From Verrucomicrobiota bacterium (GTDB lineage Bacteria > Verrucomicrobiota > Verrucomicrobiia > Limisphaerales > VHDF01), in assembly GCA_016871495.1 (NCBI GenBank), contig VHDF01000024.1, forward strand, positions 1-61,723: a stretch of DNA of 61,723 bases, read 5' to 3'. The position numbers were made by a program, and so were the translations under genes. This document shows, in pieces, positions 1 through 61,723 of this stretch; within the stretch, counting starts at the first letter, position 1; every line of letters starts with the position of its first letter. The notes under the pieces were generated by a model. The model saw only the letters and a program-made list of their open reading frames with translations, had not been told where the DNA came from and made no database searches.

Positions 1-94
1 TCGCGTTGCGCTCCCGCAGAGCCCTATCCTTCGCGATGCGTCCGAGTTTTACTCAACCAAATCTTGAAATCCAAACCTCCAAAACCCTAAATCC

Positions 95-253
95 TCACAC
101 CCGGGGACGGGTCCGTTTGATTCGACCGCTGGCACCAATTGTCCTTATCTCGTTGGAGCTACGAAATCGATAGATTTGCGAGCTGCTGGGAATGCCGATC
201 GCAACGATGACACCGATCCCCAGGAGAGCACAGATGATCAGCCACTTTTGCAT
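95..253 (-). CDS. Small single-pass membrane protein (52 aa)
   Basis: The minus strand reads a 52-residue protein beginning MQKWLIICALLGIGVIVAIG, a hydrophobic segment of about 18 residues, followed by a polar tail rich in Arg and Ser that ends in RPRV. A good Shine-Dalgarno sequence (AGGTGA) lies six bases before the ATG, which is why I believe it is a gene despite its size. It is probably an inner-membrane protein with a short N-terminus and a basic cytoplasmic or periplasmic tail; I recognise no family. It lies 111 bases downstream of the 116-aa gene on the same strand and may share its transcript. Confidence 0.45.
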   Translation of the reverse strand: MQKWLIICALLGIGVIVAIGIPSSSQIYRFRSSNEIRTIGASGRIKRTRPRV

Positions 254-364
254 GATGTCACCTAACGCTCCAGATCAGTGACCCGGCGCCTGTGATCGTC
301 GACTGCAAACCGGAGCGTCATCGCCGGGTTCACTGCATCTGGCTGGTTCGGCTCCGTCATTTCT

Positions 365-715
365 TTACTTTCCGTGCCACGCTCCTTCGTCCTTCATGTA
401 TTGAACCCATGCCTCGTGATCGGCTCGCAGCATGGCATCAAGCGCCTCCTGTGTCTCCAGCCGTTTGAAGCAATAACAGGTCTTGCCCCGGATCCGCTTC
501 TTGCGCTCTAGGTCCAAAACCCATAGCAAGTCGCTCGGTTCCTCTTCCTCGACCAAGTACTTGTACCGTCGCCAACATTTCGCGACGGGGAACAACTTGA
601 ATGAGCGGAGTGGATGGGTCGGTTGGAGTTCGCGGTTAAAGAACTCGATAACGTCATCTACACACTCCAGAGGAATCATTTCCCAGGCGTCGTTGTATGT
701 GATCTTGGGCTGCAT
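365..715 (-). CDS. Hypothetical protein (116 aa)
   Basis: This is a soluble-looking protein with no signal peptide or membrane segment and a balanced charged composition. Notable stretches are an acidic run (VEEEEPSD) near residue 55 and a basic stretch (DLERKKRIRGK) after it. Codon use and the smooth amino-acid composition suggest a real gene, and the opposite-strand reading over the same bases looks like a shadow. I do not recognise the family. It sits at the edge of a region with an integrase remnant and a MITE-like repeat, so it may be accessory. The ATG has only a weak ribosome site (GTGAG). Confidence 0.55.
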   Translation of the reverse strand: MQPKITYNDAWEMIPLECVDDVIEFFNRELQPTHPLRSFKLFPVAKCWRRYKYLVEEEEPSDLLWVLDLERKKRIRGKTCYCFKRLETQEALDAMLRADHEAWVQYMKDEGAWHGK

Positions 716-848
716 ATCTCACGGTGCGTGCTCTACACCGAACAGTGAGTGGGCTGCCGAAATAGCGCCTTTAAAGACGGCACGGTGATAGAATGAACTT
801 GCGTTTGTTGTTGTCGATCAAATACTTGGGCGCACAAGGAGGTCAACT

Positions 849-1112
849 ATGGAACCGGCAAAGGCTGAACTGCGCACAGGGGTCTCGTTCATCCCGAATC
901 TCAAATCCAAACTGCTCGACCAAGTCCGGGAGGTCATCCGGCTGAAGCATTACTCGCTGCGGACGGAAGAAGCGTACGTCAGTTGGATCACGTTCCCGCG
1001 AGGAAAACATGATGGATCAGTCCTCAGGGTCCTCGACCTACCCGAGCGTCATTCCAACGTGCCAGAATCGTACCAAACCTTTGCACATTTGGGGCTTTTG
1101 GGGGGGTACTAA
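849..1112 (+). pseudogene. Remnant of an integron/phage-type tyrosine integrase (N-terminal domain only)
   Basis: The first ~47 residues match the N-terminal SAM-like DNA-binding domain of integron-type tyrosine recombinases: KLLDQVREVIRLKHYSLRTE followed by EAYVSWI, the usual start of the core-binding region. After codon ~47 (about base 990) similarity stops, and the remaining ~40 residues look random before the stop. No catalytic domain with the R...HxxR...Y residues follows in any frame. The start is convincing because a near-perfect Shine-Dalgarno (AAGGAGG) precedes the ATG, so expression signals survive although the gene is cut down from a usual ~320-470 aa. It is a relic of an integron or mobile element, not an active enzyme. 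Confidence 0.6.
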
Positions 1113-1509
1113 ACCTCGGAAAAGCCGGGTGTCGGATGTAAGTCGTTGGAATTAGGGGTTTGTGACTTTATATGGGGTGTTCAGACCTCCTGCACTTTCT
1201 CGTTAGAAACTTCGCGCAATCCACTGAGATGCGCCCTCGACACAAAGCGTCATCCATCTGCGCCGCGCGGGGTCCATGAGAATTCCCAACGCGTAGTCCG
1301 CATATTTCATGCACGGGACGCCCGGTGAGGACACCGGGCCTACAAACACGGAGGCAGTCGCGATTGTAGGCCGTGTGCCCGCACGCGGCGTACTGTCGCG
1401 GATTCAAGCTCAGTATGAAATATCCGGGGTAGAGGCCGGGTCCCCCGACCCGGCGCTATGGTGGATGAGGTTTTGTATGGATTCGCGCTCTGCCGGCCGT
1501 CGATTCGGC
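1113..1509. other. Non-coding stretch between integrase remnant and ribE
   Basis: No convincing gene is present. The first part contains a 9-bp inverted repeat with the preceding segment (1051-1059 and 1144-1152, ATTCCAACG / CGTTGGAAT) and a loose direct repeat of GTACYAAACCT. The middle is a ~140-bp MITE-like element (1293-1432, listed separately). The last ~75 bases are featureless. The open frames here on both strands translate repeat sequence. Confidence 0.5.
1293..1432 (+). repeat. MITE-like dispersed repeat, copy A
   Basis: This ~140-bp element recurs in inverted orientation at 41920-42057 with roughly 85-90% identity by eye. Its ends are imperfect inverted repeats: TAGTCCGCATATTTCAT at the left, and at the right the complement of TACCCCGGATATTTCAT. 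Inside are two strong hairpins, CCCGGTG-AGGA-CACCGGG and an arm pair around GCGTGC/GCACGC. There is no coding capacity beyond spurious frames. Terminal inverted repeats plus internal hairpins fit a non-autonomous transposable element or a large REP/BIME unit. Confidence 0.65.
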
Positions 1510-2160
1510 TCAATGCTTCCGACGGCGAGGCATTGGGCGTGAACGTGAATGAGCGGCGAGATATCGCTCCACCATGGTGGACACGAGTTTGGCGGTGGCG
1601 TCGAATTCCAGGTTAACCACGTCGCCCACTCGACGGTCCGAAAGTTGGGTCACCGTACGCGTGTGCGGGATGATCCAGACTCCGAAGGAACCGCGTTGGA
1701 CATCCGCGACGGTCAGGCTGATGCCATCCACTGCGACACACCCTTTGGGAACCAGGAAGGGCATGTGATGCTTGGGAACTGCGATTTCCAGGCGGTAGTC
1801 TTTTCCGTGCGGTTCCCATCGAGTGATGACGCCAGGCCCGTCGATATGGCCGTTGACCCAATGTCCGCCCAAGCGATCGCCGGCCAATAAGGCCGGCTCA
1901 AGATTCACCCGCTGACCGGGTGCCAAGTGTTGAAAGTTGGTCAGCCGCCACGTTTCCTGAAGCAGATCGAAGCGAATCCGGACCGCCTTTCGAACCCGTT
2001 GGACGGAGACGGCGGTAAGGCAGCAGCCATTGACGGCGATGCTATCGCCGACGCGAGTTTTGGCGAATGAGGCCGGGCTGTGGATTTCGAGTGAGGCGCC
2101 CGAGGCCGATCCCTGGACTTGGTGGATAATGCCGGTCGCTTGGATGAGTCCGGTGAACAT
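1510..2160 (-). CDS. ribE: Riboflavin synthase, alpha subunit
   Basis: This enzyme catalyses dismutation of two 6,7-dimethyl-8-ribityllumazine molecules into riboflavin and a pyrimidinedione, the last step of riboflavin synthesis. The N-terminus MFTGLIQATGII is the family hallmark (MFTGIIE). Two lumazine-binding barrels are visible: residues ~1-95, with VGDSIAVNGCCLTAV, and ~96-195, with KGCVAVDGISLTVADV. At 216 aa it has the usual length. It starts nine bases after the ribD stop and is the last gene of a nusB-PHP-ftsY-ribD-ribE run. The C-terminal tail is Arg-rich (SRSRPMPRRRKH), which is unusual but harmless. The lumazine synthase (ribH) and ribBA genes are not in the window. Confidence 0.95.
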   Translation of the reverse strand: MFTGLIQATGIIHQVQGSASGASLEIHSPASFAKTRVGDSIAVNGCCLTAVSVQRVRKAVRIRFDLLQETWRLTNFQHLAPGQRVNLEPALLAGDRLGGHWVNGHIDGPGVITRWEPHGKDYRLEIAVPKHHMPFLVPKGCVAVDGISLTVADVQRGSFGVWIIPHTRTVTQLSDRRVGDVVNLEFDATAKLVSTMVERYLAAHSRSRPMPRRRKH

Positions 2161-2169
2161 ACGAGAGCG

Positions 2170-3330
2170 TCAATTCGATTGCCTTTGGCAAGCCGCTTGA
2201 TGGGCGCGAAAACCGGCCCGGGTCAGGGCGGTCATGCGCCAATCGGGTCCGAGGCGCCGCCATTGCACCCGGTGGAGTGCGACGGCTTCCGAACGCCGGG
2301 TCGCCCCGTCGCCCGCGACGGCCCGGCGAGAGAGGTTTCCACCGAGAATGGCGGTGGCATAGTAAAAAGCCACGCGGTGGGCCAGCCCCGGCAGCAGGAA
2401 GGCGGCTTGGACTTCCCCTCCGCCTTCCACCAGGATTTGCATGATTTGCTGCGCGCCGGCGCGCTGGAGGAATCGATCCACATCCACGCGGCCCTCCTTT
2501 TCCGGCAGCACCCACACTTGCGCTCGTTTTTCGAGCCGCGCGATTCGCCGGGGATCCGCGGTCTCGCCCACGACGATGGTGGTGGAACCGGGAGTTCCGG
2601 GCACAAGAATCCGCGCCTCGAGAGGGATGCGGGCATGGGTATCCAAAATGAACCGGCGCCATGTTCGCCGCTTCCAGTCCGGACCTTTTCCGCGCAGGGA
2701 AAGTTCGGGGTCATCTCGTCTTACCGTTTCGACGCCGGCCACGAGAGCGTCGGAGGCCCATCGTAAACGCATGCCGTCCGCGCGGGCTGCGGCGGAGGTG
2801 ATCCACTTCGAGTCTCCTTCCCGAGTGGCGATTTTTCCATCGAGCGTCATGGCGGCCTTGACTACGACCCACGGTCGGCGGCGCGCGATGTGGTGGTTGA
2901 ATGCCTCATTGAGTTCGAGGCAGGGGAGCGTGAGAATTCCGGTTTGAACCTCGATTCCTTTCCGGGCCAGGAATCGAAGCCCGGCGCCGCGATGGGAGGG
3001 GTTGGGATCGATGGCGCCCACGATGACTCTCCGCACGCCCGAGTGGAGGATCGCCTCGACGCAGGGCGGGGTGCGTCCGTGCGTGGAGCAGGGCTCGAGT
3101 GTGACGTAGAGGTCGGCTCCGGAGACGGAGTGGCCTCGATCCTGAGCGTTTTGCAGGGCGGCGATCTCGGCGTGGGCTGTGCCCGCGCGGCGATGCCAGC
3201 CGCGTCCCAGGCAGCGTCCTTGGCGGACGAGCACGGCGCCCACGGCGGGATTGGGCGAGGTGCGGCCCAGGCCTTGGCGGGCGAGACTCAAGGCTTCGCG
3301 CATCCAGTATTCGTCGTTGGAGGCGGCCAC
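2170..3330 (-). CDS. ribD: Bifunctional diaminohydroxyphosphoribosylaminopyrimidine deaminase / 5-amino-6-(5-phosphoribosylamino)uracil reductase
   Basis: RibD carries out the second and third steps of riboflavin synthesis. The N-terminal deaminase domain shows the zinc motifs HAEIAAL and LEPCSTHGRTPPC. The C-terminal NADPH-dependent reductase shows RPWVVVKAAMTLDGKIA, DSKWITS and VEGGGEVQAAFL. The frame is open upstream into ftsY, so I place the start at a GTG (3330) giving VAASNDEYWMREALSLARQ; ATG 3303 is the alternative. The length of 386 aa is normal for the family. It lies 25 bases after ftsY and nine before ribE, so it is almost certainly cotranscribed with both. Confidence 0.93.
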   Translation of the reverse strand: MAASNDEYWMREALSLARQGLGRTSPNPAVGAVLVRQGRCLGRGWHRRAGTAHAEIAALQNAQDRGHSVSGADLYVTLEPCSTHGRTPPCVEAILHSGVRRVIVGAIDPNPSHRGAGLRFLARKGIEVQTGILTLPCLELNEAFNHHIARRRPWVVVKAAMTLDGKIATREGDSKWITSAAARADGMRLRWASDALVAGVETVRRDDPELSLRGKGPDWKRRTWRRFILDTHARIPLEARILVPGTPGSTTIVVGETADPRRIARLEKRAQVWVLPEKEGRVDVDRFLQRAGAQQIMQILVEGGGEVQAAFLLPGLAHRVAFYYATAILGGNLSRRAVAGDGATRRSEAVALHRVQWRRLGPDWRMTALTRAGFRAHQAACQRQSN

Positions 3331-3355
3331 GGGCGCGGGGGATGACGGGGTTGTT

Positions 3356-4273
3356 TCAGCTTTTCTCGGTGAACAAGGCTTCCGCGAACGCTTTGGGTTC
3401 GAATGGCTGCAAGTCATCGGCTTGCTCGCCGACGCCGATGAATTTGACGGGAAGCCCCAGTTCACGCTGGATGGCGACCACCACGCCACCCTTGCTGGTG
3501 CCATCGAGTTTGGTGATGACCAATCCTGTCAGTTGGACGGCCTTATGGAATTCGCGAGCCTGGTTGATGGCGTTCATGCCGGTCGTGGCGTCCAGCACGA
3601 GCAGCACTTCATGGGGAGCGCCGGCCAGTTTTTTGCCCATGACACGATGCACCTTTTGCAGCTCGAGCATCAGGTTGTGTTTGGTGTGAAGGCGTCCGGC
3701 GGTGTCGACGAAAAGATAGCGTGCCTGTTTCGCGAGTGCGGCGGAGACGGCATCATGCGCGACGGAGGCGGCGTCCGAACCATACTCTCCGGCCACCACG
3801 GGAACATTGAGGCGGGTTCCCCAGAGTTTGAGCTGCTCGATGGCGGCGGCGCGGAAGGTGTCGCAGGCCGCCAGCATCGTGGCGTCGCCGCGGGAGTTCG
3901 CCAAGCGGGCCAGTTTGGCCGAGGTGGTGGTTTTTCCGGTGCCATTGACGCCGACGATGGAAACGACGGTGAGCGATTTCGGATCGTGTTTGAGGGGCGA
4001 AGCACCTGCGGATAGGGAGGTTTCGACCTCGCGGCAAGCGAGTCCAAACACGTCCACGCCGTCCTTTCCCTGGGTTTCGTAGGCTTTCCGGACGGCTTGG
4101 ATGATTTGCTGGGTCATCGCCAGACCGAGGTCCGCCCCGAGCAGTGCGGCTTCGAGTTCTTCGACGGAAGTGCCGGTCAGCCGTGGAGAGCGGGTGATGA
4201 TCCGCTTGATTTCGTGGACGAGCTTATTGTGGGTCTTTTGCAGACCCGCTTTGATCTTGTCGAAAAAACCCAT
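3356..4273 (-). CDS. ftsY: Signal recognition particle receptor FtsY
   Basis: FtsY is the SRP receptor GTPase that docks ribosome-SRP complexes at the membrane for co-translational insertion. The sequence starts MGFFDKIKAGLQKTHNKLV, an N-domain helix bundle directly, with almost no acidic A-domain, as in many short bacterial FtsY proteins. G-domain motifs are intact: GVNGTGKTTTSAKLA (G1), DTFRAAAIEQL, DTAGRLHTKHNLM (G3), TKLDGTSKGG (G4) and GVGEQADDLQPF (G5). I chose the ATG at 4273; an in-frame TTG two codons upstream is less likely. It is 9-10 bases downstream of the PHP gene and shares its operon with riboflavin and nusB genes. Confidence 0.95.
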   Translation of the reverse strand: MGFFDKIKAGLQKTHNKLVHEIKRIITRSPRLTGTSVEELEAALLGADLGLAMTQQIIQAVRKAYETQGKDGVDVFGLACREVETSLSAGASPLKHDPKSLTVVSIVGVNGTGKTTTSAKLARLANSRGDATMLAACDTFRAAAIEQLKLWGTRLNVPVVAGEYGSDAASVAHDAVSAALAKQARYLFVDTAGRLHTKHNLMLELQKVHRVMGKKLAGAPHEVLLVLDATTGMNAINQAREFHKAVQLTGLVITKLDGTSKGGVVVAIQRELGLPVKFIGVGEQADDLQPFEPKAFAEALFTEKS

Positions 4274-4282
4274 GGGCAAAGT

Positions 4283-5182
4283 TCAGTTTGGATGCGGTGT
4301 GATGGCGGGCGTGGCGGCGGACGGCAGGAGGCGTTGGCGGAAAATGTCGAACAAGTTCCATTCCAATTTCACGCCTCCGATCAGAGGAGCGCCTTTGGTG
4401 AAGCCGTGGCAGTCGGAGCCTCCCGTGACCAGCAGTTGGTGGCGATCCGCCAGTTCGCGATAGTAAATCGCGGCGCTGGGGGAATGTTTGGAATGGTAGC
4501 ATTCGAGGCCGTCGAGCCCGGCTTCGCACAGGGATGGAATCGCGTCGTCGAGGCGATAGAGCCCTGGATGCGCGAGCACGGCCAGCCCTCCCGCGCGATG
4601 AATCAGGGTCATGGCCTCGGCGGAAGCAATCCGCCACTTCGGAGCCCAGCCGGGGCGTCCCTTTTTCAGGAAGCGTTCAAAGGCTTCGTCCAAGCTGGTG
4701 CAATGGCCTGAATCGACCAGGGCTTGTCCGATATGGGGCCGGCCGGGCGATTCGAGATGTGCCAGAGCCTCGACCGAGTCCGCAGGAATATCGACCCCGC
4801 GCTCCAGGAGCCGGCGGGCCATTTCACGGATGCGGTCGTGCCTCGCCTCGCGGCAACACGCCAGGAATGCGGCCAGGGCCGGTTGCTCGGGATCGAGTCC
4901 GTAACCCAGCACATGCAGCTCCCGTCCTTCATGATCCACGGTCAATTCGCATGCGGGAATGAAGTCGAGTCCGTGTTCGATGGAAGCGGCACGGGCACGT
5001 GGACATCCGGCCATGGTGTCGTGGTCGGAAAGGGCGATGGCGGAGAGTCCGCGTTCCGCGGCGGTGCGGACCAGTTCCTCCGGGGTGAAGGTGCCGTCCG
5101 AAAAGCAGGTGTGCAGGTGGAGGTCGGCGAACATGGCGGAGGCCGGCGTGGCGTGAGGGCCGGCGGAAGTGGGCGCGCTCAC
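4283..5182 (-). CDS. PHP-domain phosphoesterase (RNase AM / nucleoside 3',5'-bisphosphate phosphatase-like)
   Basis: This is a member of the polymerase-and-histidinol-phosphatase family. The metal-binding motifs are visible: ADLHLHTCFSDGTF near the N-terminus, ALSDHDTMAG, then HPGLY and a C-terminal GGSDCHGF. This arrangement matches the YciV/TrpH group, which hydrolyses nucleoside 3',5'-bisphosphates and trims 5' ends of small RNAs, though substrate cannot be assigned from sequence. The start ATG overlaps the nusB stop by four bases (ATGA); an internal ATG at 5134, directly before FADLHLHT, is an alternative start. It is cytoplasmic and lies between nusB and ftsY. Confidence 0.85.
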   Translation of the reverse strand: MSAPTSAGPHATPASAMFADLHLHTCFSDGTFTPEELVRTAAERGLSAIALSDHDTMAGCPRARAASIEHGLDFIPACELTVDHEGRELHVLGYGLDPEQPALAAFLACCREARHDRIREMARRLLERGVDIPADSVEALAHLESPGRPHIGQALVDSGHCTSLDEAFERFLKKGRPGWAPKWRIASAEAMTLIHRAGGLAVLAHPGLYRLDDAIPSLCEAGLDGLECYHSKHSPSAAIYYRELADRHQLLVTGGSDCHGFTKGAPLIGGVKLEWNLFDIFRQRLLPSAATPAITPHPN

Positions 5183-5679
5183 TTGCCGTCTCGGGCGGGA
5201 CGCAAGACCTCGCTCTTGAATTTATCGAGGATGCCGTTGACGAAGCGTCCGCTTTCCTGGGTGGAAAATCTCTTGGCGATGTCCACCGCTTCATTGATGC
5301 TGACGATGGGAGGGATATCCTCCCGATGCATCATTTCGAACATGGCGAGGCGGAGGATATTGCGGTCCACCACGGCCATGCGGTTGAGGTCCCAGTTTTT
5401 GGCCAGTCTTTTGATCGCTTCATCGAGGTCCTGGCGGTGCAGGAGCACGCCGCGAATCAAGGGTTCGGCGAAAAGGCGGACGGAAGTTTCTTCGGCGCTG
5501 GGAGGGGGTGCGGAGGGTTTTTCGCCCCATCGGGCCGAGGCCTTTTCCTCGGCGATGGCGGAAGCGCTCTGCGATTCCCAGAACTGGGTGAGCGCGGCGC
5601 CGACGTCCTCAGTCGGGTTCACATCGAATTGGAATAGAAATTGGACAGCGCGCTCGCGCGCTTCTCGCCGCATGCCCAT
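5179..5679 (-). CDS. nusB: Transcription antitermination factor NusB
   Basis: NusB binds boxA RNA with NusE (S10) in rRNA antitermination. The start at 5679 gives MGMRREARERAVQFLFQFD, the typical N-terminal helix; the longer open frame upstream has no family similarity and would run into the divergent aminopeptidase gene. Internal features include a ~35-residue insert rich in Ala, Ser and Pro (around EKASARWGEKPSAPPPSAEE) compared with standard NusB, then RNILRLAMFEM and PIVSINEAVDIAKRFST, which are strongly conserved. It is the first gene of the minus-strand run ending in ribE, consistent with the frequent nusB-rib linkage in bacteria. Confidence 0.9.
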   Translation of the reverse strand: MGMRREARERAVQFLFQFDVNPTEDVGAALTQFWESQSASAIAEEKASARWGEKPSAPPPSAEETSVRLFAEPLIRGVLLHRQDLDEAIKRLAKNWDLNRMAVVDRNILRLAMFEMMHREDIPPIVSINEAVDIAKRFSTQESGRFVNGILDKFKSEVLRPARDGK

Positions 5680-5757
5680 AAGTAAAAGTCTGACGGCGCG
5701 CTTCCCGGTCGTCCAACAAATTTCTCCCTTCCTGCCGGCAGCCCGTCCATTTCTGAA

Positions 5758-5794
5758 GTGACAACCTGAGGCGGCGCACGGACAATCTGCCGCC
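5758..5794 (+). promoter_or_regulatory. Possible sigma-70-type promoter giving a leaderless aminopeptidase mRNA
   Basis: GTGACA (5758-5763), a 17-base spacer and GACAAT (5781-5786) resemble the -35/-10 consensus with optimal spacing. The -10 box ends only eight bases before the ATG at 5795, so transcription would begin at or next to the start codon. No Shine-Dalgarno sequence is present before that ATG, which fits a leaderless message. Inference from sequence only. Confidence 0.35.
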
Positions 5795-6904
5795 ATGACC
5801 GATCCGCGTTATCGTGTGCTGGCCGACTTGCTCACGCGTTACTCCGTCGAACTCACACCCGAAGACCGCATTTTGCTGGATCTTTCCGATGTGCCCGACG
5901 AATTCGCGGTGGAGTTGGTGCGGTCCGTCCGGGCCCTCGGCGCGATACCGCTGGTCGAAATCCGGCGTCCGCGTGTCACGCGCGAGTTGCTCCTGGGCAT
6001 GGAACCGCCGCAGGCCGCGTTGCTGCGGGACTTGGAAATGGGGCGCATGAAGCGCATGCAAGCTTACCTCGCGGTGCGCGGTTCGGCCAACGCCAGCGAG
6101 TCCGCTGATGTGCCCGCGGACAAGATGTCGCTCTACTCCAGGACCCTGCGTCCGGTCATGGACTACCGGATCAACAAGACCCGCTGGTGTGTGTTGCGCT
6201 GGCCGACGCCCAGCATGGCGCAGGCCGCGGGCATGAGCACGGAGACCTTCGAGGATTTCTACTTCCGCGTCTGCACCCTGAATTACCGCAAGATGGCGAG
6301 GGCGTCCGAGCCGTTGTCCGAGCGCATGGCGCGCGCGGATCGCGTGGAGTTGAAGGGGCCGGGCACGGACCTTCGATTCAGCATTCTGGGGATCGGGGCG
6401 CAGTCCTGCGTCGGATTGCGGAACATACCTGACGGCGAGGTCTTTTCGTGTCCGGTGAAGGATTCGGTGGAGGGGACGATTACCTTCAACACCCCCACGA
6501 TCTATTCGGGATCGCGCTTCGAGAAAGTGCGGCTGGTTTTCAAGAAGGGGAAGATCGTGGAGGCGTCGTCGAGCGACACGAAAAAGTTGAACGAGATTTT
6601 GGACACCGACGCGGGGGCGCGCTACATCGGTGAATTCTCGCTGGGGTTCAATCCGCACATTCTCACGCCCATGTGCGATATTTTGTTCGATGAGAAGATC
6701 GCGGGTTCGCTTCACTTCACGCCGGGACAGGCCTACGAGGTGTGCGACAACGGCAACCGGTCGGCGGTGCATTGGGACATGGTGCTGATTCAACGTCCGG
6801 AGTGGGGTGGGGGAGAAGTCTGGTTCGACGGGGAATTGATACGGAAGGACGGCTTGTTTGTGCCGAAAGATCTCAGGGCGTTGAATCCCGAGCGGCTGCG
6901 GTGA
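5795..6904 (+). CDS. Aminopeptidase, M29 (thermophilic metalloprotease) family
   Basis: This 369-aa protein matches the M29 aminopeptidase family (aminopeptidase II/T/S), cytosolic dizinc or dicobalt enzymes that remove N-terminal residues. The family motifs are visible: [19 protein letters not shown] with the first metal Glu, [14 protein letters not shown] with the second Glu, [12 protein letters not shown] with a metal His, and SAVHWDMV with His/Asp. Length is typical (~370-410). It diverges from nusB across a 115-bp gap and is followed 14 bases later by the ABC exporter genes, so it probably leads a four-gene operon ending in ligA. No signal peptide is present. Confidence 0.88.
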
Positions 6905-6917
6905 GTCGGATCTCCGC

Positions 6918-8703
6918 ATGACGGTGACCGCGAAGCCTAACGCTTCCCCCAAGGGAGCGCGCAGTCTGCTGGCCATCCTGTCGTTTCTGCGGGCTTACCC
7001 GGGCGCGGTGGCGTTGTCCATCGGCCTGCTGCTGGTCAACATCGCCATTGAGATGGTGTCGCCGCAAATCCTGGGTGACGCCATCACGCAGTTGGGCTGG
7101 CATATGGAATGGGGGGCGGCCTTCGATCCGATGGTGTTTGTCTGGCTGTTTGGGTCTTTAGTCCTGGTCCGGTCCGGGAACGGGTGGTTGCTGGGCCCCG
7201 TTCGGAACCGGCTGGTGCAGCGGACGCTGGGGGACATTCGAGCGGCCATTTTCGACGCGGTCCAACGGCAAAGCTTCGCTTTTCATGACCGTTCGAACAC
7301 GGGGGAGCTGGTGTCGCGATCGACCACGGATGTGTCGCGACTGCAGGATTTCCTTTTCGCCACTCTGTTTTTGAGCGTGGACATTCTGGTGGCGCTGGTG
7401 GTGATCACGGTTTTGATCTTTCAGGCCAGCCTGACGCTCGGATGGGTTGCGTTGGGAACCCTGGCGCCGACCGTGGGGCTGATGGCCGTGTTTGCGGCGC
7501 GATTGCAACCCAAGTGGCGCGAAGTCCATGATCTCCACTCGGCCATGACCACGGTGGTGCAGGAGAACGTCGCGGGCGTGCGGGTGGTGAGGGCTTTCGC
7601 GGGTGAACCTCGGGAGGTCGGAAAATTTCAGATCCATCGCGATCGATTTCTCAAGACCTTGTTGGACACCGTGAACGCGTGGGCGATTCGCGTGCCGATG
7701 GCGCAGTTCATTTTTGGATTGAGCGTGCCGCTGGCGCTGGCGCTCGGGGGCCGCCAGGTCATTCGAGGGGAGCTGGCGTTGGGCGAGCTGGCGGCGGTGG
7801 TGCTTTATCTGATGGCTCTCGGCCATCGCATGGGTGCGATCGGCCAGTTCACCAGCATCGTGCAGAACGCCAGCGCGAGCGCGGAACGGATCCTGGAAAT
7901 CCTGGACGAGCCCCACTTGTTGAAGGGGAGCGGGCGCGAACCTGCTGACGTGGACGGGAGCATTCGATTCGAAAACGTGACGTTTGGTTATCCTGGCTCC
8001 GCCCCGGCTTTGGACAATGTCAGCTTTGCAGTGCCGTCGGGCATGACGGTGGCGCTGGTGGGCCCCACGGGGGCGGGGAAATCGACCCTGGCGCAATTGA
8101 TTCCGCGCTTTCGCGATCCCGGTGACGGCCGGGTGATCCTGGGCGGGGTGGATGCCCGGGACTGGCCTTTGCAGGCGTTGCGCCGGCAGATCGGCGTGGT
8201 GTTTCAGGAAACGTTTCTGTTCAGCGCTCGCGTTTGGGAGAACATTGCCCTGGGCCGTCCCGAGGCAAGTCGCGAGGAGATCGAGGCGGCCGCCCGCGCC
8301 GCGCAGGCGGATGAATTCATCCGGGGGCTCGAGCATGGTTATGAAACGATGATCGGGGAGCGCGGGGTTAATTTGAGTGGCGGGCAGAAGCAGCGCATCG
8401 CGTTGGCGCGGGCCTTGTTGATGAATCCGCGCATCTTGATTCTGGATGATGCGACGGCGAGCGTGGATCCCGCGACCGAGCACGCGATCCAGACCGCGCT
8501 GGCAGCATGGCGGAAGGACCGCACCTGCCTGATGATTGCGCACCGGCTGTCCGCCTTGAAAGCGGCGCGTCACATTCTGGTGTTAGACCGCGGCAAGCTT
8601 GTCGATCAGGGCGGCCACGAGGATTTGGTGGAACGGTGCGCGTTTTATCGGGACCTGGTGAAACATCAATCCCGGGTGGATGCGGAGAGCTCCCCTTCAT
8701 CCC

Positions 8704-8711
<8 letters not shown>
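6918..8711 (+). CDS. ABC exporter half-transporter, subunit with degenerate catalytic site
   Basis: This is a half-size ABC exporter with six predicted membrane helices (residues ~25-320) and a C-terminal nucleotide-binding domain (~345-580). Visible motifs are Walker A GPTGAGKS (~381), signature LSGGQ, Walker B ILILDDATAS and the switch IAHRLS. The catalytic glutamate after Walker B is replaced by aspartate (DDATAS rather than DEATS), while the signature is canonical. Its stop lies inside the start of the next ABC gene (8-base overlap), and the partner has the complementary pattern, so the two form an asymmetric heterodimer of the TM287/288 or TmrAB type. Substrate (lipid, peptide or drug) cannot be told from sequence. 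Confidence 0.92.
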
Positions 8712-14211
<5,500 letters not shown>

Positions 14212-14232
14212 AGTGAGTCGGAACGCGTCGAT

Positions 14233-15477
14233 CTACAACGTCCGGTGGATCAGGCCAAGGGCGATGAGGCTGTAGCTTGTCGAAAGCACTGGGTCCTTTT
14301 CCCACCAGCGTCCGTTGTCGTTTTCCCAGCGTCCATCCGGCTTTTGCAGATCGAACAACCTCAGGCTGAGGTCCTGTCGCCAATCGTGCCTTTTGCCATC
14401 GGGCGTTTCCAGCCGGTCGACGCCCGCGGCGCGCAACGCCTTGGCCATGGTGTGGAAGTAGAAGTACAACCCTTGCGGTCCCATGCCGGGATTTTCCTGC
14501 AGAGTATAGTTTTGTTTGGCCCAATCGAGGACGGCCTGGACGCGTGAATCGTCGGGAGTGAGGCCGGCATAGATGTAACTCAGCATGCCTGCGTAACTGA
14601 TGCTGGCATATGCGCGCAGGGCGACTTTGCCTTGCGGCAGGGTCATCTCGCCCGCCTTGCTTTCGGTGGGCGAGTAAATGAAACCGCCCCGGTTGGCCGG
14701 ATCTCCGGACACCCAGGTTTGCGCGTTGGTTCCCGGGAGGTGCTGGCATGTTTGCAGGAACTGGATGGCTGCGGTCCAGTTGAGGTCCTTGAGCTCGGAG
14801 GAGGGTTGGTCCTGGAGGAGGCGTCGTGAATGATGGAGGGCTTCGAGGGCGTGCAGGGTGTTGACGGCGTCCCCGTGTTTGGATCCGTCGCCATAGCCGA
14901 AGCCGCCGTCCAAGGAATCGTCCACCGTGCCGGAGTCTCCGAAGTCATTTTGGTTGGAGGCCAGGAATCGACGGGCCCGTCGCAGCACGGGTTCGTGTTG
15001 GGGGTTCCCGGACAACAACAAGGCCATGAGCGACACCGACGTGTTGTAATTCACCAGCTTCTTGTCCACGTAGATACCGCCGTTCGATTGGGCGCAAGAG
15101 AGCAGGAAAGCGTAGCCTCGTTCCAAGATGGGGCGGCGGGTTGCGCGAGCCACGCGGTTCGAGTCGGGATCACTGTGCAACGCGACCAGGGCCAAGCCCG
15201 TGAGCGCCGGGTGTTCCGGGTTGGACCAATGACCCTGGCTCCTTTGCTGGGATTCCATCCAAGCCAGCCCTTTGTCCATGGCATTCTGAATTTCCAAACG
15301 GAGGGAAAGTCGATTGCCCGAATTGGATGGGGACACGGTTTCCGCTGCCGTGAGGGGCAGCGCGATCCACGCGAGGACGAACCAATCCAGCCAGGCGCGG
15401 ACAGCGCGGCTTCGCGGGGGGCGATTGGGGGAGGGCAAGGCTGGCAGGAGGAGCGGGGGGTGAGATTGAGCATTCAA
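14233..15477 (-). CDS. Exported alpha/alpha-toroid protein (prenyltransferase/squalene-oxidase repeat)
   Basis: An N-terminal hydrophobic segment (WLDWFVLAWIALPLTAAE) preceded by Arg residues suggests export. The rest is a repeat protein of the terpene cyclase/prenyltransferase toroid fold: AMDKGLAWMESQQRSQGHW, RGYAFLLSCAQSNGGIYV, SLDGGFGYGDGS and LSLRLFDLQKPDGRWEND. The catalytic DxDD motif of squalene-hopene cyclases is not seen, so it is probably not a cyclase; such proteins are common next to DUF1501/PSD1 genes in PVC bacteria with unknown function. The start is a TTG overlapping the DUF1501 stop (TTGA), indicating translational coupling. Confidence 0.75.
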   Translation of the reverse strand: MNAQSHPPLLLPALPSPNRPPRSRAVRAWLDWFVLAWIALPLTAAETVSPSNSGNRLSLRLEIQNAMDKGLAWMESQQRSQGHWSNPEHPALTGLALVALHSDPDSNRVARATRRPILERGYAFLLSCAQSNGGIYVDKKLVNYNTSVSLMALLLSGNPQHEPVLRRARRFLASNQNDFGDSGTVDDSLDGGFGYGDGSKHGDAVNTLHALEALHHSRRLLQDQPSSELKDLNWTAAIQFLQTCQHLPGTNAQTWVSGDPANRGGFIYSPTESKAGEMTLPQGKVALRAYASISYAGMLSYIYAGLTPDDSRVQAVLDWAKQNYTLQENPGMGPQGLYFYFHTMAKALRAAGVDRLETPDGKRHDWRQDLSLRLFDLQKPDGRWENDNGRWWEKDPVLSTSYSLIALGLIHRTL

Positions 15478-16937
15478 GCGAGGATGCCTTTGACCAATTC
15501 GCCGTGGACGTCCGTCAGCCGGAAGTCGCGGCCTTGAAATCGGTAGGTGAGTTTTTCGTGATCGATGCCAAACAGGTGGAGCAGGGTGGCTTGGAGGTCG
15601 TGGACGTGGACGGGGTTGTCGACGGCATTCATCGCGAGATCATCCGATTCGCCGAAGGTGTGACCGGCCTTGACCCCGCCACCCGCCATCCAGAGGGTAA
15701 AGGCATACGGGTGATGATCGCGTCCCCATCGTTTGCGGTCGTCCAGATTCCCTTGAATGAAGGGGGTCCGCCCGAATTCGCCTCCCCAAACGACCAGGGT
15801 ATCTTTGAGCAGCCCCAGGCGTTTGAGATCTTTGACGAGGGCGGCGGAGGGTTGGTCTGTGTCCCGGCACTGGGTGTAGAGTTCGGTGGTGATGCTGTTG
15901 TGCTGGTCCCAGCCGGCATGCATGACCTGGACGCTGCGAACCCCTCGTTCCACGAGGCGGCGGGCCATCAGGCAATGGCGGGCGAAGGTGCCTTGTTCAT
16001 GAACTTGAGGGCCGTAACTTTCGAGAACCTCCGCCGGTTCTTGCGAGAGGTCCGTGAGCTCCGGCACGCTTGATTGCATGCGGAAGGCCATTTCGTACTG
16101 GGAGATGCGCGTGGCGATTTCGGGATCGCCCGACTCGCGCAACTTCAACTCGTTCATCCGGGCAAGATCGTCGAGCATGCCGCGGCGGGTTTTCGAAGAA
16201 ATGCCGTCCGGATTGGAGAGGTAGAGGACCGGGTCGCCGCTCCCGCGAAACTTGACTCCTTGGAAACGGGTGGGGAGAAAGGCGGAGCCCCAGTAGAAAT
16301 CGTAGAAGATCTGGCCGCAGGTGGTGCCTTTGCTCACGGAGGTCATGACCACGAACGTGGGGAGGTTTTCGTTCTCGCTGCCGAGCCCGTAGGAGAGCCA
16401 GGCGCCGAGCGTCGGGCGTCCGGGCAGTTGGGCTCCGCTCAGCAGGAAGGAGATGGCGGGCGCGTGATTGACCGCGTCTGTGCGCATGCTCTTGATGAAG
16501 CACAGCTCGTCCACGATGGCGGCGGTGTGGGGCATGAGGGCGCTGACCCAGGCGCCGCTCTGGCCGTGTTGTTTGAAGGGTTCGACTGGACCCAGCACTT
16601 TTTTCCCCTTGGCGTCCCCGGTCATGGTGCTGAACCGCTTTTTCCCGATGTATTCGTCCGGCATGGGTTTGCCGTGCATGGACTGGAGGAGCGGTTTGTA
16701 ATCGAACAAATCCACGTGGGTGGGAGCCCCGTTTTGAAAGAGATAAATGATGTGTTTGGCTTTGGGGGCGAACTGGGGAAGTCCGGGCAGGGCTCCGATG
16801 GTTCTTTTCGACGCGGCGGCCCTCAGAGGGTCTTGCGAGAGGAGTTGGGCGAGCGCGGCCAAGCCGAGGCCGGTTCCGGCGCGACCGAGGAACGCGCGCC
16901 GGTGAATCAATTGTCTTCGTTCCTCCAGGGGGTTCAC
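15474..16937 (-). CDS. Tat-exported DUF1501 protein (487 aa)
   Basis: DUF1501 proteins have a sulfatase/alkaline-phosphatase-like fold and are abundant in Planctomycetes and Verrucomicrobia; their reaction is not established. A twin-arginine-type leader (HRRAFLGRAGTGLGLAALAQ) sits at the N-terminus. Family motifs include IIYLFQNGAPTHVDLFDYKP, VWGGEFGRTPFIQG and RDHHPYAFTLWMAGGGVKAG. I chose a GTG start at 16937, four bases after the PSD1 stop; the frame extends upstream inside PSD1 but that part is not family-like. The gene pairs with PSD1 upstream, the usual arrangement, and with the toroid gene downstream. Confidence 0.88.
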   Translation of the reverse strand: MNPLEERRQLIHRRAFLGRAGTGLGLAALAQLLSQDPLRAAASKRTIGALPGLPQFAPKAKHIIYLFQNGAPTHVDLFDYKPLLQSMHGKPMPDEYIGKKRFSTMTGDAKGKKVLGPVEPFKQHGQSGAWVSALMPHTAAIVDELCFIKSMRTDAVNHAPAISFLLSGAQLPGRPTLGAWLSYGLGSENENLPTFVVMTSVSKGTTCGQIFYDFYWGSAFLPTRFQGVKFRGSGDPVLYLSNPDGISSKTRRGMLDDLARMNELKLRESGDPEIATRISQYEMAFRMQSSVPELTDLSQEPAEVLESYGPQVHEQGTFARHCLMARRLVERGVRSVQVMHAGWDQHNSITTELYTQCRDTDQPSAALVKDLKRLGLLKDTLVVWGGEFGRTPFIQGNLDDRKRWGRDHHPYAFTLWMAGGGVKAGHTFGESDDLAMNAVDNPVHVHDLQATLLHLFGIDHEKLTYRFQGRDFRLTDVHGELVKGILA

Positions 16938-16941
16938 GAGT

Positions 16942-19461
16942 TCATTCCTTGGATAACGTTTCGTCGAGATTGAGCAGCGTCGAAGCAAGCGCGGTGTAGG
17001 CGGCATGTTCCACGGGATCGATACCCTGAGCGCGAGGGGCAGCCCCGTGGGCCAGTAATCGCGTGGCTTGATCGGGGTCGGCTCGGTACTCCCGGCGCAA
17101 TCGTTCGAGGCTCGCCCGGAGGATGTCGAGTTCCTGGGGGGAAGGAGGTCTCGCCAGCAACCGGCGCATCATGGATTCGAGGCGCTGGGGATCGTCGCGG
17201 TTGGGTTCAAGCAGAGCGCGCTCCGCCAAAACCCGGGCGGCTTCGACATACGTTTCATCGTCCATGGTGGCCAGGGCGTGCAACGGAGAGTTGGTGCGCA
17301 GCGGTTTGACCGAGCAAACGGAGCGGGGAGCCGTGTCGAAAAACATGGTCGGACCGATGATCCGCCGCCAAAAAACATAGAGGCTGCGGCGGTAGAGGCT
17401 TTCCCCCTGGTCCGGCGTGTACCGCTTGTTTCCGAATGTGGCTTCCTCCCAGACGCCGGTGGGCTGGTAGGGTTTGACGGGAGGACCTCCTACTCGAGTG
17501 GAGAGCAGTCCGGCGGCGGCGAGCGCCTGGTCTCGAATCATCCAGGATGGCATGCGGAAGCGGGGACCGCGGGCCAACAGGCGATTTTCAGGATCTTTCT
17601 GGCGGAGGGAGGTTTCTTGCGCGGAGGTTTGCCGGTAAGTTTCGCTGGTGACGATGAGCCGGCAGAGATGTTTCCAATCCCAGCCGGAATCGATGAGTTC
17701 CAAGGCAAGGAAGTCGAGCAGATCCTGGTAGATGGGCTTTTCGCCCTGAATGCCGAAGTCTTCTGAAGTCTTGACCAAGCCGATTCCGAAGAACTGTTGC
17801 CACAGGCGATTCACCGCGACGCGGGCGGTGAGGGGGTGATCGGGGGAAACAATCCATCTTGCGAGATCGAGTCGATTGACCGCTTGCCCCGGGGTCCCGG
17901 CGGAGAGGCGTGCGGGCAGGGCGGCCGGGATTTCCTCGCGGCGACGGTCGTAGAGTCCGGCTTCCAGCATGAAGGTTTTCCTGGGTTTGGGCATGTCCTC
18001 CATGACCATGACACGCGGGATGGAACGATTGAAGTTGTCTCGAAGTTCCATCGATTCACGGAGCTGTTTGAGACCTGCGATGTAGAGCGGGGCGCGGCTT
18101 TCGAAGTGTTTTTCGAGTTCGCTGATCTGGGACCGGGTGCGGGCGGCGGACTCGGCGCGCAAGATGGCGCGAATGGCGTCGGGTTCTCGCGTGGCGTAAC
18201 CGGAGTCGGAAGCGGCTTCGCCCTCGGCCCTTGGGAAGACCAACCTTTCCCCTTCCGCCACGGTTTGGGCGAGCCGGCTTACCTTCGCCTGGAGATCCTG
18301 TAATCGCGCGGATTGCTTCGGGTTGGGGAGCTCGATAAAAGGCTTGGTTTGAGGATCGCCCCCGGACCCGTCCACCGGCGTTTGATTGAAGAACGCCGAA
18401 AGGCTGAAATAATCCCGCTGGGAGAGCGGATCGAACTTGTGATCGTGACACCGGCAGCAGTTGAACGTGAGTCCGAGCCAGACCGTGCCCACGGTTTCGG
18501 TCATGTCCATGACGTAATCCACGCGGTTTTCCTCGGGGATGCGTCCTCCTTCACCGTTGATGGGATGGTTGCGGTTGAATCCGGTGGCCATCCGCTGATC
18601 CCGTGTCGGATGGGGAAGCAAGTCACCCGCGATTTGCCAAAGCGTGAATTGGTCGTAGGGGAGGTTCTGGTTGAAAGCGCGCACCACCCAGTCCCGCCAC
18701 GGCCACATCGACCGTTCACCGTCTCCCTGGTAACCGTTGGAATCGGCGTAACGCGCTGCTTCCATCCAATCCCACGCCATGCGTTCTCCGTAGGCGGGCG
18801 AAGCCAGCCATCGTTCCACCAGAGATTGATAATGTTGCACAGAAGGGTCCCGAAGGAAGGCTGCGGCGATCTCGGGATCCGGAGGTAGTCCGGTGAGGTC
18901 GAGCGACACTCGGCGAAGAAGGGCTGCGGGCGGCGCCGGGGGTGAAGGTTGGAGTCCTTCCTTGATCAAACGCGCGTGGACGATGCGGTCGACGGGGTGG
19001 ATCTCTGATTCCGATTCCGGGATACCGGAAGGAGTGACGCGTTTGGGTTTTTCGAACGCCCAATGCTCACCCCAACTCGCCCCTTGCTGAATCCAGAGAC
19101 GGATCTTCGCGATCTGGGCCGCGGAGAGCTTTCGATTCACGTCGGACGGCGGCATGACATCGTCCGCATCGGAGGTGACCAGACGCTGGTAGAGAGCGCT
19201 TTGATCCGGGCTTCCCGGAACGATGGAAGCGACGCCATCGCGAACCCGATGCGCCCCTTCCTTGGTGTCCAACCGCAGCTTGGCCTTGCGTGACTTTTCG
19301 TCAGGCCCGTGGCAGGGGAAACAATGATCCGAGAGAATCGGGAGGATTTCCCTGCTGAAAGAAACGGAAGGTTCGGAGGCGGCGAAGAGCGTGGTCCAAC
19401 CCAGAGCAGGTCCGGCGAGCAAAGCGCGCAGGAACAGGCGGGGCTGGGACGAGTGCTTCAT
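16942..19461 (-). CDS. PSD1/PSCyt1 domain-containing exported cytochrome protein (839 aa)
   Basis: This is a large exported protein of the Planctomycete-type cytochrome family. After a signal peptide (FLRALLAGPALGWTTLFAA) comes the PSCyt1 domain with a c-type heme motif CFPCH (residues 47-51), then PSCyt2/DUF1549 (~165-370) containing CRCHDHKFDPLSQRDY, a coiled charged linker, and the C-terminal PSD1/DUF1553 domain (~520-790) with LARWIVSPDHPLTARVAVNR. Its role is unknown; a redox or degradative function with the DUF1501 partner is usually inferred. It begins 51 bases after the S9 peptidase and is followed four bases later by DUF1501. Confidence 0.9.
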   Translation of the reverse strand: MKHSSQPRLFLRALLAGPALGWTTLFAASEPSVSFSREILPILSDHCFPCHGPDEKSRKAKLRLDTKEGAHRVRDGVASIVPGSPDQSALYQRLVTSDADDVMPPSDVNRKLSAAQIAKIRLWIQQGASWGEHWAFEKPKRVTPSGIPESESEIHPVDRIVHARLIKEGLQPSPPAPPAALLRRVSLDLTGLPPDPEIAAAFLRDPSVQHYQSLVERWLASPAYGERMAWDWMEAARYADSNGYQGDGERSMWPWRDWVVRAFNQNLPYDQFTLWQIAGDLLPHPTRDQRMATGFNRNHPINGEGGRIPEENRVDYVMDMTETVGTVWLGLTFNCCRCHDHKFDPLSQRDYFSLSAFFNQTPVDGSGGDPQTKPFIELPNPKQSARLQDLQAKVSRLAQTVAEGERLVFPRAEGEAASDSGYATREPDAIRAILRAESAARTRSQISELEKHFESRAPLYIAGLKQLRESMELRDNFNRSIPRVMVMEDMPKPRKTFMLEAGLYDRRREEIPAALPARLSAGTPGQAVNRLDLARWIVSPDHPLTARVAVNRLWQQFFGIGLVKTSEDFGIQGEKPIYQDLLDFLALELIDSGWDWKHLCRLIVTSETYRQTSAQETSLRQKDPENRLLARGPRFRMPSWMIRDQALAAAGLLSTRVGGPPVKPYQPTGVWEEATFGNKRYTPDQGESLYRRSLYVFWRRIIGPTMFFDTAPRSVCSVKPLRTNSPLHALATMDDETYVEAARVLAERALLEPNRDDPQRLESMMRRLLARPPSPQELDILRASLERLRREYRADPDQATRLLAHGAAPRAQGIDPVEHAAYTALASTLLNLDETLSKE

Positions 19462-19512
19462 CGAATGTCATCATTCTTGAGGTTCAACGAACTTGCCAAC
19501 GAAATCTTGGGA

Positions 19513-21936
19513 TCAGCGACCCCTGGATGGATTCCGAAGCAGGTGGTCCTCGAGAAAACGCGTCATCGATGCATGGAGGTGCCGGGTGGTGTTCGCGCTT
19601 TCGGAGATGGAGTGCGAACGGTTTGGATAGGGGAGCAGCGTGAAATGTTTGTGATGCGCGATGAGTTCGTTCGCCAGGCGCTCGATGCCTTGATAATGGC
19701 AGTTGTCATCGCCGGTACCGTGGGCGAGCCAAAGCCGTCCACGCAGATCCTTGGCGAAATGAACCGCGGAACCCTCGCGGTAGCCTTCGGCATTCGCGGC
19801 AGGCAATCCCATATACCGTTCCTGATAAATCGTGTCATAGAGGCGCATGTCCGGCACGGGCGCGACCGCCAGTCCGACCTGATAGAGTTCCGGATACTTG
19901 AAGATCGCGTTCAGCGTCATGCTTCCTCCGCCGCTCCACCCCCAGATGCCCACGCGCTGACGATCCACGAATTTCCACCGCTGAAGCAACGCCCGGGCGG
20001 CCTCCGCCTGCTCTTGCGGCGGCAGGATGCCCAGCTTCAGGTGGGGCGCCCGCCTCCACTCGCGTCCCCGAGGCGACGGGGTGCCCCGATTGTCCACACT
20101 GGCCACGATGCAACCTTGTTGGGCAAGCATCATATGCCAGAGTCCGCGGGATCCCTGCCACGTATCGCGCACGGTCTGGCCGTGAGGTTCGCCATAGACG
20201 TAAAAAAGCAACGGATGCCGTCCCGACCCCAGGCGTCCGGGCGGACGGATGCTCCAGGCATCCAGTTCAACCCCCGAGGCGATGGGCACCCGGTGGAATT
20301 GAACGTCAGGCCGTTTCAACGCGGCGAGGTGTCCACGCATTTTGTCGTTGGTGGCCAGGGTGCGAACCCTTTCATGACTCGTCAGGCGAATCAGTTCCAC
20401 GCGTGGAGGCGACACAAAACTCGAGTGCGTGTGCAATGCCCAGCGCGCGTCGGGCGAAATGGAATAAGTGTTCCAGCCCTGGAAATGTGGAGGCGTGACT
20501 CGTTCGGGCGGTCCGCCGGCGAGGGGGGATCGGTAGAGATAGCGCCGCGTGGCTTCCTCGGGCGACGCCGCGTAGTACAACCAGCCCTGAGCTTCATCGA
20601 TGGCTTCGACCTGCATCACATCGAAACTGCCCCGCGTGACGGGATGCTCGAGGCCTCGCTTGGTGGAAGCCACGTAAGCCCGACGCCAGCCGTCCCGCTC
20701 GCTCAACCAAAGAAGCTGGGCGCCCTTTTGGAGGCAGCGGACCGGATTGTCGTTTTCCAGCCAGGCGGGATCCGATTCCACCAGGATTTCATGGCATGCT
20801 CCTGTGGCTGCATCCGCGGTGAAAACACGATTGGTGTTTTGCGCGCGATTGAACTGCTGGACGAGCAGGCGGGAGGTTTCAGGAATCCACTCCAGGTGCG
20901 CGGGATAATGTTGTCGCGGATCGCCTGGCAGGTCGAGCCAGGTGATGGCGCCTCCGCCGACGGCGACGACTCCGAGGCGCACCGAGGCATTTTGTTCGCC
21001 CGCCTTCGGATACGGGATGGGCGTCAGCTTGGGATAGTTTTCATCGGTGTTGTTGATGAGTTGGAACACGGGCACGCCCGAGGTGTCGAACTGCCAGAAC
21101 GCGAGATGTTTTCCATCCGGGCTCCAGCGGAAAGCGTCGCGCACGTCGAGTTCTTCCTCATAAACCCAATCCGACGTGCCGTGGATCAGATGATTCGTGC
21201 CCGAGGTTACCTTGGTGATGGCGAGCGACTGCAGGTCTTGCATATGGAGGTTTGCCTCCTGCACGTAGGCGACACGAGTGGCGTCGGGTGAGAACTTGGC
21301 GAACATCAGGGTTCCCTCGGGCGCCTCGCCGCCGAGTTTCTTCAATTCCCGAGTCTTCAAGTCGAGATGCCAGTAGTTGCCCCTCGTGTTTCGCCGCCAA
21401 ACTCGATGCGTGTCGGTGAACAGCAGCAACTGGGATTCATCCTCGGAAAATTCGAACGAAGCGGGATCGAGCGGCTTTTCTGCTCCCGGCGGCGTGAGGC
21501 TTGCCGCATCAACCAACGTTAGCATGGCACCGCTTTCGATCTCGATTCGAACCAGGTCCTTTCCTTTTACTCCCCCGCCCGCCGGTCGCAAATGAAAGTA
21601 GTGACTGCCTTTCTTGCTCCAGGTGGTGAAGGGAACGGACTCCGGCGTGAAATCGCCCGACTTGAAAATGCGGTCCAGCGTGAGCTGGGATGGCTTGGCT
21701 GGACCGGGACGCGTTTCGGAAAAGTCGCCGGCCGCGCCCGTGAGTGAAGGCGGGTTGGCCAGGGTCGCAGTCAAGGCCCCACTTTCAAGGAGAAGAACCG
21801 CCAGCATGCGGAAGAATACTCTCTGTACGCTGCGAGAAGACCGCGCGACAGTGGATTGCCGCTGCCATGGAGTGGAGGTGAAAGGGTTCACGTTGAATTC
21901 CGAGGTCATGTTGAGGAGGGCTTCATTGCGGTTCAT
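19513..21936 (-). CDS. Exported S9 family (dipeptidyl-peptidase IV-like) serine peptidase
   Basis: The protein combines a beta-propeller of the DPP-IV N-terminal type (~90-560; YEEELDVRDAFRWSPDGKHL is characteristic) with an alpha/beta hydrolase domain (~580-800). The triad is intact: Ser668 in GIWGWSGGGSM, Asp743 in HGTGDDNCHYQ, His775 in NRSHS. The Glu pair of VYEEELDVRD that binds the substrate N-terminus is present, supporting dipeptidyl peptidase activity. The ATG overlaps the selB stop (ATGA), but ~40 residues precede the hydrophobic leader (MLAVLLLESGALTATLA), so a start at 21807 is possible. It is likely periplasmic. Confidence 0.88.
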   Translation of the reverse strand: MNRNEALLNMTSEFNVNPFTSTPWQRQSTVARSSRSVQRVFFRMLAVLLLESGALTATLANPPSLTGAAGDFSETRPGPAKPSQLTLDRIFKSGDFTPESVPFTTWSKKGSHYFHLRPAGGGVKGKDLVRIEIESGAMLTLVDAASLTPPGAEKPLDPASFEFSEDESQLLLFTDTHRVWRRNTRGNYWHLDLKTRELKKLGGEAPEGTLMFAKFSPDATRVAYVQEANLHMQDLQSLAITKVTSGTNHLIHGTSDWVYEEELDVRDAFRWSPDGKHLAFWQFDTSGVPVFQLINNTDENYPKLTPIPYPKAGEQNASVRLGVVAVGGGAITWLDLPGDPRQHYPAHLEWIPETSRLLVQQFNRAQNTNRVFTADAATGACHEILVESDPAWLENDNPVRCLQKGAQLLWLSERDGWRRAYVASTKRGLEHPVTRGSFDVMQVEAIDEAQGWLYYAASPEEATRRYLYRSPLAGGPPERVTPPHFQGWNTYSISPDARWALHTHSSFVSPPRVELIRLTSHERVRTLATNDKMRGHLAALKRPDVQFHRVPIASGVELDAWSIRPPGRLGSGRHPLLFYVYGEPHGQTVRDTWQGSRGLWHMMLAQQGCIVASVDNRGTPSPRGREWRRAPHLKLGILPPQEQAEAARALLQRWKFVDRQRVGIWGWSGGGSMTLNAIFKYPELYQVGLAVAPVPDMRLYDTIYQERYMGLPAANAEGYREGSAVHFAKDLRGRLWLAHGTGDDNCHYQGIERLANELIAHHKHFTLLPYPNRSHSISESANTTRHLHASMTRFLEDHLLRNPSRGR

Positions 21937-23897
21937 GTCGATTTGGGACCGAGGCAGCGCACATCGGCTTGGCGGCGGGTGACACCTTCCTTGTCCAACC
22001 GCTCAAGCAGAGGGATCACGACCCGCCGGCTTGAGGCAAGCAATTGCCGCAACTCGCTCGTGGTCGCGGAGGCATTGGCGCGAAGATGCTCCACAATCCT
22101 GGTTTTTGCCGACTGCCACGCGGTTTGGAGCAGAATCACATCAGGGCCCAGTTCCACCGCCTCTGAAGTATGCACCAGATATTTCAAGGCTTGGAGGGAG
22201 GCTGGATCCGGAGCGAGCTCTTTGCGCGAGGGTGGGTCGAATGGACGTTCTCCCAGCAGTTTACGGATGCGAAGACCCGCCGCCTCCAATGCCATCGGCA
22301 GGGCCGGACGATGGCTCTGGTGGCGCAAATGGGACCCGGTCCGAACATAATCCAACCGGGTCATGGCCTGGACCAAATCCTCGAACACGCTGGGGTCAGG
22401 CAGATTCGGCGCGAGGGCAGATTGCAGTTCGGCCACACTCAGTCCGGGCGAATCAGGTCTGGTTTGGTGGTGAGAGCGAACTTGTTCTCCAGCGCGACTC
22501 AACAACTGCCTCCAAGGTTCGGCGTCGATGAGTCCCGCCGAGATGGGCACCGCCCAACCGTCGGCCACTGCTTTGGCAATGGATTGCGTGATTTCATCCG
22601 GCGTGAAAGGGAGAGTGGCAACGAGCGCGCTTCGGCTTTTCAGAACCCTGGAGTGGAGTAGCGCGCGCAGACTTGCCTCGGCGTGGCCCAAGGCTTCCCG
22701 CATCTGCCGCAGGGATCCCTGCCTGGCCTCTGTCGAAAACCCGCGAATGCCTGGAGCGGCGTCGAGCACGATTCCGCCTCCCAGGGTGTGACGTTCGCTC
22801 CAATCGCGGATCACAAAACGATCTCCCCAAACGGCGTGCGCTCGTTCGCGCAGCCGGATTCGAGCCAGGCGATTTCCACCGGGAAGCAACGGGCCCTTTC
22901 CTCCGAGCACGATTCGCCCCGGAAACGATCGGGTGCCCAGATGCATCCGGACCAACGCCCCCGACTTGAGCGGGCGGCGGGCTCCCGGAGGGCCGTTTTC
23001 CAAACGCACGGACCTCGATAATTCCACTTCGAGGAGATTGGAGGATGCGCCCGAGTCTTCCCAGGTCAACACGTGACCTCTGGCCGCGTCGGGACCGCTC
23101 GTCGCCGATTTCGAAGGGCCCTCCACGGCGTTGATCTGGAGGGCTGCCCGCATGCCGGGGCGTGCGCAATCGATGTCGCGATGAGCGGATTGAACGGATC
23201 GCACTTTGAACCGCGTGCCCAAAGGCTGGCTGATCAGCGATTGACCCCGGCGAATCTCGCCGCCTTGCAATGTGCCAGTGACGACCAGACCCGCCCCTCG
23301 CACCAAAAAAGCCCGGTCGATCGGCAACCGAGGCTTGCCAAGATCGCGGGGGGGCTTCGAACGCCCCAAGGCCATGGCCAATGCTCCTCGCAAGTCGCCC
23401 AGGCCGCGCCCTTGTGGTGCCGAAACCGGAATGATCTCCGCCTTTTCGAGAAACGTGCCGGTGAGTGTTTCGCGGAGGCTGGCGATGGCCCCTGCTGTTC
23501 CCTCGCCCAGCAAATCCGCTTTGCTCAAGGCCACCACGCCGTCCGTGGCTCCGAGGTACTCAAGGATCTGCAAATGTTCCTCCGTTTGGGGCATCCATCC
23601 ATCGTCGGCGGCGACGACCAGGAGAGCGGCCTGAATCGTGCTGACACCCGCCACCATGTTTTTCACGAAATCCTCGTGGCCTGGCACATCCACGAACCCC
23701 ACTTCCCATCGTGCGATGGAATCTTCGATCACAGCATGGGCAAATCCGAGTTCGATCGTGATGCCGCGCGCCTTTTCCTCCGGCAGCCGGTCCGGGTCCG
23801 TGCCCGTGAGCGCTTTGACGATCGAACTCTTGCCGTGATCAACGTGACCGGCCGTGGCGACGATCGCTGGTCGTGTGGGAAGCGGAGTCGAATTCAT
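21933..23897 (-). CDS. selB: Selenocysteine-specific translation elongation factor SelB
   Basis: SelB is the GTPase that delivers Sec-tRNA to UGA codons flagged by a SECIS hairpin. N-terminal EF-Tu-like motifs are clear: [19 protein letters not shown] (G1), [14 protein letters not shown] (G2), [17 protein letters not shown] (G3) and ALSKADLL (G4). Domains II/III follow ([20 protein letters not shown]), and the last ~200 residues form the winged-helix array that binds SECIS RNA, ending in [20 protein letters not shown]. At 654 aa it is full length. It overlaps selA upstream and the S9 peptidase downstream by four bases each. Neither selC nor selD is in the window. Confidence 0.95.
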
Positions 23898-25276
23898 GCC
23901 GTCGTGAGGACCGACTTCAGGATCGTGAGCAGTTGTTCATCTTGCGCGGGGAAGATGGTGCGGAGATCCAGCCACAAGGCATTTCCAGCCAGGAATCCGA
24001 TGACAGGCGGATCGCTGTGTCGCAGCCGTTGGGAGAGTGTCTGGGCACTGAACGCGGACGGACGCAGCTTCAGCGCGAGTGAAGTGATCCTTGAACGAGG
24101 CATGCTGCCACCGCCGACCTGGCCTGAGCATTCGGAGATCGAAGCTTCGTTGTCGTGGTGTGGCAGCCCGGCGAGCAAGCGTTCGCCGCGCGCCCTCAAG
24201 TCCTCCAGGGACACGTCGAGCATTTCGATGAGCGGGAGGATGGGTGGGGCAGGTTGGGAGGATTTCTCCCTCGCGTACAGATGCAGATCGAGCGTTTCCT
24301 GCAAGGCGGCGAGGACCAGTTTATCGCAGCGAAAAGCACGGTAAAGGGGGTCCTTCTTCATGGCGGCAATGGCGCGGCGCTTGCCGGCCAGGAGTCCCGC
24401 TTGCGGACCTCCAAAAAGCTTGTCGCCGCTGAAGCAGACCACATCCACCCCGGCTGCGATCGATTCGGAGGGGCGGGGTTCATGTTCGCCGAGACCGTGA
24501 TGTTCGGTGCGCATCATGGCGCCGCTCCCGAGATCCTCGACCAACGGAACCTTGCGTTTCTTCGCCAGCGCGCTCAACTCCGTGAGCGTGGGGGACTCCA
24601 CAAAGCCTTCCATGAAGAAATTGCTGCGATGAACTTTGAGGATCAACGCGGTGCGAGACGAGATCGCGCGGCTGAAATCGCCTGCTGTCGTGCGATTGGT
24701 TGTGCCCACGTCCCGCAGTGTGGCCCCCGCGCTCTCCAGGATTTCAGGAATGCGGAAGCCGCCGCCGATTTGGATGGCCTCGCCCCGTGACACCAACACT
24801 TCGCGCCGTTCGCCCTGGATCCAGGGCCGGACCGCAAGGACGAGCGCGGCGGCGCCGTTGTTGACCGCGGTGGCCGCTTCGGCGTCACAGGCGAGGGCAA
24901 GGTGTGTTTCCAAGTAGGAAGCCCGGTTTCCCCGCCCCCCGGTTTCGAGGTCGAGTTCGAGAGTGTTGTAGTGGCGGGCGACCGTGGCAACCCGTTCGGC
25001 GGCGCTTTCGGCCAGAGGGGCTCGTCCGAGGTTCGTGTGAATCAGGATGCCGGTTCCGTTGATGACCGGTCGAAGGCGCCGCGCCCGATGCTGGCGCAAC
25101 GCTTCGCGCACCTGGTTCAGAATGGAGGCCGCATCAGGAATGACCTTTTGACGGCGGCTCTCCGCGAGGATTCCGCGGATGAAGCGAGTGACCACCGCCG
25201 CGGGCAAGTCCTGGCTGCCGAGTTGGCTCTTCAACTTGTCCACGGAGGGCAGATCGCGCAATGGACGGGAATTCAT
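23894..25276 (-). CDS. selA: L-seryl-tRNA(Sec) selenium transferase SelA
   Basis: SelA is the PLP enzyme that converts seryl-tRNA(Sec) to selenocysteinyl-tRNA(Sec) using selenophosphate. The family motifs are intact: RPVINGTGILIHTNLGRAPL, RASYLETHLALA, DVGTTNRTTAGDF, VEDLGSGAM and the PLP lysine in CFSGDKLFGGPQAGLLAGK. The 460-aa length is standard for bacterial SelA. It is the first gene of selA-selB-S9. Its presence with SelB shows that this organism decodes UGA as selenocysteine, which matters for the UGA inside the nearby kinase gene at 28956-28958. Confidence 0.95.
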   Translation of the reverse strand: MNSRPLRDLPSVDKLKSQLGSQDLPAAVVTRFIRGILAESRRQKVIPDAASILNQVREALRQHRARRLRPVINGTGILIHTNLGRAPLAESAAERVATVARHYNTLELDLETGGRGNRASYLETHLALACDAEAATAVNNGAAALVLAVRPWIQGERREVLVSRGEAIQIGGGFRIPEILESAGATLRDVGTTNRTTAGDFSRAISSRTALILKVHRSNFFMEGFVESPTLTELSALAKKRKVPLVEDLGSGAMMRTEHHGLGEHEPRPSESIAAGVDVVCFSGDKLFGGPQAGLLAGKRRAIAAMKKDPLYRAFRCDKLVLAALQETLDLHLYAREKSSQPAPPILPLIEMLDVSLEDLRARGERLLAGLPHHDNEASISECSGQVGGGSMPRSRITSLALKLRPSAFSAQTLSQRLRHSDPPVIGFLAGNALWLDLRTIFPAQDEQLLTILKSVLTTA

Positions 25277-25578
25277 GGGGGCAGGGGCGTGTTGTTGCGG
25301 CGGCTGCGGTGTTCTTCAACTCCGTGGGACCCGGGCAGGATTACGAAACTGGGAGTTTACGGACCATGCACTTGAAAGCTTCGAGGCCTCTGTCAAAGAC
25401 ATCGGACCTCACGTCGAGTGTCGAAGAGACTCGCCCAAAATCCAAACTTGGGCTCTGCTTCCAGGAGATCTTCTGTCACGATGTCGATCGGCCAGCGCGG
25501 TCCATCCGCGTTGGAGGACCTTGAACTCGGAGGGATTGGCTTCAAGGATGGATCGAAGGGATGTTTCTGAAACCTTGA
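25277..25578. other. Gap between selA and the prepilin gene; no gene seen
   Basis: About 300 bases hold no convincing gene. It must carry the selA promoter on the minus strand and the end of the prepilin transcript. I looked for a selC tRNA here because of the position, but found no T-arm consensus (see rejected list). No terminator with a T-run was found. Confidence 0.5.
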
Positions 25579-26319
25579 TTACCACCAGGTGTAATTCGAG
25601 TCCGGAGGCGGTGACTGCTGCCAATTGACGTATTCCTTGGGGAAAATGTAGGCGACGACGTGGCCGTCGCCGAACAGCATGTTGTAAAAGCGTTTGCCCT
25701 TGTAATTGTGCCAGATGCTTTTCTTGTCGTTGACGTCGCGAGAACCATTCCAATGCCAGTCCCCGGCCAGTATCTTGTTCGCGGGGCTGACGGCAAGTTC
25801 GGACCCTTTCAACGAGCGCGACTCCGGGGTTCCCTTGGCTGCGCGGGAATCGCCCGTAACCCGTTTGACCCGGTACCACTGCACACCCCACATCGTCATG
25901 TAGCTGTTGCCCCAGCCGTCCCAGCAAGTCTTGGCTTGCGGCCAGTAGGAATCGCCTTTGTCCGCCGGACAATGAAACGCTTCGGCGGCCGGCACGTAAA
26001 CGTTTAGAGGACGATTCGTTTCGGGTGAGGAACGGATGTCGGCGTAGCGCCAGGGCCAGGGCCCCTGGTTGCCTTGAATCCTTCCGCCGAGTGATGCCCA
26101 GTCGGCATGGACCGGAAAGGTGTCCTCGTGATCGTCGGCATACATCTGAAAGCCGAGTCCGATTTGCCTCACGTTATTGGCGCACTTGGTTTGTTGGGCT
26201 TTGGCTTTGGACCGGCTGAGCGCGGGGAGCAGCATGCCGGCCAGCACGGCAATGATGGCGATCACGACCAGGAGCTCGATCAAGGTGAAGCCCGCGCGCC
26301 TTGTCGGGGGGGAATGCAT
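25579..26319 (-). CDS. Type II secretion/pilin-like prepilin with H-X9-DG-type C-terminus
   Basis: The N-terminus [19 protein letters not shown] is a prepilin leader with cleavage expected between Gly10 and Phe11, Glu at position +5 and a hydrophobic helix continuing through [18 protein letters not shown]. The C-terminal part contains [19 protein letters not shown], the DGHV box of the prepilin-type processing-associated H-X9-DG domain found in large paralogous families in Verrucomicrobia, Planctomycetes and Lentisphaerae. At 246 aa it is typical. Such proteins are thought to be pseudopilins or surface proteins, not main pilins. It stands alone, flanked by a selA gap and a repeat-rich region. 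Confidence 0.88.
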
Positions 26320-26498
26320 CTCTGCTGCATACGCTTAGCTACCCCGCGGGTCAAGCGTTCGGGGGCGTAGGCAATTTGTCCGCCGGAGCGCGGCGTTTAC
26401 GTCGCATCCGGGTGTATGTGCATGCGGGCAGGGCGCGTTCGAGGTGGTTGGTTTCGTGCGAGGAGGAACGATTGCACCCATAGCGGGCGGCGTGCCGA

Positions 26499-26566
26499 GA
26501 GGGACTCGGCGGGGCGGGATTGAGCGACGCTGAAGCGCCGTGAACGGCGCGGTCCGGCGGAGGAGC
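26499..26566 (+). repeat. REP-like unit, copy 1 (GAGGGACTCGGCG ... hairpin)
   Basis: The unit starts GAGGGACTCGGCG, continues through GCGGGATTG, and contains a palindrome GAAGCGCCGTGAACGGCGC with arms GCGCCGT/ACGGCGC. It is repeated in direct orientation at 26743-26810. The hairpin core also occurs at 40171-40188 (inverted) and, as a compensated variant, at 40310-40328. Confidence 0.6.
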
Positions 26567-26682
26567 GCGGCTGTATCCGAAGGATCAGCCGCAGCAACGT
26601 TGCCTGGCATAAGCTCGTCGATTGTTCTTCCCGCGTTGAAAGCGCGACCCGCTGCGGCTGGCTTTCAGCACAGCCGCGCTCC
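26562..26682. repeat. 121-bp element with perfect 13-bp terminal inverted repeats and nested inner arms
   Basis: Ends are GGAGCGCGGCTGT (26562-26574) and ACAGCCGCGCTCC (26670-26682), a perfect inverted repeat. A second inner inverted pair AGCCGCAGC (26587-26595) and GCTGCGGCT (26651-26659) is nested inside, so the whole unit can form a long two-stage cruciform. It has no coding capacity. It is consistent with a MITE or a compound REP. Confidence 0.6.
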
Positions 26683-26742
26683 GAATGCGTCCTTCTTGCG
26701 AGCAGGACGAAGGCCACGATTTGGAGCATGACCGCACGGTGG

Positions 26743-26810
26743 GAGGGACTCGGCGCGTGCGGATTGGCGGGGGCGGAAGCGCCGTGAACGGCGCGGTCCG
26801 GGGGCGGAGC
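26743..26810 (+). repeat. REP-like unit, copy 2
   Basis: This is the second direct copy of the unit at 26499-26566, with most differences clustered in the spacer between GACTCGGCG and the GAAGCGCCGTGAACGGCGC hairpin. The hairpin itself is identical in both copies, indicating that the stem is the conserved part. Confidence 0.6.
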
Positions 26811-26921
26811 AAGCTCGATTTCGCCAAGCCAACGGCGGACCCATTTTCCACCGGACGAGAAGCTTCACCCCAAGTCTCTCATCCGCCGATGCTTGTCCAC
26901 CGTTGGCTTGACGAAACCCGT

Positions 26922-29042
26922 TTACTCGACCGTGATGGCCACCAGAAACGGAGCTGCGACTCTCATGGCGCTGACGAAATCGATTGAAGCAATTTCCACC
27001 CCGGGACGCGGGTTTTCGTAGGTTCGCTTCCAAAGGCTGAGACGATGGCTGACGGACATTCCTACGGGCGATTTGCTTTTCCAGGCGCGCGTCGCGTGTT
27101 TCAACCGGTCCGGTTCGGACTTGGTAAACCACCATTCATCGAGATCCTCGCCAATCACCATGGGCAACTCAGCCTGCTGCCCGTCGGCAAAATGCAACAC
27201 GTAACGGCCGACGGATGTGCGTTTCGATTTCTCACCTCCGGCGAATTGCGCCGCGTGCAGCATGTGCAACCGGCGGCAGCCCTGACGAATCGGGATGCCG
27301 GTCACGCTCGGAGGGTAGCTTCGGACATAGTACGAATGGGCGCTGTTCAACTGAATCAATCCGCGCAAATCGAACGTCACGCCTTCGATGGTTTGAGTTC
27401 CCATGGGCAGTTCCGAAAAATCCACGTTGGAAAAGTCATGGCCGCCTCTCTTCAATAATTGGTTGTAGAAAGGTTCGAGATCGATCTGCCTCGCGGTGGC
27501 GGCGTCATCGCGACGGGGAACCGACAGGCGTGGGTCCAATCGTGTCCATTCCGCGGGCAACCTTTCCATGGGCTCGAGGTTCCAGAGTTTTCCATAGCCG
27601 CCCCCGCCGACGATCGCACTTCCGTTCGGCAAGAAAGCGAAGCCGTTGATGTAACGTTCCCCCCATTGGGGGACAAGGGTGGGGGTGACGGGCTCGCCTG
27701 TCTCCGCGTCCCGAACGGAAAGGCCCTCCGATCCCGCCGCGGCGATGAAACGACCGTCAAGACTGTAGCCAGTGCGGGGGTTGCGTCCACCGGAAGGGGT
27801 TGCGTGTAAGAGGGTGCCGCTGGCCACGTCCCATACTCGGACGAAACCGTCCATCCAACCTGTCACCATGCGGGTTCCGTCGGGGCTGAATCCGCTGAAA
27901 CTAACCTCTCCGAAGCGCGGGAACCGATGGAGCAATCGTCCGTCTTCGAGGTCCCACAGAGTGAGGTCGCCGGTTTTCCAACAGGCGGCCATGAGTTTCT
28001 TGCCATCCGGTGAGATGGCTCCATGCCCGCCGGGACCGTCGAGTTGAAGCGGATGGTCCTGCGGCTCCATCTTTTCCGGGTCCCATCGCTTGGCGCTACC
28101 ATCGGCGGCCAGCGTGACCACGAATCTGGCTTTGGGGTGGCTGAGGACAAAATTGACGGGACCGTTGTGAGCGTTGGTCCATGTCCGCAACAGCCGGCCC
28201 TCGGGCACGGACCACACCCGGACGACGCCATGGTCATCGCCCGAAAAAACTCGTTCTCCGTTGGGGGAAAACGCGCCGTAAAGCGTGTTTTCCTCTTGAA
28301 CCAAAGGATGTTCGAGGAAGGGTGTCACTGGTTTGGCGGTGGCGATTTCATAGACGCGCGCCAGGCCGTTGCGTCCCATGGCGAGCACGCGATTGCCCGT
28401 GGGATCGACTTGGATGCGGTAAAGGCCGGCGCGGCTGGACGGATGCAGAGGAAAATCGTCCATCGCCGCTTCGCCCGTTGACGCGTCGTAGATGGCCAGT
28501 TGGCCGTCGCCCCCGCCAATGTCGAGAAGGATGTTGGAGGGCTTGATGTCGCGGTGGATGACGCCGTGTTGATGGGCGTAAGCGACGGCATCGGCGAGGG
28601 TGCGGCCTTCGACGAACTCCATGCTGAAGTAGTGTTGACCTTCGAACTCGCCCACATCGTGAATGGTGACAATGGCAGGGTGGCGCAGCGACGCGGCGGC
28701 GGCGGCTTCACGCTTAAACCGTTCGATGGCGCTTTCGCTGGCGAATTGGCCTAACAGCAGCATTTTGACCGCGACCGTTCGACGCAGGCTGAGTTGCTGG
28801 GCGCGCCAGACCACGCCCATGCCCCCATGGGCGATTTCCTCGATCAATTCGTAATCGCCAAAGATCCTTCCTTTCGATGCAACACTTTGGTCTTCAGGCT
28901 TTTCAGTATTTGTTTTGGATGGATCATCATCTTCCGAAAGCAAGCCAGCGAGGGCTCAACGAGGACAGCGAACGGCCGAGGAGATGCGGTCGAAGGAGGC
29001 ACCGCATTGAGGGCAGATTCCTTTGGACGATGGAGCACTCAT
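26922..29042 (-). pseudogene. WD40-repeat serine/threonine kinase, decayed: in-frame TGA and missing kinase C-lobe
   Basis: Reading from ATG 29042 gives MSAPSSKGICPQCGASFD..., a zinc ribbon whose fourth Cys position (CPR-x) is a TGA at 28956-28958. The frame then stays open for 673 codons from TTG 28943. The kinase N-lobe is present (GGMGVVWRA, VAVK, αC Glu, SMEFVEG), but helices αD/αE are shortened. Right after HRDIKPSNILLD the sequence jumps into WD40-like repeats, so the DFG motif, activation loop, APE and whole C-lobe are absent. About seven propeller repeats and an intact C-terminal domain (ending APFLVAITVE) follow. It cannot be an active kinase. It lies 53 bases after the frameshifted sigma gene, its usual partner. 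Selenocysteine at the TGA is a less likely alternative. Confidence 0.75.
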
Positions 29043-29095
29043 CGGGGAGTGCTACAGGAAAATCGGAGGAAGGTTGCGCGATTCAGGAAAAAAAA

Positions 29096-29834
29096 CTAAA
29101 ATTTTTGCATCAACTGGAGAACCTCTTCATCGACTTGGGACGGATTCTCGACCGTTTGGGCAATTTCGGACCGGAGAATTTCGCGAAATCGCCGGCGCAG
29201 GCGATGGGTGGTGGACTTGATGCCGACGACGATGACGTTCATGGTCCGGGCGATGTCGGTGTAGGGGATGCTGGTCGGGTCGCCCCACAGGTGCGGTTCG
29301 AGCGCGTCGAACAATTCGGTCCGGCCCGAAATCAGGAATTCGGCGCGCAGCCGGTGTAAGACGACTTCGATGGAGGCGGGAAGCCCAGCGCCGTTCGTAG
29401 AGTTTGTCGGGAGGTTCCTCGGAGGCGGGAATTTCGAACAACCTTTCTTCCTCGGACTGTTGTGCTTCGAGGGAGATGATTTCCTTGCCGCCCCCGCGCT
29501 TCGCCGCCTGCCGGAACTCGTGTTCGTTGCGCAGAAAATTCTGCATGGCACCGAGCAGAAACGTGCGAAATCGTCCCCGGGCCGGATCCGCCTGCGCGAT
29601 GCGATTGTTCTCCAGCAACCGTTGGAAGAAGGATTGAGTGAGGTCACGCGCGTCCTCGGGGCTCCGACCGCACCGACGGACGTAGGCGTAGAGGGGGGGG
29701 CAATAGGAAGTGCAAAGACGTTCGAGCGCGGCCATGGCGGTGGAAGAGCCATCCAATCCGACCGAAAGAATCACGCTCCAATGGGTTGTTGAGAAAACCC
29801 CGGGCAATGTGTCCCTGGCCGCAGGGGGTGCCAT
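29096..29834 (-). pseudogene. ECF-type RNA polymerase sigma factor, frameshifted
   Basis: The first frame, from ATG 29834, encodes sigma region 2 features (FSTTHWSVILSVGLDG, YCPPLYAYVRRCGRSPEDAR, DLTQSFFQRLLENN, RGRFRTFLLGAMQNFL) up to LYERRWA at about base 29385. Similarity then continues in another frame: PASIEVVLHRLRAEF, LFDALEPHLWGD, KSTTHRLRRRFREILR and IAQTVENPSQVDEEV to a stop at 29096. A single-base indel around 29380 separates them. Region 4 also looks degraded (MNVIVVGIKSTTHRL where a regular helix-turn-helix is expected). This family of sigma factors is typically paired with the WD40 kinase downstream, which is also broken here. A sequencing error is possible for the frameshift but would not explain the kinase damage. 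Confidence 0.75.
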
Positions 29835-30041
29835 GCCGAGACGATAGCAAGGCCCGGGATTTTGGCCATCCTTAAACGCGGTGGACTCTCACGGATTCAC
29901 GGATCGGCACGAAAGCATGTCTTTGCCCCGATCGAGGCGGTACGCATCCCCGACAACCTGCGGATGACCCCGGCCTCAACGGGGTGGGAATCTTTCGATC
30001 CTTGTCCTGCCCTCGAACCTTCGGCCACACTGCACGGACTT

Positions 30042-31298
30042 ATGTGGAATCTGCTCCGTCGCGTGTCATTGACCCAGTGGATCATGTTTTCCATGGTGGC
30101 CGGCGTCGCGGTGGGATGGCTCTTGCCCGCGGAATCCCAGCATCTCAAGGTGCTTTCCAGCCTCTTCCTCAAGATGATCAAGTGCATTCTGGTGCCCTTG
30201 GTTTTCGCCACCCTGGTCGTGGGGATCGCCGGGCATTGCGATGATCTCAAGACCGTGGGACGGTTGGCGTTTCGCTCGATTTTTTACTTCGAGGTTGTGA
30301 CGACACTGGCCCTGGTGATTGGGTTGGCGGCCGTCAATTTGTCGAAACCCGGAGTAGGGCTGACCTTGCCGGCAGCCGGAAGCGCCGGCGACAAGGTGTC
30401 CGCGACCAAGGTGACGTTGTCAGGAATTCTGGATCATGTCGTTCCGCGCAGTTTCTTCGAAGCCGCGGCGGCCAACGACGTGCTCCAAATCGTCTTTTTC
30501 TCGATTCTTTTCGCCATTGCCCTGGTGCAAGTGCCCAAGGCGGCGCGGGAGCCCATGCTGCGCTTTTGCGAATCGCTCATGGAAGTCATGTTCAAGTTTA
30601 CGGGGCTGGTCATGAAGTTTGCTCCGATCGGCATCGGAGCCGCCATGGCCTACACGGTGGGTCATAGCGGCCTGGGAGTGCTCGCCAATCTCGCGAAGTT
30701 GATCCTGACCCTCTACGTCGCGTTGATTGTTTTTTGCGTGCTGGTGCTTTGGCCCGCGGCGCGGTGGGCGCGTGTGCCCGTCCTGGATTTCTTGAAAGCC
30801 ATCAAGGAGCCCGCTTTGCTCGCGTTTTCAACCACTTCGTCGGACGCGGCCATGCCGGACGCGATGAAGCGAATGACCGAATTCGGCGTGCCCCGGCGGA
30901 TCGTGTCGTTTGTCATGCCCCTGGGTTATTCGTTCAATCTGGACGGCTCGACCCTTTACCTGGCTGTCGCCTCCGTGTTTGTAGCGCAGGCCGCCGGGGT
31001 GGAACTTTCGCTGGGACAGCAATTGACGATGATGTTGATGCTGATGCTGACGAGCAAGGGGATGGCGGGGATTCCTCGCGCCTCCCAGGTCATTCTGGCC
31101 GGCACCCTGGTCAGCTTCGATCTGCCCCTGGAAGGGGTGTTGCTGATCATCGGCGTGGACGAACTCATGGATATGGCCCGCACGACGGTGAATCTGGTTG
31201 GCAATTGTCTGGCCACGGCCGTAGTCGGACGGTGGGAAGGGGAGTATCCCCCCGTTCATTTGTCCAGGAGTGAGCCCGGTGCCGGCGGGGCTTCCTGA
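30042..31298 (+). CDS. Dicarboxylate/amino acid:cation symporter (DAACS family)
   Basis: This 418-aa inner-membrane protein matches GltP/DctA-type transporters that import glutamate, aspartate or C4-dicarboxylates with Na+ or H+. Family motifs are visible: CILVPLVFATLVVGI, the serine-rich re-entrant loop (FSTTSSDAAMPDAM), LPLGYSFNLDGSTLYLAVA (usual NMDGT box) and LTSKGMAGIPRASQVILAGTL. Eight helices and two hairpins fit the length. I chose ATG 30042 (MWNLLRRVSLTQWIM) because the 60 residues upstream in the open frame are not family-like. The overlap region with the EamA gene suggests cotranscription. Substrate choice is not clear; the loop SSDAAMP deviates from SSSATLP. Confidence 0.88.
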   Translation: MWNLLRRVSLTQWIMFSMVAGVAVGWLLPAESQHLKVLSSLFLKMIKCILVPLVFATLVVGIAGHCDDLKTVGRLAFRSIFYFEVVTTLALVIGLAAVNLSKPGVGLTLPAAGSAGDKVSATKVTLSGILDHVVPRSFFEAAAANDVLQIVFFSILFAIALVQVPKAAREPMLRFCESLMEVMFKFTGLVMKFAPIGIGAAMAYTVGHSGLGVLANLAKLILTLYVALIVFCVLVLWPAARWARVPVLDFLKAIKEPALLAFSTTSSDAAMPDAMKRMTEFGVPRRIVSFVMPLGYSFNLDGSTLYLAVASVFVAQAAGVELSLGQQLTMMLMLMLTSKGMAGIPRASQVILAGTLVSFDLPLEGVLLIIGVDELMDMARTTVNLVGNCLATAVVGRWEGEYPPVHLSRSEPGAGGAS

Positions 31299-31311
31299 AC
31301 CTGTTGTTTCC

Positions 31312-32214
31312 ATGACGGAAGCTTTCGTGGCCACCGGGCTCTTCGCGATTTCGATCGTGTGTGCCAGCCGTTCCACGCGCGCTCTGGGTGGAATCAAGGC
31401 GAACGTCATTCGCATTTCCATTTCGACCCTTCTGCTTGGCGTTTGGGCATTTACTCTTGGAGGAGGTTTTGATGGACCGGCCCGATGGCTTTTCTTTGTC
31501 AGCGGTTGTGTCGGTTATGGTGTGGGCGATATGGCGCTTTATCTTGCGCTGCCGACCTTGGGTTCCCGCTTGAGCATGGTCCTTGTGCACTGCCTTGCGG
31601 CGCCTTTTGCCGCGCTGTCGGAGTGGATCTGGCTGGGCACGCGATTGGGCGGAGTTGAGCTCGGCGCGGCGGCGCTGATTTTGGGAGGTGTTGCGGTGGC
31701 GTTGGCGCCGGAGAAGGGCGCCCCGGCCCATGGGAAAGATTTGGTGAACGGGATTATGCTCGGGGTCCTGGCGGCGGTCAGTCAGGGCATCGGCGCCGTG
31801 CTGAGCCGCAAGGCTTTCGCACTGGCCAGAGCCGAAGGCTGGAACATGGACGGCGGGACGGCGGCGTTTCAGCGCATCCTCGGCGGATTTCTAATCACGA
31901 TGGTGGCCACCTGGGTGTTGACCCGGTATCAATCGAATTGGGGCCGGGCTCAATCCCGGGATGAAAAGGGATTGGACCGGGTTTGGCCGTGGGTCTTGGG
32001 CAACTGCCTGGCCGGTCCGATCCTCGGGGTCAGTTTCTTTCAATGGGCATTGAAATCGACGGCGAGCGGCATTGTTCTGCCCATCGTGGCGACGACACCT
32101 ATTCTGGTGATACCCCTCGCGCGATGGCTTGAGGGGGATCGTCCGAGCCGCCGATCTCTCGCCGGAGGGGTCGTGGCGGTGGTGGGGGCCGTCTGGCTGG
32201 CGCTGAGTCGTTAA
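31312..32214 (+). CDS. EamA/DMT family membrane transporter
   Basis: About ten hydrophobic helices in two EamA-like halves are visible, starting with FVATGLFAISIVCASRSTRA and ending with LAGGVVAVVGAVWLALSR. The half-repeat signature is the helix pair around VSGCVGYGVGDMALYLALP and the matching LGNCLAGPILGVSFFQWALK. These proteins export or import small metabolites such as amino acids. I chose ATG 31312; a GTG at 31270 overlaps the symporter end and is the alternative start. No substrate can be assigned. Confidence 0.85.
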   Translation: MTEAFVATGLFAISIVCASRSTRALGGIKANVIRISISTLLLGVWAFTLGGGFDGPARWLFFVSGCVGYGVGDMALYLALPTLGSRLSMVLVHCLAAPFAALSEWIWLGTRLGGVELGAAALILGGVAVALAPEKGAPAHGKDLVNGIMLGVLAAVSQGIGAVLSRKAFALARAEGWNMDGGTAAFQRILGGFLITMVATWVLTRYQSNWGRAQSRDEKGLDRVWPWVLGNCLAGPILGVSFFQWALKSTASGIVLPIVATTPILVIPLARWLEGDRPSRRSLAGGVVAVVGAVWLALSR

Positions 32215-32597
32215 GATCAAGAAACCATGGAGTCTGGATGCCATGAGATCTTGAGTCCAAGGTGTAAAGGACCCGTGCGTACAACCGCCGGATTTGGAAA
32301 ACCGAACGTCCAGGGGTGTGGAAGCGTGGTGGGGCGCCATCCTCCGCACCCGACCCAATGGGTGCCGACGTTTGGGTAAGCCGGTCTTTCAGCCGTGCAT
32401 CCCGATGTTGCCGGTGATGCAGGTAGGGCGCGTCCGTCCCGGCGCGCCGTCGGAGCATGATGTTTTGCATCCCGTGGGCGGCGGGCTGGGACAGGCCCGC
32501 CCTACCAACAACCTCTGGATCCACCAGTTTTTCAGTAGCACGCGAACCAAGGCTTGCCGTGCGTATCCGGTTTTGCCACAATCTTCTTGAAGCCTAG
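32215..32597. other. Non-coding gap with a REP pair
   Basis: The 383-base gap has no supported gene. Its main feature is the inverted REP pair at 32422-32506 (listed separately). The 3' part must carry the promoter of the following DUF1501 gene. Confidence 0.5.
32422..32506. repeat. Inverted REP pair of the GGTAGGGCG family
   Basis: GGTAGGGCGCGTCCGTCCCG at 32422 is followed by its inverted partner, whose complement reads GGTAGGGCGGGCCTGTCCCA, ending at 32506. Each half also folds by itself (e.g. GGCGGGC...GCCCGCC). The same family appears at 43985-44057. The arrangement resembles a BIME, an inverted pair of REP sequences. Confidence 0.6.
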
Positions 32598-33938
32598 ATG
32601 TCCCGATTTACTCCCAACTGTGCAGGATTGGCCCGGCGAGATTTTATTCAACTGGGCTTGGGTGGCGCGCTCGGAGTGGGCTTGGCCGACCTGCTTCGGT
32701 TGCAAGCGGCTTCCGCCAAGACCGCATTGTCGTCGGGATCAAGTTCGCGTGTGAACTGCATCATGCTGTGGCTGGATGGAGGGCCTTCGCATCACGAGTC
32801 TTTCGATCCCAAGCCGGAAGCGCCTTCGGAGATCCGCGGAGAATTCAAGTCGATCCCGACCCGGGTGCCGGGCCTGCACTTCAGCGAAGTTTTTCCCAAG
32901 CTCGCCGGCGTGGCGGACAAGTTGACGATCGTGCGGTCCATTTGCCACAACGACCCAAACCATGGCGGGGGCAATCATTATTTGATGACCGGCATGCCCA
33001 CGCCGGTGCCGGTGGCTTGCGGGGCGTCGGTGACGTTTCATCCCTCCTTCGGGTCGATGGTCTCTTATCAGCGAGGCGTGCGGGATGGGATCCCGGGTTA
33101 CATTTCGATGCCGAAGCTTTCCCGCAGCGGAGGTCCGAATTTCTTGGGAGGGAAGCACTCGGCTTTCGTGATCAACGGCAATCCGAACGAAAAGAAATTT
33201 CAAGTGCGCGACGTCGTGCTGCCGACGGGCATCAGCGAGAGCCGGGCGGCCCGTCGACGCGAGTTGCGCTCGGCCCTGGACGGGATGAAGCGCTACACGG
33301 ACAAGCTCGCGGATGATCCTGCCGTCACGTTCGACCAGTACTTGGCGCAGGGGGTCGATCTGGTTCTTTCCCCCAAGGCGCAAGCGGCCTTCGATTTGAA
33401 CCGGGAGGACGAGAAACTGCGTGAACGGTATGGGCGCAATGATCTGGCTCAACGATTATTGCTGGCCCGCCGATTGGTGGAAGTCGGGGTCTCCTGGGTG
33501 ACGGTCTATTACGACGGCTGGGATCATCACACGAAACTCTTCGAGGCTTTCAAAGGCGACAAGATCAAGCGCCTGGACCAGGGCATGACCGCGCTCTTGA
33601 GCGATCTCGACGAGCGCGGGTTGCTCGATTCCACCCTGGTCCTGGTCCTCGGCGAATTTGGCCGCACTCCGAAGGTCAACAAGGACGCGGGACGGGATCA
33701 TTGGCCCCATGCCATGTCGGTGCTCGCCGCCGGCGCGGGCGTTCCTCGCGGGCACGTCGTGGGAGCGACCGACGCGAAGGGCGCCTACGCTTCCGAAAGC
33801 GTTTATCGGCCTGAAGACTTGGCGGCGACGATTTACACCAAGATGGGCATCGACCCCAATCTTGTGTTACACACCAACACGGGGCGTCCGGTTCAGTTGG
33901 TGACGCACGGGCGGGTTATCCCGGAATTGTTCACCTGA
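32598..33938 (+). CDS. Tat-exported DUF1501 protein (446 aa)
   Basis: The twin-arginine leader LARRDFIQLGLGGALGVGLA is followed by DUF1501 motifs CIMLWLDGGPSHHESFDPKP, VLGEFGRTPKVNKDAGRDHW and a final YTKMGIDPNLVLHTNTGRPV. The fold is predicted to be sulfatase-like, exported; function is unknown. Ten bases downstream begins the PPC-domain protein, so the two form a unit. The PSD1 partner normally found next to DUF1501 is absent here. Confidence 0.88.
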   Translation: MSRFTPNCAGLARRDFIQLGLGGALGVGLADLLRLQAASAKTALSSGSSSRVNCIMLWLDGGPSHHESFDPKPEAPSEIRGEFKSIPTRVPGLHFSEVFPKLAGVADKLTIVRSICHNDPNHGGGNHYLMTGMPTPVPVACGASVTFHPSFGSMVSYQRGVRDGIPGYISMPKLSRSGGPNFLGGKHSAFVINGNPNEKKFQVRDVVLPTGISESRAARRRELRSALDGMKRYTDKLADDPAVTFDQYLAQGVDLVLSPKAQAAFDLNREDEKLRERYGRNDLAQRLLLARRLVEVGVSWVTVYYDGWDHHTKLFEAFKGDKIKRLDQGMTALLSDLDERGLLDSTLVLVLGEFGRTPKVNKDAGRDHWPHAMSVLAAGAGVPRGHVVGATDAKGAYASESVYRPEDLAATIYTKMGIDPNLVLHTNTGRPVQLVTHGRVIPELFT

Positions 33939-33947
33939 GCCCCGCGG

Positions 33948-35648
33948 GTGACGCGCGTGGAAACTCTGCTTCGAACGCGGCTCGCATCCCTGATGGCGGC
34001 GGGTTCCCTCTCCCTGGCTTTTTCAATCGAGGCCGCGCTTCCTGAGCTGGAACATTTTTTCCCCATCGTGGTGCGACCGGGCTCGACCCAGACGGTCACA
34101 GCCATCGGTAAGTTCAATCCCTGGCCGGTCGAGTTTTGGTCTCAGGATCCGGCCATTCAAATCCGCGCGTTGACGAATTCCGGATCGATCGAGGTATCGG
34201 TGCAGCCCGGCGTCCCGAACGGACCGCGACTCATCCGCGCCCGCAGCGCCGGAGGCGCGAGCGCTCCACGCATGTTGCTGGTCGAGGCGCGGGAGCATTG
34301 GCTCGAACGCGAGCCCAACGATGATGGACGCAGGTCCCAGGCGATCGACACATTGCCCGCGGCGCTGCAGGGCCGGTTGGACAAAGAAGGCGACGTCGAT
34401 GTTTACCGGGTCCGGGTGGAAAAGGGCCGCACCTTGATCGCCCGTCTGCAGGGTTACGTCCTGGGATCATCGATGGATGCGGTGTTGAGGTTGGTCGACG
34501 AAAAGGGGTTTCAATTGGCCATCAACCACGACGACGGCAAGACTCTGGATCCGTTCTTGAGTTGGACGGCTTCCCGAAGCGAGACCGTCTTCGTGCAGGT
34601 TTTCGGTTTCAAGTATCCCGCGGATTCTTCGGTGCGTTTCTCGGGAGACTCCAAGAGTGTGTATCGATTGGAGATCACGGATGGGGTTTGGGTGGAGCAT
34701 TTGCTGCCCCTGGGTGTGAATGCCAGCGCGGCGGCGGACGTGGTGGCGGTCGGCTGGAACTTTTCTCCCGGCGGCGCGAAGATCAAGGTGGATCCTTCGA
34801 TGTGGCTGTCCTGCCGGGACGGGCACGCCAACCTGGATCTGCCTCTTGCAATGAATACGCTGACCGTGCCTGTGGGACGTGGGCCGGAGTGGATGGAGAC
34901 CACGTTGCCGCGGGAGGCTCCACGCGCGCCGTTCGCGATCACGGGCGAATTGACTCAGCCCGGCGAGCAGGACCGGTGGCCCTTGCGGGCTGGCAAGGGC
35001 GAGCGTTTGTTGCTTCGGGCTCAATCCGCTCGATTCGGTTTTCCGCTTGATCCCTGGTTGAAAGTGTTCGACGCCGCAGGGAAACAGTTGGCTCACACGG
35101 ATGACGCGGACAGTTTGGATGCCCAACTGGATTGGGTGGTTCCGGAGGATGGCGAGTACGCGATTGTCGTGGGAGGACTTCTCCAAAGGGGCGGGTCGGA
35201 ATGCCGTTACCGCCTCAGTGTGGAGCCCGTGGAGCCCGGGTTGAAGCTTTCGGTCGCGGAGCACCAGGTGGTGGTGGAGGTCGGTAAGACGAATTCATTA
35301 AGAGTCACCGCATCGAGGCTCTATGGGTTTACCAACAAAGTGGAGTTGCGATGGGAGGGTGGGAGAGAGGGTTTGCAGGTTGCTCCGGTTGCCGTGCCGG
35401 AAAATGGGGGAGAGATGGAGTTGAAGTTCGTGCCGGAGTTGACGGCGTCGTTACGAAGCGAGGCGATCAGGCTGGAAGCCGTCGAACTCGACGGGGGTCG
35501 ACGGTTTCCGGTTCGGTATTGGATGACGACCACCGGGATCAACAATGGAGTGCCCAATGGCTACCATACGATGCTGGTGGAATCGACGGACCAATTGTGG
35601 CTGGCCGTGACGCGTCCGCCCACGAATGCGGTGGCCGCCAAGCCTTAA
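33948..35648 (+). CDS. Exported protein with PPC (bacterial pre-peptidase C-terminal) domains
   Basis: This 566-aa protein starts at a GTG ten bases after the DUF1501 stop; a second GTG four codons on is equally possible. A hydrophobic leader (LASLMAAGSLSLAFSIEA) indicates export. Two PPC-like beta-sandwich modules are visible: ARSAGGASAPRMLLVEAREH with EREPNDD... followed by GRLDKEGDVDVYRVRVEKGR, and GELTQPGEQDRWPLRAGKGE. No peptidase domain is present, so it is probably a structural or binding partner of the DUF1501 protein. Similar DUF1501-PPC pairs occur in PVC genomes. Confidence 0.78.
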   Translation: MTRVETLLRTRLASLMAAGSLSLAFSIEAALPELEHFFPIVVRPGSTQTVTAIGKFNPWPVEFWSQDPAIQIRALTNSGSIEVSVQPGVPNGPRLIRARSAGGASAPRMLLVEAREHWLEREPNDDGRRSQAIDTLPAALQGRLDKEGDVDVYRVRVEKGRTLIARLQGYVLGSSMDAVLRLVDEKGFQLAINHDDGKTLDPFLSWTASRSETVFVQVFGFKYPADSSVRFSGDSKSVYRLEITDGVWVEHLLPLGVNASAAADVVAVGWNFSPGGAKIKVDPSMWLSCRDGHANLDLPLAMNTLTVPVGRGPEWMETTLPREAPRAPFAITGELTQPGEQDRWPLRAGKGERLLLRAQSARFGFPLDPWLKVFDAAGKQLAHTDDADSLDAQLDWVVPEDGEYAIVVGGLLQRGGSECRYRLSVEPVEPGLKLSVAEHQVVVEVGKTNSLRVTASRLYGFTNKVELRWEGGREGLQVAPVAVPENGGEMELKFVPELTASLRSEAIRLEAVELDGGRRFPVRYWMTTTGINNGVPNGYHTMLVESTDQLWLAVTRPPTNAVAAKP

Positions 35649-35675
35649 CGATGCCGTGGGAAATGGGGATCGGGG

Positions 35676-35720
35676 GCAGCGGTTCGTGTGCAGCGACGGA
35701 TTCGGGAATCGATCGACGAA
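35676..35720 (+). repeat. 45-base direct repeat, copy 1
   Basis: The core GGCAGCGGTTCGTGTGCAGC followed by GACGGATTCGGGAATCGATC recurs at 36085-36130 with about 90% identity in the same orientation. It is non-coding and contains a short palindrome around CGATCG. Confidence 0.6.
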
Positions 35721-35914
35721 AGCCTCGAGAGCGTCCGAGAGTCTCCATGTCTGGCGCGGTCGTGGACCATCTATACTAACCAATGCGACCGAGTCACAAG
35801 TGTGTTCCGTACGGAACATGCAATTGGTTCACCCTCCATCTCGGAGATTCCTCGAACGTCGCCGTCTCTCGCGCCCACCGTGAGGCCGAAGCGGCTCCGA
35901 CGGGTTCACTGCTA

Positions 35915-36055
35915 TCTTCGCGTCCTTTGCGTGAGGAAAAGCAAGATGTCTCACCCCAAATCCGCAACGGCCGCAAAGGAAACCAGGGCACTCGCCAACC
36001 GGCAAACCTGGAGATGATTCGAGATCTCTGTCCCCAGGGAACTTCTCTCCCGCGA
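35915..36055 (+). repeat. ~140-base dispersed repeat, copy 1
   Basis: The stretch from TCTTCGCGTCCTTTGCGTGA through GCAACGGCCGCAAAGGAAAC and GAGATGATTCGAGATCTCTG recurs at 53316-53462 in the same orientation, 17 kb away, at roughly 80-85% identity by eye. A shorter related fragment (CATCGAGATCTCTGTCTCCA) occurs at 53051-53070. Confidence 0.6.
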
Positions 36056-36084
36056 ACCACCAGGTGCGATGAGACCGCGATGCT

Positions 36085-36130
36085 GGCAGCGGTTCGTGTG
36101 CTGCGACGGGTTCGGGAACCGATCGACGAA
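36085..36130 (+). repeat. 45-base direct repeat, copy 2
   Basis: This is the second copy of the repeat at 35676-35720, ~410 bases downstream and in the same orientation. The two copies flank the 140-base element. Confidence 0.6.
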
Positions 36131-36258
36131 ATCCTCTCCTCAGCGGTCATCACCCGGATTTCTGATCCCCTTGTCCGGGGTTTTGAATCGAGTCAATCCG
36201 ATGGACAAGACGATCGCTCAGACTCTAAAAGGCAGGGGTGCACCCACTCTCGCTTCAG

Positions 36259-38412
36259 ATGATTTCCAAGACTGCGGCGTTAGGGCTGCTCTGTCGGATC
36301 CTGATGACGTCGATCCCTGGCGTTGTCGCCGCGGGGGATTCCGGCAGTGCCCCACCCTCCAAAGCATCGCGCGACGCCGACTGGCCCGTTTATCTCGGGA
36401 ACAAGGAGCGAAGCCTCTATTCCACTCTGCAGCAGATTCATCGAACCAATGTGGCTCAATTAAAGGTCGCATGGACCTATGACACCGGGGAGAAGGGCGA
36501 GTATCAGGCGAACAATCTCATCATTCGGGGCGTGCTCTACACGGCGACCCCAAGCCGGCGCATCATTGCTTTGGAGGCGGCCACGGGCCGCGAGCTTTGG
36601 ATTTGGAATCCTTCCTCGGAAAAACCAGGCAGCGCCGGGGCGCGACAACGCGGCCTCGTCTATTGGGAGAATGCATCCGGCGGCGAACAGCGACTGCTAA
36701 CTGCCGCAGGCCCCTATCTGTTTGCTCTCGATCCGAAGTCCGGCACGCTGATCCGCGATTTCGGCCAGAATGGGTCGGTTCGACTCGGGGCGTCCATCGA
36801 TCCCCAGAATCCACCGAACGTCAGTCTGAACACGCCCGGGATCATACATAAGGATCTGTTGATCCTGGGCGGCGTGGGCGGACCGGGAGCCGTCCGGGCG
36901 CTGGACGTCCGCACCGGCGAGCGGCGCTGGATCTTTCATCTGATTCCCCGCCCGGGCGAGTTCGGCCACGACACTTGGCCGCCGGAAGCTTACAAGACGG
37001 CCACCGGCCTGATGCCGTGGCCGGGCCAGTCCCTCGACGAGAAGCGAGGGATTGTCTATGTCGCCACCAAGACCGCTGAACCCGATTTCTACGGCGGGGA
37101 ACGCCACGGCATGAATCTTTTCGCCAATTGCCTCGTGGCGCTGGACGCTGCCACCGGAAAACGCTTGTGGCACTTCCAAATCGTCCATCACGACCTGCTC
37201 GACAAGGATCTCCCTTGTCCGCCTGTTTTGCTGACCGTGACGCATCGCGGCCGGAAAATCGACGCGGTGGCTCAAGGAACGAAACACGGCCTGCTCTTTG
37301 TTTTCAATCGCGTGACAGGAGAACCGCTTTGGCCTGTCGAGGAACGCGCGGTGCCGCAGTCCACGCTTCGTGGCGAGCAGTCCTGGCCGACCCAGCCGTT
37401 CCCGACCATGCCCCCTCCGCTCATGCGGCAGCAATACACGGAGGCCGAGGTGTCGAATATCTCGCCTGAGACCGAAATCATGACGCGCGATCGGATTCGG
37501 GCTTCGCCGAATTTTGGACCGTTCCCGGCGCCGAGTCTGAACGAGACCATCATGTTTCCTGGTTTCGACGGCGGCATGGAATGGGGCGGCGGGGCGGCGG
37601 ACCCTGAGGGCAACTACTACGTCAACATCAATGAAATGCCCTGGATCCTGCAAATGGTCGAAACCCGGCATGCGGATGGATCTCCGCTGGCACGCGGGGA
37701 GCGGGAATACATGCTTTATTGTGCGGCCTGTCATGGGCTGGACAAGACGGGCAATCTGGCAGGTGGTTTCCCGCCGCTCATCGATGTGATCAAGCGACGC
37801 CCTCGCGATCAAATCGCCTTGATCACCAAACAGGGCGCCGGGCGCATGCCTGCGTTCGATATGATCCCGGAATTGCAGCGTGAAGCGATTCTCGATTACG
37901 TCCTCGGCGAATCGCCCGCCCCGGCGCCTCAAGGTGCCGAAGCGGCGGCGGCCGCGAAGAAGAAAGGTCCGGAGTACGCCTTCGGCGGTTTTCGTCGCTG
38001 GCTTGATCCCAGTGGATATCCCGCGATTCGACCGCCGTGGGGGACCTTGAATGCCGTGGACCTGAATACCGGCCAGATCAAATGGAAGGTGCCGCTGGGC
38101 GAGTACCGCGAACTCACCGCGCGTGGCATTCCGCCCACGGGCACGGAAAACTACGGGGGTCCCGTCGTCACCGCGGGTGGGCTCCTGTTCATCGGAGCCA
38201 GCGCCGACGAAACCATGCGTGCCTTTGATACCAGAACAGGAAACGTTCTCTGGCAGGCGTCACTGCCGTTTAGTGGCAACGCCACGCCGAGCACTTACAT
38301 GGTCCAAGGACGCCAGTTTGTCGTGATTTCAGCGGGTGGCGGCAAATCAGGACGGCCGGCTGGCGGTCATCTCGTGGCCTTTGCCCTGCCGGAGCCGTTG
38401 ACTCGACCTTAG
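36259..38412 (+). CDS. PQQ-dependent dehydrogenase with inserted cytochrome c domain
   Basis: This 717-aa quinoprotein has a signal peptide (KTAALGLLCRILMTSIPGVVAA) and PQQ beta-propeller repeats: VAWTYDTGEKGEYQANNLII, RIIALEAATGRELWIWNPSS, CLVALDAATGKRLWHFQIVH. The family oxidises alcohols or sugars, often glucose-type polyols, in the periplasm. Around residue 487 there is a mono-heme cytochrome c insert (CAACHG, with axial Met likely in GRMPAFDM) placed between propeller blades rather than at the C-terminus. The last blade follows (DLNTGQIKWKVPLGEYREL). I chose ATG 36259; a GTG at 36238 adds seven residues. It probably passes electrons to a respiratory chain. Confidence 0.9.
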   Translation: MISKTAALGLLCRILMTSIPGVVAAGDSGSAPPSKASRDADWPVYLGNKERSLYSTLQQIHRTNVAQLKVAWTYDTGEKGEYQANNLIIRGVLYTATPSRRIIALEAATGRELWIWNPSSEKPGSAGARQRGLVYWENASGGEQRLLTAAGPYLFALDPKSGTLIRDFGQNGSVRLGASIDPQNPPNVSLNTPGIIHKDLLILGGVGGPGAVRALDVRTGERRWIFHLIPRPGEFGHDTWPPEAYKTATGLMPWPGQSLDEKRGIVYVATKTAEPDFYGGERHGMNLFANCLVALDAATGKRLWHFQIVHHDLLDKDLPCPPVLLTVTHRGRKIDAVAQGTKHGLLFVFNRVTGEPLWPVEERAVPQSTLRGEQSWPTQPFPTMPPPLMRQQYTEAEVSNISPETEIMTRDRIRASPNFGPFPAPSLNETIMFPGFDGGMEWGGGAADPEGNYYVNINEMPWILQMVETRHADGSPLARGEREYMLYCAACHGLDKTGNLAGGFPPLIDVIKRRPRDQIALITKQGAGRMPAFDMIPELQREAILDYVLGESPAPAPQGAEAAAAAKKKGPEYAFGGFRRWLDPSGYPAIRPPWGTLNAVDLNTGQIKWKVPLGEYRELTARGIPPTGTENYGGPVVTAGGLLFIGASADETMRAFDTRTGNVLWQASLPFSGNATPSTYMVQGRQFVVISAGGGKSGRPAGGHLVAFALPEPLTRP

Positions 38413-38454
38413 CCCGGAAATTTCATCCTTGTTTCGCGACCGGGAATTTCCGGG
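38413..38454 (+). terminator. Hairpin after the PQQ dehydrogenase gene
   Basis: A perfect 10-bp inverted repeat (CCCGGAAATT at 38413-38422 and AATTTCCGGG at 38445-38454) with a 22-base loop begins directly after the TAG stop codon. There is no downstream T-run, so an intrinsic terminator is uncertain. The location between convergent genes (PQQ dehydrogenase and DUF1501) favours a termination or mRNA-stabilising role. Confidence 0.45.
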
Positions 38455-38590
38455 CGCGGTTCGATCTAATCCGCAATGCTGAAACTTGATGGGGGACGTT
38501 TCCCAACCCCGTTGAGTGTGAAAGATGCGGGTGAGCTTCGGCTTCGCGTCGGGCACGTGTGATGGATTGCGTTTGGGGTGGAAACCAGAC

Positions 38591-39997
38591 TCACACCAAT
38601 CCCCGAATCGGTTCTCCTCGCGTCATCGCCTCGACGACGCGCTGGGGGATGCCCGGCATCAGCCGGACCTCGCCGATGTCCAGCAGCGTGTGCATGATGG
38701 TGGCGAGCAAGTCTTTCATCGTCACCGCGTCCGACGCCGGTTCGCCGCCGTCGCGCGAGGACTGGCCGATGACGCGGCCCATCTTCAACCCGCCGCCGTA
38801 GAGGAGGAGCGGAGCGAGATTGCCCCAGTGATCGCGTCCGCCGTGCTTGTTGATGGCCGGCGTGCGGCCCATCTCGCCGCAACAGACCAGCAGGATTTTT
38901 TCGCTCAGGCCGCGCGCCTCGACATCCTCGATGAACGCCGACACCGCGTGGTCGAACGGCCTGCCGACATACTCCATGCCCACGGTCATCGGAGCGTTGT
39001 TTTCATCGGCGTGCATGTCCCAGATGAAGCTGGTGGTGACGGTGACGAAGCCCACGCCGCGCTCGCACAGCCGACGGGCCAGGAGCAACTGACGGCCGAG
39101 CGTGAGCGCGTTCGTGGCGTAGTGATCGATGTTCTTCCACTGTGGGCTGATGCGCTCGCGCGGCAGGAGCGGTGCGGTGTCGTAACGTTCGACGAGACGC
39201 GGGTCTTCGCGAGACCAATCGAAGGCGTCGGACACCCCGCGGTGCAGGGCGTCGAAGGCCTGTTGCTGGTAGGCGCTGAAGCCCTCGACCGCGCCACGGG
39301 CGTCAGCCCAGCGCTTCCAGTCGTCGAGCGCGCCGAGCAAAGCGCGGCGGTCGTGGAAGCGGCCTTCCGGAAGATTCAGCCGCATGTCCCCCTGCAGTCC
39401 CGCGCCCGAGCCGGGCACGAACGGAGCCAAGGTGCGGCTGAGTTCGCCTGTGCCCTCGAAGTTGCCGAATTCGGTCACCGCCGCCTGCGCCTTCGGGTCC
39501 ACGGAGCGCGGGAACAGGGTGACGTTCGTCGGCATCGCGGTGTCGCGGCGCGACAGTCCGGCGATGCTGGAGTAAAGCGAACCCATGTTGGCGCGCAGTG
39601 TGTCCGCGCCGAGGACCGGTTTGATGTCGTGGTTTCCGTCGCCGGTGACGAAGGAGCGGACGATGCTGAACTTGTGTGCGAGCCGGGCCAGTTGGGTGAA
39701 GGTGCTGCCAAAGGTGACGCCGGGGAGAGTCGTCTTGATCTCACCCGTGGCGCTGCGGATGGTCGAGGGCGCGTCCATCTTGGGATCGAACGTCTCGAAC
39801 TGGGACGGTCCGCCATGCATGAAGAGGAAGATGACCGAGCGATCCTTGAGAGGGGAGGTCTTCGCCGCGGCGGTGGCCGCACGGGTGGCGAACCAATCGC
39901 CCAAGGTCAATCCACCCAACCCAAGCCCGCCCGCGCGCAGGAACTGGCGTCGACGCCAGCGGCCCGCCTGACGGAAGTGATCTTGGAACGTCAGCAT
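38591..39997 (-). CDS. Tat-exported DUF1501 protein (468 aa)
   Basis: The leader WRRRQFLRAGGLGLGGLTLG is of twin-arginine type. DUF1501 motifs are strong: SVIFLFMHGGPSQFETFDPK, LVCCGEMGRTPAINKHGGRD and a C-terminal ATIMHTLLDIGEVRLMPGIP. It is the third DUF1501 in the window; its sequence is clearly different from the other two, so it represents a separate subfamily. No PSD1 gene is adjacent. It is convergent with the PQQ dehydrogenase, and its likely promoter lies in the 39998-40431 gap. Confidence 0.9.
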   Translation of the reverse strand: MLTFQDHFRQAGRWRRRQFLRAGGLGLGGLTLGDWFATRAATAAAKTSPLKDRSVIFLFMHGGPSQFETFDPKMDAPSTIRSATGEIKTTLPGVTFGSTFTQLARLAHKFSIVRSFVTGDGNHDIKPVLGADTLRANMGSLYSSIAGLSRRDTAMPTNVTLFPRSVDPKAQAAVTEFGNFEGTGELSRTLAPFVPGSGAGLQGDMRLNLPEGRFHDRRALLGALDDWKRWADARGAVEGFSAYQQQAFDALHRGVSDAFDWSREDPRLVERYDTAPLLPRERISPQWKNIDHYATNALTLGRQLLLARRLCERGVGFVTVTTSFIWDMHADENNAPMTVGMEYVGRPFDHAVSAFIEDVEARGLSEKILLVCCGEMGRTPAINKHGGRDHWGNLAPLLLYGGGLKMGRVIGQSSRDGGEPASDAVTMKDLLATIMHTLLDIGEVRLMPGIPQRVVEAMTRGEPIRGLV

Positions 39998-40431
39998 GGC
40001 GGATAAGCTGTGGTTGGCTCCGATATGAGGCCAGAACGGGAGTTCGGCAGCAAGGCGTTTTCCAGCGTTAGAACTCCGCCGGGCCGGGGTGCGGAAGGGT
40101 GAGTAACTTCAGCATCCAGTGAGTGGGGAGGGAGCCAGAAACATCCGGTGCATCCGCAAGTTTTCGGGGCGCGCCGTTCACGGCGCTTCCGCTCGCGCCA
40201 ACCTGCCGCGGCGATCTCCTCCCGCTTCATGGCCCGCTCTTGGTGAATGCCTTCGCCCTGGCGGCACCCTTGCCCGTTGAAGCTCCATGCCCCTTTGAAG
40301 ACACGCCTTGAAGCGGCGTGAACGCCGCGCCCCGGCGATGCTGCGCGCATCAACGACCACCTGGGGATGCACTGAGAAACACCCGGAAGCGAGTGCAATG
40401 GTGTTGGAAGGGAACGACGCCTGTTTGAAAG
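39998..40431. other. Non-coding gap with REP hairpins
   Basis: The 434-base gap holds the hairpin GCGCCGTTCACGGCGCTT (40171-40188), shared in inverted orientation with the units at 26499 and 26743, and a compensated variant GAAGCGGCGTGAACGCCGC (40310-40328) in which both arms changed together. No gene is supported. The downstream end of the unknown Tat protein gene is at 40432. Confidence 0.5.
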
Positions 40432-41709
40432 CTAGTCGCGCCAGAACGTGGATTCGGGCCCGACTTTGTAACGGACGGCCATGGCAGGGGTTTCGATTTT
40501 GATCTGGCCTCGATGCAGCGACTCGACTCCGGCGAGGGTCATGCCAGAAGTCAACAGGGTCCGTTCCGGGGGATAGGCAGGCTTTCCTGTGAGAACCAAG
40601 TCTTCGATGTGACGGATCAAGGGATGGAAAAAATCCGCGGTGGTTGAACCATGGCCCGGCATGGGGAGGTACATTTGGCAGGACACGATCTCCCCGGTGT
40701 CGGCCCGCAGCCCGGCGTAATTGAAGTCCCGGATGGGAGCCAGGACCAGCGTGGTGCGAAATCCATCGCGATGTTCGATGAAGTAGCCGATGCATTCCGG
40801 CATGGCTTGGCGCGCCCATTCGAACGAGATGCGGTCGGTATAGAATCCGGTTTCCACCGGCAAATTGTGGCTGCGGGTCAGGGCGGCGACCACGAGTCGC
40901 CGGGTGTCCGCATGGTCGGACGAAGCCAGGCGCTCCCACATGGGCGCGCCCTTCAGCGCATGGACGCTGCGGATGCCAACTTCGCCGCCTCGCCTTCGTT
41001 CGGACATGCACTGGGCGGTCTCGAGTCCATGGATATCATAACTATCCACCCCGCCATAGGCCACGCAGACGCTTTCCTTCAGCGGGACATTGTGAGGCAT
41101 GTCGATGGCGGGGAGTCGCCGTGTGACGGGCAGGGATGAACCGGCCAGGAAGGGAATGCGGAGGCGCCGGGCATCGGCGACCATTTCGGCGCATCGCTCC
41201 CAGGTGGTGGAGAGATGCTTGTCATTGAAAATGGGCACCGACTTTCCGCTGGCCTCGAAAACCTTGACGCATTCCTTGAACCATTCGTACCTCGGATAAA
41301 GCGTCTGGCCCATCGGACTCTTGGGATACTTGCCGTGCTCGGCGATAATGACCACGCCGTCCACCGCGAGCTTTCCGGTGCCCAAAGTGAGGGCCTCCGT
41401 GACGGATGGGAAGAGCTTGAGTCCGTGGCGCCGGACTCGGCCGGGGGTGAGGTCTCCTTCCGGGAATTGATCGATGAACACCGAGGCCACATCGACGCGC
41501 GGATGCTGCCATCCGCCTCGCCACCCATAACCGTAAGTCAGTCGATCGAGGAAATGTTGGGAATGGGAATGTGTGCGCACCTCGGTGCCCAGGAATGCGA
41601 CGCGTTTGCGGAGGGAAGATTTGGACGCGGCGCGAAGGGATGGCGCCATGACGAGAGAACCTGCCAGCGCGGTGGCGTGGCCCAGGAAGGATCGGCGTGC
41701 AAGAGACAT
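40432..41709 (-). CDS. Tat-exported protein of unknown function (425 aa)
   Basis: A leader MSLARRSFLGHATALAGSLV indicates twin-arginine export. Beyond it the sequence contains RKRVAFLGTEVRTHSHSQHF, VDGVVIIAEHGKYPKSPMGQ, VPIFNDKHLSTTWERCAEMV and TGKPAYPPERTLLTSGMTLA. The start of the mature part resembles the nucleotide-binding beginning of Gfo/Idh/MocA-like proteins found in PVC bacteria, but the GxGxxG motif is not clear, so I do not assign a reaction. It stands alone between repeat-rich gaps. The ATG start is directly before the leader, and the length fits exported PVC-specific families. Confidence 0.75.
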   Translation of the reverse strand: MSLARRSFLGHATALAGSLVMAPSLRAASKSSLRKRVAFLGTEVRTHSHSQHFLDRLTYGYGWRGGWQHPRVDVASVFIDQFPEGDLTPGRVRRHGLKLFPSVTEALTLGTGKLAVDGVVIIAEHGKYPKSPMGQTLYPRYEWFKECVKVFEASGKSVPIFNDKHLSTTWERCAEMVADARRLRIPFLAGSSLPVTRRLPAIDMPHNVPLKESVCVAYGGVDSYDIHGLETAQCMSERRRGGEVGIRSVHALKGAPMWERLASSDHADTRRLVVAALTRSHNLPVETGFYTDRISFEWARQAMPECIGYFIEHRDGFRTTLVLAPIRDFNYAGLRADTGEIVSCQMYLPMPGHGSTTADFFHPLIRHIEDLVLTGKPAYPPERTLLTSGMTLAGVESLHRGQIKIETPAMAVRYKVGPESTFWRD

Positions 41710-41919
41710 GGGTTCGCGGGGAGTTTATCGAAGTTCACCTTACCCGCGCAATCCGGTCCTACAGAAATCTCAGGCACTGAGCTCAGTGCGCCCCGTCGTC
41801 GGCCGTGTATCCCGAATCCGTTCTCGGTAATGTGGCGCAGGCTGCCCATCCTGCCGTATCGCCGACGGCCCGTCTGCCCGGCGAGTGAAGAACGAGGCCC
41901 AGCCATGCTCTCCACGCGC

Positions 41920-42057
41920 TAGCCCGGATAATTCATACTGAGCTTGAATCCGCGACAGTGTGCCGCGTGAGGGCACGCGGCCTACCATCGCGCCTGCCTC
42001 TGTGTTTGTAGGCCCGGTGTCCTCACCGGGCGTCCCGTGCATGAATAGGCGGGCTAG
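41920..42057 (-). repeat. MITE-like dispersed repeat, copy B
   Basis: This is the inverted second copy of the 1293-1432 element. Its ends are a clearer inverted pair: TAGCCCGGATAATTCAT at 41920 and the complement of TAGCCCGCCTATTCAT at 42057. The internal hairpins are kept by paired changes: GGCCGTGTGCCCGCACGCGG in copy A corresponds to GGCCGCGTGCCCTCACGCGG here, which strengthens the stem. CTAG borders both ends. Confidence 0.65.
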
Positions 42058-42072
42058 TTTCCTTCGTCGCGC

Positions 42073-42115
42073 CGCAGGCTGGGCAGCCTGCGCCACAGCA
42101 GACAGGGCTGTCTGC
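42073..42115. repeat. Twin perfect hairpins
   Basis: CGCAGGCTG-GG-CAGCCTGCG (42073-42092) and GCAGACAG-GG-CTGTCTGC (42098-42115) are two perfect stems with two-base centres, five bases apart. They are typical of REP-type palindromes and lie directly beside the MITE-like copy. Confidence 0.6.
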
Positions 42116-42290
42116 GTTACCACGACAACCCGGTCACCGGCAACCTTTGGACGCGCCCTGTCGTCGGCACCCTGGACCCAAATCCACGGGTAATACGCTG
42201 CAACGCACGGTTTGACTACGCCTGGAGGTGCGATGGACAGGTTCGCATCATCGACATTCCATCGATCATGCCCGCGACAGCGGGCACTTC

Positions 42291-42361
42291 TAAATCCGCG
42301 CATCTTTCAGCCGCGCAAACCACCTTTCGCGTCCCCGCCGGAATTCTTACGCGCGGATTTA
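42291..42361. repeat. 11-bp inverted repeat upstream of the CotH gene
   Basis: TAAATCCGCGC (42291-42301) and GCGCGGATTTA (42351-42361) form a perfect inverted repeat with a ~50-base loop, ending 50 bases before the CotH ATG. It may be a repeat element border or a regulatory structure; sequence alone does not decide. Confidence 0.45.
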
Positions 42362-42411
42362 GGCTGGAATAAGGCTCTTGACTCCGCGGGAGGCGCACCA
42401 AGACTGCGCCG

Positions 42412-43944
42412 ATGCAGCCACCGAAGTTCCTGGCCTTCCTCCTTTTACTTGGATCGATTCTCTGGCACGCCATGCTCAACGCTGCTCCGGCCGGGGGCTC
42501 ACCTGTCTCTCGCCGCGGACCGGCTCCCCCATGGGTGGCGGGTCTTTCCGTTGAGGAAAAGGCGCAGCAACGCTTTGACCGCGATGGCAACGGATGGCTC
42601 AACCTTGAAGAAAGAATGTCCGCCCGGAAGACTCTGAGAGAGGAGGCGGCGGCTCGTCCGCCTTCCGGGCGCCCCACGCCTCGAGCCGGTGCGGAGCCGA
42701 CCGGGCCGGGTCCGAAGATGGCTCCGTCCGAAGTGGAGACCTATCCGGGTCGCCCGGCGTTCGACCCCGAGATTTTGCGCACTTTTTTCCTCGAGTTCGA
42801 GGAGCCGGATTGGGAAAGGGCGCTCACCGAGTTTCGGTATACGGACGTGGATGTGCCGGCGAGGTTGCGGGTGGACGGTCAAGTTTTTGAGCGCGTGGGA
42901 GTGCATTGCCGCGGCGCCTCTTCTTTTCTGTTCGTGGCGGAGGGGCGGAAGCGCGCCCTGAATCTGAAACTGGATTTTGTTCAACGCGGCCAGCATTTCG
43001 GGGGATACCGGACCTTTAATCTGCTGAATTCGAATGGCGATCCCACCCTTTTGAAAGCGGCCCTCTACTTTCATGCGGCCCGCGCTTATACGGCGGCCCC
43101 CAAGGTCTGCTTCGTCAGGCTGGTGATCAACGGCGAATACTGGGGCGTTTATCCGTGTGTGCAGCAGGAGGACAAAGACTTCATCCAGGACTGGTGGAAG
43201 ACGAAAAAGGGGGCACGCTGGAAAGCCCCCGGCTCTCCCTGGGCCACGGCGGGATTGAATTACCTTGGCGAGAATGTGGAGGCCTATCGCAAGCACTATG
43301 AACTGCACAGCAAAGAGAATCCCGAGGCGTGGAAAGCGCTGATCCGGCTTTGCAAAGTGCTGACGGAGACGCCACTGGACCGGTTGGAACGAGAGCTCGA
43401 GCCGGTCTTTGACATCGATGCGGCACTCAAGTTCCTGGCGCTCGAGAACGCGTTCATCAATGACGACGGTTATTGGGTCCGATCCAGCGACTACAACTTG
43501 TACCTGCGTTCTGACGGGCGGATGGTGATCTATCCTCACGACGGGAACGAGGTCTTCTATGATTTGCCTCCGCATTTGAGAGGCGGGGCGGCGCGAAGCA
43601 CCCAGTTGGATCCTTTTGCGGGATCGGATGATCCGGACCGAGTGCTATTGAGTCGCATGCTGGCGGTGCCCGCACTGAGGAACAGGTACTTGACTCTGCT
43701 CAGAGACATGGCGACCCAATGGCTCGATTGGAAAACGCTGGGTCCACTCGCGCAAAAATACCAGGCCCTGATCGACGCCGTCGTGAAGGCGGACACTCGC
43801 AAGCTGGACTCTTACGCTGCGTTTCAAACCCTGGTGGAACGCGACATGGTTCGGGGCACGAACACGGTCATGAGCATCAAGACCTTTGCGGATGAGCGCC
43901 GAGCCTTCCTGCTGCAATACCCGGGCCTCAAACCGGCCCCTTGA
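42412..43944 (+). CDS. Exported CotH kinase family protein with an EF-hand
   Basis: CotH-type proteins have an atypical kinase fold that in Bacillus phosphorylates spore-coat proteins; secreted relatives occur in many bacteria. After a signal peptide (FLAFLLLLGSILWHAMLNAA) is a single EF-hand-like calcium motif (FDRDGNGWLNLEE), then the CotH domain (~115-500). Visible CotH features are RVGVHCRGASSF, KRALNLKLDFVQRGQHFGGY, VFLINGEYWGVY-like RLVINGEYWGVYPCVQ, and the metal-binding YPHDGNEVFYDL. At 510 aa it is of usual size. It stands alone between repeat regions. Partner substrates are not evident in the window. Confidence 0.85.
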   Translation: MQPPKFLAFLLLLGSILWHAMLNAAPAGGSPVSRRGPAPPWVAGLSVEEKAQQRFDRDGNGWLNLEERMSARKTLREEAAARPPSGRPTPRAGAEPTGPGPKMAPSEVETYPGRPAFDPEILRTFFLEFEEPDWERALTEFRYTDVDVPARLRVDGQVFERVGVHCRGASSFLFVAEGRKRALNLKLDFVQRGQHFGGYRTFNLLNSNGDPTLLKAALYFHAARAYTAAPKVCFVRLVINGEYWGVYPCVQQEDKDFIQDWWKTKKGARWKAPGSPWATAGLNYLGENVEAYRKHYELHSKENPEAWKALIRLCKVLTETPLDRLERELEPVFDIDAALKFLALENAFINDDGYWVRSSDYNLYLRSDGRMVIYPHDGNEVFYDLPPHLRGGAARSTQLDPFAGSDDPDRVLLSRMLAVPALRNRYLTLLRDMATQWLDWKTLGPLAQKYQALIDAVVKADTRKLDSYAAFQTLVERDMVRGTNTVMSIKTFADERRAFLLQYPGLKPAP

Positions 43945-43984
43945 GTTGACGAGGGGATCCGCTCAGCGGTCCACATTTCGCTGA

Positions 43985-44057
43985 GTAGGGCGTTACTCCT
44001 TTCGCGCCACCCCTGGAAACAACCGGTTTCGGCGCGCAGCGGAGTGCGCGCCCTACC
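43985..44057. repeat. Inverted REP pair of the GGTAGGGCG family, second site
   Basis: GTAGGGCGTTACTCCTTTCG (from 43985) faces its inverted partner, whose complement reads GGTAGGGCGCGCACTCCGCT (ending 44057). The right half folds perfectly (GGCGCGCA/TGCGCGCC). The site lies between convergent genes (CotH and the TolB-like gene), the favoured place for such elements and possible rho-independent stops. Confidence 0.6.
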
Positions 44058-44094
44058 TTTGCCAGTCAGAATGAGAAATGCTGGGATCCGCTGG

Positions 44095-45357
44095 TCAGGA
44101 TGGAAAGACCGGAGGAAGTCGGAGCGTGATCCATCGGGGATGATCCACTCCACGGTCCTCGAGCCCTTGGGTCAACTTCCTCGCGGTGCCGGTAGCGCGG
44201 TCCAGCACCCAGAGGGAAGGAGGATCGCCCTGGCCGCAACGGCAGAAGGCGACCCACTGGCCATCCGGAGATTCCACCCCGCGGAAATCCCAAACGGCAT
44301 CGCCTTGCTTCGTCAAGGCGGTTGACTTTCCGCTGAGCGGATCGATCTCAGATAAGAAAGTTCCCCCGCGTGCTTCTGCAGGTTTCCAATCCCGGTTGAA
44401 GTGGTCGGTATCGGGCCGGCCCGCTTGAAACTCCCATGGTACTTTGGAGTCGGGAAGTCGTTGCGAAGCCAGCAGCGTTCCCAGGCGGGTCCAGCTTGGA
44501 ACATTGGATCCGCTGCCTTTGTTGCCTGGGTTTCCATAGCTCGCGGCAAACCACAGCGACTGGCGCTCCGTCAACCGCCGATGCTCGCTGCCGTCAGGAC
44601 GACTGATCCAGAGATCAGACCAGTCATGGCCCGGATCCTGGCGGAAACGACAATCCTGATAAGCCAGCCAGCGTCCGTCCGGAGACCACATGGGGGCGAA
44701 GTAAAGCGCGTCCGGGTGAGCTCGAATGAGCCGGCGATCTCCGCCCTCCGAAGTGCAGGTCCAGATCTGATAACCCTGCGGTCCCGCAATGTGGTAGGCG
44801 ACGCGCCCTCCATCAGGACTGAGGCTGAAACCATAGGGCAGCCCTTCGCCTGCCTTCGTGAAGGGCAGAGCTTCCGTGCCGTCCAGGTTCATGCTGTAGA
44901 CTTGGCCGACGCGACCTTTGACGACCTGGACGAGCAGGCGCCGGTCGTTGATCAGCAACTGGGGTGTATAGAACACGGCCATTCTGTCCTGGGTGGCAAG
45001 TTCAGCGAGTGTGCCGGTGGACCAATCGTAAGCCCAGAGGTGGGTGGGAGTCTGAGTATAGTATTCGTCGAAGGGACGCCCGGGTCCGTCTCGTCGCGGT
45101 TCCATGCTCAACACGAGCATGCGCCGTCCGTCTTGAAACATGGGTCCGGGCTGCCAAGTGGCCTGATTGGGATGATGAAATTCAAGAGGGCGAACCTGGG
45201 CGTCGAGGGGATCGACCCAGCAGGTCTTCCCGGCGGAGGTGAAAAGCAGGGATGGACGGAGAACGGATCGATGTTTGAGGTGGGACGCGTTGCGGCATCC
45301 TGCGGCGAGCGAGACTGAGAGCGCGCCGGAGCGAAGGAGGAAATCACGACGATGCAT
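44095..45357 (-). CDS. Tat lipoprotein with TolB-like (PD40) beta-propeller
   Basis: The N-terminus MHRRDFLLRSGALSVSLAAG followed by Cys combines a twin-arginine motif with a lipobox (LAAG/C), so the protein is probably a lipoprotein exported by Tat. The rest is a beta-propeller with PD40-type repeats: YGFSLSPDGGRVAYHIAGPQ, YFAPMWSPDGRWLAYQDCRF, DFRGVESPDGQWVAFCRCGQ. Propellers of this type are found in oligogalacturonate lyases and in TolB-like proteins; the metal-binding residues of the lyase cannot be confirmed. It is divergent from the CPA2 antiporter gene. Confidence 0.78.
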   Translation of the reverse strand: MHRRDFLLRSGALSVSLAAGCRNASHLKHRSVLRPSLLFTSAGKTCWVDPLDAQVRPLEFHHPNQATWQPGPMFQDGRRMLVLSMEPRRDGPGRPFDEYYTQTPTHLWAYDWSTGTLAELATQDRMAVFYTPQLLINDRRLLVQVVKGRVGQVYSMNLDGTEALPFTKAGEGLPYGFSLSPDGGRVAYHIAGPQGYQIWTCTSEGGDRRLIRAHPDALYFAPMWSPDGRWLAYQDCRFRQDPGHDWSDLWISRPDGSEHRRLTERQSLWFAASYGNPGNKGSGSNVPSWTRLGTLLASQRLPDSKVPWEFQAGRPDTDHFNRDWKPAEARGGTFLSEIDPLSGKSTALTKQGDAVWDFRGVESPDGQWVAFCRCGQGDPPSLWVLDRATGTARKLTQGLEDRGVDHPRWITLRLPPVFPS

Positions 45358-45488
45358 GGAGTGCGGGGGCAGGGTGGGTGTTGGGGATCGAGAGGGCGCT
45401 GGCTTCGAAGTGTACGATTGAACTTTTCTCGAAGCGAATGGAAAAACCTCTTCAAGCCGGGAGCGCTTTCCCCTAGGCTACGCCGCGA

Positions 45489-47207
45489 TTGGAACACGGC
45501 CTGCTCAACGATATTGCCATTTGCATTGTCGTCGCATGGATTCTAGCGGTCGTTGCCCAATGGCTGAGGCAGCCGTTAATTCTCTCTTATCTGGTGGCGG
45601 GATTCGCCGTGGGACCGCTGGGATTCGAGTTGGTTTCCGACCAGGCTTCGATCCAGACGATCTCGGAGCTCGGGTTGATTCTGCTCTTGTTCATGATCGG
45701 TCTGGAGATCGATTTGAAGAAGATGTTGGGGGCGGGGAAGGTCATCACGTGGACGGGGTTGGCGCAGATTGGAGGAGGCTGCGCCCTGGGAGTCGGTGTA
45801 TTTGCGGCGGCCGGATTCCCGTTGAAATCAGGCTCGCTTGACGCGCTTTATCTGGCCGTTGCCTCGGCGCTCAGCAGCACGGTCATCGTCGTCAAGATTC
45901 TCTACGACAAGCGCGAACTGGACACCTTGCCCGGACGGCTCACCCTGGGGGTGCTGGTGTTGCAGGATTTGTTTGCGATTCTGTTCCTGGCGATTCAGCC
46001 GAACCTCAAGGATCCCTCCGTCGGGTTGGTATTGGTCTCGTTTGCGAAGGTGTTAGCGGTGGTGGCGGTAGCCTTTGCCGCCAGCCGCTACGCATTGCCG
46101 CCGCTTTTCCGTTCGGTGGCGCGTTTGCCCGAACTGGTGCTGGTCGGGGCGCTGGCCTGGTGCTTTTTGATCGCGGGATTTGCGGGAGTGCTGGGATTGT
46201 CGCGTGAAATGGGAGCGCTGATCGCGGGCGTGGCGATTTCCACGTTTCCCTACACGCTGGACGTTTCGGCCAAGGTGACGACGCTGCGCGACTTTTTCGT
46301 CACGCTTTTCTTTGTGGCGCTGGGGACCAAGGTTCCTTCACCCACTTGGGATGGATTGGGGTGGGCGGCGTTCCTGGCCTTATTTCTCGTGGCGAGCCGA
46401 ATTTTCACCGTGTTTCCGGTGCTGTCGATCTTGAAGCTAGGACATCGTGCGAGTCTCCTGCCCGCGATTCATTTGTCCCAGTTGAGCGAGCTGTCCCTGG
46501 TCATCCTGGCCTTGGGGGAGAAGGCCGGACACATCCAACCCGCCACGGTTGGCGTGGCCGCCTACGCCTTCATCACGCTGGCGGTGGCCTCGACCTACGC
46601 GATGAATCAGTCCGGCGGTCTGCTGCGCGCGATCGTTCCATCCCTTGAGAAGCTGGGCTGGAAGGATCTCGGCGAGCCGGGACCGGATGCCTCGGAGCAG
46701 GGGCATGACAGCAAGATTTACTTGCTGGGCTTTTCGTGGACGGCAAGTTCGCTGCTGGAGGAGATGCGCCGGCATCGTCCGGAGTGGGAACGGGACCTGT
46801 GTGTGATCGACTTCAATCCTCACGTGCATGAGCAATTGCGGCGACGCCGTATCCGTGTGATCTACGGAGACATCACCCAGCGCGACACCCTGTTGCATGC
46901 GGGCTTGGCCTCGGCCGAAATCATCCTTTGCACCTTGCCCAATACGGTGCTGAAAGGGGCGACGAATTTGAAGCTGTTGCAGCAAATCCGCGAATTGAAC
47001 CCGCAGGCCCGCGTCATGGTGCATGCGGAGTTGTTTGAGGACGTGCCGAAACTTTACGCCTCCGGCGCCAGCTACGTGAGTGTTCCCCGCCTGACTGAAG
47101 CTTCGGACCTGCTGCAGATTATCGATGCCGCCCGCAATCGACTGCTCGATGAGCGAAGGGCCGCCCAAGCCGGCGAGCTTTCCGACCGCCAAGAGGTGAT
47201 CCCATGA
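45489..47207 (+). CDS. CPA2 family cation:proton antiporter with C-terminal RCK/TrkA-N domain
   Basis: This 572-aa KefB/KefC-like protein has 12-13 helices in the first ~380 residues (VAGFAVGPLGFELVSDQASI, LILLLFMIGLEIDLKKM, LGLSREMGALIAGVAIS) and a cytoplasmic nucleotide-binding domain (~410-550; KIYLLGFSWTASSLLEEMRR). It exchanges Na+ or K+ for protons. The nucleotide-binding domain lacks the usual GxGxxG glycines (GFSWTAS instead of GYGRVGR), so it may not bind NAD. The start is a TTG (MEHGLLNDIAICIVVAWIL). The stop overlaps the inositol-phosphatase start by four bases. Confidence 0.88.
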   Translation: MEHGLLNDIAICIVVAWILAVVAQWLRQPLILSYLVAGFAVGPLGFELVSDQASIQTISELGLILLLFMIGLEIDLKKMLGAGKVITWTGLAQIGGGCALGVGVFAAAGFPLKSGSLDALYLAVASALSSTVIVVKILYDKRELDTLPGRLTLGVLVLQDLFAILFLAIQPNLKDPSVGLVLVSFAKVLAVVAVAFAASRYALPPLFRSVARLPELVLVGALAWCFLIAGFAGVLGLSREMGALIAGVAISTFPYTLDVSAKVTTLRDFFVTLFFVALGTKVPSPTWDGLGWAAFLALFLVASRIFTVFPVLSILKLGHRASLLPAIHLSQLSELSLVILALGEKAGHIQPATVGVAAYAFITLAVASTYAMNQSGGLLRAIVPSLEKLGWKDLGEPGPDASEQGHDSKIYLLGFSWTASSLLEEMRRHRPEWERDLCVIDFNPHVHEQLRRRRIRVIYGDITQRDTLLHAGLASAEIILCTLPNTVLKGATNLKLLQQIRELNPQARVMVHAELFEDVPKLYASGASYVSVPRLTEASDLLQIIDAARNRLLDERRAAQAGELSDRQEVIP

Positions 47208-48088
47208 ATCCATCTTCCCGTCCTGCCCATGAAGCTCGTTTTCTGAAGTCCGCCCTGCGTGAGGCCGAAACGGCCGCCCGGGCGGCGGGGAGCCTGCTGC
47301 GGAGGCATTTGCTGGCCGGGAAGAAGGTCCAATCGGCGGTGCAGCACGACATCAAGCTGGAACTGGATGTGCGGTGCCAGCGACTCATCGAAAGGCATTT
47401 GCGGCGGGCTTTGCCGGAGGCCGCGATCCTGGGCGAGGAGGAATCATATGGGGATCTCGAGACGGACTGGCGTTGGGTGGTGGACCCGATCGACGGCACG
47501 GTCAACTATACTTATGGCATTCCCCACGCCTGCGTTTCGATCGCCTTACAATGCAAGTGGGATCGGCCGCGAGAAGTTCGTGGGGTGCGGGGGCGACCGG
47601 GGACGAATGGTCAGTTGGGAGAATATCAGACGCAGGCGGGGCTGGTTTACGATCCGTTTTGTGATGAGTTGTGGACCGCCATCCGGGGAGGGCCTGCCCG
47701 GTTGAATGGGCGCGTGATCCGCGCCGGCTCGAGAACGAAGCTGGGAGAGTGCGTGATCGCGATGGGATTTTCGAAGGGAACCACGGCAATTCAAAGGATG
47801 CTGCCGGTTTTTCAGCGCCTGCTGCCGCGGGTGCGGAAGATTCGGATGATGGGGGCGGCGGCTCTGGATCTGGCCTACGTTGCGACCGGCCGGCTTGACG
47901 CTTACCTGGAGGGTGGGGTGCGGATTTGGGACATCGCGGCGGGAGGATTGCTGGTTGAATGTGCCGGGGGTGAGTTTTGGCGGGAGCCGATCTCGAACGA
48001 TCACGGCTATCGTGTCCTGGCGGGCAACAGGTCCTTGCGAAGCTCGATTGAACGGGCGGTGGCCCCCCACTGGCCTTGGGATGCTTGA
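47204..48088 (+). CDS. Inositol monophosphatase family protein
   Basis: The metal-binding motifs are complete: LGEEESYGD (Glu), WVVDPIDGTVNYTYGIPHAC (motif A), and IWDIAAGGLLVECAGGEF (motif B). This Mg2+-dependent phosphatase family acts on myo-inositol-1-phosphate, fructose-1,6-bisphosphate or PAP-like compounds; the substrate cannot be told here. Between the second and third core strands there is an insertion of about 22 residues (PREVRGVRGRPGTNGQLGEY) not present in SuhB-type relatives. The ATG overlaps the antiporter stop (ATGA), suggesting cotranslation, though no functional link is obvious. No signal peptide. Confidence 0.87.
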   Translation: MNPSSRPAHEARFLKSALREAETAARAAGSLLRRHLLAGKKVQSAVQHDIKLELDVRCQRLIERHLRRALPEAAILGEEESYGDLETDWRWVVDPIDGTVNYTYGIPHACVSIALQCKWDRPREVRGVRGRPGTNGQLGEYQTQAGLVYDPFCDELWTAIRGGPARLNGRVIRAGSRTKLGECVIAMGFSKGTTAIQRMLPVFQRLLPRVRKIRMMGAAALDLAYVATGRLDAYLEGGVRIWDIAAGGLLVECAGGEFWREPISNDHGYRVLAGNRSLRSSIERAVAPHWPWDA

Positions 48089-48105
48089 AAGCGGATGAGT
48101 CATGT

Positions 48106-48924
48106 ATGAAGTCATGGATGTGGATCGGGGTGATCGCGAGCATGGGTTTGATCGCGGAGGCGGGTACTTTGGCGCGATTTCGAACCCCCCTGGGCGATGT
48201 GGACGTCGAGCTTCTGGACGAGGACAAGCCCGTGACGGTGCGGAATTTTTTGACGTATGTTCAGGAAGGGCGGTATCGGGATTCTTTCTTTCATCGCTGG
48301 GTCCCCAACTTCGTCGTGCAAGGCGGCGGTTTTATGGTGCGCCATCGGGGAACAACGAACAGTGTGTTTGACTTCGTTCCAACCCTGCCGCCGATTGTGA
48401 ACGAATACTCCGCGGGCAGGACTTACAGCAACACCTACGGCACCCTCGCGATGGCTCGTGTTGGGGGGCAGACGAATTCCGCAAGCTCGCAGTGGTTTTT
48501 CAATCTCAAGCATAATGTTGAATTGGACGGCGTGGACGGTGGTTTTACGGTCTTTGGGAGGGTGATTCGAGGCACGAACGTCTTGAATTTGTTCGTGGCC
48601 GCGCCTCCCGCGAACAATGTGTTTCGAGTGAACCTGGGCTCCCCGCTCAATGAACTACCTGTCACTTCGGCGAGGCCGACGATTGGCGATCTGGTCTTTT
48701 TCGACGTGACACTCCTGCAGGTTGCGGTTGAGCGGGGATCGGATGGGGGGGCGTCGATCAGTTGGAATGCGGAGTCCAACTTGGTTCACCTCGTCGAATA
48801 CACGAGGCAATTTCCTCCGGTTTGGACCTCGTTGATTCGCACCAACGGAAACGGGGGCCGAATGACGGCCAAGGATCCGGCCTCCGATCCGCAACGATTC
48901 TATCGAGTTCGCAGCGAGCCTTGA
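48106..48924 (+). CDS. Exported cyclophilin-type peptidyl-prolyl isomerase
   Basis: An ATG at 48106, 17 bases after the upstream stop, begins a signal peptide (WMWIGVIASMGLIAEAG). Residues ~22-195 are a cyclophilin domain: VTVRNFLTYVQEGRYRDSFF, HRWVPNFVVQGGGF, and QTNSASSQWFFNL for the conserved SQFFI region. Residues 200-272 form a separate C-terminal module (ISWNAESNLVHLVEYTRQFP ... DPQRFYRVRSEP) that resembles the short fibronectin-like ending seen in many verrucomicrobial exported proteins. It likely assists folding in the periplasm. Confidence 0.85.
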   Translation: MKSWMWIGVIASMGLIAEAGTLARFRTPLGDVDVELLDEDKPVTVRNFLTYVQEGRYRDSFFHRWVPNFVVQGGGFMVRHRGTTNSVFDFVPTLPPIVNEYSAGRTYSNTYGTLAMARVGGQTNSASSQWFFNLKHNVELDGVDGGFTVFGRVIRGTNVLNLFVAAPPANNVFRVNLGSPLNELPVTSARPTIGDLVFFDVTLLQVAVERGSDGGASISWNAESNLVHLVEYTRQFPPVWTSLIRTNGNGGRMTAKDPASDPQRFYRVRSEP

Positions 48925-49116
48925 CCAAGGGTCACACCTCACCATTCAACGATGGCTCCTGCCACACCCGGTTCAGAGAAGCTTTCTCGTTGCCCAGCTT
49001 TTCCGGACGGGTAGGCTCACCTCCTTCGGACGCGAGAAGATCCATCCAAGCTTGAGAAAGGCCATTGCCGCCGCGATCTTACGAGAGATCGATGCGGGTC
49101 CATTGCCGTTGCCGGA

Positions 49117-52100
49117 ATGAGGCGCGCAGGCGTAGTTTTAACCTGGAACTTGCAGCCGATTTGTGGTTTTTCCGCACCTCAAAGAATGTTCGAATCCTGG
49201 AGTCATCTCCGGCCATTGAAGTCGTTGTGCCCGGTTCCGTCCCCGCAGGGTTGGGTGCCGGCAATCTACCTGATCTGCAGATTACTGCTCGCGGTGCTCA
49301 CCGTCACGCCCCTGGCCCACTCAGCGGGTTACCGCGCCACTCCACTCTTGCCCGCGAGAGGCTCCGGTAAACCCGGATTCACCCAGCTTCCGGCTCAACA
49401 ACTCGGGATCAATTTCACAAATTATCTTTCCGACAGCCGGGTTCGCAGATTCCAAAACACCATGAACGGGTGTGGTGTCGCGGCAGGAGATTTCGATGGA
49501 GATGGCTGGTGCGACCTTTTCTTTTGCAACAAAGACGGCCCCTCGGCCTTGTTCCGTGCCACCGGGGCCGGGAGCTTTACCAATGTCACCGCGCTGACCA
49601 GGACTGCGGTCACGAACCAGATCTCCAGCGGCGCGGCCTTCGCGGACCTCAATGGCGATGGGCGCCTGGATCTGTTCATCAGTTCGTTTGGAGGACCCAA
49701 TGCGTTGTTGATGCAGGGGGCGGACGGTCAGTTCACGGATACCACGGTTGCTGCCGGCCTTGTCGGTCGGACGGGCTCCACTTCGATGGCCATGAGCGAC
49801 CTGGATGGGGACGGCGACTTGGATCTGTATCTGTGCAACTTCGGAACTCTCTCAATCCTGCGGGATGGAGGGCAGATCTCCACCCGGATGGAGAACGGCA
49901 AACCCGTTGTGACCGGAAGGTATGCTGCCAAGATCAAGATCGTCGATGGCAATATCGTGGAGTTCGGCGAGCCGGACGCAGTTTATTGGAATGACGGCTC
50001 CGGGCGATTCACGGCGGCGAACTGGGGTGAATCGTTTTTGGATGAGGAGGGCAGGCCCTACTCGGTTCAGCCCGATTTTGGCCTCGCCGTCCAGATCCGT
50101 GACACCAATGGGGATGGGCTTCCCGACATCTACGTTTGCAATGACTTTCAAACGCACGATCGCTTTTGGATCAATCAGGGCAAGGGTCGCTTCCAACTTA
50201 TTCCCCGTGAGGCCTTGAGAAACATGAGCTACGCCTCCATGGGAGTGGACTTCGCAGATCTGGATCGAGACGGTCATCTCGACTTCATTACCGTCGAGAT
50301 GTTGAGTCTGGATCATCGCTGGCACTTGCGGCAGTCGAGTCCGACACAGCCGTTGAGCCGGATTCCTGGACGCCATGAGATACGGGAGGAGATGCCCAGG
50401 AACTGCCTGTATCAAAATCGAGGGGACGGGACCTATGCCGAACTGGGGTTTTTCGGCGGAGTTGCGGCGTCTGACTGGTCCTGGACGCCTGTTTTTCTCG
50501 ACGTGGATTTCGATGGTTATGAGGATTTGCTGGTCTCGAACGGAAATTTATTTGATGTCAATTCTCGTGACGTGAGTGAGGCCAATGCCCGTATGAAGGC
50601 GCAGCAAAAGAATGCCCGGGCAAACCTCGGTGACTACCCGCCCCTGAAAAGCCCGAAGCGGGCTTTTCGGAACAAGGGACAGATGCGATTCGAAGAAGTG
50701 GGCGATGCTTGGGGATTTAACTCGACAGACATCGCGCACGGTATGGCGCTCATCGACTTTGACCATGATGGTGACATGGATGTTGTCATGAACGCTATCA
50801 ACGCCGCTCCTTTGGTTTATCGAAACGACAGCACTGCGCCCCGGGTGGCCGTGCGATTGAAGGGGAAGGCGCCGAACACACAGGGAATCGGTGCACGGAT
50901 CCGGGTGCTGGGAGGCGCCGTTCCCGTTCAGGAGCAGGAGATCCTGGCTGGCGGTTATTATCTGAGCGGTAGCGAACCGATGCGTTCCTTCGCCGTCGGT
51001 TCAAATCCGATGGACCTGACCATCGAGGTGCGATGGAGAAGCGGTGCAAAATCTGTGCTCACCAACGCCATGCCCGGACAAGCCTACGAGATCGACGAAA
51101 CATCGGCTTCCAGGTCCTCGACCCCAAGCACTCCAACACCTGTTGCTGCACCTTGGTTCGAAAATGCCACTTCGTCCCTGGGCGTTTCTCACTCTCAAAC
51201 GCCCCATGACGACTTTGCGGCCCAGCCCCTGTTGCCCCGCAAGCTCAGTCAGATGGGACCGGGAATCTGCGCTTGGGATTTCAATCGCGACGGCCACGAT
51301 GATCTCGCGATCGCCGGCGGGGCAGGCCAGCCGATTGCGATCAGGCTCAATGATGGGCGGGGCGGCTTTGTTCCGATCCGTGGTGAGCTTGCAGCCTTGC
51401 CGGATGATGGGACTTGCATCGCGGCATGGACAGACGCTGACGGAACTCCGGGCCTGATCGTGGGAGTGGCCAATCATCGAGTCAGGGATGATGCGCGAGG
51501 TGCTGCTCAAACGTGGAAGCTCGGCCAAGGTTCGCCCGTTCCTGCCGCCCCCCTGCCGCCGCTTCCGAACGGGGCTACTCCAGGTTGTTTCGCGATGGGC
51601 GATGTTCAAGGCGATGGCTCTCTGGAACTTTTCGTCGGGGCCGCATTTAAGACCACCCGTTATCCAGAACCGGTGTCTTCGGTTCTGTATCGGCGCGCTG
51701 GCAACCAGTGGGTGTTCGACGAGGTGTTGAGTGGATCGTTGAAAACGATTGAACGCGCGACGGGAGCCGTGTTCAGCGACCTGGATAATGACGGAGCCTC
51801 CGAGTTGGTGGTGGCGTGCGATTGGGGTGCGGTGCGCGTCCTTCGCTTTCAGAATGGAACACTCCACGATGTAACGGATCAGTGGGGCTTGGGACAGGAC
51901 ATCGGATGGTGGTCGGGTGTCGTGGCCGGTGACTGGGATGCAGATGGCCGAATGGACTTGCTGGTGGGCAACTGGGGTTTGAATGGACCCGAGCAGGTCT
52001 GGAGCCCGCTCCCGCGCCACGCCCACTTCGGTGACTGGGTCGGCGACGGCACCATTCAGATTTTGGAAACCCTTTTCGATTCGGCACGGAAACTCGAAGT

Positions 52101-52884
52101 TCCCGCGCGGGACCTGACTCTGTTACGGGCTGCCATTCCCTCGCTGCAAGATCGGATCCAAACCCATGCACAATACTCGGCCATGAGTGCGGGCGAGATC
52201 CTTGCGCCCTGGGCTTCGATCAGCCGAAAACTCTCTGTCACAACGCTTGAAACCCGCCTGTGGCTGAATCGAGGCAACCGATTCGTCCCCGGGCTACTTC
52301 CTCCCGAAGCCCAACACGCCCCTGTCTATGGCATCGTCGTGGCCGATGCAGATGGTGATGGATGGGAGGATGCATTCCTGGCCCAGAACTGTTTCAGCGT
52401 GAGGCCTGAAGCGACACGACTCGATGCAGGCCTCGGACTTTGGCTTCGAGGAGGTCCGGGCGGGAGATTCACTGCGGTTAAACCTGTGCAAAGCGGCGTT
52501 CGCCTGTCCGGCGAGCAGCGAGGGTGCGCCTCGGGCGATTTTGATTCGGACGGAAGGACGGACCTCGTTGTGGCGGAGAACGGCGGGCCGGTTCATCTTT
52601 TCCTGAATCGAGCGGCTCGCGAGGGCGTGAGAGTGAGCCTTCGTGGATCGGATGCGAACCCTTACGGGATCGGTGCCTCTATTCGATTGCGATTCGAGCA
52701 TGGATGGGGACCGCTCCGAGAGGTGCTCGGGCCAAGTGGTTACGCTTCCCAGTCCTCACCTGTGCAGGTGATGGCGACACCGACAAGGCCTTTGGAGATC
52801 CAGGTTCGGTGGCCTGGCGGTAAAGTGGTCACGAAAAATGTCGAGGCGGGTGTCCGAGAGATCACTGTGCGCGCATCAGATTGA
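49117..52884 (+). CDS. Large exported FG-GAP/VCBS repeat protein with two ASPIC/UnbV domains
   Basis: The protein has about 13 calcium-binding FG-GAP/VCBS motifs with repeated DxDGDG loops: GDFDGDGWCDLFF, ADLNGDGRLDLFI, SDLDGDGDLDLYL, IDFDHDGDMDVVM, WDFNRDGHDDLAI, ADADGDGWEDAFL, GDFDSDGRTDLVV. Two ASPIC/UnbV modules occur: one in the middle (NTQGIGARIRVLGG, EVRWRSGAKSVLTNAMPG) and one at the C-terminus (NPYGIGASIRLRFE, IQVRWPGGKVV), so the gene looks like a duplication of a propeller-plus-ASPIC unit. A hydrophobic leader sits at ~residues 47-70. The start is uncertain: 49117 or ATG 49186. Function unknown; likely a cell-surface or carbohydrate-binding protein. Confidence 0.85.
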   Translation: MRRAGVVLTWNLQPICGFSAPQRMFESWSHLRPLKSLCPVPSPQGWVPAIYLICRLLLAVLTVTPLAHSAGYRATPLLPARGSGKPGFTQLPAQQLGINFTNYLSDSRVRRFQNTMNGCGVAAGDFDGDGWCDLFFCNKDGPSALFRATGAGSFTNVTALTRTAVTNQISSGAAFADLNGDGRLDLFISSFGGPNALLMQGADGQFTDTTVAAGLVGRTGSTSMAMSDLDGDGDLDLYLCNFGTLSILRDGGQISTRMENGKPVVTGRYAAKIKIVDGNIVEFGEPDAVYWNDGSGRFTAANWGESFLDEEGRPYSVQPDFGLAVQIRDTNGDGLPDIYVCNDFQTHDRFWINQGKGRFQLIPREALRNMSYASMGVDFADLDRDGHLDFITVEMLSLDHRWHLRQSSPTQPLSRIPGRHEIREEMPRNCLYQNRGDGTYAELGFFGGVAASDWSWTPVFLDVDFDGYEDLLVSNGNLFDVNSRDVSEANARMKAQQKNARANLGDYPPLKSPKRAFRNKGQMRFEEVGDAWGFNSTDIAHGMALIDFDHDGDMDVVMNAINAAPLVYRNDSTAPRVAVRLKGKAPNTQGIGARIRVLGGAVPVQEQEILAGGYYLSGSEPMRSFAVGSNPMDLTIEVRWRSGAKSVLTNAMPGQAYEIDETSASRSSTPSTPTPVAAPWFENATSSLGVSHSQTPHDDFAAQPLLPRKLSQMGPGICAWDFNRDGHDDLAIAGGAGQPIAIRLNDGRGGFVPIRGELAALPDDGTCIAAWTDADGTPGLIVGVANHRVRDDARGAAQTWKLGQGSPVPAAPLPPLPNGATPGCFAMGDVQGDGSLELFVGAAFKTTRYPEPVSSVLYRRAGNQWVFDEVLSGSLKTIERATGAVFSDLDNDGASELVVACDWGAVRVLRFQNGTLHDVTDQWGLGQDIGWWSGVVAGDWDADGRMDLLVGNWGLNGPEQVWSPLPRHAHFGDWVGDGTIQILETLFDSARKLEVPARDLTLLRAAIPSLQDRIQTHAQYSAMSAGEILAPWASISRKLSVTTLETRLWLNRGNRFVPGLLPPEAQHAPVYGIVVADADGDGWEDAFLAQNCFSVRPEATRLDAGLGLWLRGGPGGRFTAVKPVQSGVRLSGEQRGCASGDFDSDGRTDLVVAENGGPVHLFLNRAAREGVRVSLRGSDANPYGIGASIRLRFEHGWGPLREVLGPSGYASQSSPVQVMATPTRPLEIQVRWPGGKVVTKNVEAGVREITVRASD

Positions 52885-53079
52885 GCGGCTATGGCCTCCG
52901 GCCTCTTCGATAGTGATGTTGCATGAACGCATTCGCCTGCGAACAGCCTGTCCCGTGGAAGGTGCGGGAGTTCCAGCGAATCCTGCATGGAGCACGGAAG
53001 GACCTCTTCCGGAACGGCACCGCTACGGTCAGAGCTCCCGAGGAACAATCATCGAGATCTCTGTCTCCAATGAACTGCT

Positions 53080-53195
53080 TCCTCTCCCTGCAAAGGATGA
53101 GCGGGGAGAGGACCGAGGAGGGGTAGGCTGAGCATGCCCCTCTCTCCGGCTCTCTCCCCACTCGTGTCTCGCGGGGCGAGAGGGAAGACGGTGTG
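53080..53195. repeat. CTCTCCC/GGGAGAG hairpin array
   Basis: Alternating CTCTCCCTGC, GCGGGGAGAGGACC, CCCCTCTCTCC, CTCTCTCCCC and GGGGCGAGAGGG segments can pair in several ways to give a compact set of stems. Such arrays are frequent intergenic elements in PVC and other GC-rich genomes. It has no coding capacity. Confidence 0.45.
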
Positions 53196-53315
53196 ATGCC
53201 CGTGCTCTGAGAGCGGCCTGTAAATGAAGTTACACTCTGCTGGGTCAGACCGGGAGGTCGGATGGCTCCAGATCGCTGCCCCCAGTCCCCAGCGAACTTC
53301 CACCCTCAACGTCCT

Positions 53316-53462
53316 CTCTGCGTCCTTCGCGGCCTCTGCGCGAGGAAAAGCAAGTTGCCTCACCCAAGGTCCGCAACGGCCGCAAAGGAAACGAGGGCAC
53401 TCTATAACCGGCAAACCTGGAGATGATTCGAGATCTCTGTCACCAGCGAACTCGTCCCCGCG
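53316..53462 (+). repeat. ~140-base dispersed repeat, copy 2
   Basis: This matches 35915-36055 in the same orientation: the shared cores are GAGGAAAAGCAAG, CCGCAACGGCCGCAAAGGAA and GAGATGATTCGAGATCTCTG. It is slightly longer by a few bases at the 5' side. No terminal inverted repeats were found. Confidence 0.6.
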
Positions 53463-53803
53463 AGTCCGTGACGCCCTGACAGGGCTTCGACGTTCTTGGG
53501 AATCGTTGACCCAGGGCGGCGCTCGACGGAGGGCTCGCTTGCCCTGGGCTATCACATCGTGGCCCTTCAGGCCACACCTGGACACCTGCTCCGCAGATGG
53601 CTCCGGGGTGGTTGGCATCGAACAATCAAGGATCCCTGCGCACGTCCGGAAACAGGCGCTGGCCGCGAAGCAGATCGTGCTGCCAGCCTGCTCGCCGGAG
53701 TTTTTGGGGTTTCCTTCGGGGGGGCGCGGAGATAAGAATGGCGTGTCCCTGAGTCTGGCTTCGTGTTTGTCACGCCGCCGTGGTTCGTGGGATTCAACTC
53801 GCC

Positions 53804-54868
53804 ATGAAGATTCGATCGCCACGTTGGTTCGCCCTCGCTGCCCTGTTTTGCGCGGTTCTCCTCGGTCCGGGGTGGGGCGCGGAAAACCCCATTTTTCCCG
53901 CGGACGCCAAACTGGAGCATTTGCACACACGCAAGGCAAAGTTGAACAGCGGCTTGACCGAGGGGCCGGCGGTCGCCGCGGATGGCCGCATCTACTTCAC
54001 CGATATGCCGTTTGGACCGGACAACGGCATGATTTTGATTTTCGATCCGAAGACGCGCGCGGTTTCCGTCTTCACTGAGAACTCCGGGAAATCGAATGGG
54101 CTGGCCTTTCTCCACGATGGTTCGATGGTGTCGTGCGATGGTGCCGACGGTGGCGGGCGCAGGTTGATTCGGTGGAATCTGAACACCAAGCAGGGGCTGA
54201 CCCTTGTGGACAGGTTCGAAGGCAGGCGCTTCAATTCCCCGAACGACCTTTGTGTGGACGCGGCGGGCCGCATCTATTTTTCGGATCCGCGCTATGGTGG
54301 CACGGAGCGGCGGGAGATCGAGCGCGAGGCGGTCTATCGATTGGAGACCGATGGACGCGTCATCGAAATCACACGGGAAGTGGAGAAGCCGAACGGCCTT
54401 GTCTTGAGCCCTGACGGGCGAACGTTGTACGTGGGGGATCATAACAACGGGGGCAACCGGTTGAGTCCCTCGGATCCCGAACCCAAACGGGGCGCCATGA
54501 AAGTGTATGCCTTTCCCTTGGGTGCGGACGGCAAGGTAAGCGGTTCGCGGAAGACCCTGGTGGATTTCGGAAAAGAGAACGGTTGCGATGGCATGACGGT
54601 GGACATGTCGGGCCATGTTTATCTGACGTGCCGGAGTCTGGCGCGTCCGGGCATCATGGTGGTTTCCCCGACGGGCCAGGAACTGGCTTTTGTCGAAACG
54701 GGACCGCGCAACCAATCGGGTCTCTTTGAGGATTGGAAGGGCATACCAAGCAACGTGGAGTTTGGCATCGGTGAGGATGCGCATTCCCTTTACGTCACGA
54801 TCGACAAGGGGTTGTACCGGATTCGAACCAAAGTGTTGGGGTTTCATCCTCATTTGGCACGACGCTGA
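53804..54868 (+). CDS. Exported SMP-30/gluconolactonase family protein
   Basis: The signal peptide is MKIRSPRWFALAALFCAVLL followed by a GWGA site. The mature part is a six-bladed propeller of the SMP-30/LRE family with the metal residues visible: LTEGPAVAADGRIYFTD (Glu), NSPNDLCVDAAGRIYFSDP (Asn), and VLSPDGRTLYVGDHN (Asp). These enzymes hydrolyse sugar lactones such as gluconolactone to sugar acids. It is the first gene of the tandem run leading to DgoK and the aldolase and fits lactone opening in the periplasm. An in-frame upstream ATG (53780) is out of the signal peptide and unlikely. Confidence 0.85.
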   Translation: MKIRSPRWFALAALFCAVLLGPGWGAENPIFPADAKLEHLHTRKAKLNSGLTEGPAVAADGRIYFTDMPFGPDNGMILIFDPKTRAVSVFTENSGKSNGLAFLHDGSMVSCDGADGGGRRLIRWNLNTKQGLTLVDRFEGRRFNSPNDLCVDAAGRIYFSDPRYGGTERREIEREAVYRLETDGRVIEITREVEKPNGLVLSPDGRTLYVGDHNNGGNRLSPSDPEPKRGAMKVYAFPLGADGKVSGSRKTLVDFGKENGCDGMTVDMSGHVYLTCRSLARPGIMVVSPTGQELAFVETGPRNQSGLFEDWKGIPSNVEFGIGEDAHSLYVTIDKGLYRIRTKVLGFHPHLARR

Positions 54869-54885
54869 GACCTCACCGCCCGCCT

Positions 54886-55908
54886 ATGATTTTGAATTCA
54901 GCGCCCGACGCGGCGGCGAGTCCGAAGGTGGTTGGTCAAGGGGCATTTCGCTTTCGGGTGGAGACAGGGTGGCCTCGTTTGACGGAGGGCCTTTCGTGGC
55001 GGGAAGTGCCCGGGGTGGCCTGCGATGCGCAAGATCGAGTTCACCTTTTTTGCCGTGGCGAAACCCCAGTCATGGTTTTCGAGCCAGACGGCACCCTTGC
55101 GAAGGCTTGGGGAAGCGGAACGTTTGCCCGGGCGCATGGATTGACGATCGGTCCGGATGGTTCGAGGTATTACGTGGATGATTTGGATCACACGGTGAAA
55201 AAGTTCGACGCCGGAGGGGACTGGGTGTTGACCCTGGGGGTGTCTGGAAAACCCAGCGAGACGGGGGCCACCAGTGTGGATTATCGGACCATCCGGCAGG
55301 CGGGTCCGCCGTTTCACTACCCGACGAATTTGGCGGTGGGGCCGGATGGGGATTTGTTCGTCGCCGACGGCTATGGGAATGCGCGAGTGCACCGGTTTTC
55401 CGCGGACGGGGCATTGAAGCTGTCGTGGGGAGAGCCGGGAACAGGCCCGGGGCAGTTCCATGTTCCGCACGGTATCGCGGTGGACCAGAGGGGGCGGATT
55501 TGTGTGGCGGATCGGGAGAACGATCGGCTGCAATGGTTCTCGCCTGAGGGCGAGGTGCTGGAGATTTGGGATGAACTGGCGCGGCCGAGTCAGATGATCT
55601 TCGACGCGGAAGGAAACGTGTGGGTGGTGGAGTTGGGTTACCTCGCGGGGCGATGGCCGGGGACGGGAGAGGCTGAGCCGGGCGCGACCGGAGGGCGGGT
55701 GAGCGTGTTTGATCCAGGAGGCCGACTGTTGTCCCGCTGGGGTGGGGGGGCTGAGCCTGAGGCGCCGGGCGATTTCTTTGCACCGCACGACCTGGCTTTG
55801 GATTCGAAGGGTGATTTGTACGTGGTCGAGGTCGCTTGGTCGGCGGGAGGGAGGAGAGGTATGGTTTCCCCTCAATGCCACGCGGTGCAGAAGTTCATTC
55901 GTTTATGA
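54886..55908 (+). CDS. NHL-repeat beta-propeller protein
   Basis: This 340-aa protein has NHL repeats: THGLTIGPDGSRYYVDDLD-like HGLTIGPDGSRYYVDDLDHT, HYPTNLAVGPDGDLFVADGY, VPHGIAVDQRGRICVADREN, FFAPHDLALDSKGDLYVVEV. Similar propellers include peptidyl-alpha-hydroxyglycine lyase-like proteins, but no enzymatic residues can be assigned. There is no clear signal peptide, in contrast to its SMP-30 neighbour. It starts 17 bases after that gene and its stop overlaps the dehydrogenase start (ATGA). Confidence 0.8.
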   Translation: MILNSAPDAAASPKVVGQGAFRFRVETGWPRLTEGLSWREVPGVACDAQDRVHLFCRGETPVMVFEPDGTLAKAWGSGTFARAHGLTIGPDGSRYYVDDLDHTVKKFDAGGDWVLTLGVSGKPSETGATSVDYRTIRQAGPPFHYPTNLAVGPDGDLFVADGYGNARVHRFSADGALKLSWGEPGTGPGQFHVPHGIAVDQRGRICVADRENDRLQWFSPEGEVLEIWDELARPSQMIFDAEGNVWVVELGYLAGRWPGTGEAEPGATGGRVSVFDPGGRLLSRWGGGAEPEAPGDFFAPHDLALDSKGDLYVVEVAWSAGGRRGMVSPQCHAVQKFIRL

Positions 55909-56996
55909 AAGCCTGGAGATTTCACGCGTTTGGAGACATGCGGCTGGATGAGGTGGCTGTGCCCGAGTTGAAGCCGGGCCATGTCCTGGTGGAGCCGTTG
56001 TGCGTGCAACCGAGCGTGACGGAGGCGCAGTTGGCCTTTGGCATTCCCACGCTGGCGTATGAGCGCGTGAAGAGACGCCTTGAGACGGAAGCGCCGATTG
56101 CATTGTTTGGACACGAATTCTGTGCGCGAGTGTTGGAAACCGGGCCTGGAGTGACGCGATTTCGGCGCGGCGACCGCATTGCCGCCCGCGCAAAACTGCC
56201 GTGCGGCCAATGTGGAATGTGCCGGTCCGAACAGGGCAACCGGTGCCGGAGCGGCCCGGTGATCGGATTCGATCTACCCGGGTGTTTCGCGGAGGTCGCC
56301 TCTCTGCCGGAGTTGGCATTGGTTCGAGTGGACGACCGGTTGGACAACCGGGAGGCGGCGTGTTTGCAATCGTTGAGTGACAGTGTGGCGGCGGTGGAAA
56401 CGGCCTCACTGGCCATGGGCGACACGGTGGCGATTTTCGGCCAGGGGAGCATGGGCTTGGAATGCCTCCAAATTGCGCGCCTGAGCGGCGCGGGGCGGAT
56501 CATCACGGTGGACGTGAGGGACGAGGCCTGCCGGATGTCCGTCGAACTGGGAGCCGATCATGCTTTGAACGCGCGACAAGTTGATGTGGTGGAGGCGATT
56601 CGCGAGTTGACCGAGGGGAATGGGGCGGATGTGGTTTTTGAGTGTGCCGGGGGAAGCCCGAAGCAGGGATTGGCTGGAACGGCCACCGTGCGGCAGGCGA
56701 TGCAGGCGGTCCGGTCGGGAGGGAAGCTGGTGGGGGTGTCGTGGTTCGGAGCGCCCTTTGAGGTGGATATCGATGGGATGCGCGAGCGGAGTTTGCGTTA
56801 TGTATTTCCCGACATCAGCACGCTGGCTCATTTGGAGCACACGGTGAGGCTGGCCGCGACCGGTCGGGTGCGAATCAAGCCGACGCTCACGCATGCGTTG
56901 GAGGGATTGGACAAAGTTCCGGAGGCCTTCACCATCACGGCGAACAAGGGCAAGTACCACGCGATCAATCCGGCCCAGGTCATCCTGAAGCATTGA
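55905..56996 (+). CDS. Zinc-dependent medium-chain alcohol/sugar dehydrogenase
   Basis: The protein is an MDR-family oxidoreductase. It shows the structural zinc cysteines CGQCGMCRSEQGNRC, a GHEF motif with the catalytic Glu/His pair, and the Rossmann GQGSMGLECLQIARLSGAG followed by IITVD, whose Asp suggests NAD(H) over NADP(H). Length is 363 aa. Between the first Cys and GHEF there is a longer loop (AFGIPTLAYERVKRRLETEA) than in threonine or sorbitol dehydrogenases. The start at 55905 overlaps the NHL stop; the longer upstream frame is the shadow of the NHL gene. In context it may oxidise a polyol or sugar acid in the pathway. Confidence 0.85.
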   Translation: MKAWRFHAFGDMRLDEVAVPELKPGHVLVEPLCVQPSVTEAQLAFGIPTLAYERVKRRLETEAPIALFGHEFCARVLETGPGVTRFRRGDRIAARAKLPCGQCGMCRSEQGNRCRSGPVIGFDLPGCFAEVASLPELALVRVDDRLDNREAACLQSLSDSVAAVETASLAMGDTVAIFGQGSMGLECLQIARLSGAGRIITVDVRDEACRMSVELGADHALNARQVDVVEAIRELTEGNGADVVFECAGGSPKQGLAGTATVRQAMQAVRSGGKLVGVSWFGAPFEVDIDGMRERSLRYVFPDISTLAHLEHTVRLAATGRVRIKPTLTHALEGLDKVPEAFTITANKGKYHAINPAQVILKH

Positions 56997-57002
56997 AGTG
57001 GC

Positions 57003-57947
57003 ATGGAATTTTTGAGCTGCGATTGGGGGACCTCCAACTTCCGGCTGCGCTGGACCGGTCGCGGCATGCATCGTGTTTACCATTCCGAGGAAGGCGCGGG
57101 CAAAATCGCCGCCGAAGGAGGAGACAGGGCCGCACGGTTCAAGTCGGTGTTGGCGGCGGGGATGGCAAGCGTGGGCGCGCCTCCGGGTTTGCCGGTGGTG
57201 ATTTCGGGGATGGCGAGTGCTTCGATCGGGTGGAAGGAGTTGCCCTATGCGGGACTGCCGTTCCCACTCGATGGGACCCGGGTATCGTGGCACGAGGTTG
57301 AACCGGGAGTATTTCTGATTGGCGGTGTGTGCTCGGACGAGGAGGTGATGCGGGGAGAAGAGACTCAGGCGGTGGGATGGGCGTTCACAGGTGTGGGGAA
57401 GGCAAACGAAAGCACCCTTCTGGTCCTGCCGGGCACACATTCAAAGCACCTGTGGGTGGAAGCGGGAAGGGTGACGCATTTTCGAACTTACATGACCGGA
57501 GAACTCTTTGATCTGCTGGCGAAGCACAGCGTTTTGAGACACAGTGTGCGTCTCGGCGCGGCGCCCGATGAAGGGGCTTTCCGTGAAGGTGTGGCGAAAG
57601 GGGCTGACGCACCGTTGAACGCGGCGCTGTTTCGGGTGCGGACTCGACAAGTCTTGGATCGGGTGGACGCGGGAGTGAACACCTCCTTCCTGAGCGGTCT
57701 GTTGATTGGAGCGGAAATGGCGGAAGCCGGGCGCGCCAAAATCCCGGTCGTTGTGGCGTGCGGGGTGGAGATGGGAAAAGCCTATATTTGCGCCGCGGAA
57801 AAGTTGAGCTTTGCGGCCCGGGTGAGCTGGACAGAATCGGAAAACTTGTGCGAGCAGGGTCAGCGAAGGATTCTTGAGCTCCTGTTGAACGGCAAAGCTG
57901 CAGGTGATGTTGGCGCCGGTCCGCGCGGCGAGAATGCGCGCGTCTGA
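57003..57947 (+). CDS. dgoK: 2-dehydro-3-deoxygalactonokinase
   Basis: DgoK phosphorylates 2-keto-3-deoxygalactonate to the 6-phosphate in the De Ley-Doudoroff galactonate pathway. Family features are the N-terminal phosphate loop SCDWGTSNFRLRW, the PVVISGMASASIGWKELPYA segment, RGEETQAVGW and LPGTHSKHLWVEAGRVTHF, then the C-terminal VACGVEMGKAYICAAE. At 314 aa it has the family length. The start is six bases after the dehydrogenase stop. With the aldolase downstream it forms the kinase/aldolase pair of the pathway. The dehydratase (DgoD) is not in the window. Confidence 0.88.
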   Translation: MEFLSCDWGTSNFRLRWTGRGMHRVYHSEEGAGKIAAEGGDRAARFKSVLAAGMASVGAPPGLPVVISGMASASIGWKELPYAGLPFPLDGTRVSWHEVEPGVFLIGGVCSDEEVMRGEETQAVGWAFTGVGKANESTLLVLPGTHSKHLWVEAGRVTHFRTYMTGELFDLLAKHSVLRHSVRLGAAPDEGAFREGVAKGADAPLNAALFRVRTRQVLDRVDAGVNTSFLSGLLIGAEMAEAGRAKIPVVVACGVEMGKAYICAAEKLSFAARVSWTESENLCEQGQRRILELLLNGKAAGDVGAGPRGENARV

Positions 57948-57969
57948 GAAAAATTGTCCAGGATCGCGC

Positions 57970-58608
57970 ATGGCAACCCGTTTTCAAGAAGCGATGTTTC
58001 GCGAGCTTCCCGTGGTGGGTATTCTGCGGGGTTTCGACACATCCGTGGTGGAGCGACTGGCGCGCGCGAGCATTGAGGGCGGGTTGCGCAATTTGGAGAT
58101 CACGATGAACAGCCAGGGGGCGGAGGAAACCATCCGGATGGCCGTCCATCACTTTGAAGGCCGTTGCAATGTGGGCGCGGGCACGGTGGTGACGATGGAC
58201 GATTTGGAGAGAGCCTTGTCGGCAGGCGCTGGATTTATTGTGACGCCGGTGGTGGTGCCCGACGTCATTCGTGAGTGCGTCGCCCGGGGAGTTCCGGTCA
58301 TGCCCGGGGCGCTCACGCCAACGGAAGTTTGGGAGGCCTGGCGGCTCGGGGCGGACTTGGTGAAGATTTTTCCGGCGGATCAATTAGGACCAGCCCATAT
58401 CAAAGCCTTGAAAGGCCCTTTTCCCAAGATTCCTTTGATGCCCACAGGGGGGGTCACGGTGGAAACATTGCCGGGATTTCGGAAAGCGGGTGCGGATGCC
58501 TTTGGGGTGGGGGGGCCGCTCTTCGACGCCACGCGGGCTGAAGCGGAGGATTGGGAATGGTTTCGCGAGCAGGCGCGCCGCTTTGTCCAGGCCTATCAGC
58601 AATCATGA
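57970..58608 (+). CDS. KDPG/KDPGal-type aldolase (2-dehydro-3-deoxy-6-phosphogalactonate aldolase-like)
   Basis: This 212-aa class I aldolase cleaves 2-keto-3-deoxy-6-phosphosugar acids to pyruvate and glyceraldehyde-3-phosphate. Its motifs are VVGILRGFDTS (start of the barrel), EITMNSQGAEETI (Glu), VGAGTVVTMDDLERA, and LVKIFPADQLGPAHIKAL with the Schiff-base Lys, then PTGGVTVET. I chose ATG 57970 (MATRFQEAMFRELPVVGILR); an upstream ATG at 57904 lies within dgoK. Specificity (galacto- or gluco-) cannot be decided from motifs, but the adjacent DgoK favours KDPGal. Confidence 0.88.
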   Translation: MATRFQEAMFRELPVVGILRGFDTSVVERLARASIEGGLRNLEITMNSQGAEETIRMAVHHFEGRCNVGAGTVVTMDDLERALSAGAGFIVTPVVVPDVIRECVARGVPVMPGALTPTEVWEAWRLGADLVKIFPADQLGPAHIKALKGPFPKIPLMPTGGVTVETLPGFRKAGADAFGVGGPLFDATRAEAEDWEWFREQARRFVQAYQQS

Positions 58609-60200
58609 AGTTGAAATGGACCAGTTTTGACCCCACGGACGATCCTGATTCCGTCCGGGAAACCGCGTGGCCTGGGGATGCCCGATTGGCGGGGGGTGGA
58701 CGAGGAGCCCGCGTTTCGCGACGTCGCGGAAGATGTTCATTGGCGTTGCGAACGGGGTTGTCCGCGCTGGTTTTCTCGCTCGCGCTCCTGGCTGCGTCTT
58801 CGGGCTGGTCTGGCAAAGCGATGGCCCAAGATTGGAAGTCGTCCGTGATTTCCGAAATGGATCGTGGATCGGCGCCGTTCGATGCGTTGAGCCGGCAGAT
58901 CTGGAAGCTGGCCGAGCTAAGCTTCGAAGAACACCGTAGCGCATCGTTGTTGGCGGATGTCTTGCGCAAGGCTGGCTTCTCGGTTCAAACCCATTTGGGC
59001 GATATGCCCACCGCTTTTGTCGCGACCGCCGGTTCCGGGGGACCCGTGGTGGCCTTTCTGGGAGAGTACGACGCCCTGCCGGGGTTGCAACAAGAGGCCG
59101 TGGCTCGCAAGCAACCGACCGGCATGCTGGGAGCCGGGCACGGCTGCGGCCACAATCTGCTCGGCACCGCGGCGGCCTGGGCTGCTATCCAAACTTGGTC
59201 AAGCCTCCAAAAAGAGGGGAGGCCCGGCACGGTGAAGTTTTTCGGCTGTCCGGCGGAGGAGAACGGCTGCGGGAAAGTGCATCTGCTGCGCGCCGGGGCT
59301 TTTGCCGGAGTGGACGTTGCGCTCACGTGGCATCCGGACGATCGGAACGAGCCGGGCATGCGATCGACCCTGGCGAATGTTGGCGCGGCGGTGCGATACC
59401 GAGGGGTATCGGCCCACGCGGCCAAAGCGCCGGAAAAGGGACGTTCTTCGCTCGACGCGATTCAGCTCATGAGCCACGCGGTGGAGTTGCTGCGGGAACA
59501 TGTTCCGTCCGAGACCCGCATGCATTATTACATTTCTCATGGAGGCACCGCGCCCAACGTGGTTCCGGATTTCGCGGAGTTGAAAATTACGGTGCGCCAT
59601 CCGGAATCGACCGTACTGCAAAGCGTTTGGAAGAGAGTCTTGAAATGCGCTGAAGCGGGCGCGCTGGCCACGGAAACAAAACTCGAAATTGAGATTCTCG
59701 GCGCCCTTTCCAACGTGATCCCGAACGACACACTGGCGAAACTGGCCGAAGTGAATATGCAAACCGTGGGAGGGGTTCGATACGATGCGGAGGAATTACG
59801 ATTCGCCGAGGCTTTGCGCGAACTCCTGCCTCCCGAAGGCAAGCCTGGTCTCGACTTGGCGGGAAAGGTTTTTCCCATTCAGGATGGTGTGACACCCTGG
59901 TCCACAGATGTCGGTGACGTGAGCTGGAATGTGCCGACGGGCGAGATCCGTGCCGCGGCGTTCGCACCGGGAGTCACGCCGCACACCTGGCAGTCCACCG
60001 CCTGCTCTGGCATGAGCATCGGGGAGAAAGGCATGAGAGTGGCGGCGAAGACGATGGCCTTGACGGCGCTCGATGTGTTTCGAGAGCCGGGTTTGGTGCA
60101 GAACGCGAAGCGCGATCTTCAACGCCGCCTCAACGGTCGAGCCTATGTGTCCATGATTCCAACGGACGCCAAACCGCGCTTGCCAGCCCCTCGTCCGTGA
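58605..60200 (+). CDS. M20 family amidohydrolase (AbgB-like), probably exported
   Basis: The protein carries the M20D metal motifs HGCGHNLLGTA, PAEENGCGKVHLLRAGAF and HTWQSTACSG. Similarity is to p-aminobenzoyl-glutamate hydrolase subunit B and related amidohydrolases that cleave N-acylated amino acids. The first ~45 residues from ATG 58605 are unlike the family and precede a hydrophobic leader (ALVFSLALLAASSGWSGKAMA), so translation may begin downstream, for example at a TTG near 58740. The ATG overlaps the aldolase stop (ATGA). Its role in a sugar-acid operon is unclear: perhaps release of amide-linked substrates. Confidence 0.8.
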   Translation: MKLKWTSFDPTDDPDSVRETAWPGDARLAGGGRGARVSRRRGRCSLALRTGLSALVFSLALLAASSGWSGKAMAQDWKSSVISEMDRGSAPFDALSRQIWKLAELSFEEHRSASLLADVLRKAGFSVQTHLGDMPTAFVATAGSGGPVVAFLGEYDALPGLQQEAVARKQPTGMLGAGHGCGHNLLGTAAAWAAIQTWSSLQKEGRPGTVKFFGCPAEENGCGKVHLLRAGAFAGVDVALTWHPDDRNEPGMRSTLANVGAAVRYRGVSAHAAKAPEKGRSSLDAIQLMSHAVELLREHVPSETRMHYYISHGGTAPNVVPDFAELKITVRHPESTVLQSVWKRVLKCAEAGALATETKLEIEILGALSNVIPNDTLAKLAEVNMQTVGGVRYDAEELRFAEALRELLPPEGKPGLDLAGKVFPIQDGVTPWSTDVGDVSWNVPTGEIRAAAFAPGVTPHTWQSTACSGMSIGEKGMRVAAKTMALTALDVFREPGLVQNAKRDLQRRLNGRAYVSMIPTDAKPRLPAPRP

Positions 60201-60293
60201 GCTGATCCGGCCTCCATGATTCGCGAGTCCTCCGGCTTTTCCTCGATCGTGGGCTTGCCGATGCGGAGGGAACGGGCCTAAAGTCCCTGTGCC

Positions 60294-61723
60294 ATGACCC
60301 CAATGATTGAGGCACGCTGGCCGAGGCTTTACTTCCCGCTGGGGTTGGCTTTGTGGGCCGCTGCGATGCTGGCCGGTAAGGCGTGGGCCGGAGTCGATTT
60401 TGCGCGGGATATTCAACCGATCATTTCTTCGAAGTGTTTTCAATGTCACGGTCCTGACGAGTCCTCGAGAAAGGCCAAACTCCGGCTCGACGTCCGAGAC
60501 GAAGCGATCCAATCGAGGAAGGATGGGACGCAGGCCATCAAGCCTGGAGATCCGGGCGCCAGCACGCTCGTTGCTAGGATCACTTCCCGGGACCCTGATG
60601 AGATGATGCCGCCGACCAAGGAGGGGCATCCCCTCTCGGTCGCCGAGGTCGAGTTGCTGAAACAGTGGGTTCAAGCAGGCGCGCCCTACGCGGCTCACTG
60701 GGCATTTGTGAAACCGGTCCGCCCCGCCCTGCCCAAAGTGCGTGATGTCCATTGGCCGAAGAACGAGATCGATCATTTTGTTTTGTCGGCGCTCGAAGCG
60801 AAAGGGCTGAAACCCGCCCCGCCGGTGGATCGGCACAGCCTGGTTCGGAGGCTGTCCTTGGATCTCACTGGGCTGCCCCCATCACCCGAGTTGGTTCATT
60901 CCTTTGTTTCGGACGCGCGGCCCGGCGCGGTGGAACGACTGGTGGACCGTTTGCTGGCATCGCCCGCGTATGGAGAGCGATGGGCTCGCATGTGGATGGA
61001 CATCGCGCGCTACGCCGATAGCGCGGGATACGGTTCCGATCCGTTGCGGCTCAACGTCTGGCCCTATCGCGACTGGGTCATTCAGGCTTTCAATCGCAAT
61101 CTTCCTTACGATGTGTTCACCCGGGAGCAACTGGCGGGGGATTTGCTGCCCTCGCCCGGCGAGGACCAGTTCATCGCGACTGCTTTTCATCGCAACACGA
61201 TGACCAACACGGAAGGCGGCACGGATGACGAGGAATGGCGGGTCGCGGCCGTGAAGGATCGCATTGCGGTAACCGCACAGGCCTGGATGGGCCTCACCCT
61301 CGCTTGCGCCCAATGCCACAGTCACAAGTTTGATCCCATCTCCCAGCAGGAGTATTACCGATTCTACGCCCTCTTCAACCAAACCGAGGACAACGACCAA
61401 CCCGACGAGCGCCCCACGTTGCCCATGTATGACGCCAAGACCAAGCGCCGGTTGCAGGAATTCCATGGTGAAATCGCGAAATGGGAAGTTCGTCTTGCCC
61501 AGGATACACCCGGGTTTTTGGACGAATTCCGGAACTGGGTGGCGTCGCGGTCGCAGGGAGAACAATGGGAGACGATCGAGCCTTCAGCCTTAACCTCCGA
61601 AAAGGGCACCGTCTTGGCCAGACTCTCCGACGGTTCCATTCTGGCCACCAACGTGGCGGCCACGCGGGAGACTTATTTCGTGAAAACCCGGCTCACGTCC
61701 GCCGGTGTGACGGGCGTGCGGTT
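60294..61723 (+). CDS. PSD1/PSCyt1 domain-containing exported cytochrome protein (5' part, cut by window end)
   Basis: The visible 476 residues show a signal peptide (LYFPLGLALWAAAMLAGKAW), a PSCyt1 domain with the heme motif CFQCH (residues 48-52), and PSCyt2/DUF1549 (~160-365) containing DLTGLPPSPE, VWPYRDWVIQAFNRNLPYDV and CAQCHSHKFDPISQQEYY. The C-terminal PSD1/DUF1553 domain lies beyond the edge. It is a clear relative of the protein at 16942-19461 but not a recent duplicate. A DUF1501 partner is expected just outside the window. The gene begins 93 bases after the M20 hydrolase. Confidence 0.88.
   Translation, partial: MTPMIEARWPRLYFPLGLALWAAAMLAGKAWAGVDFARDIQPIISSKCFQCHGPDESSRKAKLRLDVRDEAIQSRKDGTQAIKPGDPGASTLVARITSRDPDEMMPPTKEGHPLSVAEVELLKQWVQAGAPYAAHWAFVKPVRPALPKVRDVHWPKNEIDHFVLSALEAKGLKPAPPVDRHSLVRRLSLDLTGLPPSPELVHSFVSDARPGAVERLVDRLLASPAYGERWARMWMDIARYADSAGYGSDPLRLNVWPYRDWVIQAFNRNLPYDVFTREQLAGDLLPSPGEDQFIATAFHRNTMTNTEGGTDDEEWRVAAVKDRIAVTAQAWMGLTLACAQCHSHKFDPISQQEYYRFYALFNQTEDNDQPDERPTLPMYDAKTKRRLQEFHGEIAKWEVRLAQDTPGFLDEFRNWVASRSQGEQWETIEPSALTSEKGTVLARLSDGSILATNVAATRETYFVKTRLTSAGVTGVR

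Follow-up and report, generated by a model that had tools for sequence, protein, structure and literature searches.

Is an in-frame TGA that falls exactly on a conserved cysteine codon, a few kilobases from genes for selenocysteine (Sec) insertion, read as an amino acid or as a stop? The question is raised by a kinase gene on the minus strand of the window, by which we mean the whole 61,723-nucleotide stretch of DNA that was analysed. We propose that the TGA is almost certainly a nonsense mutation in a decaying pair of genes, an ECF sigma factor and a WD40 Ser-Thr kinase. In this model a TGC or TGT codon for a zinc-ribbon Cys would have changed to TGA while the kinase half of the sigma-kinase pair was being lost, and translation from 29042 would end after a 28-residue peptide. 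The features concerned are collected in Table 1.

Table 1. Features of the kinase locus and the neighbouring Sec genes, in window coordinates.
Feature	Coordinates	Strand	Basis
selB, Sec-specific elongation factor, with SelB winged-helix domains	21933..23897	-	PF00009, PF09107, PF09106, PF25461
selA, L-seryl-tRNA(Sec) selenium transferase	23894..25276	-	Pfam PF03841, E=2e-118
Remaining WD40-type Ser/Thr kinase ORF, 677 codons	26922..28955	-	Pfam Pkinase, profile matches, homologue alignment
Hairpin CTT-TCGG-AAG, not a valid SECIS	28931..28940	-	3 bp, no G in first two loop bases (criteria PMC13188914)
In-frame TGA at the fourth zinc-ribbon Cys position, almost certainly a nonsense codon	28956..28958	-	Sequence, homologue alignments
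Kinase N-terminal remnant MSAPSSKGICPQCGASFDRISSAVRCPR, 3/4 ribbon Cys	28959..29042	-	Translation; weak zinc-ribbon Pfam matches with TGA read as Cys
ECF-type sigma factor, upstream of kinase, frameshifted	29096..29834	-	Two overlapping ORFs, 29127-29834 and 29096-29752

The kinase frame opens with the ATG at 29042 and runs through MSAPSSKGICPQCGASFDRISSAVRCPR to the TGA at 28958-28956, as read from the DNA and the translated ORF. When aligned with kinase homologues, whose N-termini in the same order take the form CPxCG...CPRCLL, the TGA takes the place of the last Cys of the CPxC...CPxC ribbon, as would be expected of a selenoprotein, and the ancestral codon at this site was presumably Cys. 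Downstream, 677 codons remain open until the stop ending at 26922. The earlier note had placed the TGA exactly at the fourth ribbon Cys and had CPRC completing the ribbon in related kinases, both of which the alignments confirm; its count of 673 open codons is correct when taken from the first TTG, at 28943.

UGA is probably translated as Sec in this organism, which makes the question a fair one. selA and selB lie ~3.7 kb and ~5 kb from the TGA, and the genome also has selD and selC, the tRNA-Sec gene, so that the machinery needed for a selenoprotein is in place. Furthermore, the gene for the alpha subunit of formate dehydrogenase, fdhA (G000:C113:6601-7383), carries an in-frame TGA in NCSRA*HSPTV, at the known Sec site of this enzyme, and by its sequence fdhA is likely a genuine selenoprotein of the genome. 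The suggestion that SelA and SelB are encoded about 4 kb away, and that Sec insertion is possible in principle, is therefore borne out.

Bacterial SECIS elements are described as hairpins with a loop of 3-9 nt that lies 16-37 nt past the UGA and has a G in its first two bases, on a stem of 4-16 bp with an MFE <= -7.5 kcal/mol (PMC13188914). Our scan applied a loop spacing of 13-37 nt, a loop length of 3-14 nt, the G rule and the energy, with fdhA as the positive control and 171 positions within the window kinase gene as further controls. A single hairpin is reachable past the window TGA, at -5.3 kcal/mol and with the loop ATGATC, and 90% of the 171 control positions give a stronger one; the required G is absent, and the scan found no hairpin past this TGA that satisfies the SECIS constraints. 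At fdhA the hairpin reaches -13.4 kcal/mol, has the loop GTCTGG at 19 nt and satisfies the tested rules. The energy rule alone discriminates poorly, with fdhA only within the best 16-19% of control positions, so the negative result at the window TGA rests on outright failure of the rules. Segments of 27-83 nt around the TGA fold no more stably than their dinucleotide shuffles (z-scores -0.7 to +1.3), and an Rfam search of the window returned no matches. The weak CTT-TCGG-AAG hairpin, pointed out earlier in place of a proper SECIS, does exist, its loop TCGG failing the G rule. Sec insertion at the window TGA was rejected on the rule scan, with its fdhA and 171 control positions, and on the comparison of folds with shuffles.

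The kinase, judged from its sequence, would be dead through lesions besides the TGA. The ORF past the TGA matches the kinase N-lobe (Pfam Pkinase positions 1-88 of 263), and kinase profile matches extend over positions 1-89 and 107-133. Alignment against intact homologues of 1053-1198 aa shows that ~21 residues have been lost from the segment joining the hinge to helix E; the N-lobe and HRDIKPSNILLD are retained, WD40 sequence starts directly after HRDIKPSNILLD, and the DFG motif, activation segment, APE, C-lobe and transmembrane helix are missing. The WD40 repeats and the C-terminal domain are present and still match homologues. This homology to intact family members over the N- and C-terminal parts, together with inactivating lesions other than the TGA (the DFG-to-transmembrane loss and a frameshift in the sigma gene), is what is expected of a pseudogene. 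The sigma frameshift lies at about 29375, between the codons ending at ~29379 and starting at 29374, and an intact sigma paralogue of 241 aa is found in contig C139 of the same genome. Taken with the kinase deletions, the frameshift makes the TGA one among several lesions of the same pair, and these independent lesions in kinase and sigma partner support the preference of the earlier note, which saw a damaged kinase and took a nonsense mutation to be likelier than Sec.

None of the ~22 stops expected in 677 codons of random sequence of this composition interrupts the frame, and the deletions preserve it, which implies either that decay is recent or that the rest of the gene is under some selection. 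The open frame past the TGA thus points to recent decay or perhaps to some remaining product made from an internal start. As the frame is otherwise open, we infer that the TGA mutation is relatively recent, and the kinase gene probably has no selected product.

The general background is a loss of the ribbon/WD40 kinase paralogue family in this genome. Seven of the eight loci examined are truncated, frameshifted or stop-containing (the window locus C24, C139, C3, C70, C16, C38 and C89), and the one intact locus, C10, keeps the full core. The C139 kinase is missing its core and has a TGA of its own in LADSS*EEAA, which is not at a Cys. Shortly past the hinge there is a stop in C3 and a frameshift in C70, while C16 is truncated, C38 is without its N-lobe and C89 is a fragment carrying an in-frame TGA.

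Several further observations concern these loci. The breaks in six decaying kinases (C24 at window positions 28515-28598, C139, C3, C16, C70 and C38) cluster in one short stretch between the hinge (VEGRxLA) and helix E (AYAHQHG), a pattern that may be due to chance or to a deletion hot spot. Two of the broken kinase genes, C139 (L085:1508-1533) and C89 (G000:C89:7871-7896), contain a palindromic 26-mer, GGGACGACTTCCACGTCGTCCCTGAC, of which the genome has only three copies with one mismatch allowed. Just downstream of the window kinase, a repeat with the palindrome GCGCCGTGAACGGCGC occurs as two 68-nt copies that are 82% identical (26499-26566 and 26743-26810), with a third partial copy on the other strand at 40166-40187. 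In the window (25579-26319, minus strand; N_methyl PF07963 and DUF1559 PF07596), in C139 (L085 ~2500-3249) and in C3 (L089), prepilin-like genes come after the sigma-kinase locus.

A pattern search for CPxCG...CPx-TGA across 320 genomes of the order, covering ribbons of the form CPxCG...CPxC and not their variants, gave 28 matches, of which, by translation, only the window gene and one in genome G141 are kinases. The same pattern with TGA at Cys3, Cys2 or Cys1 gave 24, 11 and 13 matches in the 320 genomes and no kinase; this 2:0:0:0 split is too small to carry meaning, one of the two cases being the query itself. G141 encodes SelA, the kinase domain of its gene is intact, and the hairpin past its TGA satisfies the rules tested for spacing, G and energy, a result equalled or bettered at 19% of control positions. 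Its WD40 part is frameshifted and holds an extra TGA at a non-Cys codon, as deduced from the three frames. The downstream frameshift and second TGA mark G141 as a pseudogene, and it was rejected as independent support for Sec; chance could account for a single further independent TGA at Cys4. Among the 320 genomes the TGA was not found conserved in any relative with an otherwise intact gene, the frameshifted G141 being the one match, and the contig scan returned distant matches only, with none of the same family or genus among the genomes searched. Homologues otherwise carry Cys. The earlier note had held that Cys in homologues and the lack of a SECIS-like hairpin would together favour a plain nonsense mutation, and this is essentially what we find.

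A single substitution in TGC or TGT can give no stop other than TGA, in agreement with the single base change from Cys proposed earlier, and the coincidence of a TGA at a Cys codon is for this reason only a mild one. There are 221 stop-creating single substitutions in the window ORF, 54 of them to TGA. Each of its five remaining Cys codons accounts for one of the 221, in every case a TGA, so that a new nonsense mutation would hit a Cys roughly 2-3% of the time; this is unremarkable in a scan covering many features. For the same reason nearby Sec genes and a TGA at Cys are insufficient to call a selenoprotein, and our result guards against such a false call.

How, then, do the other explanations compare? 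Were the UGA read by SelB and tRNA-Sec, the kinase would carry a CxxU zinc ribbon, which would extend selenoproteins to zinc-ribbon kinases. The Sec genes of the organism, its fdhA with TGA at the Sec site, the exact placement on one Cys of a CxxC pair and the same-site TGA beside an intact kinase domain in the SelA-encoding G141 all lean this way. FmdB, a zinc ribbon, belongs on the same side. It is counted, as UxxU, among predicted selenoproteins (PMC13188914). This explanation is nevertheless very improbable: no hairpin lies within the SECIS constraints, the catalytic core of the kinase is missing, the sigma partner is frameshifted and sister loci are decaying in the same genome, while the G141 gene is itself frameshifted downstream with another TGA at a non-Cys codon. 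Moreover the Cys is, by family resemblance, a structural metal ligand and no catalytic thiol. Slighter still is the chance that the fourth Cys in ribbon kinases of the order is now and then replaced by UGA/Sec, as in the window and G141, with Sec as a metal ligand in a signalling kinase and the window copy decaying later.

Two further possibilities are both quite unlikely. The downstream ORF may still yield a pseudokinase/WD40 protein from an internal start such as TTG 28943, the ribbon being dispensable, in keeping with 677 codons left open despite two in-frame deletions and with WD40 and C-terminal regions that match homologues; against it, no ribosome-binding-like sequence was seen by eye ahead of TTG 28943, the next in-frame ATG lies within the glycine loop, and the partner sigma factor is broken. 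Sequencing or assembly errors could account for the TGA, the sigma frameshift or both in a draft genome of 201 contigs, but large deletions at several independent loci are impossible as single-base errors. A nonsense mutation in a decaying pair remains the explanation that most reasonably fits our observations.

Like known bacterial selenoproteins, for example the formate dehydrogenase alpha subunit of its own genome, the window gene has an in-frame TGA at a homologue Cys and Sec machinery at hand; unlike them it has no SECIS-like hairpin and no redox active site, and the gene is otherwise broken. The closest known system is instead that of ECF sigma factor/WD40 Ser-Thr kinase pairs with an N-terminal zinc ribbon (PF07638/PF04542 with PF00069 and WD40). 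Although the window pair departs from these in the TGA at the fourth Cys, the absent kinase core and the frameshifted sigma gene, it shares with many members of the order the gene order, the CPxC...CPxC ribbon, the N-lobe, the WD40 repeats and the C-terminal domain.
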